Positions 1-64,000 of a stretch of DNA of 64,000 nt are shown here, one piece after another (the first letter of the stretch is position 1; the number at the start of each line of letters is the position of its first letter). The stretch is from Bifidobacterium psychraerophilum (GTDB lineage Bacteria; Actinomycetota; Actinomycetes; Actinomycetales; Bifidobacteriaceae), in the NCBI RefSeq assembly GCF_000741705.1, contig NZ_JGZI01000010.1, positions 372,001 to 436,000 of the forward strand, written 5' to 3'. The notes beneath the pieces are model-generated. The model was given only the letters and a program-made list of their open reading frames with translations, did no database searches and was not told the DNA's origin. The position numbers were made by a program, and so were the translations under genes.

Positions 1-515
1 CGTTGGTTGAGCACCGAGTCCACATAGGGGAACTGCCCACGGGGGATCATCTCGAAGAGCTCTTTGCCCGCGTCGATGCTTTCGGATTCATAGCGACCAT
101 TCGATTCACGGGTCGCCATATTGGTTTCGCGCACGACGAGTCCGAGGGTCTTCCCCTGGTGCCTGACCGGTGCGTAGACGTCGCAGACGACCGCCCTCCC
201 CCTGGTTCTCAGCGTATCCGAGTGATAGATGTATTCGGATTCCATGGCAGCATCGAATTCCGCCTTCAAGGAATCGGATATTCGGGTACCCACCACATCC
301 TCCGACCGCAGGGACATCACGGTGGATGGCCTGCACTGCTCAGCCACGACGTAATGGCCATCGCCTGTCTGCAGCACCAATAACAGATCCGCGAAGCTCA
401 GGTCCGCAATGACCTGCCAATCGGCTACCAAATGGTGCAACCACTCGCGGTCCTCGTTGTTGAAATCGGGACGGGTGGCAAGAATATGCGTGAAATCGGC
501 CATATGCTCCATCAT
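1..515 (-). CDS. PdtaS-like sensor histidine kinase, N-terminal part (runs off the window)
   Basis: The minus strand is open from about 572 to the window edge; ATG at 515 is the first start (another in frame at 503). The visible 171 residues contain WQVIADLSFADLLLV, AEQCRPST and VVGTRISDSL, which match the N-terminal GAF-like sensor domain (H_kinase_N) of the actinobacterial kinase PdtaS. In Mycobacterium tuberculosis that cytosolic kinase phosphorylates the RNA-binding antiterminator PdtaR. No signal peptide or membrane segment is visible, consistent with a cytosolic protein. The PAS, DHp and ATPase parts lie outside the window, so catalytic residues cannot be checked. The family call is from remembered similarity and is fairly firm; the biological signal is unknown. 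Confidence 0.82.
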   Translation of the reverse strand, partial: MMEHMADFTHILATRPDFNNEDREWLHHLVADWQVIADLSFADLLLVLQTGDGHYVVAEQCRPSTVMSLRSEDVVGTRISDSLKAEFDAAMESEYIYHSDTLRTRGRAVVCDVYAPVRHQGKTLGLVVRETNMATRESNGRYESESIDAGKELFEMIPRGQFPYVDSVLNQ

Positions 516-579
516 ATGACCTGCCGTTGCCGTATGGAAAGCAGCGACACACTCAGGTGACGTCTTTGCGCATCAGCTA

Positions 580-612
580 AGCTACGGTATCGTAGGTTAC
601 GTTACCGTAGCT
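580..612. promoter_or_regulatory. Operator-like 33-bp palindrome upstream of the haemolysin III gene
   Basis: AGCTACGGTA (580-589) is the exact reverse complement of TACCGTAGCT (603-612), and between them CGTA (591-594) pairs with TACG (598-601). The whole element is symmetric around 596 except for one position. It lies 21 bp before the ATG at 634 and about 65 bp from the start of the kinase on the other strand. Symmetric sites with a TACGGTA/TACCGTA core are typical of TetR-family operators; assigning it to TetR is inference and no regulator gene is adjacent. Confidence 0.5.
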
Positions 613-633
613 TTGGAATGAAAGGCGGCATTC

Positions 634-1467
634 ATGCGCACAGGGCAGCCAGCACCCGGTGGGAATGGGCAGGAACCGGATGAGGAGCATCTCACACCGG
701 CGCAGAGCATCAGGAAGAGGGCACGCGACAGGGCACGACGCATCATCGAAAAAGCCGACACGAAGGCCGCACGGCTTGAGGAGCAAGGCAACCCTGAGAC
801 GGCAGGGCTCCGTCTGGACGTGCACGGACGACCCAAACCTTTGCTGCGTGGATGGATACACGCGGTGACCACTCCCCTGGCCCTGGCGGCAGGAATCGTG
901 CTCATCTGCCTGAGCCCCACCACCTCACTCAAATGGGCGTGCGCGGTGTTCATGTCGTGCTCGCTGATACTCTTCGGCAACTCGGCGCTCTATCATCTGG
1001 GTAACTGGTCGCCGAAAACGACGGTCATCCTCAGACGCATCGACCATGTCAATATATTCCTGCTGATTGCCGGCACCTACACCCCGGCGGCCTTCGCCCT
1101 GAACCAGTTCTGGCAGCGCGTCATCATCATAGGGCTCTGGTCATGCACGGCTGTGGCGATGCTGGTGCACGTCATCTGGATTACGGCGCCCCGGTGGCTG
1201 TACACCTTGGTATACATCGTATTCGGCGTATCCGGTGTGGGCTTTCTCGGACTCTTCTGGCAGTCCCCTGCCGCAGGCCCGGCGGTCGTATGGCTGATCG
1301 TCGCCGGAGGCATCTGCTACATCGCCGGTGCCATCGTATATGCCATGCGTTGGCCGAATCCCTGGCCCAGGGTGTTCGGCTTCCATGAGATCTTCCATTG
1401 CGGCACGGTCGCAGGGTATGCATGCCACATGGTCGCCATATTCCTCGTCGTCTGCGCAATACGCTGA
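634..1467 (+). CDS. Haemolysin III / PAQR-family integral membrane protein
   Basis: 277 residues. The first 75 are charged and cytosolic in character, followed by about seven hydrophobic helices. HAVTTPLALAA opens the membrane region; FGNSALYHLGNW and RRIDHVNIFLLIAGTYTP are the signature stretches of the HlyIII/YqfA (PAQR) family, with the Ser-His and Asp-His residues that bind zinc in eukaryotic members and a late FHEIFHCGTV that supplies further histidines. Family members are putative metal-dependent hydrolases of the membrane; the haemolysin name is historical and a toxin role should not be assumed. The start has AAAGGCGG 6 bp upstream. It stands alone between a divergent kinase and a convergent greA, and the palindrome at 580-612 suggests repressor control. 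Confidence 0.88.
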   Translation: MRTGQPAPGGNGQEPDEEHLTPAQSIRKRARDRARRIIEKADTKAARLEEQGNPETAGLRLDVHGRPKPLLRGWIHAVTTPLALAAGIVLICLSPTTSLKWACAVFMSCSLILFGNSALYHLGNWSPKTTVILRRIDHVNIFLLIAGTYTPAAFALNQFWQRVIIIGLWSCTAVAMLVHVIWITAPRWLYTLVYIVFGVSGVGFLGLFWQSPAAGPAVVWLIVAGGICYIAGAIVYAMRWPNPWPRVFGFHEIFHCGTVAGYACHMVAIFLVVCAIR

Positions 1468-1485
1468 GCCGCAGGCTCCGTGACT

Positions 1486-1538
1486 TCATACGCGTGGTGC
1501 CCGTCATCGTTAGACGATGACGGGCACCACGCGTATGA
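1486..1538. terminator. Very long perfect hairpin between convergent hlyIII-like gene and greA
   Basis: 25-bp arms at 1486-1510 and 1514-1538 are exact reverse complements around a 3-nt loop (TAG). The element starts 18 bp after the stop of the haemolysin III family gene and lies 43 bp before the greA stop on the opposite strand. No T-tract follows on either side. A bidirectional terminator or RNA-stabilising hairpin is the natural reading. Confidence 0.65.
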
Positions 1539-1581
1539 GGGGTATGCATGCCCAACGGCATCCATACCTACGCTTCAGGCA

Positions 1582-2061
1582 TTACTGCAAGGGCTTGGCA
1601 TCCAGGATCGTGACCGCGATATCCTTGCCGTTCGGGGCCTTGTAGGAGACCTCATCCCCTGAATGACCGCCGATGATGGCCGCCCCGATGGGTGATTCCG
1701 GGCTGATCACATCGTATTCGGTGGCGACGGCTATGTCACGAGAACCCAGAACATACACCATCTCGTTGCCAGCCAGGTTAAGCGTGACTATCGAGCCGTT
1801 GCCCACGGTACCGGCCGCGGGTGCCTTGAGGATCTTGGTGTTGCGCAATTTGACGATGAGCTCGTTGATGCGGCCTTCGTTCTTGCTCTGCTCTTCACGC
1901 GCGGCCTGATAGCCGCCGTTCTCGCTGAGATCCCCCTCGGCCCGGGCAGCGGCGATGCGTTCGGTGATCTCCTCACGAATCTCACCCTCCCTGCGTGCAA
2001 GTTCGGCCTTGAGCTTGTCATATGCATCCTGCGTCAGCAGAATCGTCTTTTCCTCAGCCAT
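1582..2061 (-). CDS. greA: Transcription elongation factor GreA
   Basis: 159 residues, the normal GreA length. The N-terminal coiled-coil domain contains LTQDAYDKLKAEL and the acidic tip residues in AEGDLSENGGYQAAREEQ, which reach into the RNA polymerase secondary channel and stimulate cleavage of backtracked RNA. The C-terminal FKBP-like domain ends with SPIGAAIIG and GKDIAVTILDA. The open frame extends upstream to 2124, but the ATG at 2061 is preceded by AAGGAGG at the right spacing and begins at MAEEKT, the usual family start. It is followed on the same strand by nothing within 100 bp except the convergent hairpin at 1486-1538. Confidence 0.97.
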   Translation of the reverse strand: MAEEKTILLTQDAYDKLKAELARREGEIREEITERIAAARAEGDLSENGGYQAAREEQSKNEGRINELIVKLRNTKILKAPAAGTVGNGSIVTLNLAGNEMVYVLGSRDIAVATEYDVISPESPIGAAIIGGHSGDEVSYKAPNGKDIAVTILDAKPLQ

Positions 2062-2175
2062 GATTCCTCCTTGGACTGTCCGTTGAGGTGATAGTCTATA
2101 CCCTTTATTGACAAGGGCTGTCAATAGAAAAAGCGCCGGGTGTACCGGCGCTCAGCGTTCGGTCGTTATGATGGG

Positions 2176-2583
2176 CTATCTCGTCGAGACGATGTCGATG
2201 ACGAACACCAAGGTGTCGTCGCCACCGATGCCCGCCTGAGGCACCCCCTGGGATCCGTACCCATACTCGGGCGGTATCGAAACCACCAGTCGTGATCCGA
2301 CGTTATGCCCCGGCACCGTCTGATCCCATCCCTTGATGACCTGTCCGACACCAATGCCGAAGCTGGCGGGCTGGTGGCGCTGGAAGCTGGAGTCGAATAC
2401 GCTTTGCGATCCCCATGTCACGCCGTGATAATTCACGGTGACCGTATCCCCCTTGCGCACCAACGGCCCATCGCCTTCGACCAGCTCGACCACCTTGAGC
2501 CCGGCGGGAGCCTCTCCCTCGAACTCGATGGTCGGCTGTGCGCCGAACTCGGCATTCACTTTGGGCATGCCCTGATCCGTCAT
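2176..2583 (-). CDS. FKBP-type peptidyl-prolyl cis-trans isomerase
   Basis: 135 residues forming one FKBP domain without a signal peptide, so probably a cytosolic foldase. Recognisable pieces are VTVNYHGVTW, FDSSFQRHQP, VIKGWDQTVPG, SRLVVSIPPEYGYG and TLVFVIDIVS, which carry the aromatic residues lining the FK506/proline pocket (F of FDSS, W of GWDQ, Y of EYGYG). GAGGAGGG lies just upstream of the ATG. It sits 114 bp upstream of greA on the same strand and may share a transcript with it. The single-domain cytosolic form is common in actinobacteria. Confidence 0.95.
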   Translation of the reverse strand: MTDQGMPKVNAEFGAQPTIEFEGEAPAGLKVVELVEGDGPLVRKGDTVTVNYHGVTWGSQSVFDSSFQRHQPASFGIGVGQVIKGWDQTVPGHNVGSRLVVSIPPEYGYGSQGVPQAGIGGDDTLVFVIDIVSTR

Positions 2584-2681
2584 TGTCCCTCCTCATTCAT
2601 CAGCTTTGGTCGTCTACCTTATCGTCTTTCCCGACGCAGCACAATTCATCATGCTCCGGGTGACGCCTGCACGCGGTAACT

Positions 2682-3248
2682 CTAGTACAACTGCGAATAC
2701 ATCGCATACAGGTAAAAAATACCCAGTGCGGCCAAGAGCACGGTTATCACGGCGATGGTGGTCATGGCCTTGACCCGTGTGACAGCGCGTGGCGAGAGGA
2801 AGCGGGCAAGCGCAAAGGACACGAAGCCGATGACGGCGCAGTTGAAGGCCACGGCCCACAGCTGTGAGCCGGCCAGGCTCGCACCTCCCAATGGGTTTAC
2901 CAAGGAATCGAAAATCGAAGGCAGGACGGAGAATCCCCAGATGAGGAAGCCCACCATGCCGACGGCACCGAAAACCAATGGGCTCAGTCGTTCACGGACC
3001 CGGTTACCAAGTACATCGGCGATCCACAGCAAGGCGAACCCGACCGTATACGTGAATCCCACGGCCAGCAGACACGCCACCGCCGCCCAGGGAATCAGCG
3101 CGATGCTTTTCTGTGGGGCCATCGCCAGATACAACGGGGCGCAGATGATCTCAAACACGCACATGATACCGGCGGCGATTACCGCCTGAGTGGGCATATC
3201 GGGCCACTGTCTCCCGGATGAAGGCAACCGTCCAGCAGGTGATTCCAT
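2682..3248 (-). CDS. Hypothetical polytopic membrane protein
   Basis: 188 residues with five hydrophobic stretches (around residues 20-45, 52-75, 90-112, 125-150 and 160-185), ending in a short LYAMYSQLY tail. I do not recognise a family or catalytic motif. The frame stays open into the tRNA-Leu gene, so the long start at 3377 is rejected; ATG at 3248 with AGGCGGAGA upstream is preferred. It lies between the FKBP gene (98 bp downstream) and tRNA-Leu (about 100 bp upstream) on the same strand. No function can be assigned from sequence. Confidence 0.7.
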   Translation of the reverse strand: MESPAGRLPSSGRQWPDMPTQAVIAAGIMCVFEIICAPLYLAMAPQKSIALIPWAAVACLLAVGFTYTVGFALLWIADVLGNRVRERLSPLVFGAVGMVGFLIWGFSVLPSIFDSLVNPLGGASLAGSQLWAVAFNCAVIGFVSFALARFLSPRAVTRVKAMTTIAVITVLLAALGIFYLYAMYSQLY

Positions 3249-3347
3249 CGTCTCCGCCTCTTTCTTCGTCAATCGGCCAGGGCGGTTGGCATACCTGCCA
3301 ACCGCGAAAGCCCTGATGATGCATGAAGCATCCGTGTATGGCAACCC

Positions 3348-3431
3348 TGGTGCCCCCGGTGGGAATCGAACCCACATGCCTTGCGGCGGCGGATTTTAAG
3401 TCCGCAGCGTCTACCATTTCGCCACGGGGGC
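3348..3431 (-). tRNA. tRNA-Leu (anticodon TAA), CCA encoded
   Basis: Reading the minus strand, a 7-bp acceptor stem beginning GCCCCCG pairs with the 3' end before an encoded ACCA. The anticodon stem GCGGA/TCCGC encloses the loop CTTAAAA, giving anticodon TAA (reads UUA). The T arm reads GTGGGTTCGATTCCCAC. A long variable arm and 84-nt length are as expected for class II tRNA-Leu. It lies 31 bp downstream of the ppx stop on the same strand. Confidence 0.95.
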
Positions 3432-3462
3432 GGTGTCCGGCTCTTAGCAGCCGACTTGTGTA

Positions 3463-4473
3463 TTATGCCACTTCATCATTGCCTGCGAGCAGCCTGCGCC
3501 CACAATCAAGCACAATTCCATCGAGCAGGCCGTGCTCGCTGGCGATATACGAATCCAATACGACGCCACGCGTGGCCGCCGCCTCACTGACACGCCGAAG
3601 CACTTCGCTCCACACCAATGCACCCGCACCCACAACATCGATCCTGCCCGGATGGATGGCACCAAGCCCGGCACGCTGTTTCCTGCTCATGCGCAGCACA
3701 CGGTCATTGACCGGGAACACCCGATCGAAGGCGATCCGCGTGCCATCGACCTGTGCCCGGTCGTATTGTTCGAGACCCATGGCGAGGGCACTCATCGTCG
3801 TCACGGTACCGGAGACGCCGATTATCGTGGCGGTGGCTGCCGCATCGATATGGTTGAAGGCCTCATCGATATGCTGGTTGATGTCGACGACCGCCTCATC
3901 GATCTGCCTCTCAGTGGGCGGGTCGTCAATCAGATGGCGTTCGGTCATCCTCACCGATCCGATATCCATCGAATATCCCGCGCTCACCTTGTTCGCCGGC
4001 GTCCGCACCCCGTCGCCTCCGAGGACCATTTCCGTCGACCCGCCGCCCAGATCGACGACCAGATACGGTGCCTTGGGTGCCTGAGGGGTGTTCAGCACAC
4101 TGCTCGCTCCCAGGAAGCTCAAGGCGGCCTCCTGTGATCCCGGGATGACTTCGGGCCGTACACCCAGTATCGATTCGATCCCATCCTCGAATTCCATGCG
4201 GTTCGTCGCGTCACGGGTCGCCGAGGTGGCGACGAAACGCAAGGCATCGATCTGATGCCCATTCAGGACCTCCGCGAATTCCCGTGAGGCGGCATATGCG
4301 CGTTCCAAGGCCTCATCCGAAAAGCGGTGATTCTTGTCAACATCCTGTCCGAGCCGAATCACACGCAGCATACGCGGTACGACCGGGTGCAATCCTTCGG
4401 CATCCACCTGTGCCACCATCAGGCGGATGGAGTTGGTGCCGCAATCGACACCTGCAACCGTCACTGAATCCAT
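3463..4473 (-). CDS. ppx: Ppx/GppA-family exopolyphosphatase
   Basis: 336 residues with the ASKHA phosphatase fold: phosphate loop GVDCGTNSIRLMV near residues 8-20, the central LVVDLGGGSTEMVLG near 140-155 and GVSGTVTTMSALA in the second half. These enzymes hydrolyse inorganic polyphosphate or pppGpp in the cytosol; at this length it is the short single-module actinobacterial form without the C-terminal HD-like domain, so exopolyphosphatase rather than GppA activity is likelier. Start ATG 4473 has a GAAGGAGATTTC ribosome site. It is the third of a leftward series eno, ftsB-like, DUF501, ppx with 33 bp to DUF501, suggesting cotranscription. Confidence 0.92.
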   Translation of the reverse strand: MDSVTVAGVDCGTNSIRLMVAQVDAEGLHPVVPRMLRVIRLGQDVDKNHRFSDEALERAYAASREFAEVLNGHQIDALRFVATSATRDATNRMEFEDGIESILGVRPEVIPGSQEAALSFLGASSVLNTPQAPKAPYLVVDLGGGSTEMVLGGDGVRTPANKVSAGYSMDIGSVRMTERHLIDDPPTERQIDEAVVDINQHIDEAFNHIDAAATATIIGVSGTVTTMSALAMGLEQYDRAQVDGTRIAFDRVFPVNDRVLRMSRKQRAGLGAIHPGRIDVVGAGALVWSEVLRRVSEAAATRGVVLDSYIASEHGLLDGIVLDCGRRLLAGNDEVA

Positions 4474-4506
4474 CTGAAATCTCCTTCTGGCCGAATGGCG
4501 CTCAGG

Positions 4507-5049
4507 CTATAGCGAACAACGACATACCACAGGCGAGAATTCCCCGTTGACCTGCTCCAATGCGCGATCCCCTATGGGATTCACACCGCTGCCCATCACC
4601 AGGCTCTGCGCGACGAGTGCATGCAGACATTTAACCCTCACGGGCATCCCACCGGCGCTGGTTCCGGCGATATGGCTTTCGTCATCCCCGAGCCGCTGAG
4701 CCAAGGCGTGCCGGAAAGCAAGATAGGCCTCATGCGCATGACGGTAATCCGCGGCGACGTCCTCATCGTTCTCAAGCATCTCGTTGTATCCACGCATCGA
4801 ACCTTCCGCCTCGGCGTGGGACACGGCTTTGACCGCCTCGGGACTGGTCAGGTAGCAACTGGTCGGGAAGGGTATCCCACCTTCCAGCATCGGTCTGGTG
4901 ATCACCGCCAAAGGCCTGCCGCACACGCATCTGGCCCCGATCGCCACGATGCCTCTTGGATACCTGCCGAGTTGACGCTCCACCACATCGACATCCTCCG
5001 CCGTCGGAGGATCCCGCATCACGGCATCCAACACTTCCTCAACCTTCAT
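4507..5049 (-). CDS. DUF501 family protein
   Basis: 180 residues. The stretch VERQLGRYPRGIVAIGARCVCGRPLAVITRP, seen in parts as RQLGRYPRG and CVCGRPLAV, followed by PFPTSCYLT and a terminal VKCLHALVAQSL with the NPIGD region, matches DUF501, a conserved actinobacterial family of unknown function nearly always found between the FtsB-like gene and ppx, as here. Several conserved cysteines (in CVCG, SCYL and KCLH) could bind a metal, which is inference. ATG 5049 with GAGGTGG upstream is chosen over the ATG at 5076. Gaps of about 40 bp on both sides suggest an operon with its neighbours. Confidence 0.88.
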   Translation of the reverse strand: MKVEEVLDAVMRDPPTAEDVDVVERQLGRYPRGIVAIGARCVCGRPLAVITRPMLEGGIPFPTSCYLTSPEAVKAVSHAEAEGSMRGYNEMLENDEDVAADYRHAHEAYLAFRHALAQRLGDDESHIAGTSAGGMPVRVKCLHALVAQSLVMGSGVNPIGDRALEQVNGEFSPVVCRCSL

Positions 5050-5090
5050 GTCCACCTCGTTCCGCTGCCTGATCATACGTGGTGCAGCAC

Positions 5091-5606
5091 CTACTTCGTA
5101 TCCTGCGCATCCGAATCACTCGTTGCGGCAGAGCTCTTCTGCGATTGCTTGGTCGTGCCCTTATCCGCCTTCTCGAAGGATTCGGCCATATCACGGTACC
5201 AAGGAAGATCGCTTTGTGTGGTGCTCCCGGAGTCATTGCTTTTCTTGCTGTTATCAGCGGTCCCTGTCACGGCCTCGGGATGCAGCACCCTGATGGCCTG
5301 CTCCCCGGGAAACACAAAACCGAGTCTGTCCCTTGCCTGAGCCGTCACATAGGCGTTATCGCTCCAGCGGGCGATATTGTTCTCCAGTTCCTGCTTCTGT
5401 GCGATCAGGGAGGCTTCCTGCTTGCGCAGGCTATTGAGTTCGGAAAGATTCAGGGCGTAGGTGTGGAAGGTGGAGACCAGCTCGATGGAAGCCAGCACGA
5501 TGATGATCATCGCCACGAAGAAGGAAATCGGGCCCGCCGTGCCACGTTTGCTCGACGTTGCGGATTTCTTTCCCTGCTCAGGTGCTGTTGTGGTGGCCAT
5601 GCTCAT
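5091..5606 (-). CDS. FtsB/DivIC-like septum formation initiator
   Basis: 171 residues. A short cytosolic N-terminus rich in Ser/Lys is followed by one membrane helix (PISFFVAMIIIVLASIEL, about residues 26-46) and then a coiled coil (LNSLRKQEASLIAQKQELENN in part LRKQEASLIA) with the family region DNAYVTAQARDRLGFVFPGE. This is the bitopic divisome organisation of FtsB/DivIC, which links FtsQ and FtsL to septal synthesis. The C-terminal 60 residues are Ser/Thr/Lys-rich and low in complexity. The ATG at 5606 is chosen (GTG 5621 and ATG 5600 are also in frame); its ribosome site GGCGGG lies inside the hairpin at 5614-5643. It directly follows eno. Confidence 0.85.
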   Translation of the reverse strand: MSMATTTAPEQGKKSATSSKRGTAGPISFFVAMIIIVLASIELVSTFHTYALNLSELNSLRKQEASLIAQKQELENNIARWSDNAYVTAQARDRLGFVFPGEQAIRVLHPEAVTGTADNSKKSNDSGSTTQSDLPWYRDMAESFEKADKGTTKQSQKSSAATSDSDAQDTK

Positions 5607-5643
5607 GAAAATACCCGCCACGCTCGACTCGGAGCGTGACGGG
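5607..5643 (-). terminator. Intrinsic terminator after eno, overlapping the ftsB-like ribosome site
   Basis: On the minus strand, arms at 5632-5643 and 5614-5625 (12 bp with one mismatch, GAGCGTG core) enclose a 6-nt loop and are followed by TATTTTC. It lies between the eno stop and the FtsB-like start, and the 5' side of the coding start is immediately downstream. This looks like a partial Rho-independent terminator that could uncouple eno from the downstream division and phosphatase genes. Confidence 0.6.
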
Positions 5644-5690
5644 TAGATGTTCAGGCGTGATCATTGCGGGCAATGATCCGCCTGATGATG

Positions 5691-6995
<1,305 letters not shown>

Positions 6996-7074
6996 TTAAG
7001 ACATGTATGTTGTGCTGACACTCATAAGAGTAGTGCGTTTGTTGGACGATGGCGCTGAGTGGGGCCAATTTTTA

Positions 7075-7088
7075 TGTTAGCGCTAACA
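7075..7088. promoter_or_regulatory. LacI-family type operator (perfect 14-bp palindrome)
   Basis: TGTTAGCGCTAACA is a perfect palindrome with the central CG and flanking TG/CA of LacI/GalR-family operators. It lies 88 bp upstream of the eno GTG and about 100 bp before the TPP riboswitch on the other strand. An AT-rich stretch (CAATTTTTATG, 7065-7076) adjoins it. Assignment to eno is likelier by distance, but it could serve the divergent transporter. Confidence 0.55.
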
Positions 7089-7189
7089 AGTCGGATGCCT
7101 ATCCTGAATCGACTTCCCCCCATCCCCTGCCGACCCCGTCCGAAAACCGCCGGGCCCGCCTTGTCCGAGGCATCACTTTAGAATGTTCC

Positions 7190-7314
7190 GCGACACGGGG
7201 TGCCCGGGCAATCGCCTTAAATACGCTGAAACGACATGTTGCATCGTGCAAGCTGGCTGCTGGGCTGAGATCACACTCGTCGAACCTGATTTAGCTCGTA
7301 CTAACGAAGGGAAT
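7190..7314 (+). promoter_or_regulatory. TPP riboswitch (THI element)
   Basis: The conserved THI-box pieces appear in order: ACACGGGGTGCCC (7193-7205), GGCTGAGATCACACTCG (7264-7280), GAACCTGATTTAGCTCGTAC (7282-7301) and CGAAGGGAATG (7305-7316 region). These form the two ligand-binding arms of the thiamine-pyrophosphate aptamer; between 7215 and 7260 is an extended, variable P3 region. The final GAAGGGAA doubles as the ribosome site of the GTG at 7318, so ligand binding should close P1 and block translation of the transporter. This is an OFF switch by family knowledge. Confidence 0.92.
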
Positions 7315-7317
7315 GTC

Positions 7318-8187
7318 GTGTTCGACCATGATGTGAACACTTATGAAACACCACCGGGAGACCGTTTTCAAGCTCCCCGCACCAATCGCGTATCATCACG
7401 GATCTCGAATCCCATCAGACGCCTGCTCTCACATTGCTACCCGTGGATCACATCCGCATCGCTGCTGCTGATCTGGGCACTCGCCTCTGCCGGAGGGCAG
7501 GAATCGACGCTCCCCTCACCCGGGGCCGTCCTCTTGGCAGCCCGCGATCTTTCCGCACAGGGACTGCTGCTGCCGTCCATAGGCGCCAGTGCGCTCAGGG
7601 TGGTGATCGCCTCCGCCATCGCCATCGTGATCGCGGTGCCGAGCGGGATCCTTTCCGGCATATCCAAGCTTGGATCCCTGATCATCGACAAGCCGATCCA
7701 CATGCTGCGTGCCGTCCCCTTCAATGCCTTGGCGCCACTGCTCATCGTTTGGCTCGGCATAGGGGAAACGCTCAAAATCGTACTGATCGCCATCGGCGTG
7801 TTCTCGCCGATATATCTGAATCTGCGTGACGGCGTGCAGCAGCTGGATCCGAAACTTCTCGAACTGGCGCGAGCATACCGCATTCCACCCAAGGACGTGT
7901 TCATCGATCTGCTGCTCAAGGGCTCGATACCATCCCTGATCACCGGACTCCGTTTCGGGCTGACGATCTCCTGGATCGCACTGGTGACCTGCGAAACGGT
8001 GAACTCCTCCACCGGCATCGGGTACCTGCTCTCACGTTCCCAGCAGTTCTCGCGTAATGACCAGATGGTGCTGTGCATCGTCATGTACGCCCTCCTCGCA
8101 CTCATCACCGAATCACTGATGTCGGTATTCGAAAAGCTCGCGACCCCTTGGGCCTCGCGTTCCTCTTTCCGTCTCATCCCGCGCTGA
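7318..8187 (+). CDS. ABC transporter permease, thiamine-precursor importer (ThiX-like)
   Basis: 289 residues with about six membrane helices from residue 35 onward. The BPD_transp_1 fold of the NitT/TauT/SsuC class is seen in RAVPFNALAPLLIVWLGIGE and in the cytoplasmic EAA-type loop DPKLLELARAYRIPPKDVFIDLLLKGSIPSLITGLR (quoted in part: ELARAYRIPP). The substrate of this class cannot be read from the permease, but the TPP riboswitch directly upstream points to a thiamine precursor such as hydroxymethylpyrimidine or a formylated relative. GTG 7318 is chosen because GAAGGGAA lies 3 bp upstream; the open frame before it is the riboswitch. It is followed 57 bp later by the lipoprotein and then the ATPase. 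Confidence 0.88.
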   Translation: MFDHDVNTYETPPGDRFQAPRTNRVSSRISNPIRRLLSHCYPWITSASLLLIWALASAGGQESTLPSPGAVLLAARDLSAQGLLLPSIGASALRVVIASAIAIVIAVPSGILSGISKLGSLIIDKPIHMLRAVPFNALAPLLIVWLGIGETLKIVLIAIGVFSPIYLNLRDGVQQLDPKLLELARAYRIPPKDVFIDLLLKGSIPSLITGLRFGLTISWIALVTCETVNSSTGIGYLLSRSQQFSRNDQMVLCIVMYALLALITESLMSVFEKLATPWASRSSFRLIPR

Positions 8188-8244
8188 ACACGCCCGCCAC
8201 CGCATCAATCACGGCATCACAGACCTTATTCGAAAGGCACATCC

Positions 8245-9318
8245 ATGCAGTCATATCACCGTCGACACCAACAACAAGAAGCATCCGAATATCCTTCGGA
8301 CCGCACGAGAAGCCAACACGATCACCCACGAAACGCCGGAGGCCGGCATAGGCTGCGCCGATTCACATCGCTGCTATCGGCATTCCTCGGTCTCGCCTTG
8401 GTGACCTCGCTCGCGGCATGCGGGTCAGACAACGCCCAGAGCAGCGGCACCACATTGCGTGTGGCATATCTGTCCACGGCGAATTATCTGACCACATTGC
8501 AGTATGAGGATTTCGCGAAGAACTCTCTCTCACCCGCCCACATCACCTGGACCGGCCCATACAGCCCGAGTGACGCCTATGCCGCGGTGCAGTCGGGAAA
8601 CGCCGATGCATCCAGCACCGGCACCGGGCATTTCGTCGATCTCATCGCCGAACAACAACCCTGGGTGGCTTTCGCACTCGAATACTACGATGGCGATTCC
8701 CAAGGCATCGTGGCGGCACCGGGAAGCAACATCACCAGTCTCAAAGGCCTGTACGGCAAATCAATAGCCATCGACTCCAAGGGCGGCACCGGCGATTACA
8801 TCGTCAATCAGGCCTTTGCGCATGCGGGGCTGGATGTCAGCAAAGTCAACAAGGTCGAGATGAAGCAAACGGATTTCGCCTCGGCCTTCACCTCCGGCAA
8901 AGTCGACGCCCTGGCTTCCTTCGACCAGAATCTGGCGATGGCAATCAGCACACCCGGCGCAAAGCTGCTTACCGATGGCAGCCGTTACGAGAGTCTGAAC
9001 GTATCCATCCATATGGTGTCGAAGCGATTCGCCCAGGAGCATCCGGATGTGGTGAAGAAGCTGTACCAGGCGCTGAAGAAGGAATCGGATAAGGCGCAGA
9101 CGCATCCTTCCATCATCACCGACGCATACAGGAAATTCGGCGCTTCCGACACGCTGACGAAGGTCGTCGCAGGCTTTGACACACCTGAAATCCGCCCGAT
9201 CGATGCGCAAGGACTTGCCCAACTGAACAAGCAGGCGGAACAATACAGGCAATTCGGATTCATCGACCATGTGCCCGATCTCAGCGCAGCGGTGATCGAC
9301 TGCTCCGGGAAGCACTGA
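8245..9318 (+). CDS. Substrate-binding lipoprotein of the thiamine-precursor importer (ThiY-like, NMT1 class)
   Basis: 357 residues. After an unusually long charged N-terminus (about 38 residues) comes a lipoprotein signal, LVTSLAAC, with the lipidated Cys near residue 59. The mature part is a type II periplasmic-binding fold of the NMT1/SsuA/ThiY class: TLRVAYLSTANYLTTLQ at its start, a GNADASSTGTGHF loop, and KGLYGKSIAIDSKGGTGDYI (in part GKSIAIDSKG) in the second lobe, typical of binding proteins for small sulfonates, nitrate or pyrimidines. It sits between permease and ATPase under a TPP riboswitch, which favours a pyrimidine precursor of thiamine. No alternative start nearer the signal is obvious. 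Confidence 0.87.
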   Translation: MQSYHRRHQQQEASEYPSDRTRSQHDHPRNAGGRHRLRRFTSLLSAFLGLALVTSLAACGSDNAQSSGTTLRVAYLSTANYLTTLQYEDFAKNSLSPAHITWTGPYSPSDAYAAVQSGNADASSTGTGHFVDLIAEQQPWVAFALEYYDGDSQGIVAAPGSNITSLKGLYGKSIAIDSKGGTGDYIVNQAFAHAGLDVSKVNKVEMKQTDFASAFTSGKVDALASFDQNLAMAISTPGAKLLTDGSRYESLNVSIHMVSKRFAQEHPDVVKKLYQALKKESDKAQTHPSIITDAYRKFGASDTLTKVVAGFDTPEIRPIDAQGLAQLNKQAEQYRQFGFIDHVPDLSAAVIDCSGKH

Positions 9319-9328
9319 GGGCGCCGGC

Positions 9329-10114
9329 ATGACGACACATCCAGTGTGTGAAGAAGACGGGTCCTGTGGCGCTACGAAGGATCCCGGCCCATCGACCATG
9401 CCGCCAGCGCGGCATGCGTCCGGTGCCGAAGGGAAGACCGTATTGGAGATGTCCGGCATCGCCAAGATCTTCGGGGAGCGCACCGTGCTGAACGATGTCA
9501 GTCTGACGGTCCGCGGCCAGGACAAGGTCGTGCTCATCGGCAGGTCGGGATGCGGCAAATCGACCTTGCTGCGTCTGGCCGCCGAACTGCTCATACCCAG
9601 CTCCGGGACTGTGCGCCGTGCCGAGGATGCGGCCTTCGTCTTCCAGGATGCACGCTTGGTGCCTTGGTTGAGGATCTGGCAGAATGTCACCTTTGGCTGT
9701 CATGCCAGCGCATCGGAGCGACGTGAACGGACACGCGAGGCGCTGCGTTCGGTCGGACTGCCGGGACGTGAGAACGATTGGCCCGCCCACCTGTCGGGCG
9801 GGCAGCAGCAGCGGGTCGCCCTGGCACGGGCTTTGGTCCGGCATCCTCGCCTGCTGTTGCTGGATGAGCCCTTCGGCGCACTCGACGCGCTCACACGAGC
9901 GGATATGCAGGATCTGCTGCTGGAACTCCAGCAACGTCACCACTACGCGATGCTGCTGGTCACCCACGACATCGAGGAGGCGATCATCCTGGGCGACACC
10001 GTACTGACGCTGCGCGACGGTCACATCACCGACAGGATCGATTGCACGGGAGTGCAACATGATTCGCTCATGCACCTCGAATTGAGAGAGCTGCTGAAGC
10101 ACACCCTGCAATAA
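9329..10114 (+). CDS. ABC transporter ATPase, thiamine-precursor importer (ThiZ-like)
   Basis: 261 residues. Walker A is GRSGCGKST near residue 72-80, the Q-loop VFQDARLVPW follows, then the signature LSGGQQQRVALARAL, Walker B LLLLDEPFGALD, and the switch histidine in LLVTHDIEEA. This is a complete SsuB/TauB/ThiZ-type nucleotide-binding subunit that powers the permease at 7318. The first 33 residues (His/Pro/Gly-rich) are an extension before the domain. It starts 10 bp after the lipoprotein stop, so the three genes form one operon under the riboswitch. A leftward mfd gene converges 52 bp after its end. Confidence 0.92.
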   Translation: MTTHPVCEEDGSCGATKDPGPSTMPPARHASGAEGKTVLEMSGIAKIFGERTVLNDVSLTVRGQDKVVLIGRSGCGKSTLLRLAAELLIPSSGTVRRAEDAAFVFQDARLVPWLRIWQNVTFGCHASASERRERTREALRSVGLPGRENDWPAHLSGGQQQRVALARALVRHPRLLLLDEPFGALDALTRADMQDLLLELQQRHHYAMLLVTHDIEEAIILGDTVLTLRDGHITDRIDCTGVQHDSLMHLELRELLKHTLQ

Positions 10115-10166
10115 CGCCACCCGCATGGATGCCACGGACGTCGAGCGGGGAATACGCCGTAACGGT

Positions 10167-13100
10167 TTATCCCCCGCGCTTCGGACTCCAGGCCAGATCG
10201 TCGAGCAGTTGATCGACCCATTGCATGATCTGATCCGAGTCCATCGCCGACGATCCCAGCGACCCGGCAAAGGGTGCGGGGACCAGCAAGGTATGGGTCA
10301 CCGGCCGGTACTGCATGCCCGGATAGATGCGTGCGATCCTCATCATCACCGAATCCTGCGGATCGATGCTCGCCACACGAACATTGCGCCCCTGGCCGAT
10401 GATCTCCGTGATTCCCAAGGTCTTGGCTTTCTCCCGCAGCCTCGCGACGTCGAAGAGCACATCCAATTCGCGTGGAGGCTTGCCATACCGGTCTTGCAGT
10501 TCCTCCTGCAGATCCTTGAGATCCTGCTCGCCGTGGGCCGCTGCCAGCTTTTGATAGGCTTCGAGACGCAGTTTGTCGGAATCAATGTAGTCCAAGGGAA
10601 TCGAGGCTTCGATCGGCAGGTCGATGCTGACGACGCTTTCCTCCTGCTTGTCCGGTTCCTTCACATGCTCCACGGCCTCGGAGACCATGCGCACATACAG
10701 ATCGAAACCGACCCCCTCGATATGGCCGGACTGCTCGTCGCCCAGCAGATTGCCCGTACCACGAAGCTCCAAATCCTTCATCGCCACATCGAATCCCGAA
10801 CCCAGGGCGCTGTTCTGGGCTATCGTCGCCAAACGGTCGTGGGCGGTCTGCGTCATCGTCTTGCTGGGATCATAGAGGAAATAGGCATAGGCGCGTTCAC
10901 GGCCTCGGCCCACTCTTCCGCGCAGCTGATGCAACTGGCTCAAACCGAACCTGTCCGCACGATCGACGATCAGCGTGTTCGCATTCGAGATATCCAGACC
11001 CGTTTCGATGATCGTCGTGCATACCAGCACGTTGATATCCCTGCGCCAGAAGTCACGGATCACACCGTCAAGCTGCTTCTCCCCCATCTTTCCGTGCGCG
11101 ATGCCGACCTTCGCCTCGGGAACCAACTCCGCGAGCTTCGCCGCGATGCGTGCGATGTCCTCGACCCGGTTGTGCACGTAGAACACCTGACCGCCTCTGA
11201 GCAGTTCCCTGCGTAGCGCGGCGGTCACCTGCGCATCCTCATACGCGCCCACATAGGTCAGCACCGGCAGACGGTCCTCCGGCGGCGTGGCCAGCGTGGA
11301 CATCTCCCGGATTCCGGTGACCGCCATTTCCAGGGTTCTTGGGATAGGCGTCGCGGAGAGGCTGAGGACATCGACGTTGGTACGCAGCGCTTTCAAGGTC
11401 TCCTTGTGCTCGACGCCGAAACGCTGCTCCTCATCGATGATGACAAGACCCAGATCCTTGAAGGCGATTTTCGGATTCAGCAGCTTATGCGTACCGATGA
11501 CGATGTCCACGCTGCCGTCGGCCAGCCCCTCGATGGTCTTGCTGCTTTCCTTCGCGGTCTGGAAACGGCTCAATGCACCGATTTCCACGGGGAAACCTTC
11601 GAAACGCTCGACGAAGGTCTCATAATGCTGCTGCACCAGCAAGGTCGTAGGTGCGAGGACCACAACCTGTTTGGAATCCTGAACGGCCTTGAATGCGGCC
11701 CGCAATGCGATCTCCGTCTTGCCGAAGCCCACATCGCCGCATATCAATCTGTCCATCGGCATCGGACGTTCCATATCATGCTTGACCTCATCGATCGTGG
11801 TCAGCTGATCTGGGGTCTCCTGATACGGGAACGCATCCTCAAGTTCCTTCTGCCACGGTGTGTCCGGGCTGAATGCGAATCCTTCTGTCCTCTGCCTCGC
11901 GGAATAGAGTTTGACCAGATCGTCGGCGATCTGACGCACATGTTTGCGCGCCTTCGCCTTCGTCGCCGCCCAATCGCTGCCTCCGAGCTTGTTGAGCTTG
12001 GGAGACTCCGCGCCGATGTATTTGCTGACCAGATCAAGCTGGTCGGTGGGGATGAAGAGTTTGTCCGCCGGCGCGCCGCGCTTGCTCGACGCATACTCGA
12101 TGACCAGGTATTCACGTTGCGCCTTGTGGGATCCCTGTCCCACGGTGCGCTGCCGCATTTCGACGAAGCGCCCGATGCCATGCTGCTCGTGAACCACATA
12201 GTCACCCGGTTTGAGTTCCATCAGGTCTATGGCCTTGCGCCTGCGTTTCGGCGTCTTCGTCTGCGAGGCGGCGCTGCTGTGCCCGGTCAGATCACGTTCG
12301 GTGAGCAGGGCGACCTTGGCGGAGTCGTCCACGAAGCCTTCGATGGCAAGGGATCTCACCGCATGAATCGCGCTGATGCCGGTCTCGTTGACGGCACGTG
12401 CAAGCCTGGCGAGGGTACCCTGCGCGGCCGAGGTGATGGTCACCTCGACACCCTCATCGATCAGGCCGCCGATTCCGGCGCTGGCGCGTTCCTCCATACC
12501 CCGGAATTCCTCAGGAGCCTTGGCTCCGATCTGGATATGGCCAGGCCGCGAGGCATCGACGCCGAAGCTGGTGAGCTTCCACATCTCCTGCTGGGAGAAC
12601 TCCATCGATGTGATGGTCTCATCGAAATCAAGGAAGCTGGCTTCGTCGAATGCGATCGGAGCACCCGAACTGTGCCCCGATGCAGCCACATGCCAACTCG
12701 CGGCAAGGAATTCATTCGCGGTTTTCGACAGATCCTCGGCGGCCCTGCGCAAACGCTCGGGATCGCAGAGCATCACCACGGCATGCTTCGGAAGCATGCC
12801 CGGCACCGCTTCCAGATGATCGACCAAGGCGGGCAGCAACGATTCCATACCCTCGATCGGAATGGCCTGGGCGATGGATTCAAGCATGTCGTCGGCGTTC
12901 GGGATCTGACCCACCAATGATTCGGCCCGCGCCCGCACCTGCTCGTTCAGCTGCATCTCCCGGCAGGCCGTCGCCCAGACACTGGGTATGTTCCCCCCAT
13001 AGGTCCTCTGGTCGGAGGCGTTGAATTCCTTGATCGCATCGACCTCGTCCCCGAAGAACTCGATGCGTATCGGGTGTGGTGCCGTCGGCGGGAAGACATC

Positions 13101-13823
13101 CAGGATGCCGCCACGTACGGCGAACTCCCCGCGATCCATAACCAGATCCACACGCTTGTATGCGTTCTGCACAAGCTGTTCCACGGCCTTATCGAGACTC
13201 AGCTCATGACCCAGATGGAACACCAATGGCTCAACGTCACCGAGCCCTGCGACGACCGGCTGGATCAAGGAGCGTACGGGCATCACCAAAATCCGTATCG
13301 GACCGAACATGCTGCTGTTCGCATCGGGATGGGCGAGCCTGCGGAACACGGCCATGCGGGAGGCCACGGTATCCGCCCGGGGGGAAAGACGCTCATGCGG
13401 CAAGGTCTCCCAAGCCTCAAGAACCGCTATATCCGCAGGATTGCCGCCGTACCATGAACGCAGGGCATCGGCCATCTCCTGAGCATCCCTGCCGGAAGGA
13501 AGCACCATCACCACATCGTTGCGTTCCGCGACCGCGGCCGCAATCGCCGGACGTATGCCCTCGCTGGCCCCGATGGTCAACGCGGGATCGGTCGCCGAAT
13601 CGGGAAGCTCGGTGTTGCCGAGATGCAGGTCCCTGAAGGCTGCATCCGAATCAAGCCGTCCAAGCAGATCGTTCAACGACCCGAAAGCGGCATCCTTGGA
13701 TGTGGCGGTGGCATCACCCTGCCGCGCCGTCTTGCTGGTCTCTGCCGGCCGCATCGTCGTATCCTCGCTTCCGTCTCGACGAGACGTCATTACATGTGCG
13801 GTCTGGATGGACCTACCTGCCAT
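10167..13823 (-). CDS. mfd: Transcription-repair coupling factor Mfd
   Basis: 1218 residues, slightly longer than average. Mfd removes RNA polymerase stalled at lesions and recruits UvrA. The N-terminal UvrB-like module spans roughly 45-420; the RNA-polymerase-interacting domain begins near 538 with KPGDYVVHEQHGIGRF. The translocase motor has Walker A GDVGFGKTE (about 690), DEEQ box IIDEEQRFGVE (about 794), SATPIPRTL and the motif VI region RGRVGRGRERAYAY; the C-terminal TRCF domain starts after about 1030. Start ATG 13823 has an AGGAG site and overlaps the end of pth by 11 bp, implying coupling; starts at 13790 and 13754 are possible. Confidence 0.97.
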   Translation of the reverse strand: MAGRSIQTAHVMTSRRDGSEDTTMRPAETSKTARQGDATATSKDAAFGSLNDLLGRLDSDAAFRDLHLGNTELPDSATDPALTIGASEGIRPAIAAAVAERNDVVMVLPSGRDAQEMADALRSWYGGNPADIAVLEAWETLPHERLSPRADTVASRMAVFRRLAHPDANSSMFGPIRILVMPVRSLIQPVVAGLGDVEPLVFHLGHELSLDKAVEQLVQNAYKRVDLVMDRGEFAVRGGILDVFPPTAPHPIRIEFFGDEVDAIKEFNASDQRTYGGNIPSVWATACREMQLNEQVRARAESLVGQIPNADDMLESIAQAIPIEGMESLLPALVDHLEAVPGMLPKHAVVMLCDPERLRRAAEDLSKTANEFLAASWHVAASGHSSGAPIAFDEASFLDFDETITSMEFSQQEMWKLTSFGVDASRPGHIQIGAKAPEEFRGMEERASAGIGGLIDEGVEVTITSAAQGTLARLARAVNETGISAIHAVRSLAIEGFVDDSAKVALLTERDLTGHSSAASQTKTPKRRRKAIDLMELKPGDYVVHEQHGIGRFVEMRQRTVGQGSHKAQREYLVIEYASSKRGAPADKLFIPTDQLDLVSKYIGAESPKLNKLGGSDWAATKAKARKHVRQIADDLVKLYSARQRTEGFAFSPDTPWQKELEDAFPYQETPDQLTTIDEVKHDMERPMPMDRLICGDVGFGKTEIALRAAFKAVQDSKQVVVLAPTTLLVQQHYETFVERFEGFPVEIGALSRFQTAKESSKTIEGLADGSVDIVIGTHKLLNPKIAFKDLGLVIIDEEQRFGVEHKETLKALRTNVDVLSLSATPIPRTLEMAVTGIREMSTLATPPEDRLPVLTYVGAYEDAQVTAALRRELLRGGQVFYVHNRVEDIARIAAKLAELVPEAKVGIAHGKMGEKQLDGVIRDFWRRDINVLVCTTIIETGLDISNANTLIVDRADRFGLSQLHQLRGRVGRGRERAYAYFLYDPSKTMTQTAHDRLATIAQNSALGSGFDVAMKDLELRGTGNLLGDEQSGHIEGVGFDLYVRMVSEAVEHVKEPDKQEESVVSIDLPIEASIPLDYIDSDKLRLEAYQKLAAAHGEQDLKDLQEELQDRYGKPPRELDVLFDVARLREKAKTLGITEIIGQGRNVRVASIDPQDSVMMRIARIYPGMQYRPVTHTLLVPAPFAGSLGSSAMDSDQIMQWVDQLLDDLAWSPKRGG

Positions 13824-14412
13824 TGAACTGCTCCTGTGCCTGGGCCAAAGTGTGCACTGCTATCGTTTCGGCCGCATCCGCGCCATCGGCAAGGAAATCA
13901 GGAAGCGCTTGTTGCTGATCGCGCGAAAAGCCCCCAAGCACCCAATTCACGGTGTTCCGATGGGCATCGCCGGCCCGTTTGGAATGTCCGACGCCCAGGC
14001 GTACACGTGCGTATCGATTGCTTCCCAATGATTTGTCAATCGACTTGATGCCGTTATGCCCACCGGCCGAACCGCCTGCCTTGACCTTGATACGACCGAA
14101 TTCCAGATCCATATCATCGTGGATGACGATGATGCGCTCGGGTGCGATGTCGTAGTAAGCCGCGATTGAGGAGACCGCGTTGCCCGACTCGTTCATGAAG
14201 GTCAGGGGTTTGGCCAGGAAAAAACGAATCCGTCGGCCATCGAGGTTCAGGATGCCTTTGCCGAGTTTGGCGAGACCCTTGTGATCGCTGAATGAAACGG
14301 ACCACCGTTCCGCAAGCACATCGGCACACATGAATCCCATGTTGTGGCGTGTGCCCTCGTATTGCGAGCCGGGATTTCCCAATCCGGCTATCAGCCAAAA
14401 ATCAGATGCCAT
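13813..14412 (-). CDS. pth: Peptidyl-tRNA hydrolase
   Basis: 199 residues. The enzyme recycles peptidyl-tRNA released by ribosomes. Visible signatures are WLIAGLGNPGSQYEGTRHNMGF (in part GLGNPGSQYEGTRHN, with the catalytic His), FLAKPLTFMNESG and the HDDMDLEFGRIKVKAGGSAGGHNGIKS region (in part HDDMDLEFG and GGSAGGHNG), all of which line the active site. The Asp of HDDMD is the catalytic partner. Full length, with the start at MASDFW. Its last codons overlap the mfd start, a gene pair conserved in actinobacteria. Confidence 0.97.
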   Translation of the reverse strand: MASDFWLIAGLGNPGSQYEGTRHNMGFMCADVLAERWSVSFSDHKGLAKLGKGILNLDGRRIRFFLAKPLTFMNESGNAVSSIAAYYDIAPERIIVIHDDMDLEFGRIKVKAGGSAGGHNGIKSIDKSLGSNRYARVRLGVGHSKRAGDAHRNTVNWVLGGFSRDQQQALPDFLADGADAAETIAVHTLAQAQEQFNGR

Positions 14413-14637
14413 ACCACTGTCCTCTATATCCAGCCATCTCCGTGGGCTTTCGACGGGCCGGATCCCGCATCGCCATCATCCGATGCACGCAGTCCGCTCC
14501 CAAACTCGCCTTGGGTGTCATCGCGCGACGCGATGCCAAAGCCTTTCAGATTGTACCAATGGCTGTGACGAAGCTTTCACCAAGACGCTCGGGCATGCAC
14601 AGGCGGCCTTCGTGGCGCACACCCCGAAGCACAGGCC

Positions 14638-15207
14638 TCAGACGCTCGCTTCAAGCGCGCGGTACCAATAGGAAACGTCGTGCAACACCCCTTGCGAGTC
14701 ACGAGAGCCTTCGGGCAGCACGCCGTATCGAATGAAGGAGAAGCGCTTCATCAAAGCCACGGAGGCTGCGTTGTCGGCGAAAATCACACCGATGATCTTG
14801 GTGAACCCACGCGCACGGGCGGCCTCGATCCCCCAAGTCACCAGAGCGCGCCCCAAACCACATCCACGCTTTCCGCGATCGACGTAATAGCTCAACTCGG
14901 CATCGTGATCGTAGCCGGCTCTGGGATGGAAGCGGGACAGGGACGCGAAGGCGACGACCTCACCTCCCATACGTATGACGACGACCGGGTAATGCTCGCG
15001 CGGCTCATGCGAAGACAACCAGGCCTGACGTTCCTCACGTGTCTGCTCATGCAGATCGGCGCTGGCGCCACCGGCCACAACCGACTGGTTGTAGATTCTG
15101 GTGATCGCTTCCAGATCCTCATCCCCTGCCGCTTCGATGGACATGGTGGCGTGTCCATCCCCCGCAGCGCCATCATGAGCTGCGGGGACCGCGTGATGCT
15201 CACTCAT
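14638..15207 (-). CDS. GNAT-family N-acetyltransferase (phosphinothricin acetyltransferase-like)
   Basis: 189 residues: a His/Ala/Gly-rich lead of about 22 residues, then a GNAT domain. AITRIYNQSVVAGGASADL, VVAFASLSRFHPR, and the acetyl-CoA loop RGCGLGRALV, followed by IGVIFADNAASVALMKRFSF, fit the PAT/YncA branch, whose members acetylate phosphinothricin, methionine sulfoximine or related amino acids. Substrate here is unproven. The ATG at 15207 lies inside the last codons of the UPF0182 gene (AACAATGAGTGA), an 8-bp overlap indicating translational coupling. About 225 bp separate it from pth downstream, with no feature seen there. Confidence 0.85.
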   Translation of the reverse strand: MSEHHAVPAAHDGAAGDGHATMSIEAAGDEDLEAITRIYNQSVVAGGASADLHEQTREERQAWLSSHEPREHYPVVVIRMGGEVVAFASLSRFHPRAGYDHDAELSYYVDRGKRGCGLGRALVTWGIEAARARGFTKIIGVIFADNAASVALMKRFSFIRYGVLPEGSRDSQGVLHDVSYWYRALEASV

Positions 15208-18200
15208 TGTTCTGGGCCTCGACGGCTTTGTTGACCGCTTCCTTCAAGCGCTGCTGCGCCTCGCCGTATGCGCTGAAATCACCCTTCTGCAAGGCCGCAT
15301 CGGAATCCTTGATCGCCTGATTGGCGTCATTCAAAGCCTGCTGCAGTTCGGCGCTCCGCTTGGTGCCTGCGGTCGAACCCTCGTCGGATTGCTGTTTCTT
15401 ATCCGTGTCGCTCTTCCCTGCGGTGCTGCCGCTGTCCCCAGTGGAGTTTTCCGCATCGCCTGCGGAGGCACCGGAGTCGCCGCCGAAGACCTGATCCAAA
15501 GCCTCATCGAGGGTGTCGGCGAATCCCACCTGATCGCCGAATGCCACCAGGACCTTCTTCAACAGCGGGAAGCTGGTTTTCCCGCTTGACTCCACATAGA
15601 CAGGTTCTATATACACCAGTCCCCCACCGATCGGAAGGGTGAGCAGGTTGCCTCGTTTCACATTCGTGCTGCCGGATTCGAGCAGATTCAGTTCCTTGGA
15701 CACATCGGCATTGGCGTTGAAGTTGTTCTGAGCCTGTCCGGGACCGGGAACATTCGAGTTCTTCGGCAGCTCCATCAGACGCAAGGTGCCGTAATTCGGC
15801 CCTATCTTGCCTTGCTCATTACCCGCATCCGAATCGACGGAGAGGAAGCCCGTCAGGATCTCACGGGTCACGCTGCCCGCAGGGATGTATGTGGAGGTCA
15901 ATGAGAAGGTCGGCTCCGTGGCCCCTTGATTCTGCATCGTCAGGTAATACGGAGGTTGCAGGACTCCCTCGGATTGGTTCTTCTTCGATTCGACGGGATC
16001 GATCGGCGTCTGCCAGAAGTCCTCGCCCGAGAAGAACTGGTTGGCCGAGGAGACATGGTATTTCGCGAGCAGCTGGCGTTGCACCTTGAACAGGCTCTCC
16101 GGGTACCGCAGATGGCTCATCAGATCACCCGATATCTGGGAGATGGGCTTGTATTGGTTCGGGAAGACCTGTTCCCACGCTTTCAGCACGGGATCCGTCG
16201 GATCCCATGCATATAAATCGACGGAACCGTCATACGCGTCCACCGTCGCCTTGACCGAATTCCGGATGTAGTTCACATCCTGCGACCCCAGACTCTGAAT
16301 CGTGCTGGATGTCTTCGTGGTGGAGTCCTGCGTGGCGGAACCCAGATCGACCGTCTGCGAATACGGGTAGTTCGATGAGGTGGTGTATCCATCCACGATC
16401 CACTTCACGCGCCCGTTGACGACGGCGGGATACACCCTGCCGTCCAAGGTCAGATATGGTGCGACTTTCGCGACACGCTCCTTCGGGCTGCGATCATAGA
16501 GGATCTGCGAATCCGAGGTGACGCGGTCGGAGAACAGGATCTGGTCCGAGCCGAACCGTATCGCGTACAGGAGGCGTGAAGCCAGATTCCCTACACTCGG
16601 GCCGCCACTGCCCGTGAAGGTGTTGGTGGCGCCTTCCGATCCGGTCGGGTAATCGAATTCCCACGATTTGGCTCCTGCGGGAGAACCGACGATCGAGTAT
16701 TCCGGGGCGTTGGGTGAGAAATAGATCCGTGGTTCGTATTTCTGGGAGTCCGTGAGCTTGCCCTGCGTCGGTATGCCCTGTTCGAAGAATTCGGGCTGTC
16801 CGTCGGCGGTGACCTTGTTGCCGTATGCTGCCACAACCCCATATCCGTGTGTGTACACCGTATGGTCGTTCACCCAATTGCGGTTGTCGTTGCCATCCAG
16901 ATTCAGCTCACGTGCACCGATCACGGTGTCCTGGCTCACGCCATCGATCTCGTATTTATCGACCGCCAGGGTGTCTTCAAAGCTGTAGTACTGCTTGGAC
17001 TGCTGCAACTGGCGGAAGGTCGGCGAAACGACCTGCGGATCGAGCAGACGGATCTGCGCGGTTGTCTCCGCATCCTGTGCGAGTGCACCGGATTCTCCTG
17101 TCGTCGTAGCCTGATAGGAATCGCTTTTCAGCTTGCCCAATCCATACGCCGCCTTGGTCGCGTCGATATTGCGCTGGATATATGCGGACTCAAGTTCCTG
17201 GGCATTGGGGTTCACTTTGAATCGCTGGAGCAGCATCGGCCACACACCGCTGAGGGCTATGGCCACAACCACAACGAATGCGGTGGCGATGGCAGGTGTG
17301 CGCCACTGCCTGAATGCGGCGGCTGCCGAGGAAGCGGGACGGGAGGTCTCACCGAGCGACTTCGCCTGCATGATCCACACACCGAGCACCACGCCGAGTA
17401 TCGCCACAAGAGCGGACAGCACGATGGTCACGGGAACGGTCGCATGGACCGATGTGTATGAGGCTCCGGTGATGCGGTCCCCCTGCTCCACGAGCAGGTC
17501 GAACATGCCGAGCAGCATGCCGCCCGCCCATACCAACATGGTCAGTATGAGCCAGATGCCTATCTGACGACGTGAGCGTTTGGACATATTCAGGATGCCC
17601 CTGCCGTTCACCGGCATGGTGAAGCGGATGCCACCCATCAGCACGTGGGTGATGATGGAGAATATCAGGGCTGCGAGCAGCAGCATGGAGATCGCCCGGA
17701 CCACCAGCTGCAGCCCCGGGAGAATGAAGACATAGAAACCATTGTCAAGCCCGAACTGGGGATCCTTGACACCGAAGGATTGCGCGTTGAACATCAGCAG
17801 GATCTGAGACCAGTCGGAATTGAACTGCGATCCGAAGATCAAGCCGACGAAGAGGGAGATGATCACGGCTATTCGTCGTGCGAAGCGTGAGCTGACGCCT
17901 TTGCCGATTTCGATGACATCCCCTCGTACCCGTATTTTCGATCCATCCGAGGAATCAGGTCGTGCGCGGATGGCCAGGGTGGCGGATACATAGGTGACCA
18001 CCGCCATCACCAGGGCGTACGCCACCCACAATCCGACTTTCACCCCGAGCTGGGTCCAGATGACATTCGCGAAGCCCAGCTGCGCATACCACATCACATC
18101 CGTGGCGAAACGTGCGAGCAGCAGGAACACCGCCGCGAGCACCACGATGACCAGACCTGCCACGATCAGCAGCTTGCTCCATGAGAAGCCTCCGCCCTTC

Positions 18201-18409
18201 GTCGTCGTGCGGCCTGACGATGAAGGTGGTTTTCTGCCGCCACCCTGAGCAGGACGCACACCTTGCCCCTTCGGCGTCTCACGACCCTGCTCGCCATCCG
18301 CCTGGACATCGAGGATGATCGGATCATCGTCGTCGTCACGACGCCCCTTGCGCGAGGACGAATTACTGCCCGAATCGAACATGCCGGCAAAACTATCAAA
18401 GAAAGACAT
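15200..18409 (-). CDS. UPF0182 family large membrane protein
   Basis: 1069 residues. A basic/acidic cytosolic head (DDDDDPIILD near 25-35) precedes about seven membrane helices between residues 68 and 400 (e.g. LLIVAGLVIVVLAAVFLLL). The rest, to about 960, is a large extracytoplasmic domain with the family phrases QRNIDATKAAYGL, TYTHGYG-like VYTHGYGVVAAYGNK, PRIYFSPNAPEYSIVG and GDLMSHLRYPESLFKVQR (in part HLRYPESLF). The last 110 residues are Ser/Gly/Asp-rich followed by a coiled-coil end (ELQQALNDANQAIKDSDAAL). The family (COG1615) is conserved in actinobacteria and of unknown function. It starts a two-gene unit with the acetyltransferase. Confidence 0.93.
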   Translation of the reverse strand: MSFFDSFAGMFDSGSNSSSRKGRRDDDDDPIILDVQADGEQGRETPKGQGVRPAQGGGRKPPSSSGRTTTKGGGFSWSKLLIVAGLVIVVLAAVFLLLARFATDVMWYAQLGFANVIWTQLGVKVGLWVAYALVMAVVTYVSATLAIRARPDSSDGSKIRVRGDVIEIGKGVSSRFARRIAVIISLFVGLIFGSQFNSDWSQILLMFNAQSFGVKDPQFGLDNGFYVFILPGLQLVVRAISMLLLAALIFSIITHVLMGGIRFTMPVNGRGILNMSKRSRRQIGIWLILTMLVWAGGMLLGMFDLLVEQGDRITGASYTSVHATVPVTIVLSALVAILGVVLGVWIMQAKSLGETSRPASSAAAAFRQWRTPAIATAFVVVVAIALSGVWPMLLQRFKVNPNAQELESAYIQRNIDATKAAYGLGKLKSDSYQATTTGESGALAQDAETTAQIRLLDPQVVSPTFRQLQQSKQYYSFEDTLAVDKYEIDGVSQDTVIGARELNLDGNDNRNWVNDHTVYTHGYGVVAAYGNKVTADGQPEFFEQGIPTQGKLTDSQKYEPRIYFSPNAPEYSIVGSPAGAKSWEFDYPTGSEGATNTFTGSGGPSVGNLASRLLYAIRFGSDQILFSDRVTSDSQILYDRSPKERVAKVAPYLTLDGRVYPAVVNGRVKWIVDGYTTSSNYPYSQTVDLGSATQDSTTKTSSTIQSLGSQDVNYIRNSVKATVDAYDGSVDLYAWDPTDPVLKAWEQVFPNQYKPISQISGDLMSHLRYPESLFKVQRQLLAKYHVSSANQFFSGEDFWQTPIDPVESKKNQSEGVLQPPYYLTMQNQGATEPTFSLTSTYIPAGSVTREILTGFLSVDSDAGNEQGKIGPNYGTLRLMELPKNSNVPGPGQAQNNFNANADVSKELNLLESGSTNVKRGNLLTLPIGGGLVYIEPVYVESSGKTSFPLLKKVLVAFGDQVGFADTLDEALDQVFGGDSGASAGDAENSTGDSGSTAGKSDTDKKQQSDEGSTAGTKRSAELQQALNDANQAIKDSDAALQKGDFSAYGEAQQRLKEAVNKAVEAQNNE

Positions 18410-18528
18410 ACATCAAGCCTACATGAGTAATTCAGCATGTTTTCAGCCACATATGGTCATTGCTGTCCGCAACCTGGATTCAGGCGGGTTCGGCGACTTC
18501 CCTCAGGTGCCGTGGAATAATGTAAGCC

Positions 18529-19785
18529 ATGCATCGTATGCGTCGGACGAGCTTGGGGATCATCCATTCCAGCGCCAGCAGGGGCGTTGCGTTCCTGCTT
18601 GTCCTCTGCTGCATCATCGCGCTAGCGGCATGTTCTCCCCTTGTCGACCAACATGGGAAGCCCTCGAACACCAGTCCTGCGGTACAGCACAGCCAAAGCT
18701 TCGCCGACAGAGAAGCCGCGCCATCCCCGAATGCCTCCATCGAGCAGTCCCCCGAATACCGGGCCGCAAGCGCCGTCGCCGCCATGTCGTTGGAAGAACG
18801 GGTCGGTCAGCTGGTGATGGCGCCCTTGAACGTCGGGGATGATCCCGAGGGATTCAGCACGCTCATCGCTCAGTACCATGTCGGTTCGGTGCTCTTGCTG
18901 GGCAACTGGCGGGGCGGTGTCGCGCAGGTCGGTCAGGCCGCGCAAAGGCTGCAAGGATACGCCCCCGCAGGAAGTAAACTGCTGATCGCCAGCGATCAGG
19001 AAGGTGGGCAGGTGCAACACCTGCGAGGCCCCGGTTTCGACAGCATGCCCAGCGGCGTGGATCAAGGACGGATGGATACCGCAAGCCTCCGCTCCTCAGC
19101 CGGACGTTGGGGCACCCAACTGAAGAGCGCCGGGGTCAATGTGAATCTCGCACCCGTTCTCGACACCGTCCAGACCCAGCCTCGGCAGTCGAATGCACCT
19201 GTTGGTGCGCTGGACCGTGATTTCGGTCTTGATGCCGGTGGCAACAGCGAACATGGCATCGCCTTCATACAAGGCATGGCGGATGCCGGGGTGTCGACCG
19301 CGATCAAACATTATCCAGGTCTGGGAGCGGTGACGGGCAACACCGATTTCACCGCACAGGGTATTGAGGACAGCACCACGAGCTTCGACGGTGATGAGAT
19401 CTCGGCATTCACCGCTGCGCTCAAGGCCGAACCGGCGATGGTCATGATGTCCCTGGCGACATATCCACGACTCGATCCGGGGAATCCTGCGGCATTCTCG
19501 GCCACGATCATCGGCAATCTACGCAATGAGCATGCTTTCAACGGCGTCATCACATCCGATTCGCTTTCGGCAGCGGCCCTCGGTGGGACATCCCCCGACC
19601 AGCTCGGCGTTCGCTTCGTCGAGGCCGGAGGGGATCTCGCCTGCATCGGGGCCCGGTCATATGTGGAACCCGTTATCCAAGGTCTGATCGACCGGGCGAA
19701 GCAGGATGCAGCTTTCGCGTCGAAAATCCAGAGTTCAGCGACACGGGTCATGACTCTGAAATATTCCGCAGGGCTGGCTCAGTAG
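18529..19785 (+). CDS. GH3-family beta-N-acetylhexosaminidase-like lipoprotein (NagZ/LpqI-like)
   Basis: 418 residues with a lipoprotein signal (FLLVLCCIIALAAC, Cys 35), then a Ser/Pro linker and a GH3 barrel from about residue 85: MSLEERVGQLVMAPL, LLIASDQEGGQVQHLRG, GVNVNLAPVLD, AIKHYPGLGAVTGNTD and the nucleophile region GVITSDSLSAA. In Gram-negative NagZ the loop reads KHFPGHG with a catalytic Asp-His dyad; here the His position is Leu, as I recall for mycobacterial LpqI, so the acid/base is arranged differently. The predicted role is trimming GlcNAc-MurNAc or other glycans outside the membrane. ATG 18529 has a weak ribosome site; ATG 18538 is an alternative. Confidence 0.85.
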   Translation: MHRMRRTSLGIIHSSASRGVAFLLVLCCIIALAACSPLVDQHGKPSNTSPAVQHSQSFADREAAPSPNASIEQSPEYRAASAVAAMSLEERVGQLVMAPLNVGDDPEGFSTLIAQYHVGSVLLLGNWRGGVAQVGQAAQRLQGYAPAGSKLLIASDQEGGQVQHLRGPGFDSMPSGVDQGRMDTASLRSSAGRWGTQLKSAGVNVNLAPVLDTVQTQPRQSNAPVGALDRDFGLDAGGNSEHGIAFIQGMADAGVSTAIKHYPGLGAVTGNTDFTAQGIEDSTTSFDGDEISAFTAALKAEPAMVMMSLATYPRLDPGNPAAFSATIIGNLRNEHAFNGVITSDSLSAAALGGTSPDQLGVRFVEAGGDLACIGARSYVEPVIQGLIDRAKQDAAFASKIQSSATRVMTLKYSAGLAQ

Positions 19786-19823
19786 CACCGCACCGACAGT
19801 CCGGCCCAAGCCCGCAATTCACA

Positions 19824-20255
19824 TCATTCGACCGAGGACTCCATGGGGGTGCCGTCCTCCTCCTGCCTGAGTACGACGATTCCCCGGTGGTAGCGCAGGA
19901 ACATGCGTGCGCCTGCGCGGCTCACATCACGGTGCGTGCACAGCATACGGATTGCGAATGCGGTCTGGGCCCCCTCGGGCATATCGAGGAAAGCCTTGTG
20001 CGCGTCCCATCCATCCGCGGCAACGGCCTCGGTCGGCGCGTAGGCGTACCCGAAACCCTCTTCGTTGACATATCCCATGATGGGGAGATTCCAGGCATCG
20101 TGATCGCTCAGAGCATCTTTGTAACGCTCGACCGCATCCAGATCGGCATCACTGATGCCGAAGCCCTTGGCGATCTCGTTGGCGTATGCGGTTTTCTCCT
20201 CGGGAGATTTGAGATAGAAGCCTCTATTGATCGTGACGGACGCATGTTGTGCCAT
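19824..20255 (-). CDS. Conserved hypothetical protein
   Basis: 143 residues, soluble, with no signal peptide or membrane helix. It has a charged, helix-rich composition with phrases such as KSPEEKTAYANEIAKGFGISDADLDAVERYKDALSDHDAW (in part ANEIAKGFGIS) and ends RYHRGIVVLRQEEDGTPMESSVE (in part RGIVVLRQEED). I do not recognise a family. The gene is convincing: GAGGAGGAAAT lies directly before the ATG and codon use resembles its neighbours. It converges with the GH3 lipoprotein 38 bp away and is preceded by a 590-bp gene-free stretch. Confidence 0.75.
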   Translation of the reverse strand: MAQHASVTINRGFYLKSPEEKTAYANEIAKGFGISDADLDAVERYKDALSDHDAWNLPIMGYVNEEGFGYAYAPTEAVAADGWDAHKAFLDMPEGAQTAFAIRMLCTHRDVSRAGARMFLRYHRGIVVLRQEEDGTPMESSVE

Positions 20256-20846
20256 ATTTCCTCCTCGAAACTAACATACCAAATGTGCGTTTTTGCATTG
20301 TGGACAGCGTAGCATCGCCTCCTCGGCATTGCACGGTAAATACGGAAAATGATTGGAATCGGTGCGCCCTTGGTAGTATTTTGCAGTATTTGCAATGTTT
20401 TTGAGCATCTCAGGCAAGCATTTGAGCGCTTTTGACAATATCGTCATGGCCTGGCTGCGGAGGGGTTCAATGACTCTATACACAAGATGTCGATGTTATA
20501 TATACCATTTCATCCCCTACCTATGGTGGGTCGAAAGGACCGACGCATCACGGCCGGAGGACGCGGCATGGGATACCCCGACCTTATTTCGGCAGTGACA
20601 CTACGAAAAAGACACCATGGAACGGCGCTGCCGAAGAACACCGCAGGAAAAGACTATGACAGGGTGCTGCCACCTGCGGCGGCGGGACGCCTGGGAAGTC
20701 AGGATGGGTCGGCGGATGACTGCCTGGTCATATTCACCGGGGTTTGGCGTCTTTCGCCAATACGGGATATACCATGCGTATTGGCAAAAGACTTAGCAAC
20801 AGTGTATGCGCATTCATGTTTCCTCGGTGTTAGCGCCGCGCGACTC
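20256..20846. other. Gene-free stretch with one stem-loop
   Basis: Nearly 600 bp without a convincing coding frame. The first 150 bp are AT-richer than the surroundings and should hold the promoter of the leftward gene at 20255. The frame that is open rightward from 20487 only continues antisense through the oxidoreductase gene and has no ribosome site. The only structure seen is the stem-loop at 20749-20792. No known RNA family was recognised by eye. Confidence 0.5.
20749..20792. terminator. Stem-loop with 16-bp arms downstream of the oxidoreductase gene
   Basis: GTCTTTCGCCAATACG (20749-20764) pairs with CGTATTGGCAAAAGAC (20777-20792) with a single G-T/C-A type mismatch and a 12-nt loop. 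It lies 55 bp beyond the stop of the leftward gene at 20847. There is no T-tract, so the terminator call rests on position and symmetry; a protein-binding palindrome is an alternative. Confidence 0.5.
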
Positions 20847-21458
20847 CTAACGCTCCTTGCGGCGGGCCAGGGATTCACCCATAAGCGCTATCTTCCCGAG
20901 TTGCCCTGCTGCAGCGTCACGCGCCTCTTGACTGTCATCCCCCATGCTGAGATCGCCGATGTAATGCAAGGAGACATCCTCGACCGAGCAGTAGTGCCTG
21001 AAGGTGCGGTCGCAGATCTGGAATTCCAGGGCCTTGTCCATACCGCTCGAACGGTACCAATCCTCGGAGCCGCCGGTCAACGCGAGAATACGCACCGTCT
21101 TCCCTGCCAGGGCACCCGGCAGGCCCTCACGCCCATACGCGAAACCTCTGCAGATCACCCGGTCGAACAGACCTTTCACCATCGCCGGCATCGTGTACCA
21201 ATACACCGGGAAGACCAGCGCGATCACATCCGCGGATGCGAGTCTGCGCTGCAAGGCCACGACATCATCCGGCACAGCGCCGCGGTCCAGGTAATGCTCA
21301 CGGTCGGCGAGGGTGTAGACGGGGTTGAATGCTTCCGCATATAAGTCGAGAAGCTCGACTTGCGCGCCGCCTGCCGCGGCACCCTCCACAAAGGCCTTGC
21401 CCACGGCATCGGTCAGGCTATGGCTTTCCGGATTACTGGTTATCGCTAGGACCTTCAT
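20847..21458 (-). CDS. Flavodoxin-fold NAD(P)H-dependent oxidoreductase
   Basis: 203 residues. MKVLAITSNPESHSLTDAVG is the FMN phosphate-binding start of the NQO1/KefF/MdaB family, followed by VELLDLYAEAFNPV and the flavin-contact region VFPVYWYTMPAMVKGLFDRV (in part FPVYWYTMPAM). Such enzymes reduce quinones, azo or nitro compounds with two electrons, or regulate potassium efflux. The frame extends upstream to 21512, but ATG 21458 has GGGAGG at good spacing and starts exactly at the fold. Its neighbour upstream (63 bp) is the deoxyribosyltransferase-like gene on the same strand. Confidence 0.88.
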   Translation of the reverse strand: MKVLAITSNPESHSLTDAVGKAFVEGAAAGGAQVELLDLYAEAFNPVYTLADREHYLDRGAVPDDVVALQRRLASADVIALVFPVYWYTMPAMVKGLFDRVICRGFAYGREGLPGALAGKTVRILALTGGSEDWYRSSGMDKALEFQICDRTFRHYCSVEDVSLHYIGDLSMGDDSQEARDAAAGQLGKIALMGESLARRKER

Positions 21459-21520
21459 GGATTCCTCCCTGATTCCTTCTGATGAAGCTGCGCCCATCCT
21501 ATCGGCAGGCAACGATGCGT

Positions 21521-21940
21521 TCAGAACTCACGGAGCCCGATACGCCGATGGCTGCCGGTGGAGAGATAGGACTCGAGATCGTCAACCGAAACGAATAGCT
21601 CGGTAAGGGACTCGGCGATCATCAGATTGACGGCATCGCCCTCGGAGCAGCCTTCAAGAATACCGAACACCTTCTTGCCCAATGCGAAGGCGTATCCGAT
21701 TTCGAACATCGTCCCGGGATCATCGTCGATCAGATTCGCCAGGACATACTTCGATGCCCGTATGCCTGCGCAATCATCGTCGAAACAGACGCGAGGGCCG
21801 ACGACCTTGATGTCGCTGGCATAACGTGGTTTGAAGAGTTTGAGTCCGTGCCCTTCCAGCGTCGCCTCGATGCGCTGCATGCTTTCGAGTTGTCGGCGAT
21901 CGAAAAAGGGACCTGCCACGTAGTAGTCATAGCCGGGCAT
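21521..21940 (-). CDS. Nucleoside 2-deoxyribosyltransferase-like protein
   Basis: 139 residues. YDYYVAGPFF at the start and FEIGYAFALGKKVFGILEG near the middle are the two signatures of the nucleoside 2-deoxyribosyltransferase fold (Rossmann-like, with the catalytic acid in the FEIGYA stretch); the Asp-rich LANLIDDDPGT loop precedes it. Enzymes of this family transfer deoxyribose between bases in purine/pyrimidine salvage, while related toxin/effector proteins use other nucleotides. ATG 21940 is chosen for AAAGGA 6 bp upstream; the longer frame to 21997 is rejected. Size is close to lactobacillal enzymes, slightly short. Confidence 0.82.
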   Translation of the reverse strand: MPGYDYYVAGPFFDRRQLESMQRIEATLEGHGLKLFKPRYASDIKVVGPRVCFDDDCAGIRASKYVLANLIDDDPGTMFEIGYAFALGKKVFGILEGCSEGDAVNLMIAESLTELFVSVDDLESYLSTGSHRRIGLREF

Positions 21941-22167
21941 AGCCATTCCTTTCCACTGCGGCTCGCAGCATGTTCCGAGCGGGATCGACCACCACACCAG
22001 TATCCGACTGAATCATGACAAGGGGCCGATGGGTAGAATCGCACTGTAAGCCTTCATCGGGATGCAGGGTCGTATGTATGTGGCATATATGCACGACGGC
22101 AACCGTGTATGACGGAATATGTGCGCCCTGCCGGTATACGGGTGTGGAGAGAGAAGGAGAGAAAACG

Positions 22168-23184
22168 ATGGAGAATGCGTTCGCGCTGGCGATTGTCTAC
22201 GGGCCGGTGGTGTTCTTCGGCCTGCTTTTTCTGTTCTCCTATATGAAGGAGCCCCGGCAATTCCGCAACGCGATCTATCTGGCTGTTTTCATCATCCTGC
22301 TGGCGACCTGCCTGCTCTTCCGCTTCGGTCAGGAGTGGATGGTGCTGCCCATCTTCATCGCAGTCATCTCATGCCCTCTTATCGTCGTCATATTCCTGAT
22401 CTGGAACACCGTGCTGGTCGTCAGGCATGAGGGTCTTTCCTTGCCCACCCTGCTACCCGCCCTATTGGCCGCCGCCATCGTCGCCTATCTGGCGTTGATG
22501 CCCCTGCTCGCCGTATTGCGGGCCCCGGAATGGTTGACGAGTATCGCCGCACTGTTCCTGGCTGCTGGGCTTTGGTTCTTCTTCTCCTTCGTCGCCTTGC
22601 TCCTGTATTCCTGGTTCTACAGGCTGCTGCCCCGTAACAGACATTATGACTACATCATCATCCACGGCGCGGGACTCAACGGGAAGAAACCGACCCCACT
22701 GCTTCGCGGAAGACTCGACAAGGCCCTGCAGCTTTGGGAGAAGCAAGGTCGCAAGCCGCTGCTCATCACTTCGGGAGGGCAGGGTGCCGACGAGGAGATT
22801 TCCGAGGCTGATGCGATGCACGATTATCTCGTCAACGAACAGCAGGTTCCCGAATCCTCGATCCTCAAAGAGGACCGGTCAACAACCACTCTGGAGAATC
22901 TGCAATACTCGAAAAGCCTGATGGATGAGCATTCCGGCGCCTCAACCTACCGTTGCGCCCTGGTCACCAGTGATTATCACGTGTTTCGGGCGGCCGAGTA
23001 CGCGCATAAGGCGGGTTTGAATGCGGATGGCATCGGCAGTCACACCCGTGGGTACTATTGGCCCACCGCGTTCATCCGTGAGTTCATAGCCATCTCGGTG
23101 GCCCATAAATGGCCGTACATCGTCATCGCAGGATTCTGGGCGCTTTCCGCCGCCGTGGAGCTGTTCAAATACTTCATTCACTGA
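22168..23184 (+). CDS. YdcF/DUF218 family membrane protein
   Basis: 338 residues: five or six membrane helices in the first 160 residues, a DUF218 domain from about 170 (YDYIIIHGAGLNGKKPTPLLRGRLDKAL, in part IIHGAGLNG and LLRGRLDKAL; LLITSGGQGADEEISEADAM in part; LVTSDYHVFRAAEYA) and a last C-terminal helix. DUF218 proteins (ElyC/SanA/YdcF) act at the envelope; some bind S-adenosylmethionine. ATG 22168 has a clear GAAGGAGAG site, so the 51-residue extension of the open frame is not coding. It stands alone, 18 bp upstream of the fluoride riboswitch. Confidence 0.9.
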   Translation: MENAFALAIVYGPVVFFGLLFLFSYMKEPRQFRNAIYLAVFIILLATCLLFRFGQEWMVLPIFIAVISCPLIVVIFLIWNTVLVVRHEGLSLPTLLPALLAAAIVAYLALMPLLAVLRAPEWLTSIAALFLAAGLWFFFSFVALLLYSWFYRLLPRNRHYDYIIIHGAGLNGKKPTPLLRGRLDKALQLWEKQGRKPLLITSGGQGADEEISEADAMHDYLVNEQQVPESSILKEDRSTTTLENLQYSKSLMDEHSGASTYRCALVTSDYHVFRAAEYAHKAGLNADGIGSHTRGYYWPTAFIREFIAISVAHKWPYIVIAGFWALSAAVELFKYFIH

Positions 23185-23201
23185 TAGGAGTAGTATCGGG
23201 T

Positions 23202-23262
23202 CTGGCGATGGAACCCGCCGGGAGCTCTGCTCCGAACCGCATACCGCTGATAGTTCCTACCC
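23202..23262 (+). promoter_or_regulatory. Fluoride riboswitch (crcB motif)
   Basis: The conserved aptamer parts are present in order: GGCGATGGAACCCGCC (23204-23219), a hairpin GGGAGCTCTGCTCC, GAACCGC (23234-23240), and GCTGATAGTTCCTAC (23246-23260). These match the crcB motif (GGxGATGG...CCGCC, ...GCTGATGxTCCTAC) that binds fluoride with magnesium. Immediately downstream CAGGACAGG (23272-23280) can pair with CCTGATCCTG (23286-23295), a likely expression platform. It is followed by two crcB genes, the expected targets, and should be an ON switch by family knowledge. Confidence 0.92.
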
Positions 23263-23373
23263 GTCCATAGACAGGACAGGTGCGCCCTGATCCTGGGGGC
23301 CGACGGCAGCGGATTGCGAGCAATCGCATCGGATAATCCACGCCACGCCCTGAGAACGCACGGAAGGATTGTG

Positions 23374-23889
23374 ATGTCTCAACCGGCACAAGAGCAGGAT
23401 GCCCCTTATCCCTTTATCAGTCCGATCATCGCTGGTGTGGTGTTCCTTGGCGGATGCGTGGGAACCGGGGTGCGTTATGCGCTGTCACCGCTTCCCGTTC
23501 TGGGAGCTTCATCCCAAACGACGCCAGGAAGCTTTCATCTCGGCACCTTCATCGCCAATATGATTGCCTGCTTCTGTTATGCGGCGTTGGTCTCATATCT
23601 GGCCCAGGCACCGTGGATCCCCGCGCGACGGCGCGAGCTGGTCAGCCGAAGCTGCGGCATGGGAATATGCGGAGGCCTGTCGACCTTGTCCGCCCTGGCT
23701 CTTGAGGTGTTCCTCTCCCTGCGTGCGGGCAGTGTGTTCGGGGCGCTGCTGTACATCGTGCTCACCTTCGCCGGTGGCTTCGTCCTCGCGCTCCTCGGCG
23801 TGAGACTGGCCACATGGATGGCCGAACATCACCGGGATCTTGATGATGTGCATGCACGGTCGCATGCAGCCGATGAAGGGAGTCGGTGA
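23374..23889 (+). CDS. crcB: Fluoride channel subunit CrcB/Fluc, first of pair
   Basis: 171 residues with four membrane helices. GGCVGTGVRYAL in helix 1, GTFIANMIACF in helix 2 and CGGLSTLSALALEVF (in part GGLSTLSAL) in helix 3 match the Fluc channel signature (G-x-x-x-R-Y, polar Asn and the helix-break with sodium site). Fluc channels expel fluoride passively as antiparallel dimers. It has a 25-residue N-terminal extension and a histidine/aspartate-rich C-tail not typical of the family. ATG 23374 has GGAAGG upstream. The next crcB gene overlaps its stop (TGATG), so the two probably make a heterodimer. Confidence 0.93.
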   Translation: MSQPAQEQDAPYPFISPIIAGVVFLGGCVGTGVRYALSPLPVLGASSQTTPGSFHLGTFIANMIACFCYAALVSYLAQAPWIPARRRELVSRSCGMGICGGLSTLSALALEVFLSLRAGSVFGALLYIVLTFAGGFVLALLGVRLATWMAEHHRDLDDVHARSHAADEGSR

Positions 23890-24263
23890 TGAACCCCGTG
23901 ATACTGACCCTGTCAATCTGCATATGCGGCGGCATCGGATCCGTGCTGCGCTACCTGGCCGACGGCGTCATCCGCACCAGGTGGATGTCCGTCTTCCCCA
24001 TCGCCACCTTCTCCATCAATATCACGGCAGGATTGGCGACAGGTGTGGTGGCCGCCATGTACGCCGCACAAACGCTGTCGGCCCCTGTGCATCTGCTGCT
24101 GGCGACCGGTCTGCTTGGTGGTTTTTCAACCTTTTCGACCGCCATCAACGAGATGGTGTCTTTGTCCAGGCAAAAGAAGATAGCCGCCGCGTCCGGTTAC
24201 GCAGCCGCAACGATGGTTGTTCCCGTTGTCGCCGTGGCGCTTGGTTATCTGCTTGTTGCCTGA
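23889..24263 (+). CDS. crcB: Fluoride channel subunit CrcB/Fluc, second of pair
   Basis: 124 residues, four membrane helices, the normal Fluc size. Landmarks are CGGIGSVLRYLADG, IATFSINITAG and GLLGGFSTFSTAINE, the last being the family's phenylalanine/threonine-lined pore motif. Its ATG overlaps the stop of the first crcB gene (TGATG; a GTG at 23886 is also possible), so the two are translated together under the fluoride riboswitch. In Gram-positive bacteria paired crcB genes usually encode oppositely oriented halves of one channel. A repeat-rich hairpin follows at 24272-24323. Confidence 0.95.
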   Translation: MNPVILTLSICICGGIGSVLRYLADGVIRTRWMSVFPIATFSINITAGLATGVVAAMYAAQTLSAPVHLLLATGLLGGFSTFSTAINEMVSLSRQKKIAAASGYAAATMVVPVVAVALGYLLVA

Positions 24264-24271
24264 GACCGACA

Positions 24272-24323
24272 CTTATGCGGCGATTGCGGTAGAACAATCG
24301 CGGTAGAACAATCGCGGCATAAG
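24272..24323. terminator. Compound hairpin with duplicated 14-bp unit between crcB and the symporter gene
   Basis: CTTATGCGGCGATTG (24272-24286) can pair with CAATCGCGGCATAAG (24309-24323) with one mismatch. Inside lies a second copy of the CAATCGCGG sequence (24295-24303), so GCGATTG can instead pair with the nearer copy. The unit GCGGTAGAACAATC is repeated in tandem. The element sits between convergent genes and probably terminates both; the alternative pairing is an observation without known function. Confidence 0.55.
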
Positions 24324-24374
24324 CCCTTTGAATCTCCTTCAACACGGCCGGATCGGCGTGAGCCGTCCGGTGTC

Positions 24375-25421
24375 TCAGGATGCGCTGGGAACCGCGGCTG
24401 GCTGAGCCGATTCCGGGGTCTTCGCACTGCTGTGCTCCCCGTGCTGCGAATCCGCCGCAATCGCATAGTCGTCATCATGGCGACGCCACCAGGAAGACAG
24501 CACCGAACCGGAGATGTTGTGCCAGACGCTGAAGAAGGTGGATGGTATCGCCACCACCGGGTTGGCTGCGAAAGCCTGCAATGCCAAGGTCGCACCCAAT
24601 GCCGAATCCTGCATGCCCACCTCGAAGGTGATGGCCTTCTGTTGGGCGTATCTGAAACCTTTTGGATACACCTTGAACATCAGACGACTGAAGAGGTAGC
24701 CCAGACCATATCCACAGAGATTATGGAGCATCACCACAGGCAGCACCATGGCCGTTTCCACCGTGAACAGCTTGGCGTTGTTCACCGACACCACAACGCC
24801 GATGATGACGAGTATGGCTATCTGGGAAACCGCGGGAAGCGCCACCGTGACCTTCTGCACCCTATTGCCGAATATGGCGTGAACCGCCACTCCCAGAGCC
24901 ACGGGGATCAACACGACTTCAAGTGCGGTGAGGAAGAGCTTGGTGACCGGGATCTGCACGTACTGGCTGGCCAGCCCGCTCATCAGCAGAGGTACCATGA
25001 TCGGCGCGCACAGCGTGGAGAGCAGACCGATGGATACGTCCAGAGCCACATCACCTCGTGACAGGAAGGACATCACATTCGAGGATGTTCCCGACGGGCA
25101 GCAGCCGACGAGGATCACTCCCACGGCGATCATCCCGTCGAGGTGGAATATCTTGCATAGCGCGACGGCCAGCAGCGGCATGATGATGTAATGCGCGAGC
25201 GTGCCGACGATCACCATCAACGGCATCTTGACGATGCGTTTGAAGTCCTCGATGCTGAGGGTCATACCCATGCCGAAGAGGATGATGCTCAGGAAATAAT
25301 TGGTATAGCTTTTTGCCCACATACTCGTTTGGGGCAGGAAGAAGTTAATAATGGCCCACACCACCACAACAACCGTAAACCAACGAGTAAGCCATTTGCC
25401 GAACTGCACTACACGAGACAT
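24375..25421 (-). CDS. Bile acid:sodium symporter (BASS) family transporter
   Basis: 348 residues with about ten membrane helices. GMGMTLSIEDF in the second helix, GCCPSGTSSNVMSFL at the first crossover helix and EVGMQDSALGATLA at the second are the sodium- and substrate-binding signatures of the BASS fold. The closest known relatives by character are bacterial bile-acid transporters such as the bifidobacterial cholate transporter, but pantoate, pyruvate or other organic anions are also carried by this family, so the substrate is open. The last 45 residues are hydrophilic. ATG 25421 has AAGGGG 9 bp upstream and is preferred over 25430. An operator-like palindrome lies 70 bp upstream. Confidence 0.9.
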   Translation of the reverse strand: MSRVVQFGKWLTRWFTVVVVVWAIINFFLPQTSMWAKSYTNYFLSIILFGMGMTLSIEDFKRIVKMPLMVIVGTLAHYIIMPLLAVALCKIFHLDGMIAVGVILVGCCPSGTSSNVMSFLSRGDVALDVSIGLLSTLCAPIMVPLLMSGLASQYVQIPVTKLFLTALEVVLIPVALGVAVHAIFGNRVQKVTVALPAVSQIAILVIIGVVVSVNNAKLFTVETAMVLPVVMLHNLCGYGLGYLFSRLMFKVYPKGFRYAQQKAITFEVGMQDSALGATLALQAFAANPVVAIPSTFFSVWHNISGSVLSSWWRRHDDDYAIAADSQHGEHSSAKTPESAQPAAVPSAS

Positions 25422-25489
25422 TAATCTCATCCCCTTCCAACCCCGCAACTTAGCGGGCTTGGAAGGTGTTTGGGGTCACTCAGACCACT

Positions 25490-25510
25490 ATGTGAGCATG
25501 TGGCTCACAT
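25490..25510. promoter_or_regulatory. Operator-like palindrome upstream of the symporter gene
   Basis: ATGTGAGC (25490-25497) and GCTCACAT (25503-25510) are exact reverse complements separated by 5 bp. The site is 70 bp upstream of the symporter start and 60 bp after the glutathione peroxidase stop, both leftward, so it lies where the symporter promoter should be. The symmetry and spacing suit a dimeric repressor of GntR or similar type; the regulator is unknown. Confidence 0.42.
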
Positions 25511-25568
25511 TCCGGAATGCCTGGCATCCCATTACGGCATGCGATCATGGCATCCGATAAGCGCGGTC

Positions 25569-26138
25569 CTACAGCAGTCCGGCGATGTCTCCCTCAATAG
25601 CATCAGGCGTGGTGGAAGGCGCATATCTCTTGACCACACGGCCCTGACGGTCGATGAGGAATTTGGTGAAATTCCATTTGATGCGACCGCCCGCCACACC
25701 GGACTTCTGGCTCTTGAGCCAGTCATACAGGGGGTCGGCGTGCTCGCCGTTGACATCGATGCGCGCAAAGGTCGTGAAGGTGGTACCGAATCGCAACTTG
25801 CAGAAGCTGCCGAGCTCCTCATCGGTGCCGGGTGCCTGCCCTGCGAACTGGTTGCATGGGAAGTCCAGGATCTCAAACCCTTGGTCATGGAATTTTCCGT
25901 ACAAGGCTTCCAAACCGTCGTATTGGGGTGTGAATCCGCATTCGGTGGCCGTATTGACGACCAGCAGCACCTGCCCCTGGTAATCCTTCAGGCTCTTCTG
26001 CTCGCCTTTGATGGTTTTCACACTGAAGCCGTACAGCGCGGAATCACCACCCGGCTGCCCCTCGGCTGTCGTCACATCCGCTGCCGTGCCATCGACCCTC
26101 TCGTCGGCAACCGTGACCTTATCAACTGATTCGCTCAT
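25569..26138 (-). CDS. Glutathione peroxidase family (thiol peroxidase)
   Basis: 189 residues. After a 32-residue variable N-terminus the GPx fold starts at LYGFSVKTIKGEQKSLKDYQG (in part GFSVKTIKG). The peroxidatic residue is Cys 67 in NTATECGFTPQY (no selenocysteine); the other tetrad parts are in FPCNQFAGQAPGTDEEL and KWNFTKFLID. Gram-positive members usually take electrons from thioredoxin rather than glutathione, and a candidate resolving Cys is in FPCNQF or FCKLRFG. It reduces hydroperoxides in the cytosol. ATG 26138 is preferred to 26153 because of an AAGGCGC site. Confidence 0.93.
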   Translation of the reverse strand: MSESVDKVTVADERVDGTAADVTTAEGQPGGDSALYGFSVKTIKGEQKSLKDYQGQVLLVVNTATECGFTPQYDGLEALYGKFHDQGFEILDFPCNQFAGQAPGTDEELGSFCKLRFGTTFTTFARIDVNGEHADPLYDWLKSQKSGVAGGRIKWNFTKFLIDRQGRVVKRYAPSTTPDAIEGDIAGLL

Positions 26139-26274
26139 ATCGCGCCTTCGCATCCTGTAGTGATCTAACGACTCTTGGCAATCAGACTACAGAGCGCGAG
26201 CGCATCGGCGATGCCGATTCACGATGGACGTAATTCTTCCTTGCGCTTCCGACCTGGTGGCTCAGATCACAGCA

Positions 26275-26363
26275 TTCACCCACGCAGTTCACCCACGCAG
26301 TTCACCCACACAGTTCACCCACACAGTTCACCCACACAGTTCACCCACACAGTTCACCCACAC
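26275..26363. repeat. Tandem array of 13-bp units (6 full copies plus 11 bp)
   Basis: The unit TTCACCCACACAG repeats head to tail at 26275, 26288, 26301, 26314, 26327 and 26340, with a last partial copy at 26353. The first two copies read CACGCAG, the other four are identical. There are no spacers and no coding frame using it plausibly. It lies 17 bp beyond the stop of the PatB/MalY gene and about 135 bp upstream of the glutathione peroxidase start, both leftward. The identity of the copies suggests recent slippage and a variable copy number. Confidence 0.93.
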
Positions 26364-26379
26364 CTTCCGGTGGCGGCGC

Positions 26380-27639
26380 TCAGAGCAGGCCCTCAGACAC
26401 CAGTGCCTGGTGCATGCGATCGAAGCATTCCTGAAGCAGAGGGTACGGCATCGCGAAGTTCATGCGCACACAACCCCGGCCGACGCCTCCACAAGCCAGA
26501 CCATCGGTTAACGCCACCTGGGCGCGGTCAAGGAAGAAGAGCGCAGGATCCTGCAATCCCAGGGGGCGAAAATCAAGCCATGCGATATACGTGCCCTCGG
26601 GTCGCACATAGCCCACCGTGGAGAATCTTGTGCGCATCTCTTCGTCGACGTAATCCCGATTGCGCAGCACATAGGGGAACATCTCATCGAACCAGGGGCC
26701 GCCATGCTCATAGGCGGCGATAGTCGCCACCGCCCCGATCGTCGCCGTCTGATGCTCGGACCATTCCGCCTTCCTCATCCACAAGGCACGGTCATCCGGA
26801 TTGCTGAGGATGACCTGCGCGCATTTGGTGCCGGGCACGTTGAATGCCTTGGAGACCGAAGTCGCCGTGATCGCCTGCATGGCGGTCTTCTGGTTAATCG
26901 AGGCGAACGGGATATGCCTGGCGTCATCGAATACGAAGGATGCGTGAATCTCATCGGAGAAGATCCGGACATCGTAACGGTCAGCCAATGCGGAGAGGGT
27001 GAGCATCTCTTCGCGGGTGAGTACCTTGCCGATCGGATTATGAGGATTGCAGAGCACGAAAGCCTTGCACCCGCTACGAAACGCGGCTTCGATGGCGGCG
27101 AAGTCGAATTCCCAGGCCGCATCACGTCGCAGCATCGGAATCTCGACAACCGTGATGCCATAGAGCTGCGGCACACTCAGGAAAGGCATATACGCAGGGG
27201 TGGGAACGATCACCGTGTTCCCGGCACCCACGAATTCGCGGAGAAAAATCTCATATGCCTCCATCACATCGGGCACAGGTCTGATGCAGTCAGCGCTGAT
27301 GTCCCATCCGAAACGTTGCTGCTGCCACCGTGCGCAGGCTTCGGCGACACCCCGCTTCAGCGGATCGGGGATATAGCCCAATGAGCAGCGTCGAACCGCG
27401 TCGATCATGGCTTCCTGAATACAGGGGGCCAGTCCGAAATCCATTTCCGCGATGAAGGCACCAATGCAATTGGGGTATCGCGTCCACTTGTCGCTGCCGA
27501 TCCTGGCCAGATCATCCGGCGTCTCACCATCGATGGCGCTGGAATCGAAGAGATGCCCTTGGCATTCCGGGAGGGCGTCATGCTGCGGTGAGGGCTTCGT
27601 CAGGCTTGCGAGTCTTGTGCTTTCCAGTAATCCATGCAT
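26380..27639 (-). CDS. PLP-dependent aminotransferase/cystathionine beta-lyase, PatB/MalY family (copy 1)
   Basis: 419 residues from ATG 27639 (an in-frame ATG at 27711 would add 24). Fold-type I PLP enzyme: GAFIAEMDFGLAP at the start, LCNPHNPIGKVLTREE, FSDEIHASFVF and the PLP-lysine region TSVSKAFNVPGTKCAQ, ending with RPEGTYIAWLDF and VRMNFAMPYPLL. These match MalY/PatB C-S lyases, which release homocysteine from cystathionine or cleave cysteine conjugates. A LysR-type regulator lies 130 bp upstream on the same strand and may control it. The first 35 residues before the domain are unusual. A second paralogue is at 54593-55771. Confidence 0.88.
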   Translation of the reverse strand: MHGLLESTRLASLTKPSPQHDALPECQGHLFDSSAIDGETPDDLARIGSDKWTRYPNCIGAFIAEMDFGLAPCIQEAMIDAVRRCSLGYIPDPLKRGVAEACARWQQQRFGWDISADCIRPVPDVMEAYEIFLREFVGAGNTVIVPTPAYMPFLSVPQLYGITVVEIPMLRRDAAWEFDFAAIEAAFRSGCKAFVLCNPHNPIGKVLTREEMLTLSALADRYDVRIFSDEIHASFVFDDARHIPFASINQKTAMQAITATSVSKAFNVPGTKCAQVILSNPDDRALWMRKAEWSEHQTATIGAVATIAAYEHGGPWFDEMFPYVLRNRDYVDEEMRTRFSTVGYVRPEGTYIAWLDFRPLGLQDPALFFLDRAQVALTDGLACGGVGRGCVRMNFAMPYPLLQECFDRMHQALVSEGLL

Positions 27640-27768
27640 GCATTCATTGTTTCCAATGACGTGTCGCGCCGCATCAGCCACTCTCCCCCGTTTGGTGAGA
27701 GCGCTGTCCATTCTGCTTATGGGTGGTGGGTGCGCTCTGGCGTATGACGCAGTGTGGGGAGCGGTACT

Positions 27769-28767
27769 TCAGGAAGGCTGCACGGGACGCAGATAACGGC
27801 TTGCCACATTCCTGATGGCATCGTTGAGTGTCCTGATTGATTTGCGTGTGTCTCCGACGCGGGTCAGCAGACCCACACTCCTGACCGCGTGATCGTCATC
27901 AATGGGGCAGGCGACCACGTCATCACGAAGATATGAGAGGGTTGAGAGTTCCGGGACGATGGAGATACCCAGACCCATCTCCACGAGGTTCTGCGTTACC
28001 ACATAGTCGTCGGTGGAATGAGTGATCTTGGGTTCGAAATTCCATTCACGCGCGATGCTCACCAGATTGGCCTGGCATGTCTCGCAGCCGGCAATCCAGG
28101 ATTCGTCATGCAGCAACGCCAGATCGACGGCTTCGCCATTGCGCTCGTATGCCTTGGCGATACCGCTCGATTTGCGGACCAGCAGGCGCAAGGGGTCTTC
28201 GCCGAAATAATCGACCTGGAGATCCTCGCTGATGTGCAGGAAATCCGGAATGCTGCCATATCGGAAAATGATGGCTGCATCCGCCTGCCCACGATCCATA
28301 TGCAGTATGGCTTCCGGCGGTTCCATCTGCACCAGGCTGACGTCGATATCGCTTTCTCGGCTCAGATTGACCAGGGTACGGGCCAATAAGGTCGAACAGA
28401 TCGAAGGCGGAGCCAGAATCCGCAGATGAGAGGAGGCGTGCAGACGATATTCCTCCAAATCGCCTTCGGCCTGCGTCACACGCTTCGCGATCAATTCGCC
28501 GTGACGGGCCAGCATCATGCCCGCACCAGTCAGGCTGACCCCGTGGGCATTGCGTTCGACAAGCGCCATGCCACATTGCTGTTCAAGACGTTTGACCTGT
28601 TGGCTGATGGCCGCCTGCGACCAGCCGCTCGCCCGTGCCGCCGCCGAAAGCGAACCATGCCGTTCGATATTCCACAGGGTAACCAGCATCTGAGGATTCA
28701 AGGTCTGCACGCCCGCCCCACTCTCCCGGCCCCGTGCCGTTTCGGCCATTCGCTTCGGCATCCGCAT
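27769..28767 (-). CDS. LysR-family transcriptional regulator
   Basis: 332 residues. The winged HTH occupies about residues 26-85 (LVTLWNIERHGSLSAAARASGWSQAAISQQVKRLEQ, in part SLSAAARASGWSQAAISQQV), followed by the linker helix GMMLARHGELIAKRV and a two-lobed effector domain with LRILAPPSICSTLL, DAAIIFRYG and LVEMGLGISIVPEL. LysR proteins respond to a small ligand. Location upstream of and parallel to a PatB/MalY gene suggests a sulfur amino-acid related signal, but regulation of the divergent dehydrogenase at 29057 is equally possible from the 289-bp gap. The exact start is uncertain because the first residues overlap a run of ATG triplets. Confidence 0.9.
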   Translation of the reverse strand: MRMPKRMAETARGRESGAGVQTLNPQMLVTLWNIERHGSLSAAARASGWSQAAISQQVKRLEQQCGMALVERNAHGVSLTGAGMMLARHGELIAKRVTQAEGDLEEYRLHASSHLRILAPPSICSTLLARTLVNLSRESDIDVSLVQMEPPEAILHMDRGQADAAIIFRYGSIPDFLHISEDLQVDYFGEDPLRLLVRKSSGIAKAYERNGEAVDLALLHDESWIAGCETCQANLVSIAREWNFEPKITHSTDDYVVTQNLVEMGLGISIVPELSTLSYLRDDVVACPIDDDHAVRSVGLLTRVGDTRKSIRTLNDAIRNVASRYLRPVQPS

Positions 28768-29056
28768 GCCGTCATCATCATCACCATTGCTTCCAGCCTA
28801 ACCGCACTGTGTAACCTCCTGGATGTCTCGACCGATCGCTCGTGCTGCGGGCAAGCTGACGACGTCGGCGAACGCACTACTCCCCGAAGCGGAAATCCGC
28901 CCGCCGCGAATTCCGTCAGCTCAGGGGCAAGGGGCATTGCGCGGCGGCGAAGAGGATAGATAATGAATGCAGGTTGGGTACGGGGACTCATATCGGTGCA
29001 TATCGGATGAGTGGCCATATCCAAAACTTCGATCAGACTCAAGGAAGAGGAAGATT

Positions 29057-30448
29057 ATGGCATACGCCACCATCAATCCGTACACCGCGGAACAGCTGGC
29101 AAGTTTCCCCACCGCAACAGATGAAGAGGTCGAGGCCGCCATCGACCACGCCGACACGGCCTTCGCTACCTGGAAGGACACCAGCTTCGCACAGCGAGCG
29201 GGGATCCTGGCCAGGGTCGCCAGCATACTGCGCGAACGGCACACTGAATTCGCGAAGATCCTCACGATGGAAATGGGCAAACTGCTCACCGAAGCGGAAG
29301 CGGAGGTCGAACTGAGCGCGCAGATCATCGACTATTACGTGGAGCACGCCGAACAACAGCTGCAGCCGCGAACGCTGCCGAGCGCCGATTACCGGGAGGG
29401 ACGCGCCAAACTCGTTTACGAGCCTTTGGGTGTGCTGTATCTGGTCGAGCCGTGGAATTTCCCCTATTACCAGATCGTCAGGGTCGGCGCCCCGCAACTC
29501 ATGGCCGGGAACACCCTGCTGCTCAAACATGCTTCGAATGTGCCGCAGTCGGCCTTGGCATTCGAGAAACTCTTCAAGGAGGCGGGACTGCCGGATGGCG
29601 TGTTCACGAATCTCTTTGCCTCCCATGACCAGAACGAACTGATCCTCTCCGACCCCCGGGTCAAGGGGGTGGCACTCACCGGCAGCGAGGGTGCCGGTTC
29701 AGCCGTTGCGGCGCTGGCCGGAAAGTATCTGAAGAAAAGCACCTTGGAATTGGGAGGCTCCGACCCATTCATCGTGCTCGAGGACGCCGATGTCAGGAAG
29801 GCCGCGCAGTGGGCCGTTACCGGTCGTCATTGGAACGGCGGCCAGGTCTGCGTGTCATCGAAGAGACTCATCGTGGTGGATGCGGTCTACGACGAATTCC
29901 TCGATGCCTACCGTTCGGGCGTGGCAGCGCTCAAAGCCGGGGATCCCACGGATCCTGAGACCACCTTGGCACCGCTGTCCAGCAGATCGGCGGTTGATAT
30001 ATTGGGCACCCAGGTTGACGAGGCCGTCAAGGCGGGCGCGCATGCCGAGACCCTGGGAGAGCCGGTTCCGGAGCACGGCGCCTTCTACCAGCCCACGATC
30101 CTTACCGGTATCACCACGGACAACCCCGCTTACACCACGGAGATGTTCGGTCCTGTGACCCAGCTGTATCGGGTGGCCGATGAGGAGGAGGCCCTGAAAG
30201 TGGCCAACGGCACGCCCTTCGGATTGGGCGGTTCGGTGTTCAGCTCCGACTCGGCACGCGCCTGGAAAGCTGCGAGTCGCATCACCACCGGCATGGTGTT
30301 CATCAACCATCCGACCGGCGTCAAGGCCGATATCCCCTTCGGCGGCGTGAACCGTTCAGGATACGGGCATGAACTCATCGACCTGGGCATCCACGAATTC
30401 GTGAACATCAAGGTCATCGCCGAACCCGACATCGACGACGCGTTCTGA
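29057..30448 (+). CDS. NAD(P)-dependent succinate-semialdehyde dehydrogenase family protein
   Basis: 463 residues, full length aldehyde dehydrogenase. Cofactor and catalytic parts are YLVEPWNFPYYQ, LALTGSEGAGS-like VALTGSEGAGSAVA, TLELGGSDPFIVLEDAD with the general-base Glu, and GGQVCVSSKRLIVVD with the nucleophile Cys; the C-terminus reads PFGGVNRSGYGHEL. The sequence type (short N-terminus, GSDPF) resembles the GabD/YneI sub-family that oxidises succinate semialdehyde and other aldehydes. ATG 29057 has AAGGAAGAGG upstream; the open frame before it is not coding. It is divergent from the LysR gene and followed by the hairpin at 30516. Confidence 0.88.
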   Translation: MAYATINPYTAEQLASFPTATDEEVEAAIDHADTAFATWKDTSFAQRAGILARVASILRERHTEFAKILTMEMGKLLTEAEAEVELSAQIIDYYVEHAEQQLQPRTLPSADYREGRAKLVYEPLGVLYLVEPWNFPYYQIVRVGAPQLMAGNTLLLKHASNVPQSALAFEKLFKEAGLPDGVFTNLFASHDQNELILSDPRVKGVALTGSEGAGSAVAALAGKYLKKSTLELGGSDPFIVLEDADVRKAAQWAVTGRHWNGGQVCVSSKRLIVVDAVYDEFLDAYRSGVAALKAGDPTDPETTLAPLSSRSAVDILGTQVDEAVKAGAHAETLGEPVPEHGAFYQPTILTGITTDNPAYTTEMFGPVTQLYRVADEEEALKVANGTPFGLGGSVFSSDSARAWKAASRITTGMVFINHPTGVKADIPFGGVNRSGYGHELIDLGIHEFVNIKVIAEPDIDDAF

Positions 30449-30515
30449 TGCGTCGCCATCCGGGTCCTCACAGCGTCCGGAACAGGGCGACGCCATCGTC
30501 GTGATGACCCGCAGA

Positions 30516-30578
30516 ACGAGTGGTGGGCATCCGAGGCACAGCAAGGTATGCGCTGTGCTCCGGATGCCCACCACTCGT
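30516..30578. terminator. Long hairpin between the dehydrogenase and ychF (convergent)
   Basis: 27-bp arms at 30516-30542 and 30552-30578 pair except for a two-position mismatch; the outer ACGAGTGGTGGGCATCCG block matches CGGATGCCCACCACTCGT exactly, the inner block GCACAGC matches GCTGTGC, with a 9-nt loop. It lies midway between the stops of two convergent genes. No T-tract follows on either strand. Confidence 0.65.
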
Positions 30579-30601
30579 ATCCAGGCTTGGGACAAAGCCG
30601 C

Positions 30602-31687
30602 TCACACGTTGAAGCGGAACTCCACGATGTCTCCGTCCTGCATGACATATTCCTTGCCTTCGAGGCGGAGTTTGCCCTCCTCCTTGACCTTGGCATAGGA
30701 CCCTGCGGCGAGAAGGTCGTCATAGGACACGATCTCGGCTTTGATGAAGCCTTTTTCGAAGTCGGTGTGAATCACACCGGCAGCCTGGGGTGCGGTCCAG
30801 CCTTGATGAATCTGCCACGCACGGACCTCTTTCTCCCCTGCCGTGAGGAAGGTCTGCAGACCGAGGATGTCGAAACCGACGCGGGCCAACTGGTCGAGTC
30901 CCGATTCGCTGAGTCCTGCGTCCTCCAACATCTCCTTGGCGTCGGCCTCGTCGAGTTCGGTCAGATCGGCCTCGAACTGGGCATTGAGGAAGATCGATGG
31001 TGCTGGTGCGACCGAAGAGGACAGGCGCTGTTTCAATTCGTCGTTCTGCAACTCATCGTCATCAACATTGAATACATAGATGAAGGGCTTGGCGGTCAGC
31101 AGGTGCAGATCATAGACATCCGCCTTGTCGATCTTCTTCGCGTTCGCGGCATGATCGATGGTCTCGCCGGATTCGAGAATGCTCTGGGCCGTCTTCACCG
31201 CATCAAGGTATGCAGGCGTGATCTTGCGTCCGCGCAGATCCTTCTCCAAGCGGGGCAGGGCGGTCTCGATGGTCTGCAGATCGGCCAGAATCAGCTCCGT
31301 ATCAATCGTCTCGATATCCTCGGATGGATCGACCTTGCCATTGACATGGACGATGTCATCATCCTCGAAGGCCCTCACCACTTCGCAGATGGCATCGGCC
31401 TCGCGAATATTCGCGAGGAACTTATTGCCCAGACCCTCGCCTTCGGAGGCGCCTTTGACGATTCCTGCGATATCGACGAAGGTCACCGTCGCGGGGATGA
31501 TCTTCTGGGTATGCACCAATTCAGCAAGCGGCTGCAGACGCTTGTCCGGCAGGGGCACGATACCCGTATTCGGTTCGATCGTGGCGAAGGGGTAGTTCTC
31601 CGCAAGAACGTTATTGCGGGTCAATGCGTTAAACAAGGTGGATTTGCCGACATTGGGCAATCCAACGATTCCGATGGTAAGTGACAT
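30602..31687 (-). CDS. ychF: Redox-regulated ATPase YchF (Obg-like GTPase family)
   Basis: 361 residues. The G domain starts [19 protein letters not shown] (in part [10 protein letters not shown]1), with [22 protein letters not shown] (in part [12 protein letters not shown], switch II/G3) and a coiled-coil insertion around 120-200; the C-terminal TGS-like domain shows [21 protein letters not shown] (in part [11 protein letters not shown]) and the end [15 protein letters not shown]. YchF/Ola1 proteins hydrolyse ATP and bind ribosomes and RNA. Full length, start MSLTIGIVG. It is separated from proC by 129 bp on the same strand. Confidence 0.97.
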
Positions 31688-31815
31688 GGCTTCCAGTCTA
31701 TTGTCGGACGGAGATAACTGCCTCGGCGGAAGTGATCATGGCGCGATGCGTCGCATCCGTCATGGCCAGGCGGCCATCCCCGTTGTATGTCTGTTGCTCA
31801 GGACGGCGGAGGGAC

Positions 31816-32613
31816 TCAGCCTTCCACGGCGTCGATGGCATCGATGACGGCACCCCTGAAGGCATGCCGTTCAAGGGCGGCCACACCTTTGATGGTGGTT
31901 CCACCCGGTGAGCACACCGCATCCTTCATGGCTGCCGGAATCGTCCCCGTGGCGATGTTCAGCGCGCCTGTCCCCTGCACCATCTTTGCGGCGAGTCGGT
32001 ATGCGGAAGCACGCTGCAGTCCGTGCTTGACCCCGGCATCGGCGAGCGCCTCGATGAAGATCGCCGCATAAGCGGGACCACAACCGGCGATGGTACCGCC
32101 GATGGACAGCTGATTGGAATCGACCCTTTCGATCAAGGCGATGTTCGAGAACAGGGACGTGAACACTTCACGCTGATCATCCGTGAGGGTGTCACGGGAT
32201 TCGGTGACCAGAACGCCCTGGCCGACCGCGATCGGCGTATTCGGAATGGTGCACACCACATGCGCCTGTTCGGGGAGGAAGGATGAGAAACGCTCAAGGG
32301 TGAATCCTGCGGCGATGGACACGACGAATGTCGAGTCATTCGAAAGCTCATTGGCGATGGGCGCGCATAGCTGTTCGACCAGATAAGGCTTAACCGCGAC
32401 AATCACCACATCCGCGGCGGCAGCCACCTCGGCGGCCGAGTGCAAGGGTCTGGCACCCAGGGAGCGAGTCGCCTCCTGCAGTTTGTCGAAGTGGCCTGCG
32501 CACGCGACGATCTGCTTGCCACGCACCACTCCGGCATCGACAAGACCCTTCGCGATGGCCTGCGCCATATTGCCGTATCCTACAAAACCGACTGTGAGAT
32601 TGCTCAATTCCAT
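31816..32613 (-). CDS. proC: Pyrroline-5-carboxylate reductase
   Basis: 265 residues. The NAD(P)-binding start is VGFVGYGNMAQAIAKGL, then VIVAVKPYLVEQL, and the dimerisation domain has the family signature around GCGPAYAAIFIEALADAGV and SPGGTTIKGVAALERH. It reduces pyrroline-5-carboxylate to proline, the last step of proline synthesis, in the cytosol. The ATG at 32613 with GAAAGGAAC upstream is chosen; the 11 extra residues of the frame are not family-like. An iminopeptidase-type hydrolase gene lies 88 bp upstream on the same strand; a functional link through proline is suggestive only. Confidence 0.96.
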   Translation of the reverse strand: MELSNLTVGFVGYGNMAQAIAKGLVDAGVVRGKQIVACAGHFDKLQEATRSLGARPLHSAAEVAAAADVVIVAVKPYLVEQLCAPIANELSNDSTFVVSIAAGFTLERFSSFLPEQAHVVCTIPNTPIAVGQGVLVTESRDTLTDDQREVFTSLFSNIALIERVDSNQLSIGGTIAGCGPAYAAIFIEALADAGVKHGLQRASAYRLAAKMVQGTGALNIATGTIPAAMKDAVCSPGGTTIKGVAALERHAFRGAVIDAIDAVEG

Positions 32614-32701
32614 CTGTGTTCCTTTCGCCAGCATCAATCTTCCCACCTTTCCTCATGACCGCAACATCCCAGCCCACGCATACGCATCGGCACCTGGACA
32701 A

Positions 32702-34054
32702 CTAGGAGAACACGGCCTCCAGATCCCCTCTGTCCCTGGCCTGCTCGAAGAGCGTGCGGAAGACCGCATCCCCATGCACACCGTCATGTTCGTAGCCGTT
32801 GGTCACCCAGGCGTGGGCGTTGCCCACACGGGAAAGCGTGTCGAGCTGCATGCCCGAGTCCACATACATATCGTCGTAATATACGGCTGATTGAAGAGGC
32901 ACGTCGTTCCTGGCCAGCTGTCCGGTGTCATAGATCCGATTCCAGTGGCTTTCCTCCATCAGTACGTCGAGGGCGGCTTTGAAAGGTCGCAGCTGACCTT
33001 GCTGCTCGAACATCCAGGGGAAGATCGCCTCCCCTGTGAACAGCAGAGGACGCGCTGAGGTGGAGAAGGAGGGATCCTCATCGCGGACCCGCTGCGCCGC
33101 CCAGCGGATCGGCTCGATCTCGCCATCCGCATAGATGAACTCCTGCAAGGGCCAGTACAGGGGCTTGCTATGCAGACGAGTCATCACCGCGTTCAGGAAA
33201 TCCTCGCCGAGATGCATATCCCCGGCTCCGGAGCCAGGCAGGGATCCGTCACCGTCGCGGAAGGCCGTGTCCAAGAGCCAATGCATGGTTTCGAAACTGG
33301 GCTTCATGCCGAAGTTGCTACCAAGCGTCTGGAAGGCTTCGACGCTTAATGGGTCGCCGTTCTCCAGTCTGACGTCCCCGGCCGCGAGGATGTCCGAGAC
33401 GGCTGCGACGCGGGCTTCATCCTGTGGGTACCGTGCATAGAACTCCTGCGTTTTCGCCCGCATGCGCGGGAAGGTGTGTTCGTACACCTCGGTCGCACTG
33501 GCGGGAATGTGCGGTATCCCGCCGGTGGTGAAGGCCGCGTCGATGCCTTCCGGGTACAGGGAGAGATAGCTCAAGGTAAGGAATCCCCCATAGCTTTGGC
33601 CGAGGGTCGTCCACTTCCTGCCTGCGAAAGAGCTTCTACGCAGATGCTCGAAGTCACGGACGATCGAATCCGCCAGGAAGTGTTTGAGGTAGTCGGCACC
33701 CTCGCGCCCCTTATGGAACACCGACATGGTCGCCGCTCCCACCGGTGATGACCTGCCGGTTCCACGCTGGTCGGGAAGCACCACACGGAAATGCTTCGAT
33801 GCCTCGGCGATCCAACCCTCACTGCTGGGATTCATCGGCCTCGGGCCGGCTCCCCCGGGCCCTCCCTGCAGGAACACCAGCAAGGGGAGGTCGTCATGCA
33901 CATGCTCCGGAGAGCACAGCACTCGGTAGAACAGGCTGATCGATGCTCCGTCAACACTCTGACCAGGCTCCTTGCCGGTCCAATCGAGCGGAACCCGGCA
34001 TGAGTGGTCCTCCACATAAAGCCCTGGTATGTAGTAGCTTGCCAAGCGTGGCAT
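32702..34054 (-). CDS. Alpha/beta hydrolase, proline iminopeptidase-like (S33)
   Basis: 450 residues. VFLQGGPGGAGPRPMN forms the oxyanion region, LPDQRGTGRSSPV follows, TLGQSYGGFLTLSYL holds the nucleophile Ser, and the catalytic His is in NGYEHDGVHGDAV near the C-terminus. The size and the HTFPRMRAKTQEFY cap region fit the S33 prolyl-aminopeptidase type of actinobacteria, which removes N-terminal proline from peptides. No signal peptide is seen, so it is probably cytosolic. ATG 34054 is chosen (GGGAAAGGTGC upstream); the frame runs open to 34153. It is divergent from the sensor kinase gene with 160 bp between the starts. Confidence 0.88.
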   Translation of the reverse strand: MPRLASYYIPGLYVEDHSCRVPLDWTGKEPGQSVDGASISLFYRVLCSPEHVHDDLPLLVFLQGGPGGAGPRPMNPSSEGWIAEASKHFRVVLPDQRGTGRSSPVGAATMSVFHKGREGADYLKHFLADSIVRDFEHLRRSSFAGRKWTTLGQSYGGFLTLSYLSLYPEGIDAAFTTGGIPHIPASATEVYEHTFPRMRAKTQEFYARYPQDEARVAAVSDILAAGDVRLENGDPLSVEAFQTLGSNFGMKPSFETMHWLLDTAFRDGDGSLPGSGAGDMHLGEDFLNAVMTRLHSKPLYWPLQEFIYADGEIEPIRWAAQRVRDEDPSFSTSARPLLFTGEAIFPWMFEQQGQLRPFKAALDVLMEESHWNRIYDTGQLARNDVPLQSAVYYDDMYVDSGMQLDTLSRVGNAHAWVTNGYEHDGVHGDAVFRTLFEQARDRGDLEAVFS

Positions 34055-34214
34055 CGCAGCACCTTTCCCTGTCGCATGCGTGACCGTCTCAGATGCACGA
34101 TCCGCAATGCGGTCTCCTTCACTGAGCTTCCAGTCTATGACCAGGGCTTGCACATCACAGGAATCATCCGGAGGGAGCAGAGGATTCGGGGACTCGAAGC
34201 GCTACCCTCGAAGC

Positions 34215-36773
34215 ATGGGTCGCATGCAAGGAATCATCAGATGGATGGACAGGCATATGGTCGTCGTCGACCTGCTGCTGTTCATGCCGCTGAGCCTGCT
34301 GAGCGCGGTGATCGTCGCCGACACCGATAACGCCCAGGGGCTGTTGTTTGCCGTACCCGCCGTGGCACAGGTGATCTGGTCCCAGATCTACATACTGCCG
34401 TTGGCGATGAGGCGCAGATACCCACAGAGCGCGGCCCTGACCTTCGTGGCACTCTGCATGCTGCATATGATCTTCGGACCCTCGCTGATGCTGACGGATG
34501 CCGTCGCACTGGTGATGTTGTATTCCGTCATCGTCTATGGAGACCCACGTAATACGCGCGCATTCATCGCGCTTTCCTTCGTGATGGCATTACTGGCCAC
34601 CATGGCGATCACATCGAGTTACACGATCGGTTCGCTGCTTTCCCCGTCCGACGATGGCAACAGCTGGCTGGGATACAAATCCTGCTCAACCGCCAGCAGA
34701 AGCATCGTCACCCTGCCCTGTCTCCTGGATGTCTCGGACAATGTATCAGCCGTTCTCATCCTGTTCTTCGTCTGCCTGATATGCGTGGTCATCATGGCCT
34801 TCTGGCAGCGGGCGCGAATGTACACCGTGCGCATGATGAAGGAACGCAACGCCTCACTCGAAGCACGCCAACGGGAAGAGGCCCATATCGCCGCACTCGC
34901 GGAACGCCGGAGAATCGCCAGGGATATGCATGACGTGGTGGCGCACACCCTTTCCACGATCATCGTGCAATCCGACGCGGGCAGATATGCGGGATCACAC
35001 GATATCGCCATCGCGAAATCCACGATGCAGACGATTCACCATGAGAGCGACACCGCTTTGCGCGATATGCGCCGGCTGCTCGGCATTTTCGAGGATGCAG
35101 GCGGGCAATCCTCCGAATCCGTGACGGACTCGAAGGATTCGGAGAAGGAATCATCCCGGTCAGGCAGCGAGCAGCTTGCCGCAGCCCCGGACGCCGCCGG
35201 GAACCCGCATTTCGACGATGCCTTGGCACTCATACAGGAGCATGACCGCATCCCCCTCAATCCGGCGATCGTGCACCGCATCGACGGTACGCCTGAGCCG
35301 AATGAACTCAGTGATGAGGCCTCGACGGCGGCGTATCGGGTGCTTCAGGAGTCCTTGAGCAATATCAATAAATACGCCGGACGCAACGCCAAGGTGTGGG
35401 TGGATGAGCAGTGGTCAAGCACCGGACTGCAGCTGAACATCAGGGATGATGGTCTTGGTGCGAAGTCCAGCGAGGATGGGCACCAGGCTGGATTCGGGCT
35501 GATGGGCATGAAGGAGCGCGTACAGTCCCTGGGAGGGTCGGTCCGCTCGGGACCGCTGCCCACCGGCGGCTTCGAGGTGCAGGCCGTCATCCCCTTCGCG
35601 ACCCGACAGCAGGACCGCACAACCCGGAACTCCGACTCCCCTGCCGATGCCGCACTGAAAACCCGCGTGCCTGCCATGTTGCAGCGCTTGCGTTCAAAGC
35701 CTTTCGACCAGGCTCCCTCCGCCGCGGGCAAACGCTTCAATCGCATAGAACGCATGTCGCAGTGGAGTGAACGCCATTACACCCTGATTGACACCATGAT
35801 CATGCTGCTGACCATCATCCTCGGTATATGGAGCACCGCGCTGTGGACGCCTCTGATCACACTGTCCGACTTATTGCCCGTCACCGAAAGCTCGGCACCT
35901 GTGAGCGCGGCCATGGTCATACTCGTCACCGTACCGCCATTGAGCTTCAGGCGTCGATTCCCGCAAAGCTGCGCCGCGATCATCGTCATCGCCTCCACCC
36001 TGCAACTGTTGTGCATCCCCGATATCTTCATCGTCAATATGCTGGCGCTCTTCTTCCTGCACGCGGTCATTCTCCTGGGACCGGTCAAACGCATACGTTG
36101 GGCGATCGTCACCGCCTTCGGCATGTGCGTGCTGCTCGGCATCAAACTCTTCGTGGCGACCTATTGGGGGTATCCCACCCTGATTCTGTCGCTATTCAAA
36201 GCACCCTTGCTGAACAGCGATTCGACGGACAGCCTCTCGGCTTCGCTCACCTTCGCATTCGTCATAGGACTCGGAACGATGGCGTTGTGCGGAGCGACCA
36301 TCGCCAGCGCCTTGTGGACCCGCACCAAAGGCACGAATGCCTTGGTACTGCGAGAGCGTGAGGAGGCCCTGAGACAGGAGGAGGAGCAGCAGCGGCTTCT
36401 GGCTACCAGCATGGAACGGGACCGCATCGGCAACGCGATCCAGCATGAGGTCACCAGCACGCTCAAAGCCGTCAAGCAAAAGGCCGCCGACGGCCTGAAC
36501 ACCCTCGAGCAATGCCTTGACAACCCCGATACCGATAACACGCTCGACGCACAGGAGTCTTTCGCAGCCATCGGCAAGGAGGGTCGTCTGGCGCTGGCGC
36601 ATATGCGGCGTCTGCTGCGCATACTGCGCGAATCCCGCAGCGACGGGGATCTCGGTACCACTGAGGGGAATGCCGCGGCGGGCGGAAAGGGCAGCAGCGG
36701 CGACACTGCGGGCCTGGAATTGTCACCTGCACCAACGCTCGAAGAACAGCTCCGTCATATTTCGAAGGTCTGA
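34215..36773 (+). CDS. Fused double sensor histidine kinase (NarL-type, second module degenerate)
   Basis: 852 residues with two kinase modules in one chain. Module 1: about five membrane helices (residues 12-190), then a HisKA_3 domain ERRRIARDMHDVVAHTLS with the phospho-accepting His near 239, and a complete HATPase (YRVLQESLSNINKYAG near 378, IRDDGLG, GFGLMGMKERV) ending near 462. Module 2: a further block of membrane helices (about 525-705) and a diverged helix MERDRIGNAIQHEVTSTL with His near 742, but no ATPase domain before the stop. The start may be leaderless: TACCCT at 34203-34208 lies 6 bp before ATG 34215; ATG 34224 is an alternative. The response regulator follows. Confidence 0.85.
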   Translation: MGRMQGIIRWMDRHMVVVDLLLFMPLSLLSAVIVADTDNAQGLLFAVPAVAQVIWSQIYILPLAMRRRYPQSAALTFVALCMLHMIFGPSLMLTDAVALVMLYSVIVYGDPRNTRAFIALSFVMALLATMAITSSYTIGSLLSPSDDGNSWLGYKSCSTASRSIVTLPCLLDVSDNVSAVLILFFVCLICVVIMAFWQRARMYTVRMMKERNASLEARQREEAHIAALAERRRIARDMHDVVAHTLSTIIVQSDAGRYAGSHDIAIAKSTMQTIHHESDTALRDMRRLLGIFEDAGGQSSESVTDSKDSEKESSRSGSEQLAAAPDAAGNPHFDDALALIQEHDRIPLNPAIVHRIDGTPEPNELSDEASTAAYRVLQESLSNINKYAGRNAKVWVDEQWSSTGLQLNIRDDGLGAKSSEDGHQAGFGLMGMKERVQSLGGSVRSGPLPTGGFEVQAVIPFATRQQDRTTRNSDSPADAALKTRVPAMLQRLRSKPFDQAPSAAGKRFNRIERMSQWSERHYTLIDTMIMLLTIILGIWSTALWTPLITLSDLLPVTESSAPVSAAMVILVTVPPLSFRRRFPQSCAAIIVIASTLQLLCIPDIFIVNMLALFFLHAVILLGPVKRIRWAIVTAFGMCVLLGIKLFVATYWGYPTLILSLFKAPLLNSDSTDSLSASLTFAFVIGLGTMALCGATIASALWTRTKGTNALVLREREEALRQEEEQQRLLATSMERDRIGNAIQHEVTSTLKAVKQKAADGLNTLEQCLDNPDTDNTLDAQESFAAIGKEGRLALAHMRRLLRILRESRSDGDLGTTEGNAAAGGKGSSGDTAGLELSPAPTLEEQLRHISKV

Positions 36774-36977
36774 GGATGACGAGATCCCCTGTGCTGACCC
36801 ATATGCCCAAGCGCGCCCGTACCCGGAGCTGAGGGATCACGAAGATCCCGTTCACGGCGATTGCCACGCCCATATCAGGCGGGAAGCGGCCGGCGCGGAA
36901 GCGGGAGGAGGAATTGGCAAGCCTGTCATCCGACCGTAGAGTGGGTAGCGGGGTTCATTGACAGAGAAGAGGAAAAC

Positions 36978-37721
36978 ATGGGGCATCATGACCGTCCGAT
37001 CACGGTGATCATCGCTGATGACCAGGAATTGGTCCGCGCGGGATTCTCCTTGGTGATCGGTTCACAGCCGGATATGCAGGTTCTCGGCCAGGCGGCCGAT
37101 GGCGAGCAGGCACTCCGGCTTGCGGAGGAATTGCACCCGGATGTGGTGTTGATGGATGTCCGCATGCCCGTTATGGATGGCATCGAAGCCACCAGACGAA
37201 TCACATCCCTGAGCTCGTCGACCCGGCTTGATGAGGATCCGGATACGACCCGAGTGGTGATTCTGACCACCTTTGACCTTGATGAGTACGTGATGGCGGC
37301 CATCAATGCCGGAGCATCCGGTTTCCTGCTGAAGGACACCGAGCCTGAAACCCTGCTCGCATCCATACGGACGGTCAAGCAGGGCAACGCGATCATCGCA
37401 CCGTCCGCGACGAAGCGCCTGATCGAAAACATGCTGCAGGACGAGGCCGCACGCGGCATCGCGCACGATGCGGCAGCGGGCGCGGATACCGCACAGCACG
37501 CGCAGGAGCCCTACATCGATCCCGAGGTCGATGAGCTGACCCAACGCGAGCGCGAAGTACTGATAGAAATCGCCCACGGTCTGAGCAACCAGGAGATAGC
37601 GGATCTGCTGTTCATCAGTCTGCCGACCGTCAAAACGCATGTCGCGCATATCCTTCAGAAGATCAACGCCAGGGATCGCGTTCAGGCGGTTGTCTTCGCC
37701 TACGAGAACCACCTGGTATGA
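36978..37721 (+). CDS. NarL/LuxR-family response regulator
   Basis: 247 residues. Receiver domain with acidic pair DD (14-15), phospho-acceptor Asp 60 in VVLMDVRMPVMDG, switch Thr in VVILTTFDLDEYV and Lys in GFLLKDTEPETL. A C-terminal LuxR-type HTH starts about residue 186 (ELTQREREVLIEIAHGLSNQ, then IADLLFISLPTVKTH). It should be the partner of the preceding double kinase, 204 bp upstream on the same strand. The likely target is the convergent ABC transporter at 37804-41431, an arrangement known for envelope-stress or peptide-resistance modules. ATG 36978 has GAAGAGG upstream; the frame open to 36861 is not receiver-like. Confidence 0.93.
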   Translation: MGHHDRPITVIIADDQELVRAGFSLVIGSQPDMQVLGQAADGEQALRLAEELHPDVVLMDVRMPVMDGIEATRRITSLSSSTRLDEDPDTTRVVILTTFDLDEYVMAAINAGASGFLLKDTEPETLLASIRTVKQGNAIIAPSATKRLIENMLQDEAARGIAHDAAAGADTAQHAQEPYIDPEVDELTQREREVLIEIAHGLSNQEIADLLFISLPTVKTHVAHILQKINARDRVQAVVFAYENHLV

Positions 37722-37723
37722 CG

Positions 37724-37772
37724 CATGTGTCCCCGTCGCGATGAACTGAGCGCATCGCGACGGGGACACATG
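37724..37772. terminator. Perfect 20-bp-arm hairpin between response regulator and ABC permease
   Basis: CATGTGTCCCCGTCGCGATG (37724-37743) and its exact reverse complement (37753-37772) flank a 9-nt loop. It starts two bases after the response-regulator stop and ends 31 bp before the permease stop on the other strand, so it can serve both as a bidirectional terminator. No T-tract is seen. Confidence 0.7.
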
Positions 37773-37803
37773 GGATTCAACAGGCGAGGAGCCGGCTCTC
37801 GCT

Positions 37804-40443
37804 TCAGGCCTCGGCCAAAGCCGCCACGGGCGGGGTGCTCACCGCTCTTCTCGCGGGCAGCACGCTTGCCAGAAGGGCCGCCACCACCGCGATGACCACG
37901 ATGCCTGCATCCATGCTCCAGTTCAAGGGGAAGGCCACACTCCCGAACTGCGAGAACACCAGATAGGAACCCAGCCAACCGAAGGCCGTACCCAACACCA
38001 GCCCCACGATCACGCTGCATCCGGAAATCAACAGGGCCTCCATCGCCAGGGAGGACCGCAACTGGGTGCGCGTCATACCGATTGCCCTCAATGTCGCGGA
38101 CTCCCGCAGACGTTCGATGACGGACAGGCTCAGGGTGTTCGCCACGCCTATCAGCGCTATCACCACCGCGACGGCGAGCAGTGCGACAAGAATCATGAGC
38201 AGCACATTCACGATCTGCTCCCACTGTGCCCTGACCGCTATGGAGCCGCCTACGCTCACACCGTCCGCACCGCTCAATGCCTGCTTGATATTGTCGACAA
38301 GCGTCCCGGCGGCTTGCGTGCCATCAGACTTCACCCATATTTCGTAGGTGCTGCCGGACGCTCCCGATGCGGTGAAGGTGCCCGGCGCGACAATGCCATA
38401 GATGCTGTTCTGACTTGCCACCCCTCTGAAACTGGCGGCCACCACCGTGAACTCCCGTGCATCGTGCGAGTCTGCGGTCTTGCTGCCATCCTCCGCATTC
38501 CCGGTGGACAGCTTCACCTGGCTGCCTTTGGCAAGACCATAATCCTTGGTGGCGAAGGACTGCGGCACCAGCAGATCACCATGGGTGAGCTGCTGCTGGG
38601 ATGTCAGACGCATCGTCTGCGTCATCTGCGCGCCACTCACCTCGTACAGGCTCATATCCGTCCGCTCATCACCCTCACCGAGAGTCGCCGTGGTCGTGGG
38701 AATCAGCGAGGCGGATGCGACGCCTTGCACGGCCTTGACCTTCTTCACGTCAGCGCTGCCGAGCTTGGAACCAGAGACCTGCACATCCACGCTGTAGCGC
38801 GCATCAAGGGCGTCGCTCATGGTCTCCTTGGCGCTTGCGGCACCGGTACCGAGGCAGGACACCAAGGTCACACCAATCAGCAGAGCCGCACCTGTGGAGG
38901 CGACGCGTTTGGGGTTCTTCTGGATATTCGCGGAGGCCACGGTGGACGCGGGCCCGATGTGGGACACCAACGCGCCTATGCCCTTCAGCAGCCAGGGCAT
39001 CCAGCTGCTGGAACACATCAGCACGCCGATGAAGAACACCATCACACCGAGCATCGCCAGACCCAAGGTCTGCAACGAAGCATCGGCGGACATGGCGGCC
39101 ATCTGCCCCTGCGCCGAACGGAAGGTGTTCACCGCAGGGATCACCATGGCGACCATGCCGAGCACGATGGCGAGGGCACTGATCACCCTGGTGAAACGTC
39201 CTGCACGCTTCTTGCTCTGCGCCTCCATGGGTTGCAGGGCTTCAAGCGGAGTGACGCCGGTTGCCGCACGCGCGGATCCCAGAGAGGCGAGCACGGTGAT
39301 GACGAGACCGAAGGCGATCGGCACCACGAAAACAGGCCATGACAATACGAATGCGAAGCGGGCGCCGGCGAGATCGATACCGCTGAGACCGAGCAGCAGC
39401 ATCAGGACCAAAGCGCATCCGACACCGATCAGCGAGCAGATCAGTCCAAGTATGCCTGCCTCCGCGATCACCGAGACATACAGCTGGTTTTTCTTCGCGC
39501 CGATGGTTCTGAGCAGCGCCAGGGTGCGACGCCGCTGGGCGACGATCACCTGGAAGGTGTTCGCGATCACAATCGCGGCCACGAACATCGCCAATACACC
39601 GAAGGCCAGGATGAAGGTCGTGGTGACGTTGACCTGTCCCCCGCCGAGATTATCCATCATGGTTTTCTCGATCGCCGCACGGTTCTGGATATGGAAGCCA
39701 TCGGGCAGAATCCTGTTGATCTCCGCCAGCGTGCGTGCGGTGGCCTCTGACGAGGATGGATCCAAGGAGACGTATGCCGCGGAAAGCGGAACGTCGGCGA
39801 AACCTCCGCTTTGTCCCAATCCCTGCAATTCGGCGAAGTCGTGTTCCGAAACGATCGCCGCCCCGCCGTAATAGGCGTATGCGCCGGCTGAATCCTTCGT
39901 GATTCCCACCAGGCGGAGATTCTTCGTTTCACTGTGTCCGGTCATGCTGACGTCTGCCGAAACCGAAGCGGTGACCATATCCCCCACATGCGCCCCGATA
40001 CGCTGGGCAAGCTGTTCGGGGATCGCAGTCTCCCCGCTCTGCGCAGGCCAGAGACCTGACGTGAGCTGGACCGGCATGATGCCGCCCGGGCTGGCCATGC
40101 TGATCACCGCCGTGGAGGTGTGGGAGCCCTCCGAGGACGCGGAGAATTCGACCTGTGCGGTCACATCGGGACGGGCACCGGAAACCCCTTGCACCGCCCT
40201 GATCCGATCAAGCCGGAGCTGTTCGACCGTCATCGCATTCCCCGAAGACCCATTGTCCTTCTGGGAGATGGCGTACTGGGCATCCCCGAAGCTGGCGGAG
40301 ACCTGCTGTCGCAGCGAATGATCCAGCGCATTGCCGAAGAGGAAAGTGCTCGCGACGAACATCGTTCCGATGATGATGGCGATGCCCGCAGGTATCAGCA
40401 TCTTCATGCTTCGCTTCATGAGTGTAAACGTTATAGACCACAT
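37804..40443 (-). CDS. ABC transporter permease with two FtsX domains (MacB-like)
   Basis: 879 residues. A first helix (MLIPAGIAIIIGTMFVASTFLF, about 14-35) is followed by a 220-residue extracytoplasmic domain, three helices of the first FtsX domain (about 275-410; IANTFQVIVAQRRRTLALLRTIGAKK in part), a central helix pair, a second extracytoplasmic domain and the second FtsX domain near the end (VANTLSLSVIERLRESATLRAIGMTR, in part RLRESATLRAIGM). Ten helices in total fit LolC/MacB-type and bacitracin/peptide exporters of Firmicutes and actinobacteria. The ATP-binding subunit is encoded 115 bp upstream. ATG 40443 is chosen because the frame before it is not family-like; GAAGG lies 12 bp upstream. 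Confidence 0.9.
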   Translation of the reverse strand: MWSITFTLMKRSMKMLIPAGIAIIIGTMFVASTFLFGNALDHSLRQQVSASFGDAQYAISQKDNGSSGNAMTVEQLRLDRIRAVQGVSGARPDVTAQVEFSASSEGSHTSTAVISMASPGGIMPVQLTSGLWPAQSGETAIPEQLAQRIGAHVGDMVTASVSADVSMTGHSETKNLRLVGITKDSAGAYAYYGGAAIVSEHDFAELQGLGQSGGFADVPLSAAYVSLDPSSSEATARTLAEINRILPDGFHIQNRAAIEKTMMDNLGGGQVNVTTTFILAFGVLAMFVAAIVIANTFQVIVAQRRRTLALLRTIGAKKNQLYVSVIAEAGILGLICSLIGVGCALVLMLLLGLSGIDLAGARFAFVLSWPVFVVPIAFGLVITVLASLGSARAATGVTPLEALQPMEAQSKKRAGRFTRVISALAIVLGMVAMVIPAVNTFRSAQGQMAAMSADASLQTLGLAMLGVMVFFIGVLMCSSSWMPWLLKGIGALVSHIGPASTVASANIQKNPKRVASTGAALLIGVTLVSCLGTGAASAKETMSDALDARYSVDVQVSGSKLGSADVKKVKAVQGVASASLIPTTTATLGEGDERTDMSLYEVSGAQMTQTMRLTSQQQLTHGDLLVPQSFATKDYGLAKGSQVKLSTGNAEDGSKTADSHDAREFTVVAASFRGVASQNSIYGIVAPGTFTASGASGSTYEIWVKSDGTQAAGTLVDNIKQALSGADGVSVGGSIAVRAQWEQIVNVLLMILVALLAVAVVIALIGVANTLSLSVIERLRESATLRAIGMTRTQLRSSLAMEALLISGCSVIVGLVLGTAFGWLGSYLVFSQFGSVAFPLNWSMDAGIVVIAVVAALLASVLPARRAVSTPPVAALAEA

Positions 40444-40558
40444 GGTCGTGTCAATCCTTCTCTCAGTTGCCTTCTGCACTTCAACCTGGGTTGTTGGCAT
40501 CACGTGTTGAACGTTGTGCGACGCCAGGTACCGGACGTCGATGCGCCCGGATCCTCGC

Positions 40559-41431
40559 CTACCGCTCCTCGGCAGGACGGGCCGCTTCGCCGGCTGGACG
40601 GCTGGAGGATGACGAAGCCGCGCCACGCTCGTCAAGCAACAATCCGTTCATGCGATCCGCCGTTGGATGTTGTTCATCGGCAACGATGCGACCATCCGCG
40701 AATACGATCGCGCGATCCGCATATGAGGCCGCAATCGCATCATGGGTGACCATGATGATGGTCTGCCCCAGTTCGGAAACGGAACGTTTGAGGAATTCGA
40801 GCACCTCGGCACTGGAAACGGAATCCAGATTGCCCGTCGGTTCATCGGCGAATACGATAGCGGGCTTGCTGATGAGTGCCCTGGCTATGGCCGCTCGCTG
40901 CTGCTGTCCCCCGGAGAGCTCATGTGGGCGGTGGTTCAATCTGCCTTCCAACCCCAAGGTCTCAACAAGCGTTCCCATCCACTGCTTATCGGGCTTTTTG
41001 CCCGCCAGAGTCAGTGGCATCACGATATTCTGCGCCGCGGTGAACATCGGCAGGAGATTGAAGCTCTGGAAGATGAATCCGACGCTGCTTCTCCGCAGCA
41101 GCGTGAGCTGGGTATCGTTCATCGTCGTGATGTCGGAGCCCGAGAACACGATGTTGCCGCTCGTCGGAGCGTCAAGTCCCGCCAAGGTATGCATCAGGGT
41201 CGATTTGCCCGAACCGGAAGGCCCCATGATCGCGGTGAACTTGCCACGCTCGAAGGCGACGTTGACGCCCCGCAAGGCATGGACGGCATTCTCGCCCTCG
41301 CCGTAATCCTTCACCAGATCGACGGCTTCTATGGCCACGCCTGATGATCTCGAAACATATGCATGGACGCCGCTCATCGCCGATGTCGTCGTGCTGTCGG
41401 TTCCAACCGTCTGCCCTGTGTTCGTGTTCAT
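40559..41431 (-). CDS. ABC transporter ATPase, MacB/LolD type
   Basis: 290 residues. Walker A is GPSGSGKST, then the Q-loop FIFQSFNLLP, the signature ELSGGQQQRAAIARAL, Walker B IVFADEPTGNLD and the switch His in MVTHDAIAA. The FADEPTGNLD and SFNLLP forms are characteristic of the LolD/MacB/FtsE group that works with FtsX-type permeases such as the one encoded next. Extra Ser/Thr-rich N-terminal and Ser/Arg/Ala-rich C-terminal tails (about 32 and 25 residues) flank the domain. It starts at ATG 41431 with GGAGAGGG upstream and is the first gene of the leftward transporter operon. Confidence 0.95.
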   Translation of the reverse strand: MNTNTGQTVGTDSTTTSAMSGVHAYVSRSSGVAIEAVDLVKDYGEGENAVHALRGVNVAFERGKFTAIMGPSGSGKSTLMHTLAGLDAPTSGNIVFSGSDITTMNDTQLTLLRRSSVGFIFQSFNLLPMFTAAQNIVMPLTLAGKKPDKQWMGTLVETLGLEGRLNHRPHELSGGQQQRAAIARALISKPAIVFADEPTGNLDSVSSAEVLEFLKRSVSELGQTIIMVTHDAIAASYADRAIVFADGRIVADEQHPTADRMNGLLLDERGAASSSSSRPAGEAARPAEER

Positions 41432-41749
41432 GGTTCCCTCTCCGTGCCTGCCAATTGCTTCGCCTGATTAACGCTTCCCAATCTATTGCGGCTCCGATTG
41501 GGGCGGCATCATGCGCAGGATTGAAAAACCGGGAATCGCGGGCTTCGCTGTCATCCCGAAGAATGAGAGTGCCGGCCGCCCAGAGTGTTCCGCGCAGCTG
41601 AGCACGGCTGAGCACAGTCACATGAAGTGGATGGCGGATCGCATCGTCGCGATGGGTATGCTGGATGCATCACGGCGCGCGGTCTGCCGAGGTGCCGTGG
41701 ACAAGCCCGGTGCCGAAAGGACCATGACGGGCATACGGAGGGATGGCAC

Positions 41750-42703
41750 ATGGGAAACATTATTCTTGGCGTCGGCAATGCGGCACGGCTCTTCCATTCC
41801 GACACGGGGGAAGGCAAAGGCACCGAGGATCTGATCAGCATCGTCGACCCCCGGGCGCATGTCGTCTCCGCCTTCGATTTTGCGGTGACCCGCGGGGACG
41901 GCATCTTCGAAGCCACCACCGTGTGGAAAGGCCAACCCGTCTCCTTGGAGAACCATCTGCGCAGGCTCTCGCACTCCGCGCGACTGATGGATCTGCCGCA
42001 ACCGGATATCGAGGCATTCGCACAGGCCGTGCACACACTTATCGAGCAGTACGACGGAAGCGAAGCCGGTCCCCTGCTGCGTCTGCTTATCTCACGTGGC
42101 CTTGATGACGCCACAGGCATCGGGCGGCAGGACGGCGGGCTGCCGAGCATCTGGATGTTCATAGACGCCATGGGTTCGCTGCATGAAACCGATCCGATCA
42201 GTATGATCTCCCTGACCCGTGGCTATCCTTCGGACATCGCCGGACGGGCACCCTGGCTGCTCAATGGCGCCAAAACACTGAGTTACGCCGTCAATCAGGC
42301 GATACACCGCGAGTGTGACCGTCGAAAGGTGACGGATGCGGTACTGACCACGGAAGACGGTTATGTGCTGGAATGTCCGAATTCCTCGATCGTCGCACAG
42401 TACGGCACGCATCTGGTCACACCGGATCCCTCGATCGGCATTCTGCATGGCACCACGCAGCGTGAACTCTTCGCGTACGGCCGTCAGGAGGGTGGCTCCT
42501 TCGAATATGCAAAGCTCCCCTTCGAACGGCTGCTGGAGGCGGATAGGCTGTACATGACCCACGGCGGGTGGGTCATTCCTGTAGGGGAGCTTGACGGCAG
42601 GCGCTACACGGTCGATCCTTCATCGATCGAATCCATCAACGCCGCCATACATGCGGGTCGCACCCATGACGAGGCCCTCGGCATAGGACCGAAGGCCGAA
42701 TAA
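41750..42703 (+). CDS. Class IV PLP-dependent aminotransferase, aminodeoxychorismate lyase-like
   Basis: 317 residues of fold-type IV. FDFAVTRGDGIFEATTVWKG is the N-terminal pattern of PabC/BCAT enzymes; NGAKTLSYAVNQAIHRECDRR (in part GAKTLSYAVNQA) holds the PLP lysine; TEDGYVLECPNSSIVAQYG and GILHGTTQRELF are the later signature parts. Aminodeoxychorismate lyase makes p-aminobenzoate for folate; D-amino-acid or branched-chain transaminase activity cannot be excluded from the sequence. ATG 41750 has GGAGGG upstream, and the 41 residues of open frame before it are not coding. It ends 5 bp before a hairpin and converges on the sulfhydrylase gene. Confidence 0.85.
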   Translation: MGNIILGVGNAARLFHSDTGEGKGTEDLISIVDPRAHVVSAFDFAVTRGDGIFEATTVWKGQPVSLENHLRRLSHSARLMDLPQPDIEAFAQAVHTLIEQYDGSEAGPLLRLLISRGLDDATGIGRQDGGLPSIWMFIDAMGSLHETDPISMISLTRGYPSDIAGRAPWLLNGAKTLSYAVNQAIHRECDRRKVTDAVLTTEDGYVLECPNSSIVAQYGTHLVTPDPSIGILHGTTQRELFAYGRQEGGSFEYAKLPFERLLEADRLYMTHGGWVIPVGELDGRRYTVDPSSIESINAAIHAGRTHDEALGIGPKAE

Positions 42704-42707
42704 CGAT

Positions 42708-42744
42708 ACTGCGGCGGCCCCTTTGATTCCGGGACCGCCGCAGT
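42708..42744. terminator. Hairpin between convergent class IV aminotransferase and sulfhydrylase genes
   Basis: ACTGCGGCGG (42708-42717) pairs with CCGCCGCAGT (42735-42744) and continues through three further pairs after one mismatch, with a 9-nt loop. It lies directly after the stop at 42703 and 48 bp from the stop of the opposite gene. No T-tract is present; bidirectional terminator by position. Confidence 0.62.
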
Positions 42745-42791
42745 TACAACACCCATACCCACATTCAAGACCGGGATGCCGATTCAGGCCT

Positions 42792-44102
42792 TCACTCGGC
42801 CAGACCCGATTCCTTCAAGGCTTCGAAGGCGCCTTTGAGATCGTCGAGTATATCCTCGATGTTCTCGGTGCCGATCGACAGACGAATGGTTCCCTGATGG
42901 ATGCCCTGATCCTCAAGTTCCTCGATGCTCTCCTGCGAGTGCGTGGTCGAAGCGGGATGGATGACCAGGGACTTCACATCCGCCACATTGGCGAGCAGGG
43001 AGAAGAGGTGCAGGTTGTTGATGAACACACGCGCCGCATCCTTGCCACCCTTGATGTCGAAGGTGAAGATCGAGCCCGCGCCCTTCGGGAAGTAACGTTC
43101 GTACAACTCATGGTCACGCCTGCCGGGCACCGCGGGATGGCTGACCTTCTCCACCTGGGGAACCGTCTGCAGGTACTCGACGACCTTCAGGGCGTTCTCA
43201 ACGTGGCGTTCGACGCGAAGGCTCAACGTCTCCGTCCCTTGCAGGAGCAGGAATGCGGCGAAAGGAGACAGGGTCGCACCGGTGTCGCGCAGCAGTATGG
43301 CGCGGATACGGGTCACGAAGGCGGCCGGCCCCAGGGCTTCGAAGAAGTTCAGCCCGTGATAGCTTGGGTCGGGCTCGGTCAGGGTCGGGAATTTGCCCGG
43401 CACTGCGGCCCAGTCGAAGTTCCCTCCTTCGACGACCACTCCTCCGAGGGTGGTGCCGTGACCACCGATGAACTTGGTCGCGGATTCGACGACCACATCG
43501 GCCCCGTGCTCAAGCGGACGGAAGAGGTACGGTGTGGCGAAGGTGTTGTCCACGACGACCGGCAGATGATGGCGGTGGGCGATCTCGGAGATGGCCTCGA
43601 AATCGGCAAGATCCGCATTCGGATTGCCGAAGGTCTCGAAGAACACGAGTTTGGTGTTGTCCTGTATCGCATCCTCGAAGTTCTGGGGTTCCTCCGGATC
43701 GACGAATGTCGTGGTGATGCCGTCGCGGGGCAGGGTGTGACGCAGGAGGTTGTAGGTTCCGCCATAGATGTTCTTCGCCGAGACGATGTGATCACCGGTC
43801 TGCGTGATGTTGCGGACCGCGTATTCCACTGCCGCGGCACCTGAAGCCACGGCGAGACCGGCCGTACCGCCTTCCAGTGCGGCGATTCTGTTCTCGAAGG
43901 CACCCTGCGTGGAATTGGTCAGACGACCATAGATGTTGCCCGGGTCCTGCAGCCCGAAACGCGCCTCGGCATGATCGAAGTCATGGAAGACATAGCTCGT
44001 TGTGGCGTAGATAGGCACCGCGCGCGCGTCCGTCGCGGGATCCGCCTGCTCTTGGCCGACATGCAGCTGCTGGGTCTCAAAACGATAGTGTTTCTCGGTC
44101 AC
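42792..44102 (-). CDS. O-acetylhomoserine sulfhydrylase / Cys-Met metabolism PLP enzyme
   Basis: 436 residues from GTG 44102. The Cys/Met metabolism PLP family shows [49 protein letters not shown], and the PLP lysine in [17 protein letters not shown], with [12 protein letters not shown] at the end. The length (about 430) and the GQEQ/IGTENI features fit O-acetylhomoserine aminocarboxypropyltransferase, which makes homocysteine from O-acetylhomoserine and sulfide in the methionine route, rather than the shorter cystathionine gamma-synthase. Start: AAGGAG lies 7 bp before the GTG; ATGs at 44222 and 44318 would add an Ala/Ser-rich lead not typical of the family. A divergent pyridoxal kinase could supply its cofactor. 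Confidence 0.9.
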
Positions 44103-44548
44103 GATTGCTCCTTGATCATCTGTTACATCGTCAATGCTTGTTGCTGCCCTGTGCCGCAGCTCGTGCGATGAGCCTGACACGGGAACACCGCCCGTTGCCG
44201 CCTCACTGCCCGCCTTTGTCATTATCTCCCGCTTCACCGGCTGCGTGCTGATACCTGCCACCCGATCCGCTGCTGCGTTGTGATTGCGACGATAATCCGA
44301 GTTATCGCCACATTTCAAGCCGGAGGGCCCATTTCGCTATTGCGGCTGTTTATAGCGCTTTGCAGTCCCTTGATTTTCCGCTGTTCATGGGGTCTGCGCG
44401 CAAGCGCAGGAAATACCTGCGACACGCCGCTCATCCCTCTATGATCGAGGAGGACATCAACAACATGCTAGGTAACATGGCGTGCGGATCGCATCGGGTA
44501 CAGTCATTGCCTGATGGATCCGAAACAACGCAAAGACAAGGGGCTTCC
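44103..44548. promoter_or_regulatory. Divergent control region of the sulfhydrylase and pyridoxal kinase genes
   Basis: 446 bp without an assigned gene between divergent starts. The frames on either side remain open some way in (to 44318 leftward, from 44360 rightward) but lack family sequence. No SAM, cobalamin or T-box signature was recognised. An alternative kinase start at ATG 44467 with GAGGAGG 13 bp upstream lies within it. The promoters of both genes must be here. Confidence 0.45.
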
Positions 44549-45424
44549 ATGACCAGTGATGTGACGCTATACGACCGCGATCCGAAATACATCCCCAGAG
44601 TCGCCGCAGTGCATGATATGTGCGGATACGGCAAGTGCTCGCTTACGGCCGCCATTCCGATCCTTTCAGCCGCAGGATGCGACGTCTGCCCGGTACCGAC
44701 CGCCCTGTTCAGCGCACACACGATGTACAAGGACTACACCTTCCACGACACCACAGATATGCTCGGTGCATACCTCGATGCCTGGCGCAAGGAGGAAGTG
44801 GAGCTGGATGGGATCTACAGCGGCTTTCTCGGTAGCGCCGAACAGGTGGATATCATTCGCCGGCTCTACAGCGAATACCCCGATGCCCTGCGTCTGGTCG
44901 ATCCGGTGATGGGTGATGCGGGCAAGATGTATCCGACCTACACGCAGGAACTCTGCGACGCGATGGGCCGGCTCGCCGATGGCGCGGATGTATTGATGCC
45001 GAATCTGACCGAGGCCAGCATTCTGGTGGGCAGGGACTACCCCGGGCAGAATCTCGATGATGACCAGGTCGCCGAATGGTTGGACCTGCTGCTGGGTCTG
45101 GGCGCCAAGAACGTCGTGCTCAAAGGCATCGACCGTAATGACGGCAAGCTGCGCAACTATGTAGCTTCGGCTGCTTCGGGGGCGGAAGGGAAGGTCGAGC
45201 TGACGCATGAGAAGCATCCCTTCATGATCCATGGGACCGGGGATGCCTTCGCCTCCGCTCTGTGTGGTGCCGTGCTCGCGGGCAAAGGATTGGCTGAATC
45301 CGCTCATATAGCAGGGGAATTCGTGCGCTCCGCGATGAACAGCACCCGCCAGCAGCCTCATTATGAGCAGCGCGGCGTGAGCTTCGAACTCAATCTCGGT
45401 GAGCTCACGGGACTGGTGGGCTGA
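44549..45424 (+). CDS. Pyridoxal/pyridoxamine kinase-like protein
   Basis: 291 residues with the ribokinase fold. VAAVHDMCGYGKCSLTAAIPILSAAG at the start (in part HDMCGYGKCSLTAAI), DPVMGDAGKMYPTYT, DVLMPNLTEASIL and the anion-hole motif HGTGDAFASALCGAVLAG are those of PdxK/PdxY or the phosphomethylpyrimidine kinase group; the CGYGKCS start is that of Gram-positive pyridoxal kinases. The enzyme makes pyridoxal phosphate in salvage, used by the divergent sulfhydrylase and the PatB/MalY enzymes in this window. ATG 44549 has AAGGGG upstream. Strands and neighbours do not suggest an operon. Confidence 0.88.
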   Translation: MTSDVTLYDRDPKYIPRVAAVHDMCGYGKCSLTAAIPILSAAGCDVCPVPTALFSAHTMYKDYTFHDTTDMLGAYLDAWRKEEVELDGIYSGFLGSAEQVDIIRRLYSEYPDALRLVDPVMGDAGKMYPTYTQELCDAMGRLADGADVLMPNLTEASILVGRDYPGQNLDDDQVAEWLDLLLGLGAKNVVLKGIDRNDGKLRNYVASAASGAEGKVELTHEKHPFMIHGTGDAFASALCGAVLAGKGLAESAHIAGEFVRSAMNSTRQQPHYEQRGVSFELNLGELTGLVG

Positions 45425-45519
45425 AGGCCGGAGGCCTCCGACACGCTGCGGCGATTCGGGAATGCCGGCATGGCGCGGAATACATCCACCGTGTGATGGA
45501 TCCCCAGCCCTGCCCACCA

Positions 45520-45581
45520 CGATCCGCGGAGTGGCGCACATCCGACCACATGCGTCGGATGCTTCGCGACTCCGCGGATCG
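45520..45581. terminator. Compound hairpin after the pyridoxal kinase
   Basis: The outer arms CGATCCGCGGAGT (45520-45532) and ACTCCGCGGATCG (45569-45581) are exact complements; inside, CATCCGAC (45539-45546) pairs with GTCGGATG (45554-45561). It lies between the kinase stop and the YraN start, both rightward, so it should end the first transcript. The CGGAGGCCTCCG palindrome just after the kinase stop is a smaller element. Confidence 0.6.
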
Positions 45582-45599
45582 TCATGCTGAACTGTGGGC

Positions 45600-46049
45600 A
45601 TGACTCAACACCACATCAATTCCCTTCACGGATACGCGGACCACCAACGGACCATCGCCTCCATTCGATCCCTCCTGCTCGACCCCGGTATCAGCGCGAA
45701 ACGAGTCGGAGCGCTTGGTGAGACATATGTGGCCGCCTGGCTCGCATCCCGCGGGTGGACGATTCTTGACCGCAACTGGGGCACCCGATACGGTGAACTC
45801 GACATCGTCGGTGCCGACCCCGAGGGCATCCTGGTGTTCGTCGAGGTCAAAACACGGAGAAGCACCACCTTCGGGCACGCTCAGGAGGCTGTGGACAGCA
45901 GGAAGCAGGCGCATCTGAGATCCGTGGCGGCTCAATGGATGATCGCCCCGGAACATCGTCGTTCACGTGCGGGTATACGTTTCGATGTCGTCACCCTCAC
46001 CCTGACCGATGGAGGCCTGTCCCTCCGCCACATCCCCGGGGCATTCTGA
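45600..46049 (+). CDS. UPF0102 (YraN) family endonuclease-like protein
   Basis: 149 residues. GALGETYVAAWLASRGWTILDRN, RYGELDIVGADPEG and VFVEVKTRRSTTFG are the PD-(D/E)XK nuclease-fold signature of the YraN family (Asp of ELDIV, Glu-x-Lys of EVKTR), with the first Glu in GETY. The exact role is unknown; the family is always near comM and dprA, as here, and is suspected to process DNA or Holliday structures. ATG 45600 (GTG at 45594 also possible) lacks a strong ribosome site. Its stop overlaps the comM ATG (TGATG). Confidence 0.93.
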   Translation: MTQHHINSLHGYADHQRTIASIRSLLLDPGISAKRVGALGETYVAAWLASRGWTILDRNWGTRYGELDIVGADPEGILVFVEVKTRRSTTFGHAQEAVDSRKQAHLRSVAAQWMIAPEHRRSRAGIRFDVVTLTLTDGGLSLRHIPGAF

Positions 46050-47602
46050 TGGCCATCGGAACGGCGCAATCCATCGGCATCGTGGGTCTCCGGTCATTCA
46101 TCGTGCATATGCAGGCCTTCATCTCGCCAGGACTGCCGTACTTCTCCATCATCGGATTGCCCGACGCCTCCGTCAATGAGGCACGCGAACGCGTGAAGTC
46201 GGCGTGCGGAGCATCGGGATTCCCCTGGCCCCAGACCAGGGTCACAGTCAATCTCTCCCCCGCATCGATGCCCAAACGCGGTGCCTCCCATGATCTTGCG
46301 ATTGCGCTGAGCGTCCTGGCCGCAGGAGGCATGGTTCCCGCGGAAGCCACCGCCAACATGATCGCACTGGGCGAATTGAATCTCGATGGCAGTGTGCTTC
46401 CGATCCACGGGGTGCTGCCGATGCTCCTGCATGCCCGTGAACGAGGCGTCTCCAAGGTCTACATCCCACAGGCCAATATGGGCGAAGCCGCACTGCTTCC
46501 GGATGTGGAGATCGTCGGTATCGGCCATCTCAGTGAACTGATCAATCATCTGGGCGGCGATTGCGCCGTACAGGAAGCGATGGCACCTGCGGGCATGCAT
46601 GACGGCCAGGCCGATCCGGACACCTCGCAGGCGGCATCGGGATCCGGCATCGTCACGGCTTTGGATATGCGGCAGGTCACCGGGCAGGAAAGCACCAAAT
46701 GGGCGTTGAAGGCGGCTGCTGCCGGTGGGCATCACCTGCTGATGATCGGCCCTCCGGGTTCGGGCAAAACCATGCTTGCCGAGCGATTGCCCACCATATT
46801 GCCTCCGCTCGATGAGCGGCAGCAGCTGGAAGTCGCTTCGATCCGCTCCTTATGCGGCACGTTGCATCAGCACGGCATCACGGATACGCCACCCTTCGAG
46901 GCACCCCATCACACGGCTTCCAATGCCGCTCTGGTAGGCGGTGGAGGCGGTCTTGCGCAACCCGGTGCGATCACCAGAGCCCATCACGGCGTGCTCTTCA
47001 TGGATGAGGCACCCGAATTCTCCCCGCGAGTGCTGCAATCCCTGCGTGAACCGTTGGAGACCGGATTCGTCGCTTTGGCCCGATCCAAAGGAATCACACT
47101 GTACCCGGCCCGCTTCCAATTGGTGATGGCCGCCAATCCCTGCCCATGCGGATACTCCTATGGCTCAGCCGAACGATGCACATGCGCCTCACGTGAACGC
47201 CGCCGCTATTGGAACAGACTTTCCGGCCCGATCCTCGACCGCATCGATATCCAGACAGAGGTGTGTGATGTGTCACGGCTCCCCACGGATGATGCATCCG
47301 ATGGTGAGTCAAGCGGACATATGCGCAGCAGCGTTCTTGCGGCCAGATCACTCGCCCGTCAGCGTTTCCGGGAACAAGGGTGGCTCTCCAACGCCGCCGC
47401 CAGTGGGGAATGGCTGAGGACGCACACATCCCCAGCCGCGCTTGCGCATATCAACCAGGCACTGCGCACATCCCTGCTGAGTATGCGCGGCGCGGACCGT
47501 TCCCTCCGCTTGGCCTGGACGTTGGCGGATCTTTCGGGACGCAGCAGCCCGACGATCGCGGATGTCGATCTGGGCATACATCTCCGCACGAGGCTGGCAT
47601 GA
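46049..47602 (+). CDS. ComM/YifB-family Mg-chelatase-like ATPase
   Basis: 517 residues. The N-terminal Lon-like/ChlI domain begins AQSIGIVGLRSFIVHMQAFISPGLPYFSIIGLPDASVNEARERV (in part SPGLPYFSIIGLPDASVNE), then the AAA core with Walker A GPPGSGKTMLAERLPTILPP near 234, Walker B GVLFMDEAPEF, PNPCPCGY with a zinc-type Cys cluster (CTCASRE next) and the C-terminal Mg_chelatase_C. ComM-type helicases promote branch migration during natural transformation. Its ATG overlaps the yraN stop, and the dprA start overlaps its own stop, so the three are translated together. Confidence 0.95.
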   Translation: MAIGTAQSIGIVGLRSFIVHMQAFISPGLPYFSIIGLPDASVNEARERVKSACGASGFPWPQTRVTVNLSPASMPKRGASHDLAIALSVLAAGGMVPAEATANMIALGELNLDGSVLPIHGVLPMLLHARERGVSKVYIPQANMGEAALLPDVEIVGIGHLSELINHLGGDCAVQEAMAPAGMHDGQADPDTSQAASGSGIVTALDMRQVTGQESTKWALKAAAAGGHHLLMIGPPGSGKTMLAERLPTILPPLDERQQLEVASIRSLCGTLHQHGITDTPPFEAPHHTASNAALVGGGGGLAQPGAITRAHHGVLFMDEAPEFSPRVLQSLREPLETGFVALARSKGITLYPARFQLVMAANPCPCGYSYGSAERCTCASRERRRYWNRLSGPILDRIDIQTEVCDVSRLPTDDASDGESSGHMRSSVLAARSLARQRFREQGWLSNAAASGEWLRTHTSPAALAHINQALRTSLLSMRGADRSLRLAWTLADLSGRSSPTIADVDLGIHLRTRLA

Positions 47603-49041
47603 GCATCACGATCGCGGACTCCCGGACCCCTGACGGCCAATCCCCCATCGACGATGAGACCTTGGCTCGCGCACTGCTCTCCTACTGCACGGATGGACCC
47701 GACCCCTTCATGGAGTCGCTCATGCTGGCATGCCGACACGGTCTTCTTGACGGTGCATGGGATATATGGCAAAGCATCAGCGAGGAGAGGCGATACCCGT
47801 CTCCGGGTTCAGGTCCTGCGGCACGAAAGCTCGAAGAGGCCTTCGCCAGGGTCATCCGACGGTCGAATAACCCCCATCGTGATGCGGTGGCCGGCATCCG
47901 TGCCAGATTCCGCGCACGATGCTCGCACTGGACGAACAGGGCGTCACGCATACCATCAGAGCACAAGGACGGACAATACGCTTGGCTCAGCATGGACGGC
48001 GACTTCTGGCTGATGGCACCGCACCATCCCTGCTGGCCGGATCGGCTCAATGACCTTGCTCTGCATGGCGACTCCCAAACACCGCTGTGCCTGTGGGGAC
48101 GAGGGAGACCGGAGGCTCTCAGCACCTGCGGGCATCCCATTGCAATCGTCGGCTCCCGCGAGGCTGATGAATCGGGAAGACGCACGACCTACGCGCTGTC
48201 CCGCGCGGTGAGCGGACAAGGTCATCTGGTCATATCGGGAGGGGCGATCGGAATCGATGTCTGCGCCCATCGGGCCGCGCTTGCCGTGGACCGGAATCTC
48301 CTGATGCCTGCCGATGACGGCACCCTGCCAAATCCTGGATCAACCCTTGCCGTATTCGCCGGCGGCCTCAGGCACATCGGTCCCGCACGCAACCGGGATG
48401 TGTTCGCCCAGATGCTTGCGCAAGGCGGTGCCTTGATCAGTGAACTCAGCCCGGAGACCATACCCGATGCCCGACGTTTTCTGGTGCGTAACAGAATCAT
48501 CGCCGCTCTTTCGGGCACGGTGGTCATCGTGCAGGCACGCACGCGATCGGGTGCGCTGAACACCGCACATTGGGCCAACACCTTGTGCAGGGAGGTATAT
48601 GCCATTCCCGGCTCCATCGAGACACCTCACCATGCCGGATGCAACGCCCTGATCCGCGACCACCAAGCCGAAGCACTGTTGAACGCCGAAGAGCTCCTCG
48701 GATCCATCACGCATAGTCATCGTTCCGCCCCTCAGGGGAGGACCGGTGGGTCATCCTCAGAGAAAACTCCCGTTTGCCGCGCACAGCTACCGCCGGTGGA
48801 GGCCCGTCTGATGGGGATCATCATGGCACATTCACACCATGCAGGAGGACTGCATGCCGGATTGGTGATGACGTTGGCGAATGAATCATGCGTGCGGAAG
48901 CGCCCGATGCCTGCCGGGAAGGCGATGTTGGGCGCATTGCGGCCCGAGGAGGTGTTCAGTGGATTGGGTTCCCTCGAATCCCGGGGTCTGATACGCATCG
49001 ATGAACAGGGACTCATCACATGCGGCGATACCGCATCATGA
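47599..49041 (+). CDS. dprA: DNA-processing protein DprA
   Basis: 480 residues, longer than most. The Rossmann core begins AIVGSREADESGR and includes VISGGAIGIDVCAHRAAL near 213, AVFAGGLRHIGPARNRDVFAQML (in part FAGGLRHIGPARNRD) and VIVQARTRSGALNTAHWAN, a complete DNA-processing/Smf domain; a C-terminal winged-helix-like end follows (FSGLGSLESRGLIRIDEQGLITCG, in part LESRGLIRIDEQG). DprA loads RecA on incoming single-stranded DNA. A 190-residue N-terminal region precedes the core. ATG 47599 overlaps the comM stop (ATGA). Presence of the cluster does not by itself mean the strain is transformable. Confidence 0.95.
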   Translation: MSITIADSRTPDGQSPIDDETLARALLSYCTDGPDPFMESLMLACRHGLLDGAWDIWQSISEERRYPSPGSGPAARKLEEAFARVIRRSNNPHRDAVAGIRARFRARCSHWTNRASRIPSEHKDGQYAWLSMDGDFWLMAPHHPCWPDRLNDLALHGDSQTPLCLWGRGRPEALSTCGHPIAIVGSREADESGRRTTYALSRAVSGQGHLVISGGAIGIDVCAHRAALAVDRNLLMPADDGTLPNPGSTLAVFAGGLRHIGPARNRDVFAQMLAQGGALISELSPETIPDARRFLVRNRIIAALSGTVVIVQARTRSGALNTAHWANTLCREVYAIPGSIETPHHAGCNALIRDHQAEALLNAEELLGSITHSHRSAPQGRTGGSSSEKTPVCRAQLPPVEARLMGIIMAHSHHAGGLHAGLVMTLANESCVRKRPMPAGKAMLGALRPEEVFSGLGSLESRGLIRIDEQGLITCGDTAS

Positions 49042-49153
49042 CCTGCCGCGACACCTCTGCCTCTCTACCGCTGGTCTCTTTACCACCGGTCTCTTACCCA
49101 TTCGCAGATGTCTCCAGCGCTTATCGGATCGGCATCCGGAAAAAGGGTGGGAT

Positions 49154-49507
49154 TCAGGCCTGCCACTGGCAATGTTCCAGATCGGCACGCCATCCCCCGG
49201 CTCCCGCGGCCTCCGCCTTCGACGGTGGGATGAATCGCACATGCTCCTGCTCCAGGAGTTCCCGCTGCTTCTCCGGGCCACCGAAGGCGAAGCCGGGCGC
49301 AAGCGAACCGTCGCGGAAAACCACACGATGGCATGGGATCACACCTGGTTCGGGATTCGAGTGCAGCGCGTACCCCACGATTCTGGCATTGCGCGGATTC
49401 CCTGCGAGGGCTGCGACCTGGCCATAGGTCGCGACTTTTCCTGCCGGGATGCCACGGACCACCTCATACACTCGCTGTGAAAAGTTCAGCTCTGCCATGC
49501 TTTCCAT
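49154..49507 (-). CDS. Small MGMT-type alkyltransferase domain protein
   Basis: 117 residues made only of the C-terminal DNA-binding domain of O6-alkylguanine alkyltransferases. FSQRVYEVVRGIPAGKVATYGQVAALAG is the family start (in part GIPAGKVATYGQVA); ARIVGYALHSNP and the active-site GVIPCHRVVFRDGSLAPG follow. The Cys at 59 of the PCHRV motif is present, so it could accept alkyl groups, unlike alkyltransferase-like proteins that have Trp there. Start is ambiguous between ATG 49507 and ATG 49498. It converges on dprA. Confidence 0.9.
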   Translation of the reverse strand: MESMAELNFSQRVYEVVRGIPAGKVATYGQVAALAGNPRNARIVGYALHSNPEPGVIPCHRVVFRDGSLAPGFAFGGPEKQRELLEQEHVRFIPPSKAEAAGAGGWRADLEHCQWQA

Positions 49508-49621
49508 ATTCTTGACAGCGCTCGACAAAAACACCGGCGCAGACGAGAGGTCACTCCCGCAGCGAAGTCCGCTCCGATTCGCGTGCCCATGCTCTCCGCC
49601 TGTTGTGCAAGAATCGATGTC

Positions 49622-51550
49622 ATGAGTCCTAGTCAGCTTGAAGATTATTATGACGCGGTAATTGTCGGAGCGGGTGCGGCGGGACTGTCCGCGACCTTGG
49701 GCCTGCTCCGCAGATGGCGAAACAGCTCCCCCGAGGATGCGGCGGTGCCGAAGATACTCGTGATATCGAAGCTGCAGGCCCTGCGTTCCCATACCGGATC
49801 GGCGGAGGGCGGCATTGCCGCGAGCCTCGGCAACATCGACAAGGACGACTGGCACTGGCACTACTATGACACCATCAAGGGCGGCGATTGGCTTGTGGAT
49901 CAGGATGCCGCACACCTGCTGGCGGAACTGGCTCCTCAAACCGTGATCCGGCTTGAGCATGATGGCGTGGCCTTCTCCCGCACCCCGGACGGGCATATCG
50001 CACAACGACGTTTCGGAGGTCACACCGCCGATTTCGGAAAGGCCCCGGTCAAACGGGCGGCCTTCGCCGCGGACCGAATCGGGCATCAGATCCTGCACAG
50101 CCTATGGCAGCAGTGCGTCGCATACGATGTCACCTTCGCGGAGGAATGGTATGTCAGTGATCTGATCCTCTCCGAATCCGATGCCGGAAAGCGGGCGAAT
50201 GGGGTGCTCGCCATCGATACGCATACAGGCACCGTGCACGCCGTCAATGCCTCCAACGTGGTCATAGCCACCGGAGGGGCAGGTCGCCTGTTCAGCACGA
50301 CCTCGAATTCCTGGGATCTGACCGGTGACGGCCTGTCTCTGGCACTGGACGCCGGTTTGCAGATCGAGGACGCCGAATTCATACAGTTCCATCCCACCGG
50401 TCTGGCTCACACCGGCATTCTGTTGTCCGAAGCGGCCCGCGCGGAAGGCGGGGTATTGCGCAATGCCGACGGTGAGGCATTCATGCAGCGCTATGCACCG
50501 GAACATACGGATCTCGCCGCACGGGATGTGGTCAGCCGCGCCATACGCAGCGAGGTGAAATCCGGTCGAGGAGTGGCCGATCCCAAGGAGCCCGATGGCC
50601 CGCGTGACTGTGTATGGCTGGATATGCGCTCCATTGACCCCGATCATCTGGAAACGGCGCTGCCGCAGGTCTGCGAGATCATCAGGGGGTATGCGAATCT
50701 CGATCCCTCCCGTGATCTGATCCCGGTGAAGCCCACCGCCCACTACACGATGGGCGGCATCCCGGTGAATACCGACGGACAGGTATACAGCTGGTCCGAT
50801 GGCGAGCGGCACCTGATACACGGCTTGTACGCAGCAGGAGAATGTTCATGCGTCAGCGTGCACGGCGCGAACCGGCTCGGCGGCAACTCTCTGCTGGACG
50901 CCTGTCTCTTCGGCACACGCGCCGGTGAATCGATAGCCCGGGATCTGCTTGCGAGGAAAGACGACACTCGAAACCCGGATGGGCAGGACATCCCGCGGAC
51001 GCCCGACGCACCTGCGATTGACGTCGAACGTCGAAAGGCCAAGATCGAGCAGCTGCTCCACCGGCCGGCTGATGACGACGGCGCGGCAGGCCCGGCATCT
51101 CAGGACGGTGGCCTTGGATCAGCGGTCGGTGGAGCCGAAGTCAGGCAAGGTGTCAGCGACAACGCCTATGCGCTGATGTCCGATCTCGGCAGGCTTCTGG
51201 AACGTCATATCGCGGTGGTCTGTGACCGGCAGGGCATCGCGGAAGCGAAGGCTGCCCTGGACCATGGTTTCACACGACGTGCCGCCGCACTGCGTACCCA
51301 CAGCGATGCCGCCGCATACAATCAGGAATTGACTGCGATTCTTGAAGCACACCGTCTGCTGGCCCTGGCCAAGGCCGTGGTCAATGCGATGTCGGCCAGA
51401 GAGGAATCCCGCGGATCGCTCAAGCGCCTTGATTTCCCCGAACGCGATGACGAGCGCTTTCTGGCCCACTCGATGACCGACACCACAGGTAGGATATCTT
51501 GGCAGCCGGTGCATATCGTCGATGTGCCGCCACGGCAACGCGAGTACTGA
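49622..51550 (+). CDS. Succinate dehydrogenase/fumarate reductase flavoprotein subunit
   Basis: 642 residues. FAD-binding start DAVIVGAGAAGLSATLGLL, the FAD-attachment region RSHTGSAEGGIAASLG, catalytic parts FIQFHPTGLAHTG, SEAARAEGGVL, AARDVVSRAI, TAHYTMGGIPVN and GANRLGGNSLLDAC identify the FrdA/SdhA family. It oxidises succinate or reduces fumarate with the iron-sulfur subunit encoded 63 bp later. The C-terminal part carries an inserted acidic/Gly-rich stretch (around 470-505) before the helical domain. No membrane-anchor genes follow, so the pair may be soluble or linked to an anchor elsewhere. ATG 49622 has no strong ribosome site. Confidence 0.92.
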   Translation: MSPSQLEDYYDAVIVGAGAAGLSATLGLLRRWRNSSPEDAAVPKILVISKLQALRSHTGSAEGGIAASLGNIDKDDWHWHYYDTIKGGDWLVDQDAAHLLAELAPQTVIRLEHDGVAFSRTPDGHIAQRRFGGHTADFGKAPVKRAAFAADRIGHQILHSLWQQCVAYDVTFAEEWYVSDLILSESDAGKRANGVLAIDTHTGTVHAVNASNVVIATGGAGRLFSTTSNSWDLTGDGLSLALDAGLQIEDAEFIQFHPTGLAHTGILLSEAARAEGGVLRNADGEAFMQRYAPEHTDLAARDVVSRAIRSEVKSGRGVADPKEPDGPRDCVWLDMRSIDPDHLETALPQVCEIIRGYANLDPSRDLIPVKPTAHYTMGGIPVNTDGQVYSWSDGERHLIHGLYAAGECSCVSVHGANRLGGNSLLDACLFGTRAGESIARDLLARKDDTRNPDGQDIPRTPDAPAIDVERRKAKIEQLLHRPADDDGAAGPASQDGGLGSAVGGAEVRQGVSDNAYALMSDLGRLLERHIAVVCDRQGIAEAKAALDHGFTRRAAALRTHSDAAAYNQELTAILEAHRLLALAKAVVNAMSAREESRGSLKRLDFPERDDERFLAHSMTDTTGRISWQPVHIVDVPPRQREY

Positions 51551-51613
51551 CAGCTGGAATGTTTGGATCCCGGCCGGGCAACATCGGCCGCTCAGAGAAG
51601 GAAGGTTGTGCGC

Positions 51614-52633
51614 ATGGTTGGTGATGGTGCAGAACAACATGCTGATTCCCCGATGAGGGTTGTGATCCGCATCTCCAGATTCCTGCCGAAACCCGAGCGC
51701 CCACGCCGCCACAGCAACCCCTTCGCAAAGGATGATGCCAAGCAGGAACCGGCATTCCCACGTCGCAAACGCCAACGCGGCAAACAGTGGGTCCAGGATT
51801 ATCCGATGCGCGTGCATCCGCAGGACACCATTCTGAACTGTCTGCTATCCATCAAGCGCGACAGTGATCCCACACTGGCATTCCGCTACTCATGCGGGCA
51901 TGGCATGTGCGGATCCGATGCGGTGAGCATCAATGGAACACCGACCTTGCTATGCACGGCGACTGTGGGTGAATGGGCGAAAACCCCGGTACCTCTCAGC
52001 AGCGGCAATGAGTTTCGCCATACAGGGGTCACCACCGGGTCGGTGGATGCATCCATACCAGTGACGACCTCGGATGCAGGGCCCGCATCACCTGCTGGTG
52101 CCGATGAAAGCCTTGCCGCTCCCGGAAATGACGATGGCGGCGATGCCGGGCCAGACCGCATCATCGAACTCGCCCCGCTTCCAGGATTCCCCGTGCAACG
52201 TGACCTCATCGCCGATATCGATCCGATGCTGGAGCAGATCAAACGGATGAAGCCATATCTGCAGGCCAAAGGGCTGCTGGCGACCAAGGCGGATGGTGCC
52301 GTCGACGTATTCGAATACCTGCAACGCCCCGAACAATTGCATCGTTACGAGCTGCTCAGCAATTGCATCGCGTGCGGTGTATGCGAAGGCAGCTGCCCCG
52401 TCTATGCCGGCGGCGAGGCCTTCATAGGGCCTGCGGCGCTGATCATGAGTTCCCGTTTCATCAACGATTCGCGTGACGGTGCCACTGATCAGCGTCTGGA
52501 TGACATCCGTCAGGCCGATGGGATCGCGGCATGCCAATCCGTTCGAGCATGTTCGAGACATTGTCCCAAAGGCATTGACGTCGGAGAGGAGATGTGGCGT
52601 CTTGTCGAAAGAAGCGGCGGAGCCCAGGGATGA
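51614..52633 (+). CDS. Succinate dehydrogenase/fumarate reductase iron-sulfur subunit
   Basis: 339 residues, about 80-100 longer than usual. The [2Fe-2S] loop is RYSCGHGMCGSDAVSINGTP with Cys 94, Cys 99, Asp 102 and Cys 114; Asp in place of the third Cys also occurs in E. coli SdhB. The cluster-binding Cys sets NCIACGVCEGSCP and QSVRACSRHCPKGID serve the [4Fe-4S] and [3Fe-4S] centres. Between them (about residues 130-190) is a Ser/Thr/Ala/Gly/Asp-rich insertion of some 60 residues, and the first 60 residues are a basic extension. ATG 51614 has GAAGGAAGG upstream. It is the second gene of the pair. Confidence 0.9.
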   Translation: MVGDGAEQHADSPMRVVIRISRFLPKPERPRRHSNPFAKDDAKQEPAFPRRKRQRGKQWVQDYPMRVHPQDTILNCLLSIKRDSDPTLAFRYSCGHGMCGSDAVSINGTPTLLCTATVGEWAKTPVPLSSGNEFRHTGVTTGSVDASIPVTTSDAGPASPAGADESLAAPGNDDGGDAGPDRIIELAPLPGFPVQRDLIADIDPMLEQIKRMKPYLQAKGLLATKADGAVDVFEYLQRPEQLHRYELLSNCIACGVCEGSCPVYAGGEAFIGPAALIMSSRFINDSRDGATDQRLDDIRQADGIAACQSVRACSRHCPKGIDVGEEMWRLVERSGGAQG

Positions 52634-52673
52634 AGGCTGACCTGCCGCGATAGGACAAAAGCCCGCCTCGCCA

Positions 52674-52679
52674 CTAGAG
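52674..52679 (+). promoter_or_regulatory. Probable -10 element for a leaderless methyltransferase-like transcript
   Basis: TAGAGT lies 9 bp before the ATG at 52689, with no purine-rich ribosome site between them. A transcript starting 6-9 bp downstream would begin at or next to the ATG. Leaderless mRNAs are common in actinobacteria; no good -35 was seen. Confidence 0.35.
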
Positions 52680-52688
52680 TATGGGATT

Positions 52689-53360
52689 ATGAACAAAACC
52701 TCTTATACGAATCTTTCCAAGGCATGGGAATTCATCGAGTCGCGCGCCCTCGATGCACAGCGTGCCGTATTGCAGAGCACCCGTGCGACCGCGGAATCAC
52801 AAGGTCATGAACAGGGTTCGGCGGCACAGGCCTCATTCCTCAAGATGCTGGTCAAACTGACCGCCGCACGCTCGATCATCCTTGTCGGAACGGCCGCGGC
52901 GGTGGAGACCATAGAGATCATCGATGCGTTGGAAGGCAAAGGCCAACTGACGGTTGTCGACTCAAGCGCCGATGGTGCGGCCTTCATCCGTTCCATTTTC
53001 AATGAGCTCGATGACGAAAGCGATACCCGTATGCGCGTGGTCAACGCGGCGGCTGGAATCTTCCTGCCCCGACTGAATGCCGACGATTACGACCTCATCA
53101 TCGTCACCGGCGACGCCTCGAACTACACCGCCACCTATGAGCAATCACAGCGTCTGCTGAAACAAGGCGGGATTACCGTTTTCACCGACATGCTGGGCTT
53201 CGCCAGCTCCGATTCACAAGGCGGGCTGCTGAATCCCGTCGACCGCAGTCCCAAGACGGTCGAACTGCGATCGTTGCTGAGCACCATCGAAACGGATGAG
53301 CATATCGACAGCACACTGATTCCTGTCGGAAGCGGTCTGCTGATCGCCGAGCACCGGTAA
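52689..53360 (+). CDS. O-methyltransferase family 3-like protein
   Basis: 223 residues. The Rossmann-like fold shows SIILVGTAAAVETIEIIDAL where the SAM-binding loop normally reads G-T-x-x-G, then LTVVDSSADGAAFIRSIFNE with the acidic residue, DYDLIIVTGDASNYTATYEQ for the catalytic Asp region and SGLLIAEHR at the end. The general order agrees with the actinobacterial O-methyltransferase family 3 found near sigma-factor and Mrp genes, but the glycine-rich loop is altered, so catalytic activity is unsure. The frame starts at the ATG 52689 without a ribosome site. Confidence 0.75.
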   Translation: MNKTSYTNLSKAWEFIESRALDAQRAVLQSTRATAESQGHEQGSAAQASFLKMLVKLTAARSIILVGTAAAVETIEIIDALEGKGQLTVVDSSADGAAFIRSIFNELDDESDTRMRVVNAAAGIFLPRLNADDYDLIIVTGDASNYTATYEQSQRLLKQGGITVFTDMLGFASSDSQGGLLNPVDRSPKTVELRSLLSTIETDEHIDSTLIPVGSGLLIAEHR

Positions 53361-53429
53361 CACCCGCCGCCATCCCCGGCTGACGACAGCCCGAAGGCCG
53401 CACCATCCGGCCTTACCACGGCTCAGAGC

Positions 53430-53457
53430 GGGTGGGTGCGGAGCTCCGCACCCACCC
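53430..53457. terminator. Perfect 28-bp palindrome between convergent genes
   Basis: GGGTGGGTGCGGAG and its exact reverse complement CTCCGCACCCACCC abut at 53443/53444. A smaller hairpin AAGGCCG/CGGCCTT with a 7-nt loop lies at 53394-53414. The element is between the methyltransferase-like and LOG-family stops and is probably a bidirectional terminator. Confidence 0.6.
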
Positions 53458-53480
53458 CAAGCGGCATTCAGGCCGGGTTA

Positions 53481-54380
53481 TCAGCGCTTGCCGATGCCGC
53501 TCGTGGCCACTTTCACAGCCTCATCGGCATCATCGGTGACGAGGACGCGATCGGGATCGAGATCGGAGATCATCGCCCTGTCCTTCACCGTCGTGTTCAG
53601 CCAATCGAACAGCCCCTGCCAGTACTGCTTGTCGTACAGCACGACGGGGATGCTCGCGACTTTGTTGGTCTGCACCAATGTCAGCAATTCGAACATCTCA
53701 TCCAAGGTGCCGAAACCGCCGGGGCAGATGATCACACCTGAAGAATATTTCACGAACATGGTCTTGCGAACGAAGAAGTAGCGGAAGCTGATCCCCAGAT
53801 TGACCCAGCTGTTGACTCCCTGCTCGTGTGGCAACTCGATGCCGAGGCCGATCGATTTGCCTCCGGCGAGCGCCGCTCCGCGGTTCGCGGCCTCCATCAC
53901 ACCGGGCCCACCGCCGGTGATGACGGCGATACCCTGCTCAGCCACCTTTTTGCCCATATGCCGGGCGGCTTTGTAAATGGGATCGGTACGAGGCGTACGG
54001 GCTGACCCGAAGATCGACACGGCAGGGCCGACTTCCGCGAGCGCGCCGAATCCATCCACGAACTCGGACTGGATGCGCAGCACGCGCCACGGATCCATAT
54101 GGAGCCAATCCGTCGTGCTGCCCGGTGCCAGGAGATTCCCTGTGGTGTTGTCCTTGGGGATCATATGGCCCCGCATGATTACCGGACCGCGATGGTAGGT
54201 ATCCCCCAGAGGGGACGCCCCCTCCTGGTGTTCGCCATGCTCATCATGCTCGGACGGCTGCTGTGCCGTCTTCAGCTCTTCCTGCTCGGTAAGAGCTTTG
54301 GTTTTCTTGGCCGAACGAGCTTTTTTCCCACCTTTTGCACCGGCATCCGATTTCGTCTTGTTATCCGACTTTTTCGCCAT
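53481..54380 (-). CDS. LOG-family (TIGR00730-like) Rossmann-fold protein
   Basis: 299 residues. A Lys/Ala/Glu-rich N-terminus of about 60 residues precedes the domain with VSIFGSARTPRTDPIY, GIAVITGGGPGVMEAANRGA and CPGGFGTLDEMFELLT; GGGPGVMEA and PGGFGTLDE are the two signatures of the LOG family, with the catalytic Arg/Glu in them. Such enzymes hydrolyse nucleoside monophosphates at the base (for cytokinin-type ribosides in plants) and are often misnamed lysine decarboxylases. The physiological substrate here is unknown. AAGGAG lies 3 bp before the ATG at 54380, which is close. Confidence 0.92.
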   Translation of the reverse strand: MAKKSDNKTKSDAGAKGGKKARSAKKTKALTEQEELKTAQQPSEHDEHGEHQEGASPLGDTYHRGPVIMRGHMIPKDNTTGNLLAPGSTTDWLHMDPWRVLRIQSEFVDGFGALAEVGPAVSIFGSARTPRTDPIYKAARHMGKKVAEQGIAVITGGGPGVMEAANRGAALAGGKSIGLGIELPHEQGVNSWVNLGISFRYFFVRKTMFVKYSSGVIICPGGFGTLDEMFELLTLVQTNKVASIPVVLYDKQYWQGLFDWLNTTVKDRAMISDLDPDRVLVTDDADEAVKVATSGIGKR

Positions 54381-54592
54381 TCATGCTCCTTGATCTGCTC
54401 ACCATCAGGGTATCAGCGATTCAATGATGTTCACCCTGCACGATTACCGAATACCGTTCTGCTTGCCGACAGTTCAGATGCCGTTCATATATGCGCCCAT
54501 CGGGCAGCACGCGTCACCATATGCATATCGAGGACGGTGTGCCTCACCGTGCCCGTGAATGCGTGTGGCATGACCCACTGGAAAGCGACATC

Positions 54593-55771
54593 CTAACGGT
54601 GCTTCAGCGCCTGCTCAACGCCTTCACAGGCCCGTTCAAGCATGCTGCGTGGGCATGCGATGTTCACCCGTTCAAATCCGGCACCGCCATCACCGAAGAG
54701 CACGCCCTCATCGAAGTAGACCCGTGCCTGGTATCGCATGAAGTCGCGCAACTCCTCAGCCGACATCTTGAGCTTTCTGCAATCGAGCCATGCCAGATAG
54801 GTGCCTTCCGGTTCGACGAGGTCGATCGCGTCGTTGCCTGACGCGAATTCCCTGAGCACTTCCAGATTCCCGTTCAGATACGTACGCAACTCATTCAGCC
54901 AGTCCGCGCCATGCTCGTATGCGGCCTGGCACGCGACCAGACCGAAATGGTTGACCGAAAGACCGGCGACATTATCGGCGGCTATGCCGAAGGACCTCCT
55001 CAGCGCCGCATCCGGAATCACAACATTGGATGTGATCAACCCTGCCAGGTTGAACGTCTTGCTCGGGGCGGTGAATTCCATGCAATGCGCGGCAACGTCC
55101 TCCCCCAGTGTGGAGAACATCGTCACCTCATGACCCGGATATGCGAAATCCGCGTGGATCTCATCCGCGAGGATCGTCACGCCGTGTCGCACACAGATAT
55201 CGGCGAGACGACGCAGCTCCTCGGCGCTCCACACCCTTCCGACCGGATTGTGCGGGTTGCACAGGATCATGGCCGTGCACCGTGGTTCCGAAGCCTTACG
55301 CTCCAGGTCCTCATAATCCATTTCGTAGCGACCGGCCGCATTCTGGACCAGCTCATTGTTCAGAATTGTCAAACCGTTGCGGAGGGCCGCATTGGTGAAG
55401 GGGTAATAGACCGGTCGCTGGATGATGACGGCATCGCCGGGATGCGTCACCGCTCGCAGCCCTGTGAATACCGCGGTCATCACGCCGTCGCTTGGTGTAA
55501 TCCATTCTTTCCGGATGTTCCAGTGATGATGCTCCGACATCCAGGATTGCAATGCCTCATAGTATGCGTCGGTGCAATACTCGTAACCGAACACGCCCCC
55601 ATCCACGGCCCGATGCAAGGCCTCGATGATCTCCGGTGCCGTCGTGAACTCCATATCCGCAACGGAAAGCGCGAGCACATCGTCGCTGTTCGGCCCCATA
55701 TCCTGACGGACCGCCGCCCATTTTTCTGAGGCGAGTTGGCTGTGATCAATAACGGTATCGAAATCGTACAC
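54593..55771 (-). CDS. PLP-dependent aminotransferase/C-S lyase, PatB/MalY family (copy 2)
   Basis: 392 residues, the standard size. LSVADMEFTTAPEI, VYYPFTNAALRNGL, LCNPHNPVGRVWSAEELRRL, LADEIHADFAYPGHE, the PLP lysine in FTAPSKTFNLAGL and VEPEGTYLAWLDCR belong to the cystathionine beta-lyase/PatB class, which cleaves cystathionine to homocysteine or releases sulfide from cysteine. It starts at GTG 55771. The other paralogue (26380-27639) is only moderately similar and has a longer N-terminus. No regulator is adjacent; about 140 bp upstream of its start lies a 13-bp tandem array. Confidence 0.9.
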   Translation of the reverse strand: MYDFDTVIDHSQLASEKWAAVRQDMGPNSDDVLALSVADMEFTTAPEIIEALHRAVDGGVFGYEYCTDAYYEALQSWMSEHHHWNIRKEWITPSDGVMTAVFTGLRAVTHPGDAVIIQRPVYYPFTNAALRNGLTILNNELVQNAAGRYEMDYEDLERKASEPRCTAMILCNPHNPVGRVWSAEELRRLADICVRHGVTILADEIHADFAYPGHEVTMFSTLGEDVAAHCMEFTAPSKTFNLAGLITSNVVIPDAALRRSFGIAADNVAGLSVNHFGLVACQAAYEHGADWLNELRTYLNGNLEVLREFASGNDAIDLVEPEGTYLAWLDCRKLKMSAEELRDFMRYQARVYFDEGVLFGDGGAGFERVNIACPRSMLERACEGVEQALKHR

Positions 55772-56087
55772 TCTGGTGGGCCTTTCCGGTCATTTGCATG
55801 GGATTCAAACGATGTTCATGCTACATCCGCATATAGGACGATTCCTTTCCGCAAAGCATTTCGCGATGACATCGGAGCGTGGCATGCCGCATGGCCCTGT
55901 ATCGCCTCACATACCGCTCTGGCATACCGCTCTGGCATACCGCTCTCGCGTGGTCATATCCTCGAATCCGGGACCCTGCTGTTGCATTCGACCGAATCAC
56001 CCCAGATGAGACACACCGGTTTGCAAAAGGCGAAGGAGAGAGCTATTGTATTCAAGTTGCCTGAAAGCCTCGGCATTCAGACGACAT
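55772..56087. other. Gene-free stretch containing a 13-bp tandem array
   Basis: 316 bp with no convincing gene between the PatB/MalY start and tRNA-Arg. The only notable content is the tandem array at 55910-55948; the rest should hold the leftward promoter of the aminotransferase gene and the rightward promoter of the tRNA. The frames open here have no ribosome sites or family sequence. Confidence 0.5.
55910..55948. repeat. Three tandem 13-bp units
   Basis: CATACCGCTCTGG at 55910-55922 and again at 55923-55935, followed by CATACCGCTCTCG at 55936-55948, head to tail without spacers. The unit is unrelated in sequence to the 13-bp array at 26275 but has the same period. Confidence 0.85.
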
Positions 56088-56161
56088 GCGCCAGTAGCCC
56101 AATGGATTAGAGCAGCTGACTACGGATCAGCAGGTTGCAGGTTCGAATCCTGTCTGGCGCA
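56088..56161 (+). tRNA. tRNA-Arg (anticodon ACG), CCA not encoded
   Basis: The acceptor stem GCGCCAG (56088-56094) pairs with CTGGCGC (56154-56160). The anticodon stem CTGAC/ATCAG-type helix encloses CTACGGA, giving anticodon ACG, which is deaminated to ICG to read CGU/CGC/CGA. The T arm reads GCAGGTTCGAATCCTGT. The discriminator A is followed by CAT, so CCA must be added after transcription, in contrast to the tRNA-Leu in this window. A strong terminator follows. Confidence 0.95.
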
Positions 56162-56170
56162 CATACCAAA

Positions 56171-56201
56171 CCCCCACGGTCATCACGACCGCGGGGGTTT
56201 T
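56171..56201 (+). terminator. Rho-independent terminator of tRNA-Arg
   Basis: CCCCC (56171-56175) pairs with GGGGG (56193-56197) and CGGTC (56177-56181) with GACCG (56187-56191), around a short loop, followed by TTTTC. This is the clearest T-tailed intrinsic terminator in the window and ends the tRNA transcript. Confidence 0.88.
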
Positions 56202-56251
56202 CTCATGCCAAGCCCCGACCGGTGCGGCTGCGATGCTGTGAGGCCGGTGAC

Positions 56252-56257
56252 TATACT
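56252..56257 (+). promoter_or_regulatory. Probable -10 box of the nucleoside phosphorylase-like gene
   Basis: TATACT is a near-consensus -10 hexamer 71 bp before the chosen ATG. No clear -35 lies 17 bp upstream (CTGCGA). A start site near 56264 would give a leader of about 60 nt, or place the TTG at 56266 close to the 5' end. Confidence 0.4.
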
Positions 56258-56322
56258 GGTGTGTCTTGGACAGGGACGCGGCAAGGATCGCCGTGCCGCA
56301 GCATATGAAGGACGCCGACACC

Positions 56323-57084
56323 ATGCTATTAAGCGAATTCGATGGGGATGACACCGCCATTCTCGAACCGAGCCATTCCGATGCCTCGGTCCCGCAATCG
56401 GGGCTTCCCGAAACCTTCCTCTGCCCTTTCGCCCAGCAGATCATCGATGAGCTCGCGGCGGAGGGACGCATCACCCCGATCGGCGCCATCAACTCAGTGA
56501 ACGGCTCATTGCCGATGTATTCGATGCATCATCAAGGCCGTGACTATGGTGTCGTCCGTGCCAACATGGGTGCGCCGATAGTGGTCGGGGATTTCGAGGA
56601 GATGCATTACTTCGGCGCCAAGCACTTCATCGTGTTCGGTCCGTGCGGGATCATCGGCGAAGACAGACGCTCGGATGAGATCATCATCCCCACGGCCGCA
56701 CTGCGCGATGAAGGGACAAGCTACCACTACGCGCCATCCTCCCCCTCCATAGCCGCGCAATCCGCAAGCCTGGCATTGATGGAAGACGTACTTGTCGAGC
56801 ATTCCATCCGGTACGGAACAGCCGTCACATGGACCACGGATGCCATTTACCGTGAGACACGCAAGAAAACCGGAGAGCGTGTGAATCAGGGTGCCAGTGT
56901 GGTCGATATGGAGGCAAGCGCTCTGATGGCGTGGAGCCAATTCCGCAAGACCGACCTCTACCAGTTCTTTTACACGGCCGATTACGTCTCACAGGATGGC
57001 TGGGACCAGCGGCGCGATCAGCGGCGCAGACCCCTTGAGGATTTCCTGCGGATCGCGCTGCTGATAGCATCACGCTGCCAATAA
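56323..57084 (+). CDS. Nucleoside phosphorylase-like protein (uridine/purine phosphorylase fold)
   Basis: 253 residues from ATG 56323 (AAGGA 10 bp upstream; ATG 56305 and a TTG at 56266 are also in frame). The PNP/UDP phosphorylase fold shows FVVFGPCGI-like HFIVFGPCGIIGE, VRANMGAPIVVGDFEE, EDVLVEHSIRYGTAVTWTTDAIYRET (in part RYGTAVTWTTDAIYRE) and SVVDMEASALMAW, the last being the ribose-binding Met-Glu signature. Substrate loops differ from classical uridine phosphorylase, so purine, uridine or other nucleosides are possible. It acts in cytosolic base salvage. It stands alone between tRNA-Arg and the convergent surface-protein gene. Confidence 0.8.
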   Translation: MLLSEFDGDDTAILEPSHSDASVPQSGLPETFLCPFAQQIIDELAAEGRITPIGAINSVNGSLPMYSMHHQGRDYGVVRANMGAPIVVGDFEEMHYFGAKHFIVFGPCGIIGEDRRSDEIIIPTAALRDEGTSYHYAPSSPSIAAQSASLALMEDVLVEHSIRYGTAVTWTTDAIYRETRKKTGERVNQGASVVDMEASALMAWSQFRKTDLYQFFYTADYVSQDGWDQRRDQRRRPLEDFLRIALLIASRCQ

Positions 57085-57193
57085 CGATGCGATCACAACG
57101 GCACTTCGATACCAGCGTTCCCGGCGTGCACCCTCTCACAGGCGGCACACACCGGGAACGGTGATCATACGAAGCGGCTAGGCATACCGCACG

Positions 57194-59203
57194 TCATCCA
57201 CGGGTGCTACGCCTCGCACGCACCACCAGGAAAACCGATGACAGGGCCGCGCAGAGCACCACGAATCCGACCGCCCATAGGGATGCCGTGCCTGTGGTGG
57301 CGAGATGGCCGGCACCGCCGCCCCCTTCTCCATCGGATGCCGAGGTGATGGCGCCGGATCCAAGATCATGGCCGCCTGCCGCATCCGAGGATCCAGCTCC
57401 TCGCGGTGGATTGTTTGCCGTGGTATCCGGTGCGGATGAGCTCACCACAGCCGCACGCACTTCGGCTCCGAGACCTTGGGAATCATCGAGCGCCACACCA
57501 CTGACGCGTTGCAGCGCACCGGCCTGCCGTTCCTGGGCATTGAGCACGATCGTCGTCGAACGACCGGGCACTGTGATCCGGGTGTTCGCGGCGACGCTTC
57601 CCGCAGCAATCGTTTTGCCCGCCACGCTTCCTCCTCCGGTGGTCATCTTCACTGATCCGTCATGACCGACCTGCACCGAGACATCCGTCAGTCTGACCTC
57701 GATCGCCGTACCCGGATACAGCAGCAGTGAGGATACGGAGGCTTTGGCCTCTTTGGCATCAACCGTCGAGCTCAGCTTCGTGGCCGATATCTGCCCCGCA
57801 TACCCATCGGTGGCCTCATCCTTGCTGGCGGTGCCGCTGAGGGATTTCGCCTTTGCGCCATCGCCGGACGCCGACAGTGCCACAGGGCTCACCGGAGAAG
57901 GCCCTTGCGCATACAGGCCATAGGCATATCTGCCCGTGGGAACCGCGTCATCGTCAGCAGTGCCATCCGAGGGTGAGGGATCGGGTGTGGGCGTGGGATC
58001 GGGATCCTCATGTGAATCCTGGGCGCTCCAGTGAACCTGTCCAAGTATCACGGATGGATAGGTGCCGGTCAGATCCTCGTAGCGCAGCGCATTGATGGTG
58101 ATGCTGCCATCCTGGTTGACGACGCGCTCATTGAGATACACATGCACCCGGGGTGTTCCATCCGGGGCCATGCCCGTATAGAGGTCGGTTCCGCTGTTGA
58201 TCCACACACCGTTGACGAAGATTCCCGAACTGCCGCCGCTGAGAGCGATGCTTGAGGATCCGTCGGCCTTCACATCCAGCGACAGTCCGTATACACGTAA
58301 GGCGCTCCACATATACATCCCGATATCGGATGTGTCGGGTATCTGTTCGAAGGATTCGACATCGACATGCGATCCGCCATCAGCATCATGCCGGACCGTG
58401 ACGTTCTTGGCAGTCACCGGCACCTCGGTGGAGGTGATGCTCGGCGAGGTGGCGCTGCCCACGGAATCGACACTGGGCTGCCCGTCGATCAGTGTTTTCC
58501 CTGATGGAGAGACGACGGTGACGCCTGAAACGGCTGGCACGGTCTTCTCGGTTTCAGCGGGGGCGCAGCTCACCACGCCCAATTGCACCCGCCATATCTC
58601 CGATGCCCCGGCTTCCGCCTCGATGCGCAGTGCCGTCGTGGTGGTGCGGGAATCCTTGTCGCTTTCGCGTTGCGCGACGTATACGCGGGTTTCGCCGTAT
58701 TTCGACGTCGGCAGATCGTAGGTGTATCCCGAGGCGAGTTTGTCCTGCTGGAGGATGTCGGTGTCGTTCACCTTGAGGCTGCCGAAGGAGACCTCGCTTT
58801 TGCCGTCCCTGGTGCATGAGACCTGCAGATCGCTGAAGGTCACCGCAGGCCGGTCCCTGAGTTGGTAATCCCCGCTGGCAATCGATGCGAAGGCGCCATC
58901 CGATGCCGCCCTGCTCTTCAATTGCTGCGAGCGCGTGGTGTTGAGCTTGAAGAAATCACCGGTCGCGTCCAGATCGTTGCTCACCGTATTACCCGATGAC
59001 CATTCACTGAGCGGTGCCTTCTCCTGTTGGACTCCCCCATCTATATCGAGTATGCGAACGCCATACGCACTGGTGGCGGGAATTTCATCGGCATGTGCCC
59101 TATCCGGCATGAATGCATGGAACATGGCCGCCACGCAGCAGATGACGAGCAGAGCCGCCCCGAAAGCTGTTGAGATACGTCGGATTCTTGTGCTGTCTTT
59201 CAT
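57194..59203 (-). CDS. Sortase-anchored surface protein with repeated beta-rich modules
   Basis: 669 residues. A signal peptide (AALLVICCVAAMFHAFMPDRAHA) is followed by three modules sharing a pattern: RVYVAQRESDKDSRTTTTAL near 175, RVHVYLNERVVNQDGSITIN near 365 and TTIVLNAQERQAGALQRVSG near 555, each leading to a short hydrophobic strand. This resembles the choice-of-anchor P type module of actinobacterial surface proteins, from memory. A linker DPDPTPTPDPSPSDG lies near 420. The C-terminus is a sorting signal: LATTG at 634, hydrophobic stretch, RARR. Its ATG overlaps the protease stop (ATGA), so it is the second gene of that operon. Ligand and function are unknown. Confidence 0.85.
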   Translation of the reverse strand: MKDSTRIRRISTAFGAALLVICCVAAMFHAFMPDRAHADEIPATSAYGVRILDIDGGVQQEKAPLSEWSSGNTVSNDLDATGDFFKLNTTRSQQLKSRAASDGAFASIASGDYQLRDRPAVTFSDLQVSCTRDGKSEVSFGSLKVNDTDILQQDKLASGYTYDLPTSKYGETRVYVAQRESDKDSRTTTTALRIEAEAGASEIWRVQLGVVSCAPAETEKTVPAVSGVTVVSPSGKTLIDGQPSVDSVGSATSPSITSTEVPVTAKNVTVRHDADGGSHVDVESFEQIPDTSDIGMYMWSALRVYGLSLDVKADGSSSIALSGGSSGIFVNGVWINSGTDLYTGMAPDGTPRVHVYLNERVVNQDGSITINALRYEDLTGTYPSVILGQVHWSAQDSHEDPDPTPTPDPSPSDGTADDDAVPTGRYAYGLYAQGPSPVSPVALSASGDGAKAKSLSGTASKDEATDGYAGQISATKLSSTVDAKEAKASVSSLLLYPGTAIEVRLTDVSVQVGHDGSVKMTTGGGSVAGKTIAAGSVAANTRITVPGRSTTIVLNAQERQAGALQRVSGVALDDSQGLGAEVRAAVVSSSAPDTTANNPPRGAGSSDAAGGHDLGSGAITSASDGEGGGGAGHLATTGTASLWAVGFVVLCAALSSVFLVVRARRSTRG

Positions 59204-61038
59204 CGCTGTGCTCCAAATTGCTTAAGGAATGCTGCGCCAGTGGGCACACCAAGTCCTGTGACCGGATCCCAACCCTCCGAGGATTGCAGGCTCTGAGGCT
59301 TGACGTCCCACATATACAGGGTCTCCAACCACAGCTGCCCTGTGTCCGCACCACGGCGATACCAGGTGGCCGCCGATGCTGGACGCACATCGCGTATCGC
59401 CTGCGACCCTGCCATCGAGTAGAGGTAGGGTGTGGCCAGACCGACCTTCACGCCACTGCTCGCCTTGGCAACGGCCACGGTGGCTGCGACCATCGGGGTC
59501 GCCAGACTGGTTCCTCCATGAGCCTCGTACTCCACCGTTCCGTCACTGGGTGAGTACACGGTGAACCCGGTGTTCGGATCCGCAAGAGAGGACACATCAG
59601 GCAGCAGACGTCCGTTGCCGCTTTTGGACAGGGACTTCTGCCACGTCGGACGCGTGTAGTATTTCGATTCTCCACCACCGGCTCCATAGATGAAGCCCGG
59701 AGGAATGATCGCGCCATTGCGGGCGAAGCGGGTCTGCGTCTCCCAGCCGGATTCCACCTCAATGGTGTTGTCGGCGTTCAATCCCGTGCTGGTGCCGCCT
59801 ACTGCGGTCACATAGGGGCTTGACGCCGGTGATGCCACATCGGCCTCTCCTTGATGATCGCCTGCGTTGGTGTAATCACCGTCGTTGCCGGTTGATGCGA
59901 ATACCGAGATATCCCTGGATCCGGCTTCGACGAGCACCCTGTTGAGCAAGGCCCTGTCCCCGTCGGTGTCGAGTTCTTCCTGGGCTCCGAAGGACAGCGA
60001 GATGACGTCCGGCGTGCTCGGCGATTCGACCGCGTCGAGAATCCTCAGATACAGGCTGTTGGTCGAGCAGTCGTTGGCACCCCAATACTCGATATCGGCG
60101 TCAGGGGCTATCGCGTGTGCCGCCTGCACATCAAGATGCTGTTCGGTGGTCCATGCGGCCGATCCTCCGCAGCGGCTTTCATCGGGGGAATCCGGGGCGT
60201 GATGCGTGTATTGGCCCGATCGGAAGGTCTGCGCACCGACCTTGGCGAAATACGTATTGGTGTTCGCTTCCACGGTCGCATCGTCGTATGCCGCGACAAT
60301 CGCGATTCGTGAGCCTTTGCCCGTTGCGGAGGCCGGCAGTTCGTGGATCGCGCGCAGCTGTTCCGGGCCGTAGCCGCATAAGGCGTTCGAACGATATGTC
60401 ACATTCACCGAGGTCGGCCATTGGGATGACAGCTTCTCACCCCAGTAGGCGGCGCAATCATCACTGACCTGCGTCGACGCGGCATTGCCCTGCGTCGATC
60501 GTTGTGCCGGTGAGGCGGTGGTGGCAGGCAAGGCGGCATCGGTATCAACCAGACCGGCGACGCTTTGGACCATGCTCAGATCAGCGGGCACGGAGAGGTC
60601 TCGGCTGGGTGCGACGGCCTGCCGTCCCTCATGTCTGCGCTGGACGAATGTGGTGTCGAAGGCCTGGGCGACGGCACTGCGTTGACCGGATATGCCCAGT
60701 GCGGAGATGTTCTGGTGGATTCGGTCCACGGTCAGCCCCTGCGAGGACAACCAAGCGCGAAGGCTCGTGAGCTGTGACGAGGACGTATCCTCCCGCAGGA
60801 TCAGCGTTGCCGTGATACTGCGGTCATCGTGCACCTGGGTGCCCTGCCGGGACCATTCCGGCGCGGTTCCCGACAATGTTCTGCGTGTACTCGAGGTCGA
60901 CACCTGACGTGCGTATGGGACAGGACCCTTCGGGTCATTCAGGGTACTTCCCCCGAATGCACTCCCCTGGGCCGCGGACAGTGAAGCAAGCACTGCGATG
61001 CAGGCCACCCCACCGGCGAATGAGCGCTTGAGGCGCAT
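59200..61038 (-). CDS. Secreted sedolisin-type serine-carboxyl protease (S53)
   Basis: 612 residues: signal peptide (VACIAVLASLSAAQGSAFG), a prodomain of about 170 residues (ITATLILREDTSSSQLTSLRAWLSSQGL in part) and the catalytic domain. The catalytic Glu 299 and Asp 303 lie in TTEQHLDVQAAHAIAPDAD and the nucleophile Ser 511 in HGGTSLATPMVA; the oxyanion part is SLSFGAQEE. Late calcium-site residues are around AIRDVRPAS and GWDPVTGLGVP. Sedolisins self-activate and work at acidic pH, suiting an acid-producing bacterium. No anchor is present, so it should be released. ATG 61038 has GAGAGGG upstream; the frame open to 61149 is not a signal peptide. Confidence 0.93.
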   Translation of the reverse strand: MRLKRSFAGGVACIAVLASLSAAQGSAFGGSTLNDPKGPVPYARQVSTSSTRRTLSGTAPEWSRQGTQVHDDRSITATLILREDTSSSQLTSLRAWLSSQGLTVDRIHQNISALGISGQRSAVAQAFDTTFVQRRHEGRQAVAPSRDLSVPADLSMVQSVAGLVDTDAALPATTASPAQRSTQGNAASTQVSDDCAAYWGEKLSSQWPTSVNVTYRSNALCGYGPEQLRAIHELPASATGKGSRIAIVAAYDDATVEANTNTYFAKVGAQTFRSGQYTHHAPDSPDESRCGGSAAWTTEQHLDVQAAHAIAPDADIEYWGANDCSTNSLYLRILDAVESPSTPDVISLSFGAQEELDTDGDRALLNRVLVEAGSRDISVFASTGNDGDYTNAGDHQGEADVASPASSPYVTAVGGTSTGLNADNTIEVESGWETQTRFARNGAIIPPGFIYGAGGGESKYYTRPTWQKSLSKSGNGRLLPDVSSLADPNTGFTVYSPSDGTVEYEAHGGTSLATPMVAATVAVAKASSGVKVGLATPYLYSMAGSQAIRDVRPASAATWYRRGADTGQLWLETLYMWDVKPQSLQSSEGWDPVTGLGVPTGAAFLKQFGAQR

Positions 61039-61396
61039 GGATTCCCTCTCTTCTACAAGGTGAGAAAGCTTCGGTACCCGCCTTAGCGTTCGCATGAACG
61101 TTTCCCTTAAGGGATACCGAATATAATTGATAATGATTACAGATATCATTGTAACCTGAGCCCTCTTCCTGCGGATACTCGCGCGTCGCCAGATCCATCG
61201 GAAAGAAAACTGTTGCTTTGTTCACCCTGCGTATGCATCCAGTACCCCTTCAGGACATCCGAAAATGATAGAAACGGCCTTGTTCCGTTTGCGCACCCTC
61301 CCTTGCGAACACCTCGGGCGATTCACCACAAGGGTCGCTCCGCGCCGGGGTGCGCAGGAATGGCATTCGACCAGCACAACCTCATGGAGAACAGCA
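61039..61396. promoter_or_regulatory. Divergent control region of protease operon and anchored phosphatase
   Basis: 358 bp separate the starts of the leftward protease and the rightward phosphatase. Three palindromes occur within 64 bp: CGTTCGCATGAACG (61087-61100), TCCCTTAAGGGA (61103-61114, perfect) and AATGAT-N7-ATCATT (61132-61150). The region between 61115 and 61155 is AT-rich, unlike its surroundings, and holds a TATATT hexamer on the minus strand. The third site resembles the spacing of metal-regulator boxes but is not a good match to a DtxR or Fur consensus. Confidence 0.5.
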
Positions 61397-63328
61397 ATGC
61401 AGAACACACGCCTGCTCACAGGCGCATGCGCCGCCGCGCTCATCGTTTCCGGCTTGGCCGCCAGCACGATCACCACCGCACAGGCATCAGAGCGGAATAC
61501 CTACTACAGCAGCAAACAGCCCTACACCGCTCCAGGCAGCACCGCTTACTCCGCGGCGCCGGCGGGATACCAGCCCATATACTCCGAATCGGTCGCCCGT
61601 CACGGATCCCGTGGACTGTCGAGCTACAAATACGACGCCCTGCTCTTGAAGATGGCAGAGACAGCCTCCGCGGAGAACGGCTTCGTCAGCGAAGCCGCAA
61701 AAGATTCCTTCCTCAGCAACGTCAACGCCATCATCGCCGCCAATGTCGATAACGGCTACGGCATGCTCACAGGCCAAGGCGCCGACCAACACTACGGCAT
61801 CGGCGAACGGGCATACGAGCGCAACAAATCCCTGTTCGACAAGGCCGCCTCAGAAGGCGACAAGATCGCCTACCAGACCTCCGGGGAGGCACGGGCCACC
61901 GAGTCCGGCGAAAACTTCGTCAAAGGCTTCAACACCGCGTCAAAGGGCATACTCGCCACGGATACGGTCTCGCCCTTGAACGCCGCAGGAAGCGGAGCGG
62001 CAGCCATCTTCGACAAAACCCCGGACACGCTGTACTTCCATAAATCCGCGAACCCGGACGGCACCCAGAAAAGCGGAAAGGCGGCCGAGGTCGCCGACGC
62101 ATACCAGGATTTCGTCGACAACAGCACCACGATCGCCAATGCCGAGGACTACATCGAAGGCCTGCCGCGTTCCCAGTCCGCCGCGACGGATCTGCTTTCC
62201 GGCATCTTCACCGCGGACTTCATCTCTTCAATCGGCACGGATTCTGATCACCGCTGGTACAACACCACCGACGGCAAAAAACATGACAAGTCCGAAACGC
62301 AATACCTCAACTGCGCGGCGAACGCCGACCCGCAGCAAGACGAGGATGCATGCGGCGACATGGGCAAATCCATCAAAACAAGCGTCGATGCCGCCATGGA
62401 TCTCTACAATCTCTATATCATCGCCGCGGATATGACCAATGAGAACAACAGCGCGCACTCCTTCGACTTCGACAGCTACTTCGAGGGTCATGAAGCCGAC
62501 GCGGAATGGTTCGCATACATTCTCGACTCCGAGGATTTCTATGAGAAGGGGCCCAGCTACAGCGGCCAGAACGAGACCTACTCCATCGCGCAATCGCTCC
62601 TGGATGACTTCTTCACCTCGATCGACAAGCGGGCTTCCGGCGGAGGCACGGTCGCCACCTTCCGCTTCGCCCACGCCGAGACGATCATGCCATTCGCCGC
62701 ACTGCTGAAGCTGCCGGGCTCCACCACACAGGCACCCGCCGTCGAGCAACCCCAGTCGGAGGATCAGGTATTCAACTACGCCAACAACCCGTGGCGAGGT
62801 GAAAGCGTGACGCCGATGGCGGCCAACGTCCAGTGGGATGTCTACTCGAAAAGCGGCACCGATCCGAAAACCTCACAAGCGTATACGCCGATCGTCCGCA
62901 TGCTCTACAACGAGCAGGAGATCCAGTTCAACGCCTCATGCAAGCCGGTTGCAAGCGGATCGACCTGGTACAAGGAGAGTGAACTGAAACGCTGCCTTTC
63001 CGGTATCGCAACCTCGGAAGATCCCACAATCGTCCAGACATCCGGCAGCGGCAATTCGGGCACCACGAATGGTTCCTCCTCATCCGCACAGGCCGGCGAC
63101 CGGACGAAGTCGACGGCCTCCGCGACGGATGCCGCTTCCTCGGATGGCGGGAAGGCCTCCTCACAGGCAGGGAATACGTCAGCGGGCACGGACAGCCTGG
63201 CCGAAACCGGGACCAGCACCCTGCTGCCGTTCAGTCTCGCGCTGCTCCTTTCCCTCACGGGAGCAGGAGTTCTTATCCTGATCAGCAAACGCCACCAGGA
63301 AGAAGGCGGACATCCCGGATCGCACTAG
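61397..63328 (+). CDS. Sortase-anchored histidine acid phosphatase (phytase/MINPP-like)
   Basis: 643 residues. After a signal peptide (LIVSGLAASTITTAQA) the RHGSRG motif has the nucleophile His 69 with Arg 68 and Arg 72; the distal catalytic HAE is at 426-428 in TFRFAHAETIMP. The long helical insertion between them and the overall length resemble the cell-wall phytases/multiple inositol-polyphosphate phosphatases described from bifidobacteria. The end carries a Ser/Gly/Thr-rich wall spacer, LAETG at 601, a hydrophobic stretch and KRHQEE, a class E-type sorting signal. The predicted role is release of phosphate and inositol from phytate at the surface. ATG 61397 has GGAGAAC upstream. Confidence 0.9.
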   Translation: MQNTRLLTGACAAALIVSGLAASTITTAQASERNTYYSSKQPYTAPGSTAYSAAPAGYQPIYSESVARHGSRGLSSYKYDALLLKMAETASAENGFVSEAAKDSFLSNVNAIIAANVDNGYGMLTGQGADQHYGIGERAYERNKSLFDKAASEGDKIAYQTSGEARATESGENFVKGFNTASKGILATDTVSPLNAAGSGAAAIFDKTPDTLYFHKSANPDGTQKSGKAAEVADAYQDFVDNSTTIANAEDYIEGLPRSQSAATDLLSGIFTADFISSIGTDSDHRWYNTTDGKKHDKSETQYLNCAANADPQQDEDACGDMGKSIKTSVDAAMDLYNLYIIAADMTNENNSAHSFDFDSYFEGHEADAEWFAYILDSEDFYEKGPSYSGQNETYSIAQSLLDDFFTSIDKRASGGGTVATFRFAHAETIMPFAALLKLPGSTTQAPAVEQPQSEDQVFNYANNPWRGESVTPMAANVQWDVYSKSGTDPKTSQAYTPIVRMLYNEQEIQFNASCKPVASGSTWYKESELKRCLSGIATSEDPTIVQTSGSGNSGTTNGSSSSAQAGDRTKSTASATDAASSDGGKASSQAGNTSAGTDSLAETGTSTLLPFSLALLLSLTGAGVLILISKRHQEEGGHPGSH

Positions 63329-64000
63329 AACTCCCAGTCATCGTCATCGGTGGATTCCGAATGCCCCATGACGTATGACGATCCGGATCCGGAGAAGAAA
63401 TCGTGGTTCTCATCCGCGGCGGGCGACAGGGCAGCTAGAATCTCGGCGCTCACCGCGGTCTCCTGAGCCGTGAATGTTGCAGGATACCCCAGGTTCATCA
63501 GCGCCTTGTTGGCGTTATACCGCACGAAGGCACGGACATCGTCGATGAAATCGAAATCGGCATACACCTGATCCGAATACTGCAATTCCAAGTCATAAAG
63601 CGTATCGAGCAGCCCCATGGTGAAATCCTTCATGTCCGCCCGATCCGAAGCCGACCGCTCCTGCAGACCGCGCTGGTACTTGTACCCCGAATAGTATCCA
63701 TGGATCGCCTTGTCCCTCAGAATCAGACGAATCATATCGGCCGTGTTCATCAACTGAGCCCGCGAGGCGAAATGCAGCGGCAGATAGAAGCCCGCGTACA
63801 GCAGCAGCGATGACAGCAAGGTGGAAGCCGCTTTGCGCTTCAGGGGATCATCGCTCTCATATTCTTTGAGCACCGTGGTGACGCGTTGCTGCAACAGGTC
63901 ATTGCCTACGGCCCACCGATATGCCTTGTCGATCTGTTCGCTGGAACAAAGAGTCGAGAAGATCGATGAATACGAGCGTGCATGGACCGCCTGCATGAAG
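63325..64000 (-). CDS. nrdF: Ribonucleotide reductase beta subunit, class Ib, C-terminal part
   Basis: About 225 residues are visible; the frame continues past the window edge. VHARSYSSIFSTLCSSEQID, KRKAASTLLSSLLLYAGFYLPLHFASRAQ (in part SLLLYAGFYLPLHF), IHGYYSGYKYQRGL and DVRAFVRYNANKALMNLGY are typical of NrdF. The helix with HGYY and the SGFYLP-like stretch carry ligands of the Mn/Fe-tyrosyl site; the N-terminal Tyr and first ligands lie outside. The C-terminal tail is acidic and ends DDDDWEF, the peptide that docks on NrdE. Its stop overlaps the stop of the convergent phosphatase (CTAG). Confidence 0.93.
   Translation of the reverse strand, partial: FMQAVHARSYSSIFSTLCSSEQIDKAYRWAVGNDLLQQRVTTVLKEYESDDPLKRKAASTLLSSLLLYAGFYLPLHFASRAQLMNTADMIRLILRDKAIHGYYSGYKYQRGLQERSASDRADMKDFTMGLLDTLYDLELQYSDQVYADFDFIDDVRAFVRYNANKALMNLGYPATFTAQETAVSAEILAALSPAADENHDFFSGSGSSYVMGHSESTDDDDWEF

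Follow-up and report, generated by a model that had tools for sequence, protein, structure and literature searches.

Two adjacent genes of the window (the whole stretch of 64,000 nucleotides that was analysed) encode a predicted secreted protease of the sedolisin/kumamolisin type and a wall-anchored protein that is very probably its dedicated partner. The pair is probably controlled by Zur, as predicted from a box upstream of the protease and from the other genes next to such boxes. We tentatively propose, giving it somewhat less than an even chance, that the two genes form a zinc-starvation surface protease cassette. If this is true, bacterial zinc acquisition would extend to proteolysis outside the cell, by a conserved sedolisin-like protease that has a Zur-type box and a fixed anchored partner. 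Two uncharacterised proteins could then be tested under a defined condition, zinc shortage, and each against a defined partner.

An earlier note on this DNA had described an S53-type protease, an anchored-protein gene overlapping it by ATGA and an anchored phosphatase. We recovered the three genes as described, with the LATTG and LAETG motifs (table 1). The corresponding ORFs lie at 57194-59203 (-), 59200-61149 (-) and 61265-63328 (+). Relatives and ribosome-binding-like sequences led us to revise two starts inward, from the 61149 ORF to 61038 for the protease and from the 61265 ORF to 61397 for the phosphatase. Residue numbers of the protease count from the 61149 ORF.

Table 1. Features of the protease/partner locus, in window coordinates.
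Feature	Coordinates	Strand	Basis
Sedolisin/kumamolisin-like (S53-like) protease precursor	59200..61038	-	Profile matches, alignment with relatives
Partner protein with three diverged domains between a signal peptide (by eye) and a sortase signal	57194..59203	-	Sequence
Partner domain 1 (residues 40-218; invariant Cys130 and Cys213)	58550..59086	-	
Partner domain 2 (residues 219-395)	58019..58549	-	
Partner domain 3 (residues 422-600; more diverged)	57404..57940	-	
LATTG sortase motif of partner	57290..57304	-	Read in sequence
ATGA stop/start overlap of protease and partner, kept in 8/9 loci	59200..59203	-	Sequence
Two overlapping, imperfect, predicted Zur-type operator sequences	61125..61151	.	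21-mers 61125-61145 and 61131-61151
MINPP-type histidine phytase, sortase-anchored by motif; outside the conserved pair	61397..63328	+	Profile and PDB matches
LAETG sortase motif of phosphatase	63197-63211		Read in sequence

The protease consists of a signal peptide (by eye), a Pro-kuma activation domain (Pfam Pro-kuma_activ, 37.4 bits, cut-off 23.5) and a catalytic domain; Peptidase_S8 was also matched above its cut-off in the profile search. The sequence matched kumamolisin at E 1.9e-28 and, when a profile was used, PDB sequences to E 3.8e-31. The complete Glu/Asp/Ser set claimed earlier stands for E336, D340 and S548, which are present in 9/9 sequences aligned to kumamolisin, but not for the oxyanion Asp: all nine relatives carry Asn422 where kumamolisin has Asp164, a residue whose oxyanion-position role is described in the part of PMC5935664 available to us. 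Because of this replacement we grade the protein as a divergent, S53-like protease, with proteolysis, in family S53 at acid pH, as its predicted activity. It shares with kumamolisin and other sedolisins the activation domain and the E-xxx-D and GTS motifs, but differs from kumamolisin in the oxyanion Asn, four Cys invariant in the nine sequences, a fixed downstream partner and the Zur-type box.

The partner matched no Pfam or NCBIfam family at E up to 10, a setting at which the HMMER filters discard most hits with E weaker than about 0.1, and the PDB sequences gave nothing of note for it. Its designation as a repeat protein holds insofar as the three domains, when compared in pairs, are strongly diverged copies of one domain (1 versus 2, P 1.9e-6; 1 versus 3, P 2.1e-4; 2 versus 3 weakly, P 0.009), but in no closer sense. 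It may resemble choice-of-anchor P domains; the NCBIfam scan gave no match, and the library may lack such a model. There is no invariant His among the nine partner sequences, those of Agreia having one or two His each, and we therefore rejected the idea that the partner binds zinc in the manner of HxD/HxH proteins.

Protease and partner are both present in the same four of 189 genomes of the family, a count that excludes 11 genomes with weak partner hits. Weak hits elsewhere in the family (E 3e-5 to 9e-4) were treated as chance; among the frames extracted from four of these loci (L045, L048, L049 and L050) and from L077, only that of L048 was recognisable (DNA ligase, by eye). The pair is rare (2/394 genomes of the class, 1/396 of the order and 1/396 of the phylum). 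A search of named genome contigs recovered the four Agreia genomes with protease peptides, and no named relative with partner peptides. The nine pair loci include four from Agreia, which are close relatives of one another, and one from a genome of another order; distant actinobacteria share the pair. The earlier note had proposed a translationally coupled pair, with the anchored protein as a possible substrate, tether or inhibitor of the protease, and had named genes lying mostly apart in relatives as a finding that would count against it. The pair survived this check because every locus with either gene at a strong score had both genes. We judge the partnership very probably dedicated because the genes are together in 9/9 loci, adjacent and in the order protease then partner, with the ATGA overlap in eight. 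The two proteins also diverge in step: across 36 pairs, which are not independent, their identities have a correlation of r 0.97.

We searched for regulatory sites with two matrices, one built from 11 in-genome boxes, none of them at the protease, and one from five published C. glutamicum Zur sites. With both, all eight loci that have a 5' end show their best upstream site at 54-95 bases from the start of the protease gene (the G089 locus lacks it and is outside this count); in the window it lies about 90 bases before the start. In dinucleotide shuffles of the 300 bases searched, the score of the protease box was reached in 0/500 cases, except for L061 with the in-genome matrix (3/500). The C. 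glutamicum matrix scored 11 positions at 16 or above in 187 kb made up of loci and the window, nine of them at the protease; these nine represent the eight loci, two overlapping positions being in the window. The sites listed for the whole genome of G024 include a single one with one mismatch, and this is the protease box. The in-genome boxes precede S14/L28, ZnuA-like, AdcA-ZinT-like and Fur-family genes, and the S14/L28 cluster of G024 includes type B L31. Such gene content matches the actinobacterial Zur regulons described in section 7 of PMC2823685. The window box itself is imperfect: its score is 20.6, where the boxes used to train the in-genome matrix reach 28-35, and a site at 2106 outscores it with the C. 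glutamicum matrix (20.4 versus 19.6). A plain 15-base match allowing three mismatches places it at chance level in 64 kb (one found, 0.73 expected). Under the in-genome matrix, the L060 and L061 boxes have low scores of 12.0 and 9.4, and the best score near a domain-3 paralogue in G344 was 4.0, which we did not count as a box.

The neighbouring phosphatase is, by its matches, an ordinary MINPP: it reaches 56.5 bits on His_Phos_2 (cut-off 23.6) and E 2.3e-201 with chain 6RXD, the B. longum MINPP (PMC7762957, seen in part), and its RHG and HAE motifs, read as ARHGSRG and AHAET, are those of histidine phosphatase branch 2. The earlier note had joined it to the pair through a shared divergent control region, in an acid surface system that would release peptide nitrogen and phytate phosphate. 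All three genes do occur in the same 3/27 genomes of the genus, close together. However, 16 of the 19 family genomes (out of 189) with a MINPP lack the pair, G089 has the pair with no MINPP match, and in neither G016 nor G024, where the three genes also occur together, is the phosphatase divergent. No Zur-type box was found before the phosphatase in these two genomes when the C. glutamicum matrix was used (best 2.0 in G016 and 8.8 in G024). We rejected a divergent module on distribution and gene orientation. Nothing was found in support of the acid role, and the control site kept among the loci is zinc-type; we regard such a system as very improbable.

In the cassette that we propose, Zur with zinc would repress the pair. 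Zinc shortage would then yield one mRNA, from which the secreted kumamolisin-type protease and, via the stop/start overlap, the wall-anchored partner would be made. The partner might hold or position the protease or its substrate at the surface, and the cutting of outside proteins would release zinc, or peptides that carry it, to the importers with the same box. We infer, with some doubt, that zinc release may be the purpose of the cassette. That the protease and its anchored partner would cut outside zinc proteins for their zinc, as proteolytic zinc piracy, is speculative. A direct zinc link was seen in neither protein, and metallophore-type transporter genes adjoin the pair in two of the four Agreia loci; both observations count against a zinc cassette, as do the rarity of the pair, the imperfect window box, the low scores of L060 and L061 and the sub-cut-off scores of the candidate Fur-family regulators.

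The same regulation could reflect zinc sparing, in which zinc shortage would bring a switch to a zinc-free serine protease, as happens with ribosomal proteins; the enzyme would yield peptides and the partner would be its surface holder. S53 enzymes work without zinc, the box is common to the protease and the ribosomal S14/L28 genes, and the partner has no conserved zinc ligands. Zinc sparing leaves the dedicated partner unexplained, however, and we consider it unlikely. The fixed pairing, the ATGA overlap and the export signals seen by eye in both proteins would also suit maturation or shedding, with the partner or other wall proteins as substrates and the surface remodelled in zinc shortage. 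MycP3, a protease of the subtilase-like fold class with a processing-type role in the ESX-3 secretion system, offers a precedent. Like the window protease it is an actinobacterial serine protease, and the part of PMC4298942 available reports its induction under zinc starvation for M. avium paratuberculosis. Yet MycP3 belongs to a type VII secretion system, whereas the window protease reaches only 29.3 bits on the mycosin model TIGR03921 (cut-off 278.75), and the pair is kept in G344 where the partner lacks a sortase signal, making this reading rather improbable. The signal itself could be iron, manganese or peroxide if the box served another Fur-family regulator; of the NCBIfam models, those for Fur/PerR come closest to the Fur-family proteins examined, none of which reaches any curated cut-off. 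Against this, the boxed genes include S14/L28, AdcA-ZinT-like and ZnuA-like genes and the box fits the published C. glutamicum Zur sites, so that another regulator has only a small chance of being the right one.

The known contents of Zur regulons range from importers and GTPases to ribosomal proteins that are zinc-free and surface proteins that bind zinc; in mycobacteria they also include a secretion system together with its protease. Among those described we found no proteolytic zinc piracy. The literature available to us, partly as excerpts (including PMC6103462, PMC3022926, PMC11753293 and PMC4298942), gave no Zur-linked sedolisin, MycP3 being the nearest case. Corynebacteria do have zinc-regulated surface proteins, some of them sortase-anchored: ZnuE/F/G and CmrA are Zur-linked wall proteins of C. 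diphtheriae (PMC12445094), and C. pseudotuberculosis has three Zur-linked LPxTG genes (PMC3022926). The C. diphtheriae proteins carry HxD/HxH zinc motifs, in contrast to the window partner. The available text of PMC12445094 does not name a protease (0 occurrences), and that of PMC3022926 names subtilisin-like secreted proteases with no tie to Zur. The cyanobacterial exoprotein ZepA, which acts in zinc uptake, is likewise under Zur control and has a sorting signal at its C-terminus, but it is a single small protein whose histidines are proposed zinc ligands, and no protease partner is mentioned in the excerpt of PMC10957091. The B. longum MINPP and the window phosphatase are both sortase-anchored, with no difference of note in the portion of PMC7762957 at hand. 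As a minor observation touching on zinc piracy, the pair has a phytase as its neighbour in the window's relatives; such enzymes break down phytate, which chelates zinc.

All three genes that the earlier note placed at the window end are present as it stated, each coding for a protein with an export signal, in a genome of 2.6 Mb; comparison with relatives relocated two of the starts, to 61038 for the protease and 61397 for the phosphatase. The protease is S53-like: its activation domain scores 37.4 bits, it also matches Peptidase_S8, and its closest solved relatives by sequence are the kumamolisins (profile E 3.8e-31). The phosphatase is a MINPP phytase, matching 6RXD at E 2.3e-201, a B. longum MINPP enzyme likewise described with a sortase signal (PMC7762957, in extract). 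The third protein, here called the partner, is built from diverged copies of a single domain; Pfam and NCBIfam gave no match to it with E of 10 or below, and PDB sequences no credible one.

Coordinates of the genes and sites discussed (window positions unless a locus or contig is named).
Feature	Location	Strand
Partner, sortase-anchored	57194..59203	-
Protease	59200..61038	-
Zur-type box before protease	61125..61151	
Phosphatase	61397..63328	+
Palindrome TATTGACAAGGGCTGTCAATA	2106-2126	
Large gene in G016	L013:2296-4986	-
Third-domain protein in G344	L079 (G344:C6 about 351341-351949)	-
Best consensus match in G000	L065:2874-2894 (G000:C10 about 85376)	
Decaying phosphatase genes	G104:C2:350233-352146; G143:C5:6229-8149	
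FecCD/Peripla_BP_2 genes, Agreia	L059:2-6509	
ABC transporter genes, Agreia	L062:13047-17822	

Protease and partner are paired at nine of nine loci, the outcome of the search in other genomes that had been proposed. Within the genus, the protease occurs in three of 27 genomes (the window genome G000, G016 and G024), and strong partner matches fall in the same three; matches at E of about 5e-4 to 8e-4 in three further genomes were taken as chance. Four of 189 genomes of the family, presumably Bifidobacteriaceae, encode the protease at E 1e-10, the fourth being G089, and the partner search gave matches in 15, strong in these same four (11 with only weak matches, E 3e-5 to 9e-4, were excluded). 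The class sample holds two genomes with the pair out of 394, G000 and, from another order, G344, where the genes are also paired. G000 stands alone in the order and phylum samples (1/396 each), and G344 alone among 159 genomes of its family. A protease scan of named genome contigs revealed four Agreia loci, each with the partner directly 3' of the protease and 47-48% identical to that of the window; G089 and G344 were reached via the partner. The ATGA stop/start overlap is conserved at eight of the nine loci, G344 having a short gap instead, and divergence of the protease is correlated with that of the partner (r 0.97 over 36 non-independent pairs). G344 also encodes a protein matching the partner's third domain only (E 1.1e-32), with no Zur-type box nearby.

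The phosphatase is a neighbour of the pair. Among the 27 genus genomes it is found in G000, G016 and G024, near the pair in all three, and the divergent arrangement described earlier is seen in the window only: the genes are codirectional in G024, and in G016 with a large gene between them. Membership in one system with the pair is not borne out, since the pair is absent from 16 of the 19 phosphatase-bearing genomes among the 189 of the family, and G089 encodes it with no phosphatase. No Zur-type box lies upstream of the phosphatase in G024 or G016. The product of the large G016 gene has a sortase-type ending, LATTG (by eye). Two phosphatase genes, in G104 and G143, have an internal stop or lie in several pieces and are apparently decaying.

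In both G024 and G016 the protease is preceded by palindromes resembling TGATATTGATTATCA. We searched G000, G016 and G024 on both strands for the consensus TGATAATGATTATCA with at most three mismatches, which gave 68, 62 and 134 matches, against 12, 11 and 57 for the reversed consensus. Neighbourhoods were inspected for a selection of the best-scoring sites. Boxes precede S14/L28 genes (a cluster including type B L31 in G024) and, on the divergent side, a gene resembling GTPases (COG0523-like by eye; its MRF match is weak, 25.6 bits where the cut-off is 375). Others precede an AdcA-ZinT-like gene, for which Pfam ZinT and ZnuA both score above cut-off, a ZnuA-like gene whose NCBIfam matches fall short of the cut-off, a gene of the Fur family and, in G016, one for an ABC transporter. 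This is largely the content of actinobacterial Zur regulons as outlined in excerpts of PMC2823685. At two inspected sites, L068 and L069, no zinc-linked gene was recognised by eye. The best 15-base match in G000 (one mismatch) sits immediately 3' of a Fur-family gene and precedes a predicted membrane protein resembling an ECF transporter S component, with a VIT-like gene downstream (by eye).

The 300 bases 5' of the protease were scored with an in-genome matrix (11 boxes, the protease's own excluded) and with one built on five published C. glutamicum Zur sites, the fairer test because the consensus was picked after the protease box had been seen. With both, the best site lies 54-95 bases 5' of the protease start at all eight loci retaining the 5' end, and dinucleotide shuffles reached its score in 0 of 500 cases, except at L061 with the in-genome matrix (3/500). 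High scores, 22-28, are reached in G024, G016 and the Agreia loci L059 and L062; those of the window (20.6 in-genome, 19.6 C. glutamicum) and of G344 (18.0 and 17.2) are lower. At the Agreia loci L060 and L061 the C. glutamicum scores are good (18.4, 18.8) and the in-genome ones poor (12.0, 9.4). The in-genome matrix ranks no position of the window above the protease box; with the other, two of 63,980 positions reach its score, the palindrome at 2106 standing above it (20.4, against 8.8 in-genome). That palindrome may belong to another regulator. When the window and loci (187 kb) are scanned with the C. glutamicum matrix, 11 positions score at least 16: nine lie at the protease, and the other two are the site at 2106 and a position in L061; the G089 locus, where the protease 5' end is missing, has none. 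As a plain 15-base match with three mismatches, the window box is at chance level (1 found, 0.73 expected in 64 kb); the case rests on its position and conservation.

E336, D340 and S548 are invariant across nine protease sequences, as are four Cys and Asp587 and Asp628, which we take to be calcium-site residues. The oxyanion position holds Asn in all nine. In kumamolisin, by contrast, it is an Asp that donates a proton in the oxyanion hole (PMC5935664, in extract), so that the acid optimum assumed in the earlier note is not to be presumed. The four Agreia proteases have signal sequences ending in LTAC, a lipobox (by eye). Two Cys are invariant in the partner sequences compared, and no His is. 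A C-terminal LAxTG signal is present in seven of nine partners; G089 has LVLTG, and the G344 partner has no sortase signal of this kind.

On these sequence patterns, we read the pair as a putative zinc-starvation cassette: Zur repression would be released in zinc starvation, protease and partner would be made by coupled translation, and both would then act at the cell surface. Its likeliest purpose would be to free protein-bound zinc; the main rival is that the pair spares zinc instead of releasing it. The sections consulted of earlier work describe Zur-linked wall proteins in corynebacteria (PMC12445094, PMC3022926), an exported zinc protein in cyanobacteria (PMC10957091) and a mycobacterial protease, MycP3, induced by zinc starvation (PMC4298942). 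We found no Zur-linked sedolisin in the literature searched, including part of a Zur review (PMC6103462).

At the Agreia loci L060 and L061, no metallophore-uptake-type genes were seen by eye beside the pair; FecCD/Peripla_BP_2 genes at L059 and ABC transporter genes at L062 have the look of metallophore uptake.
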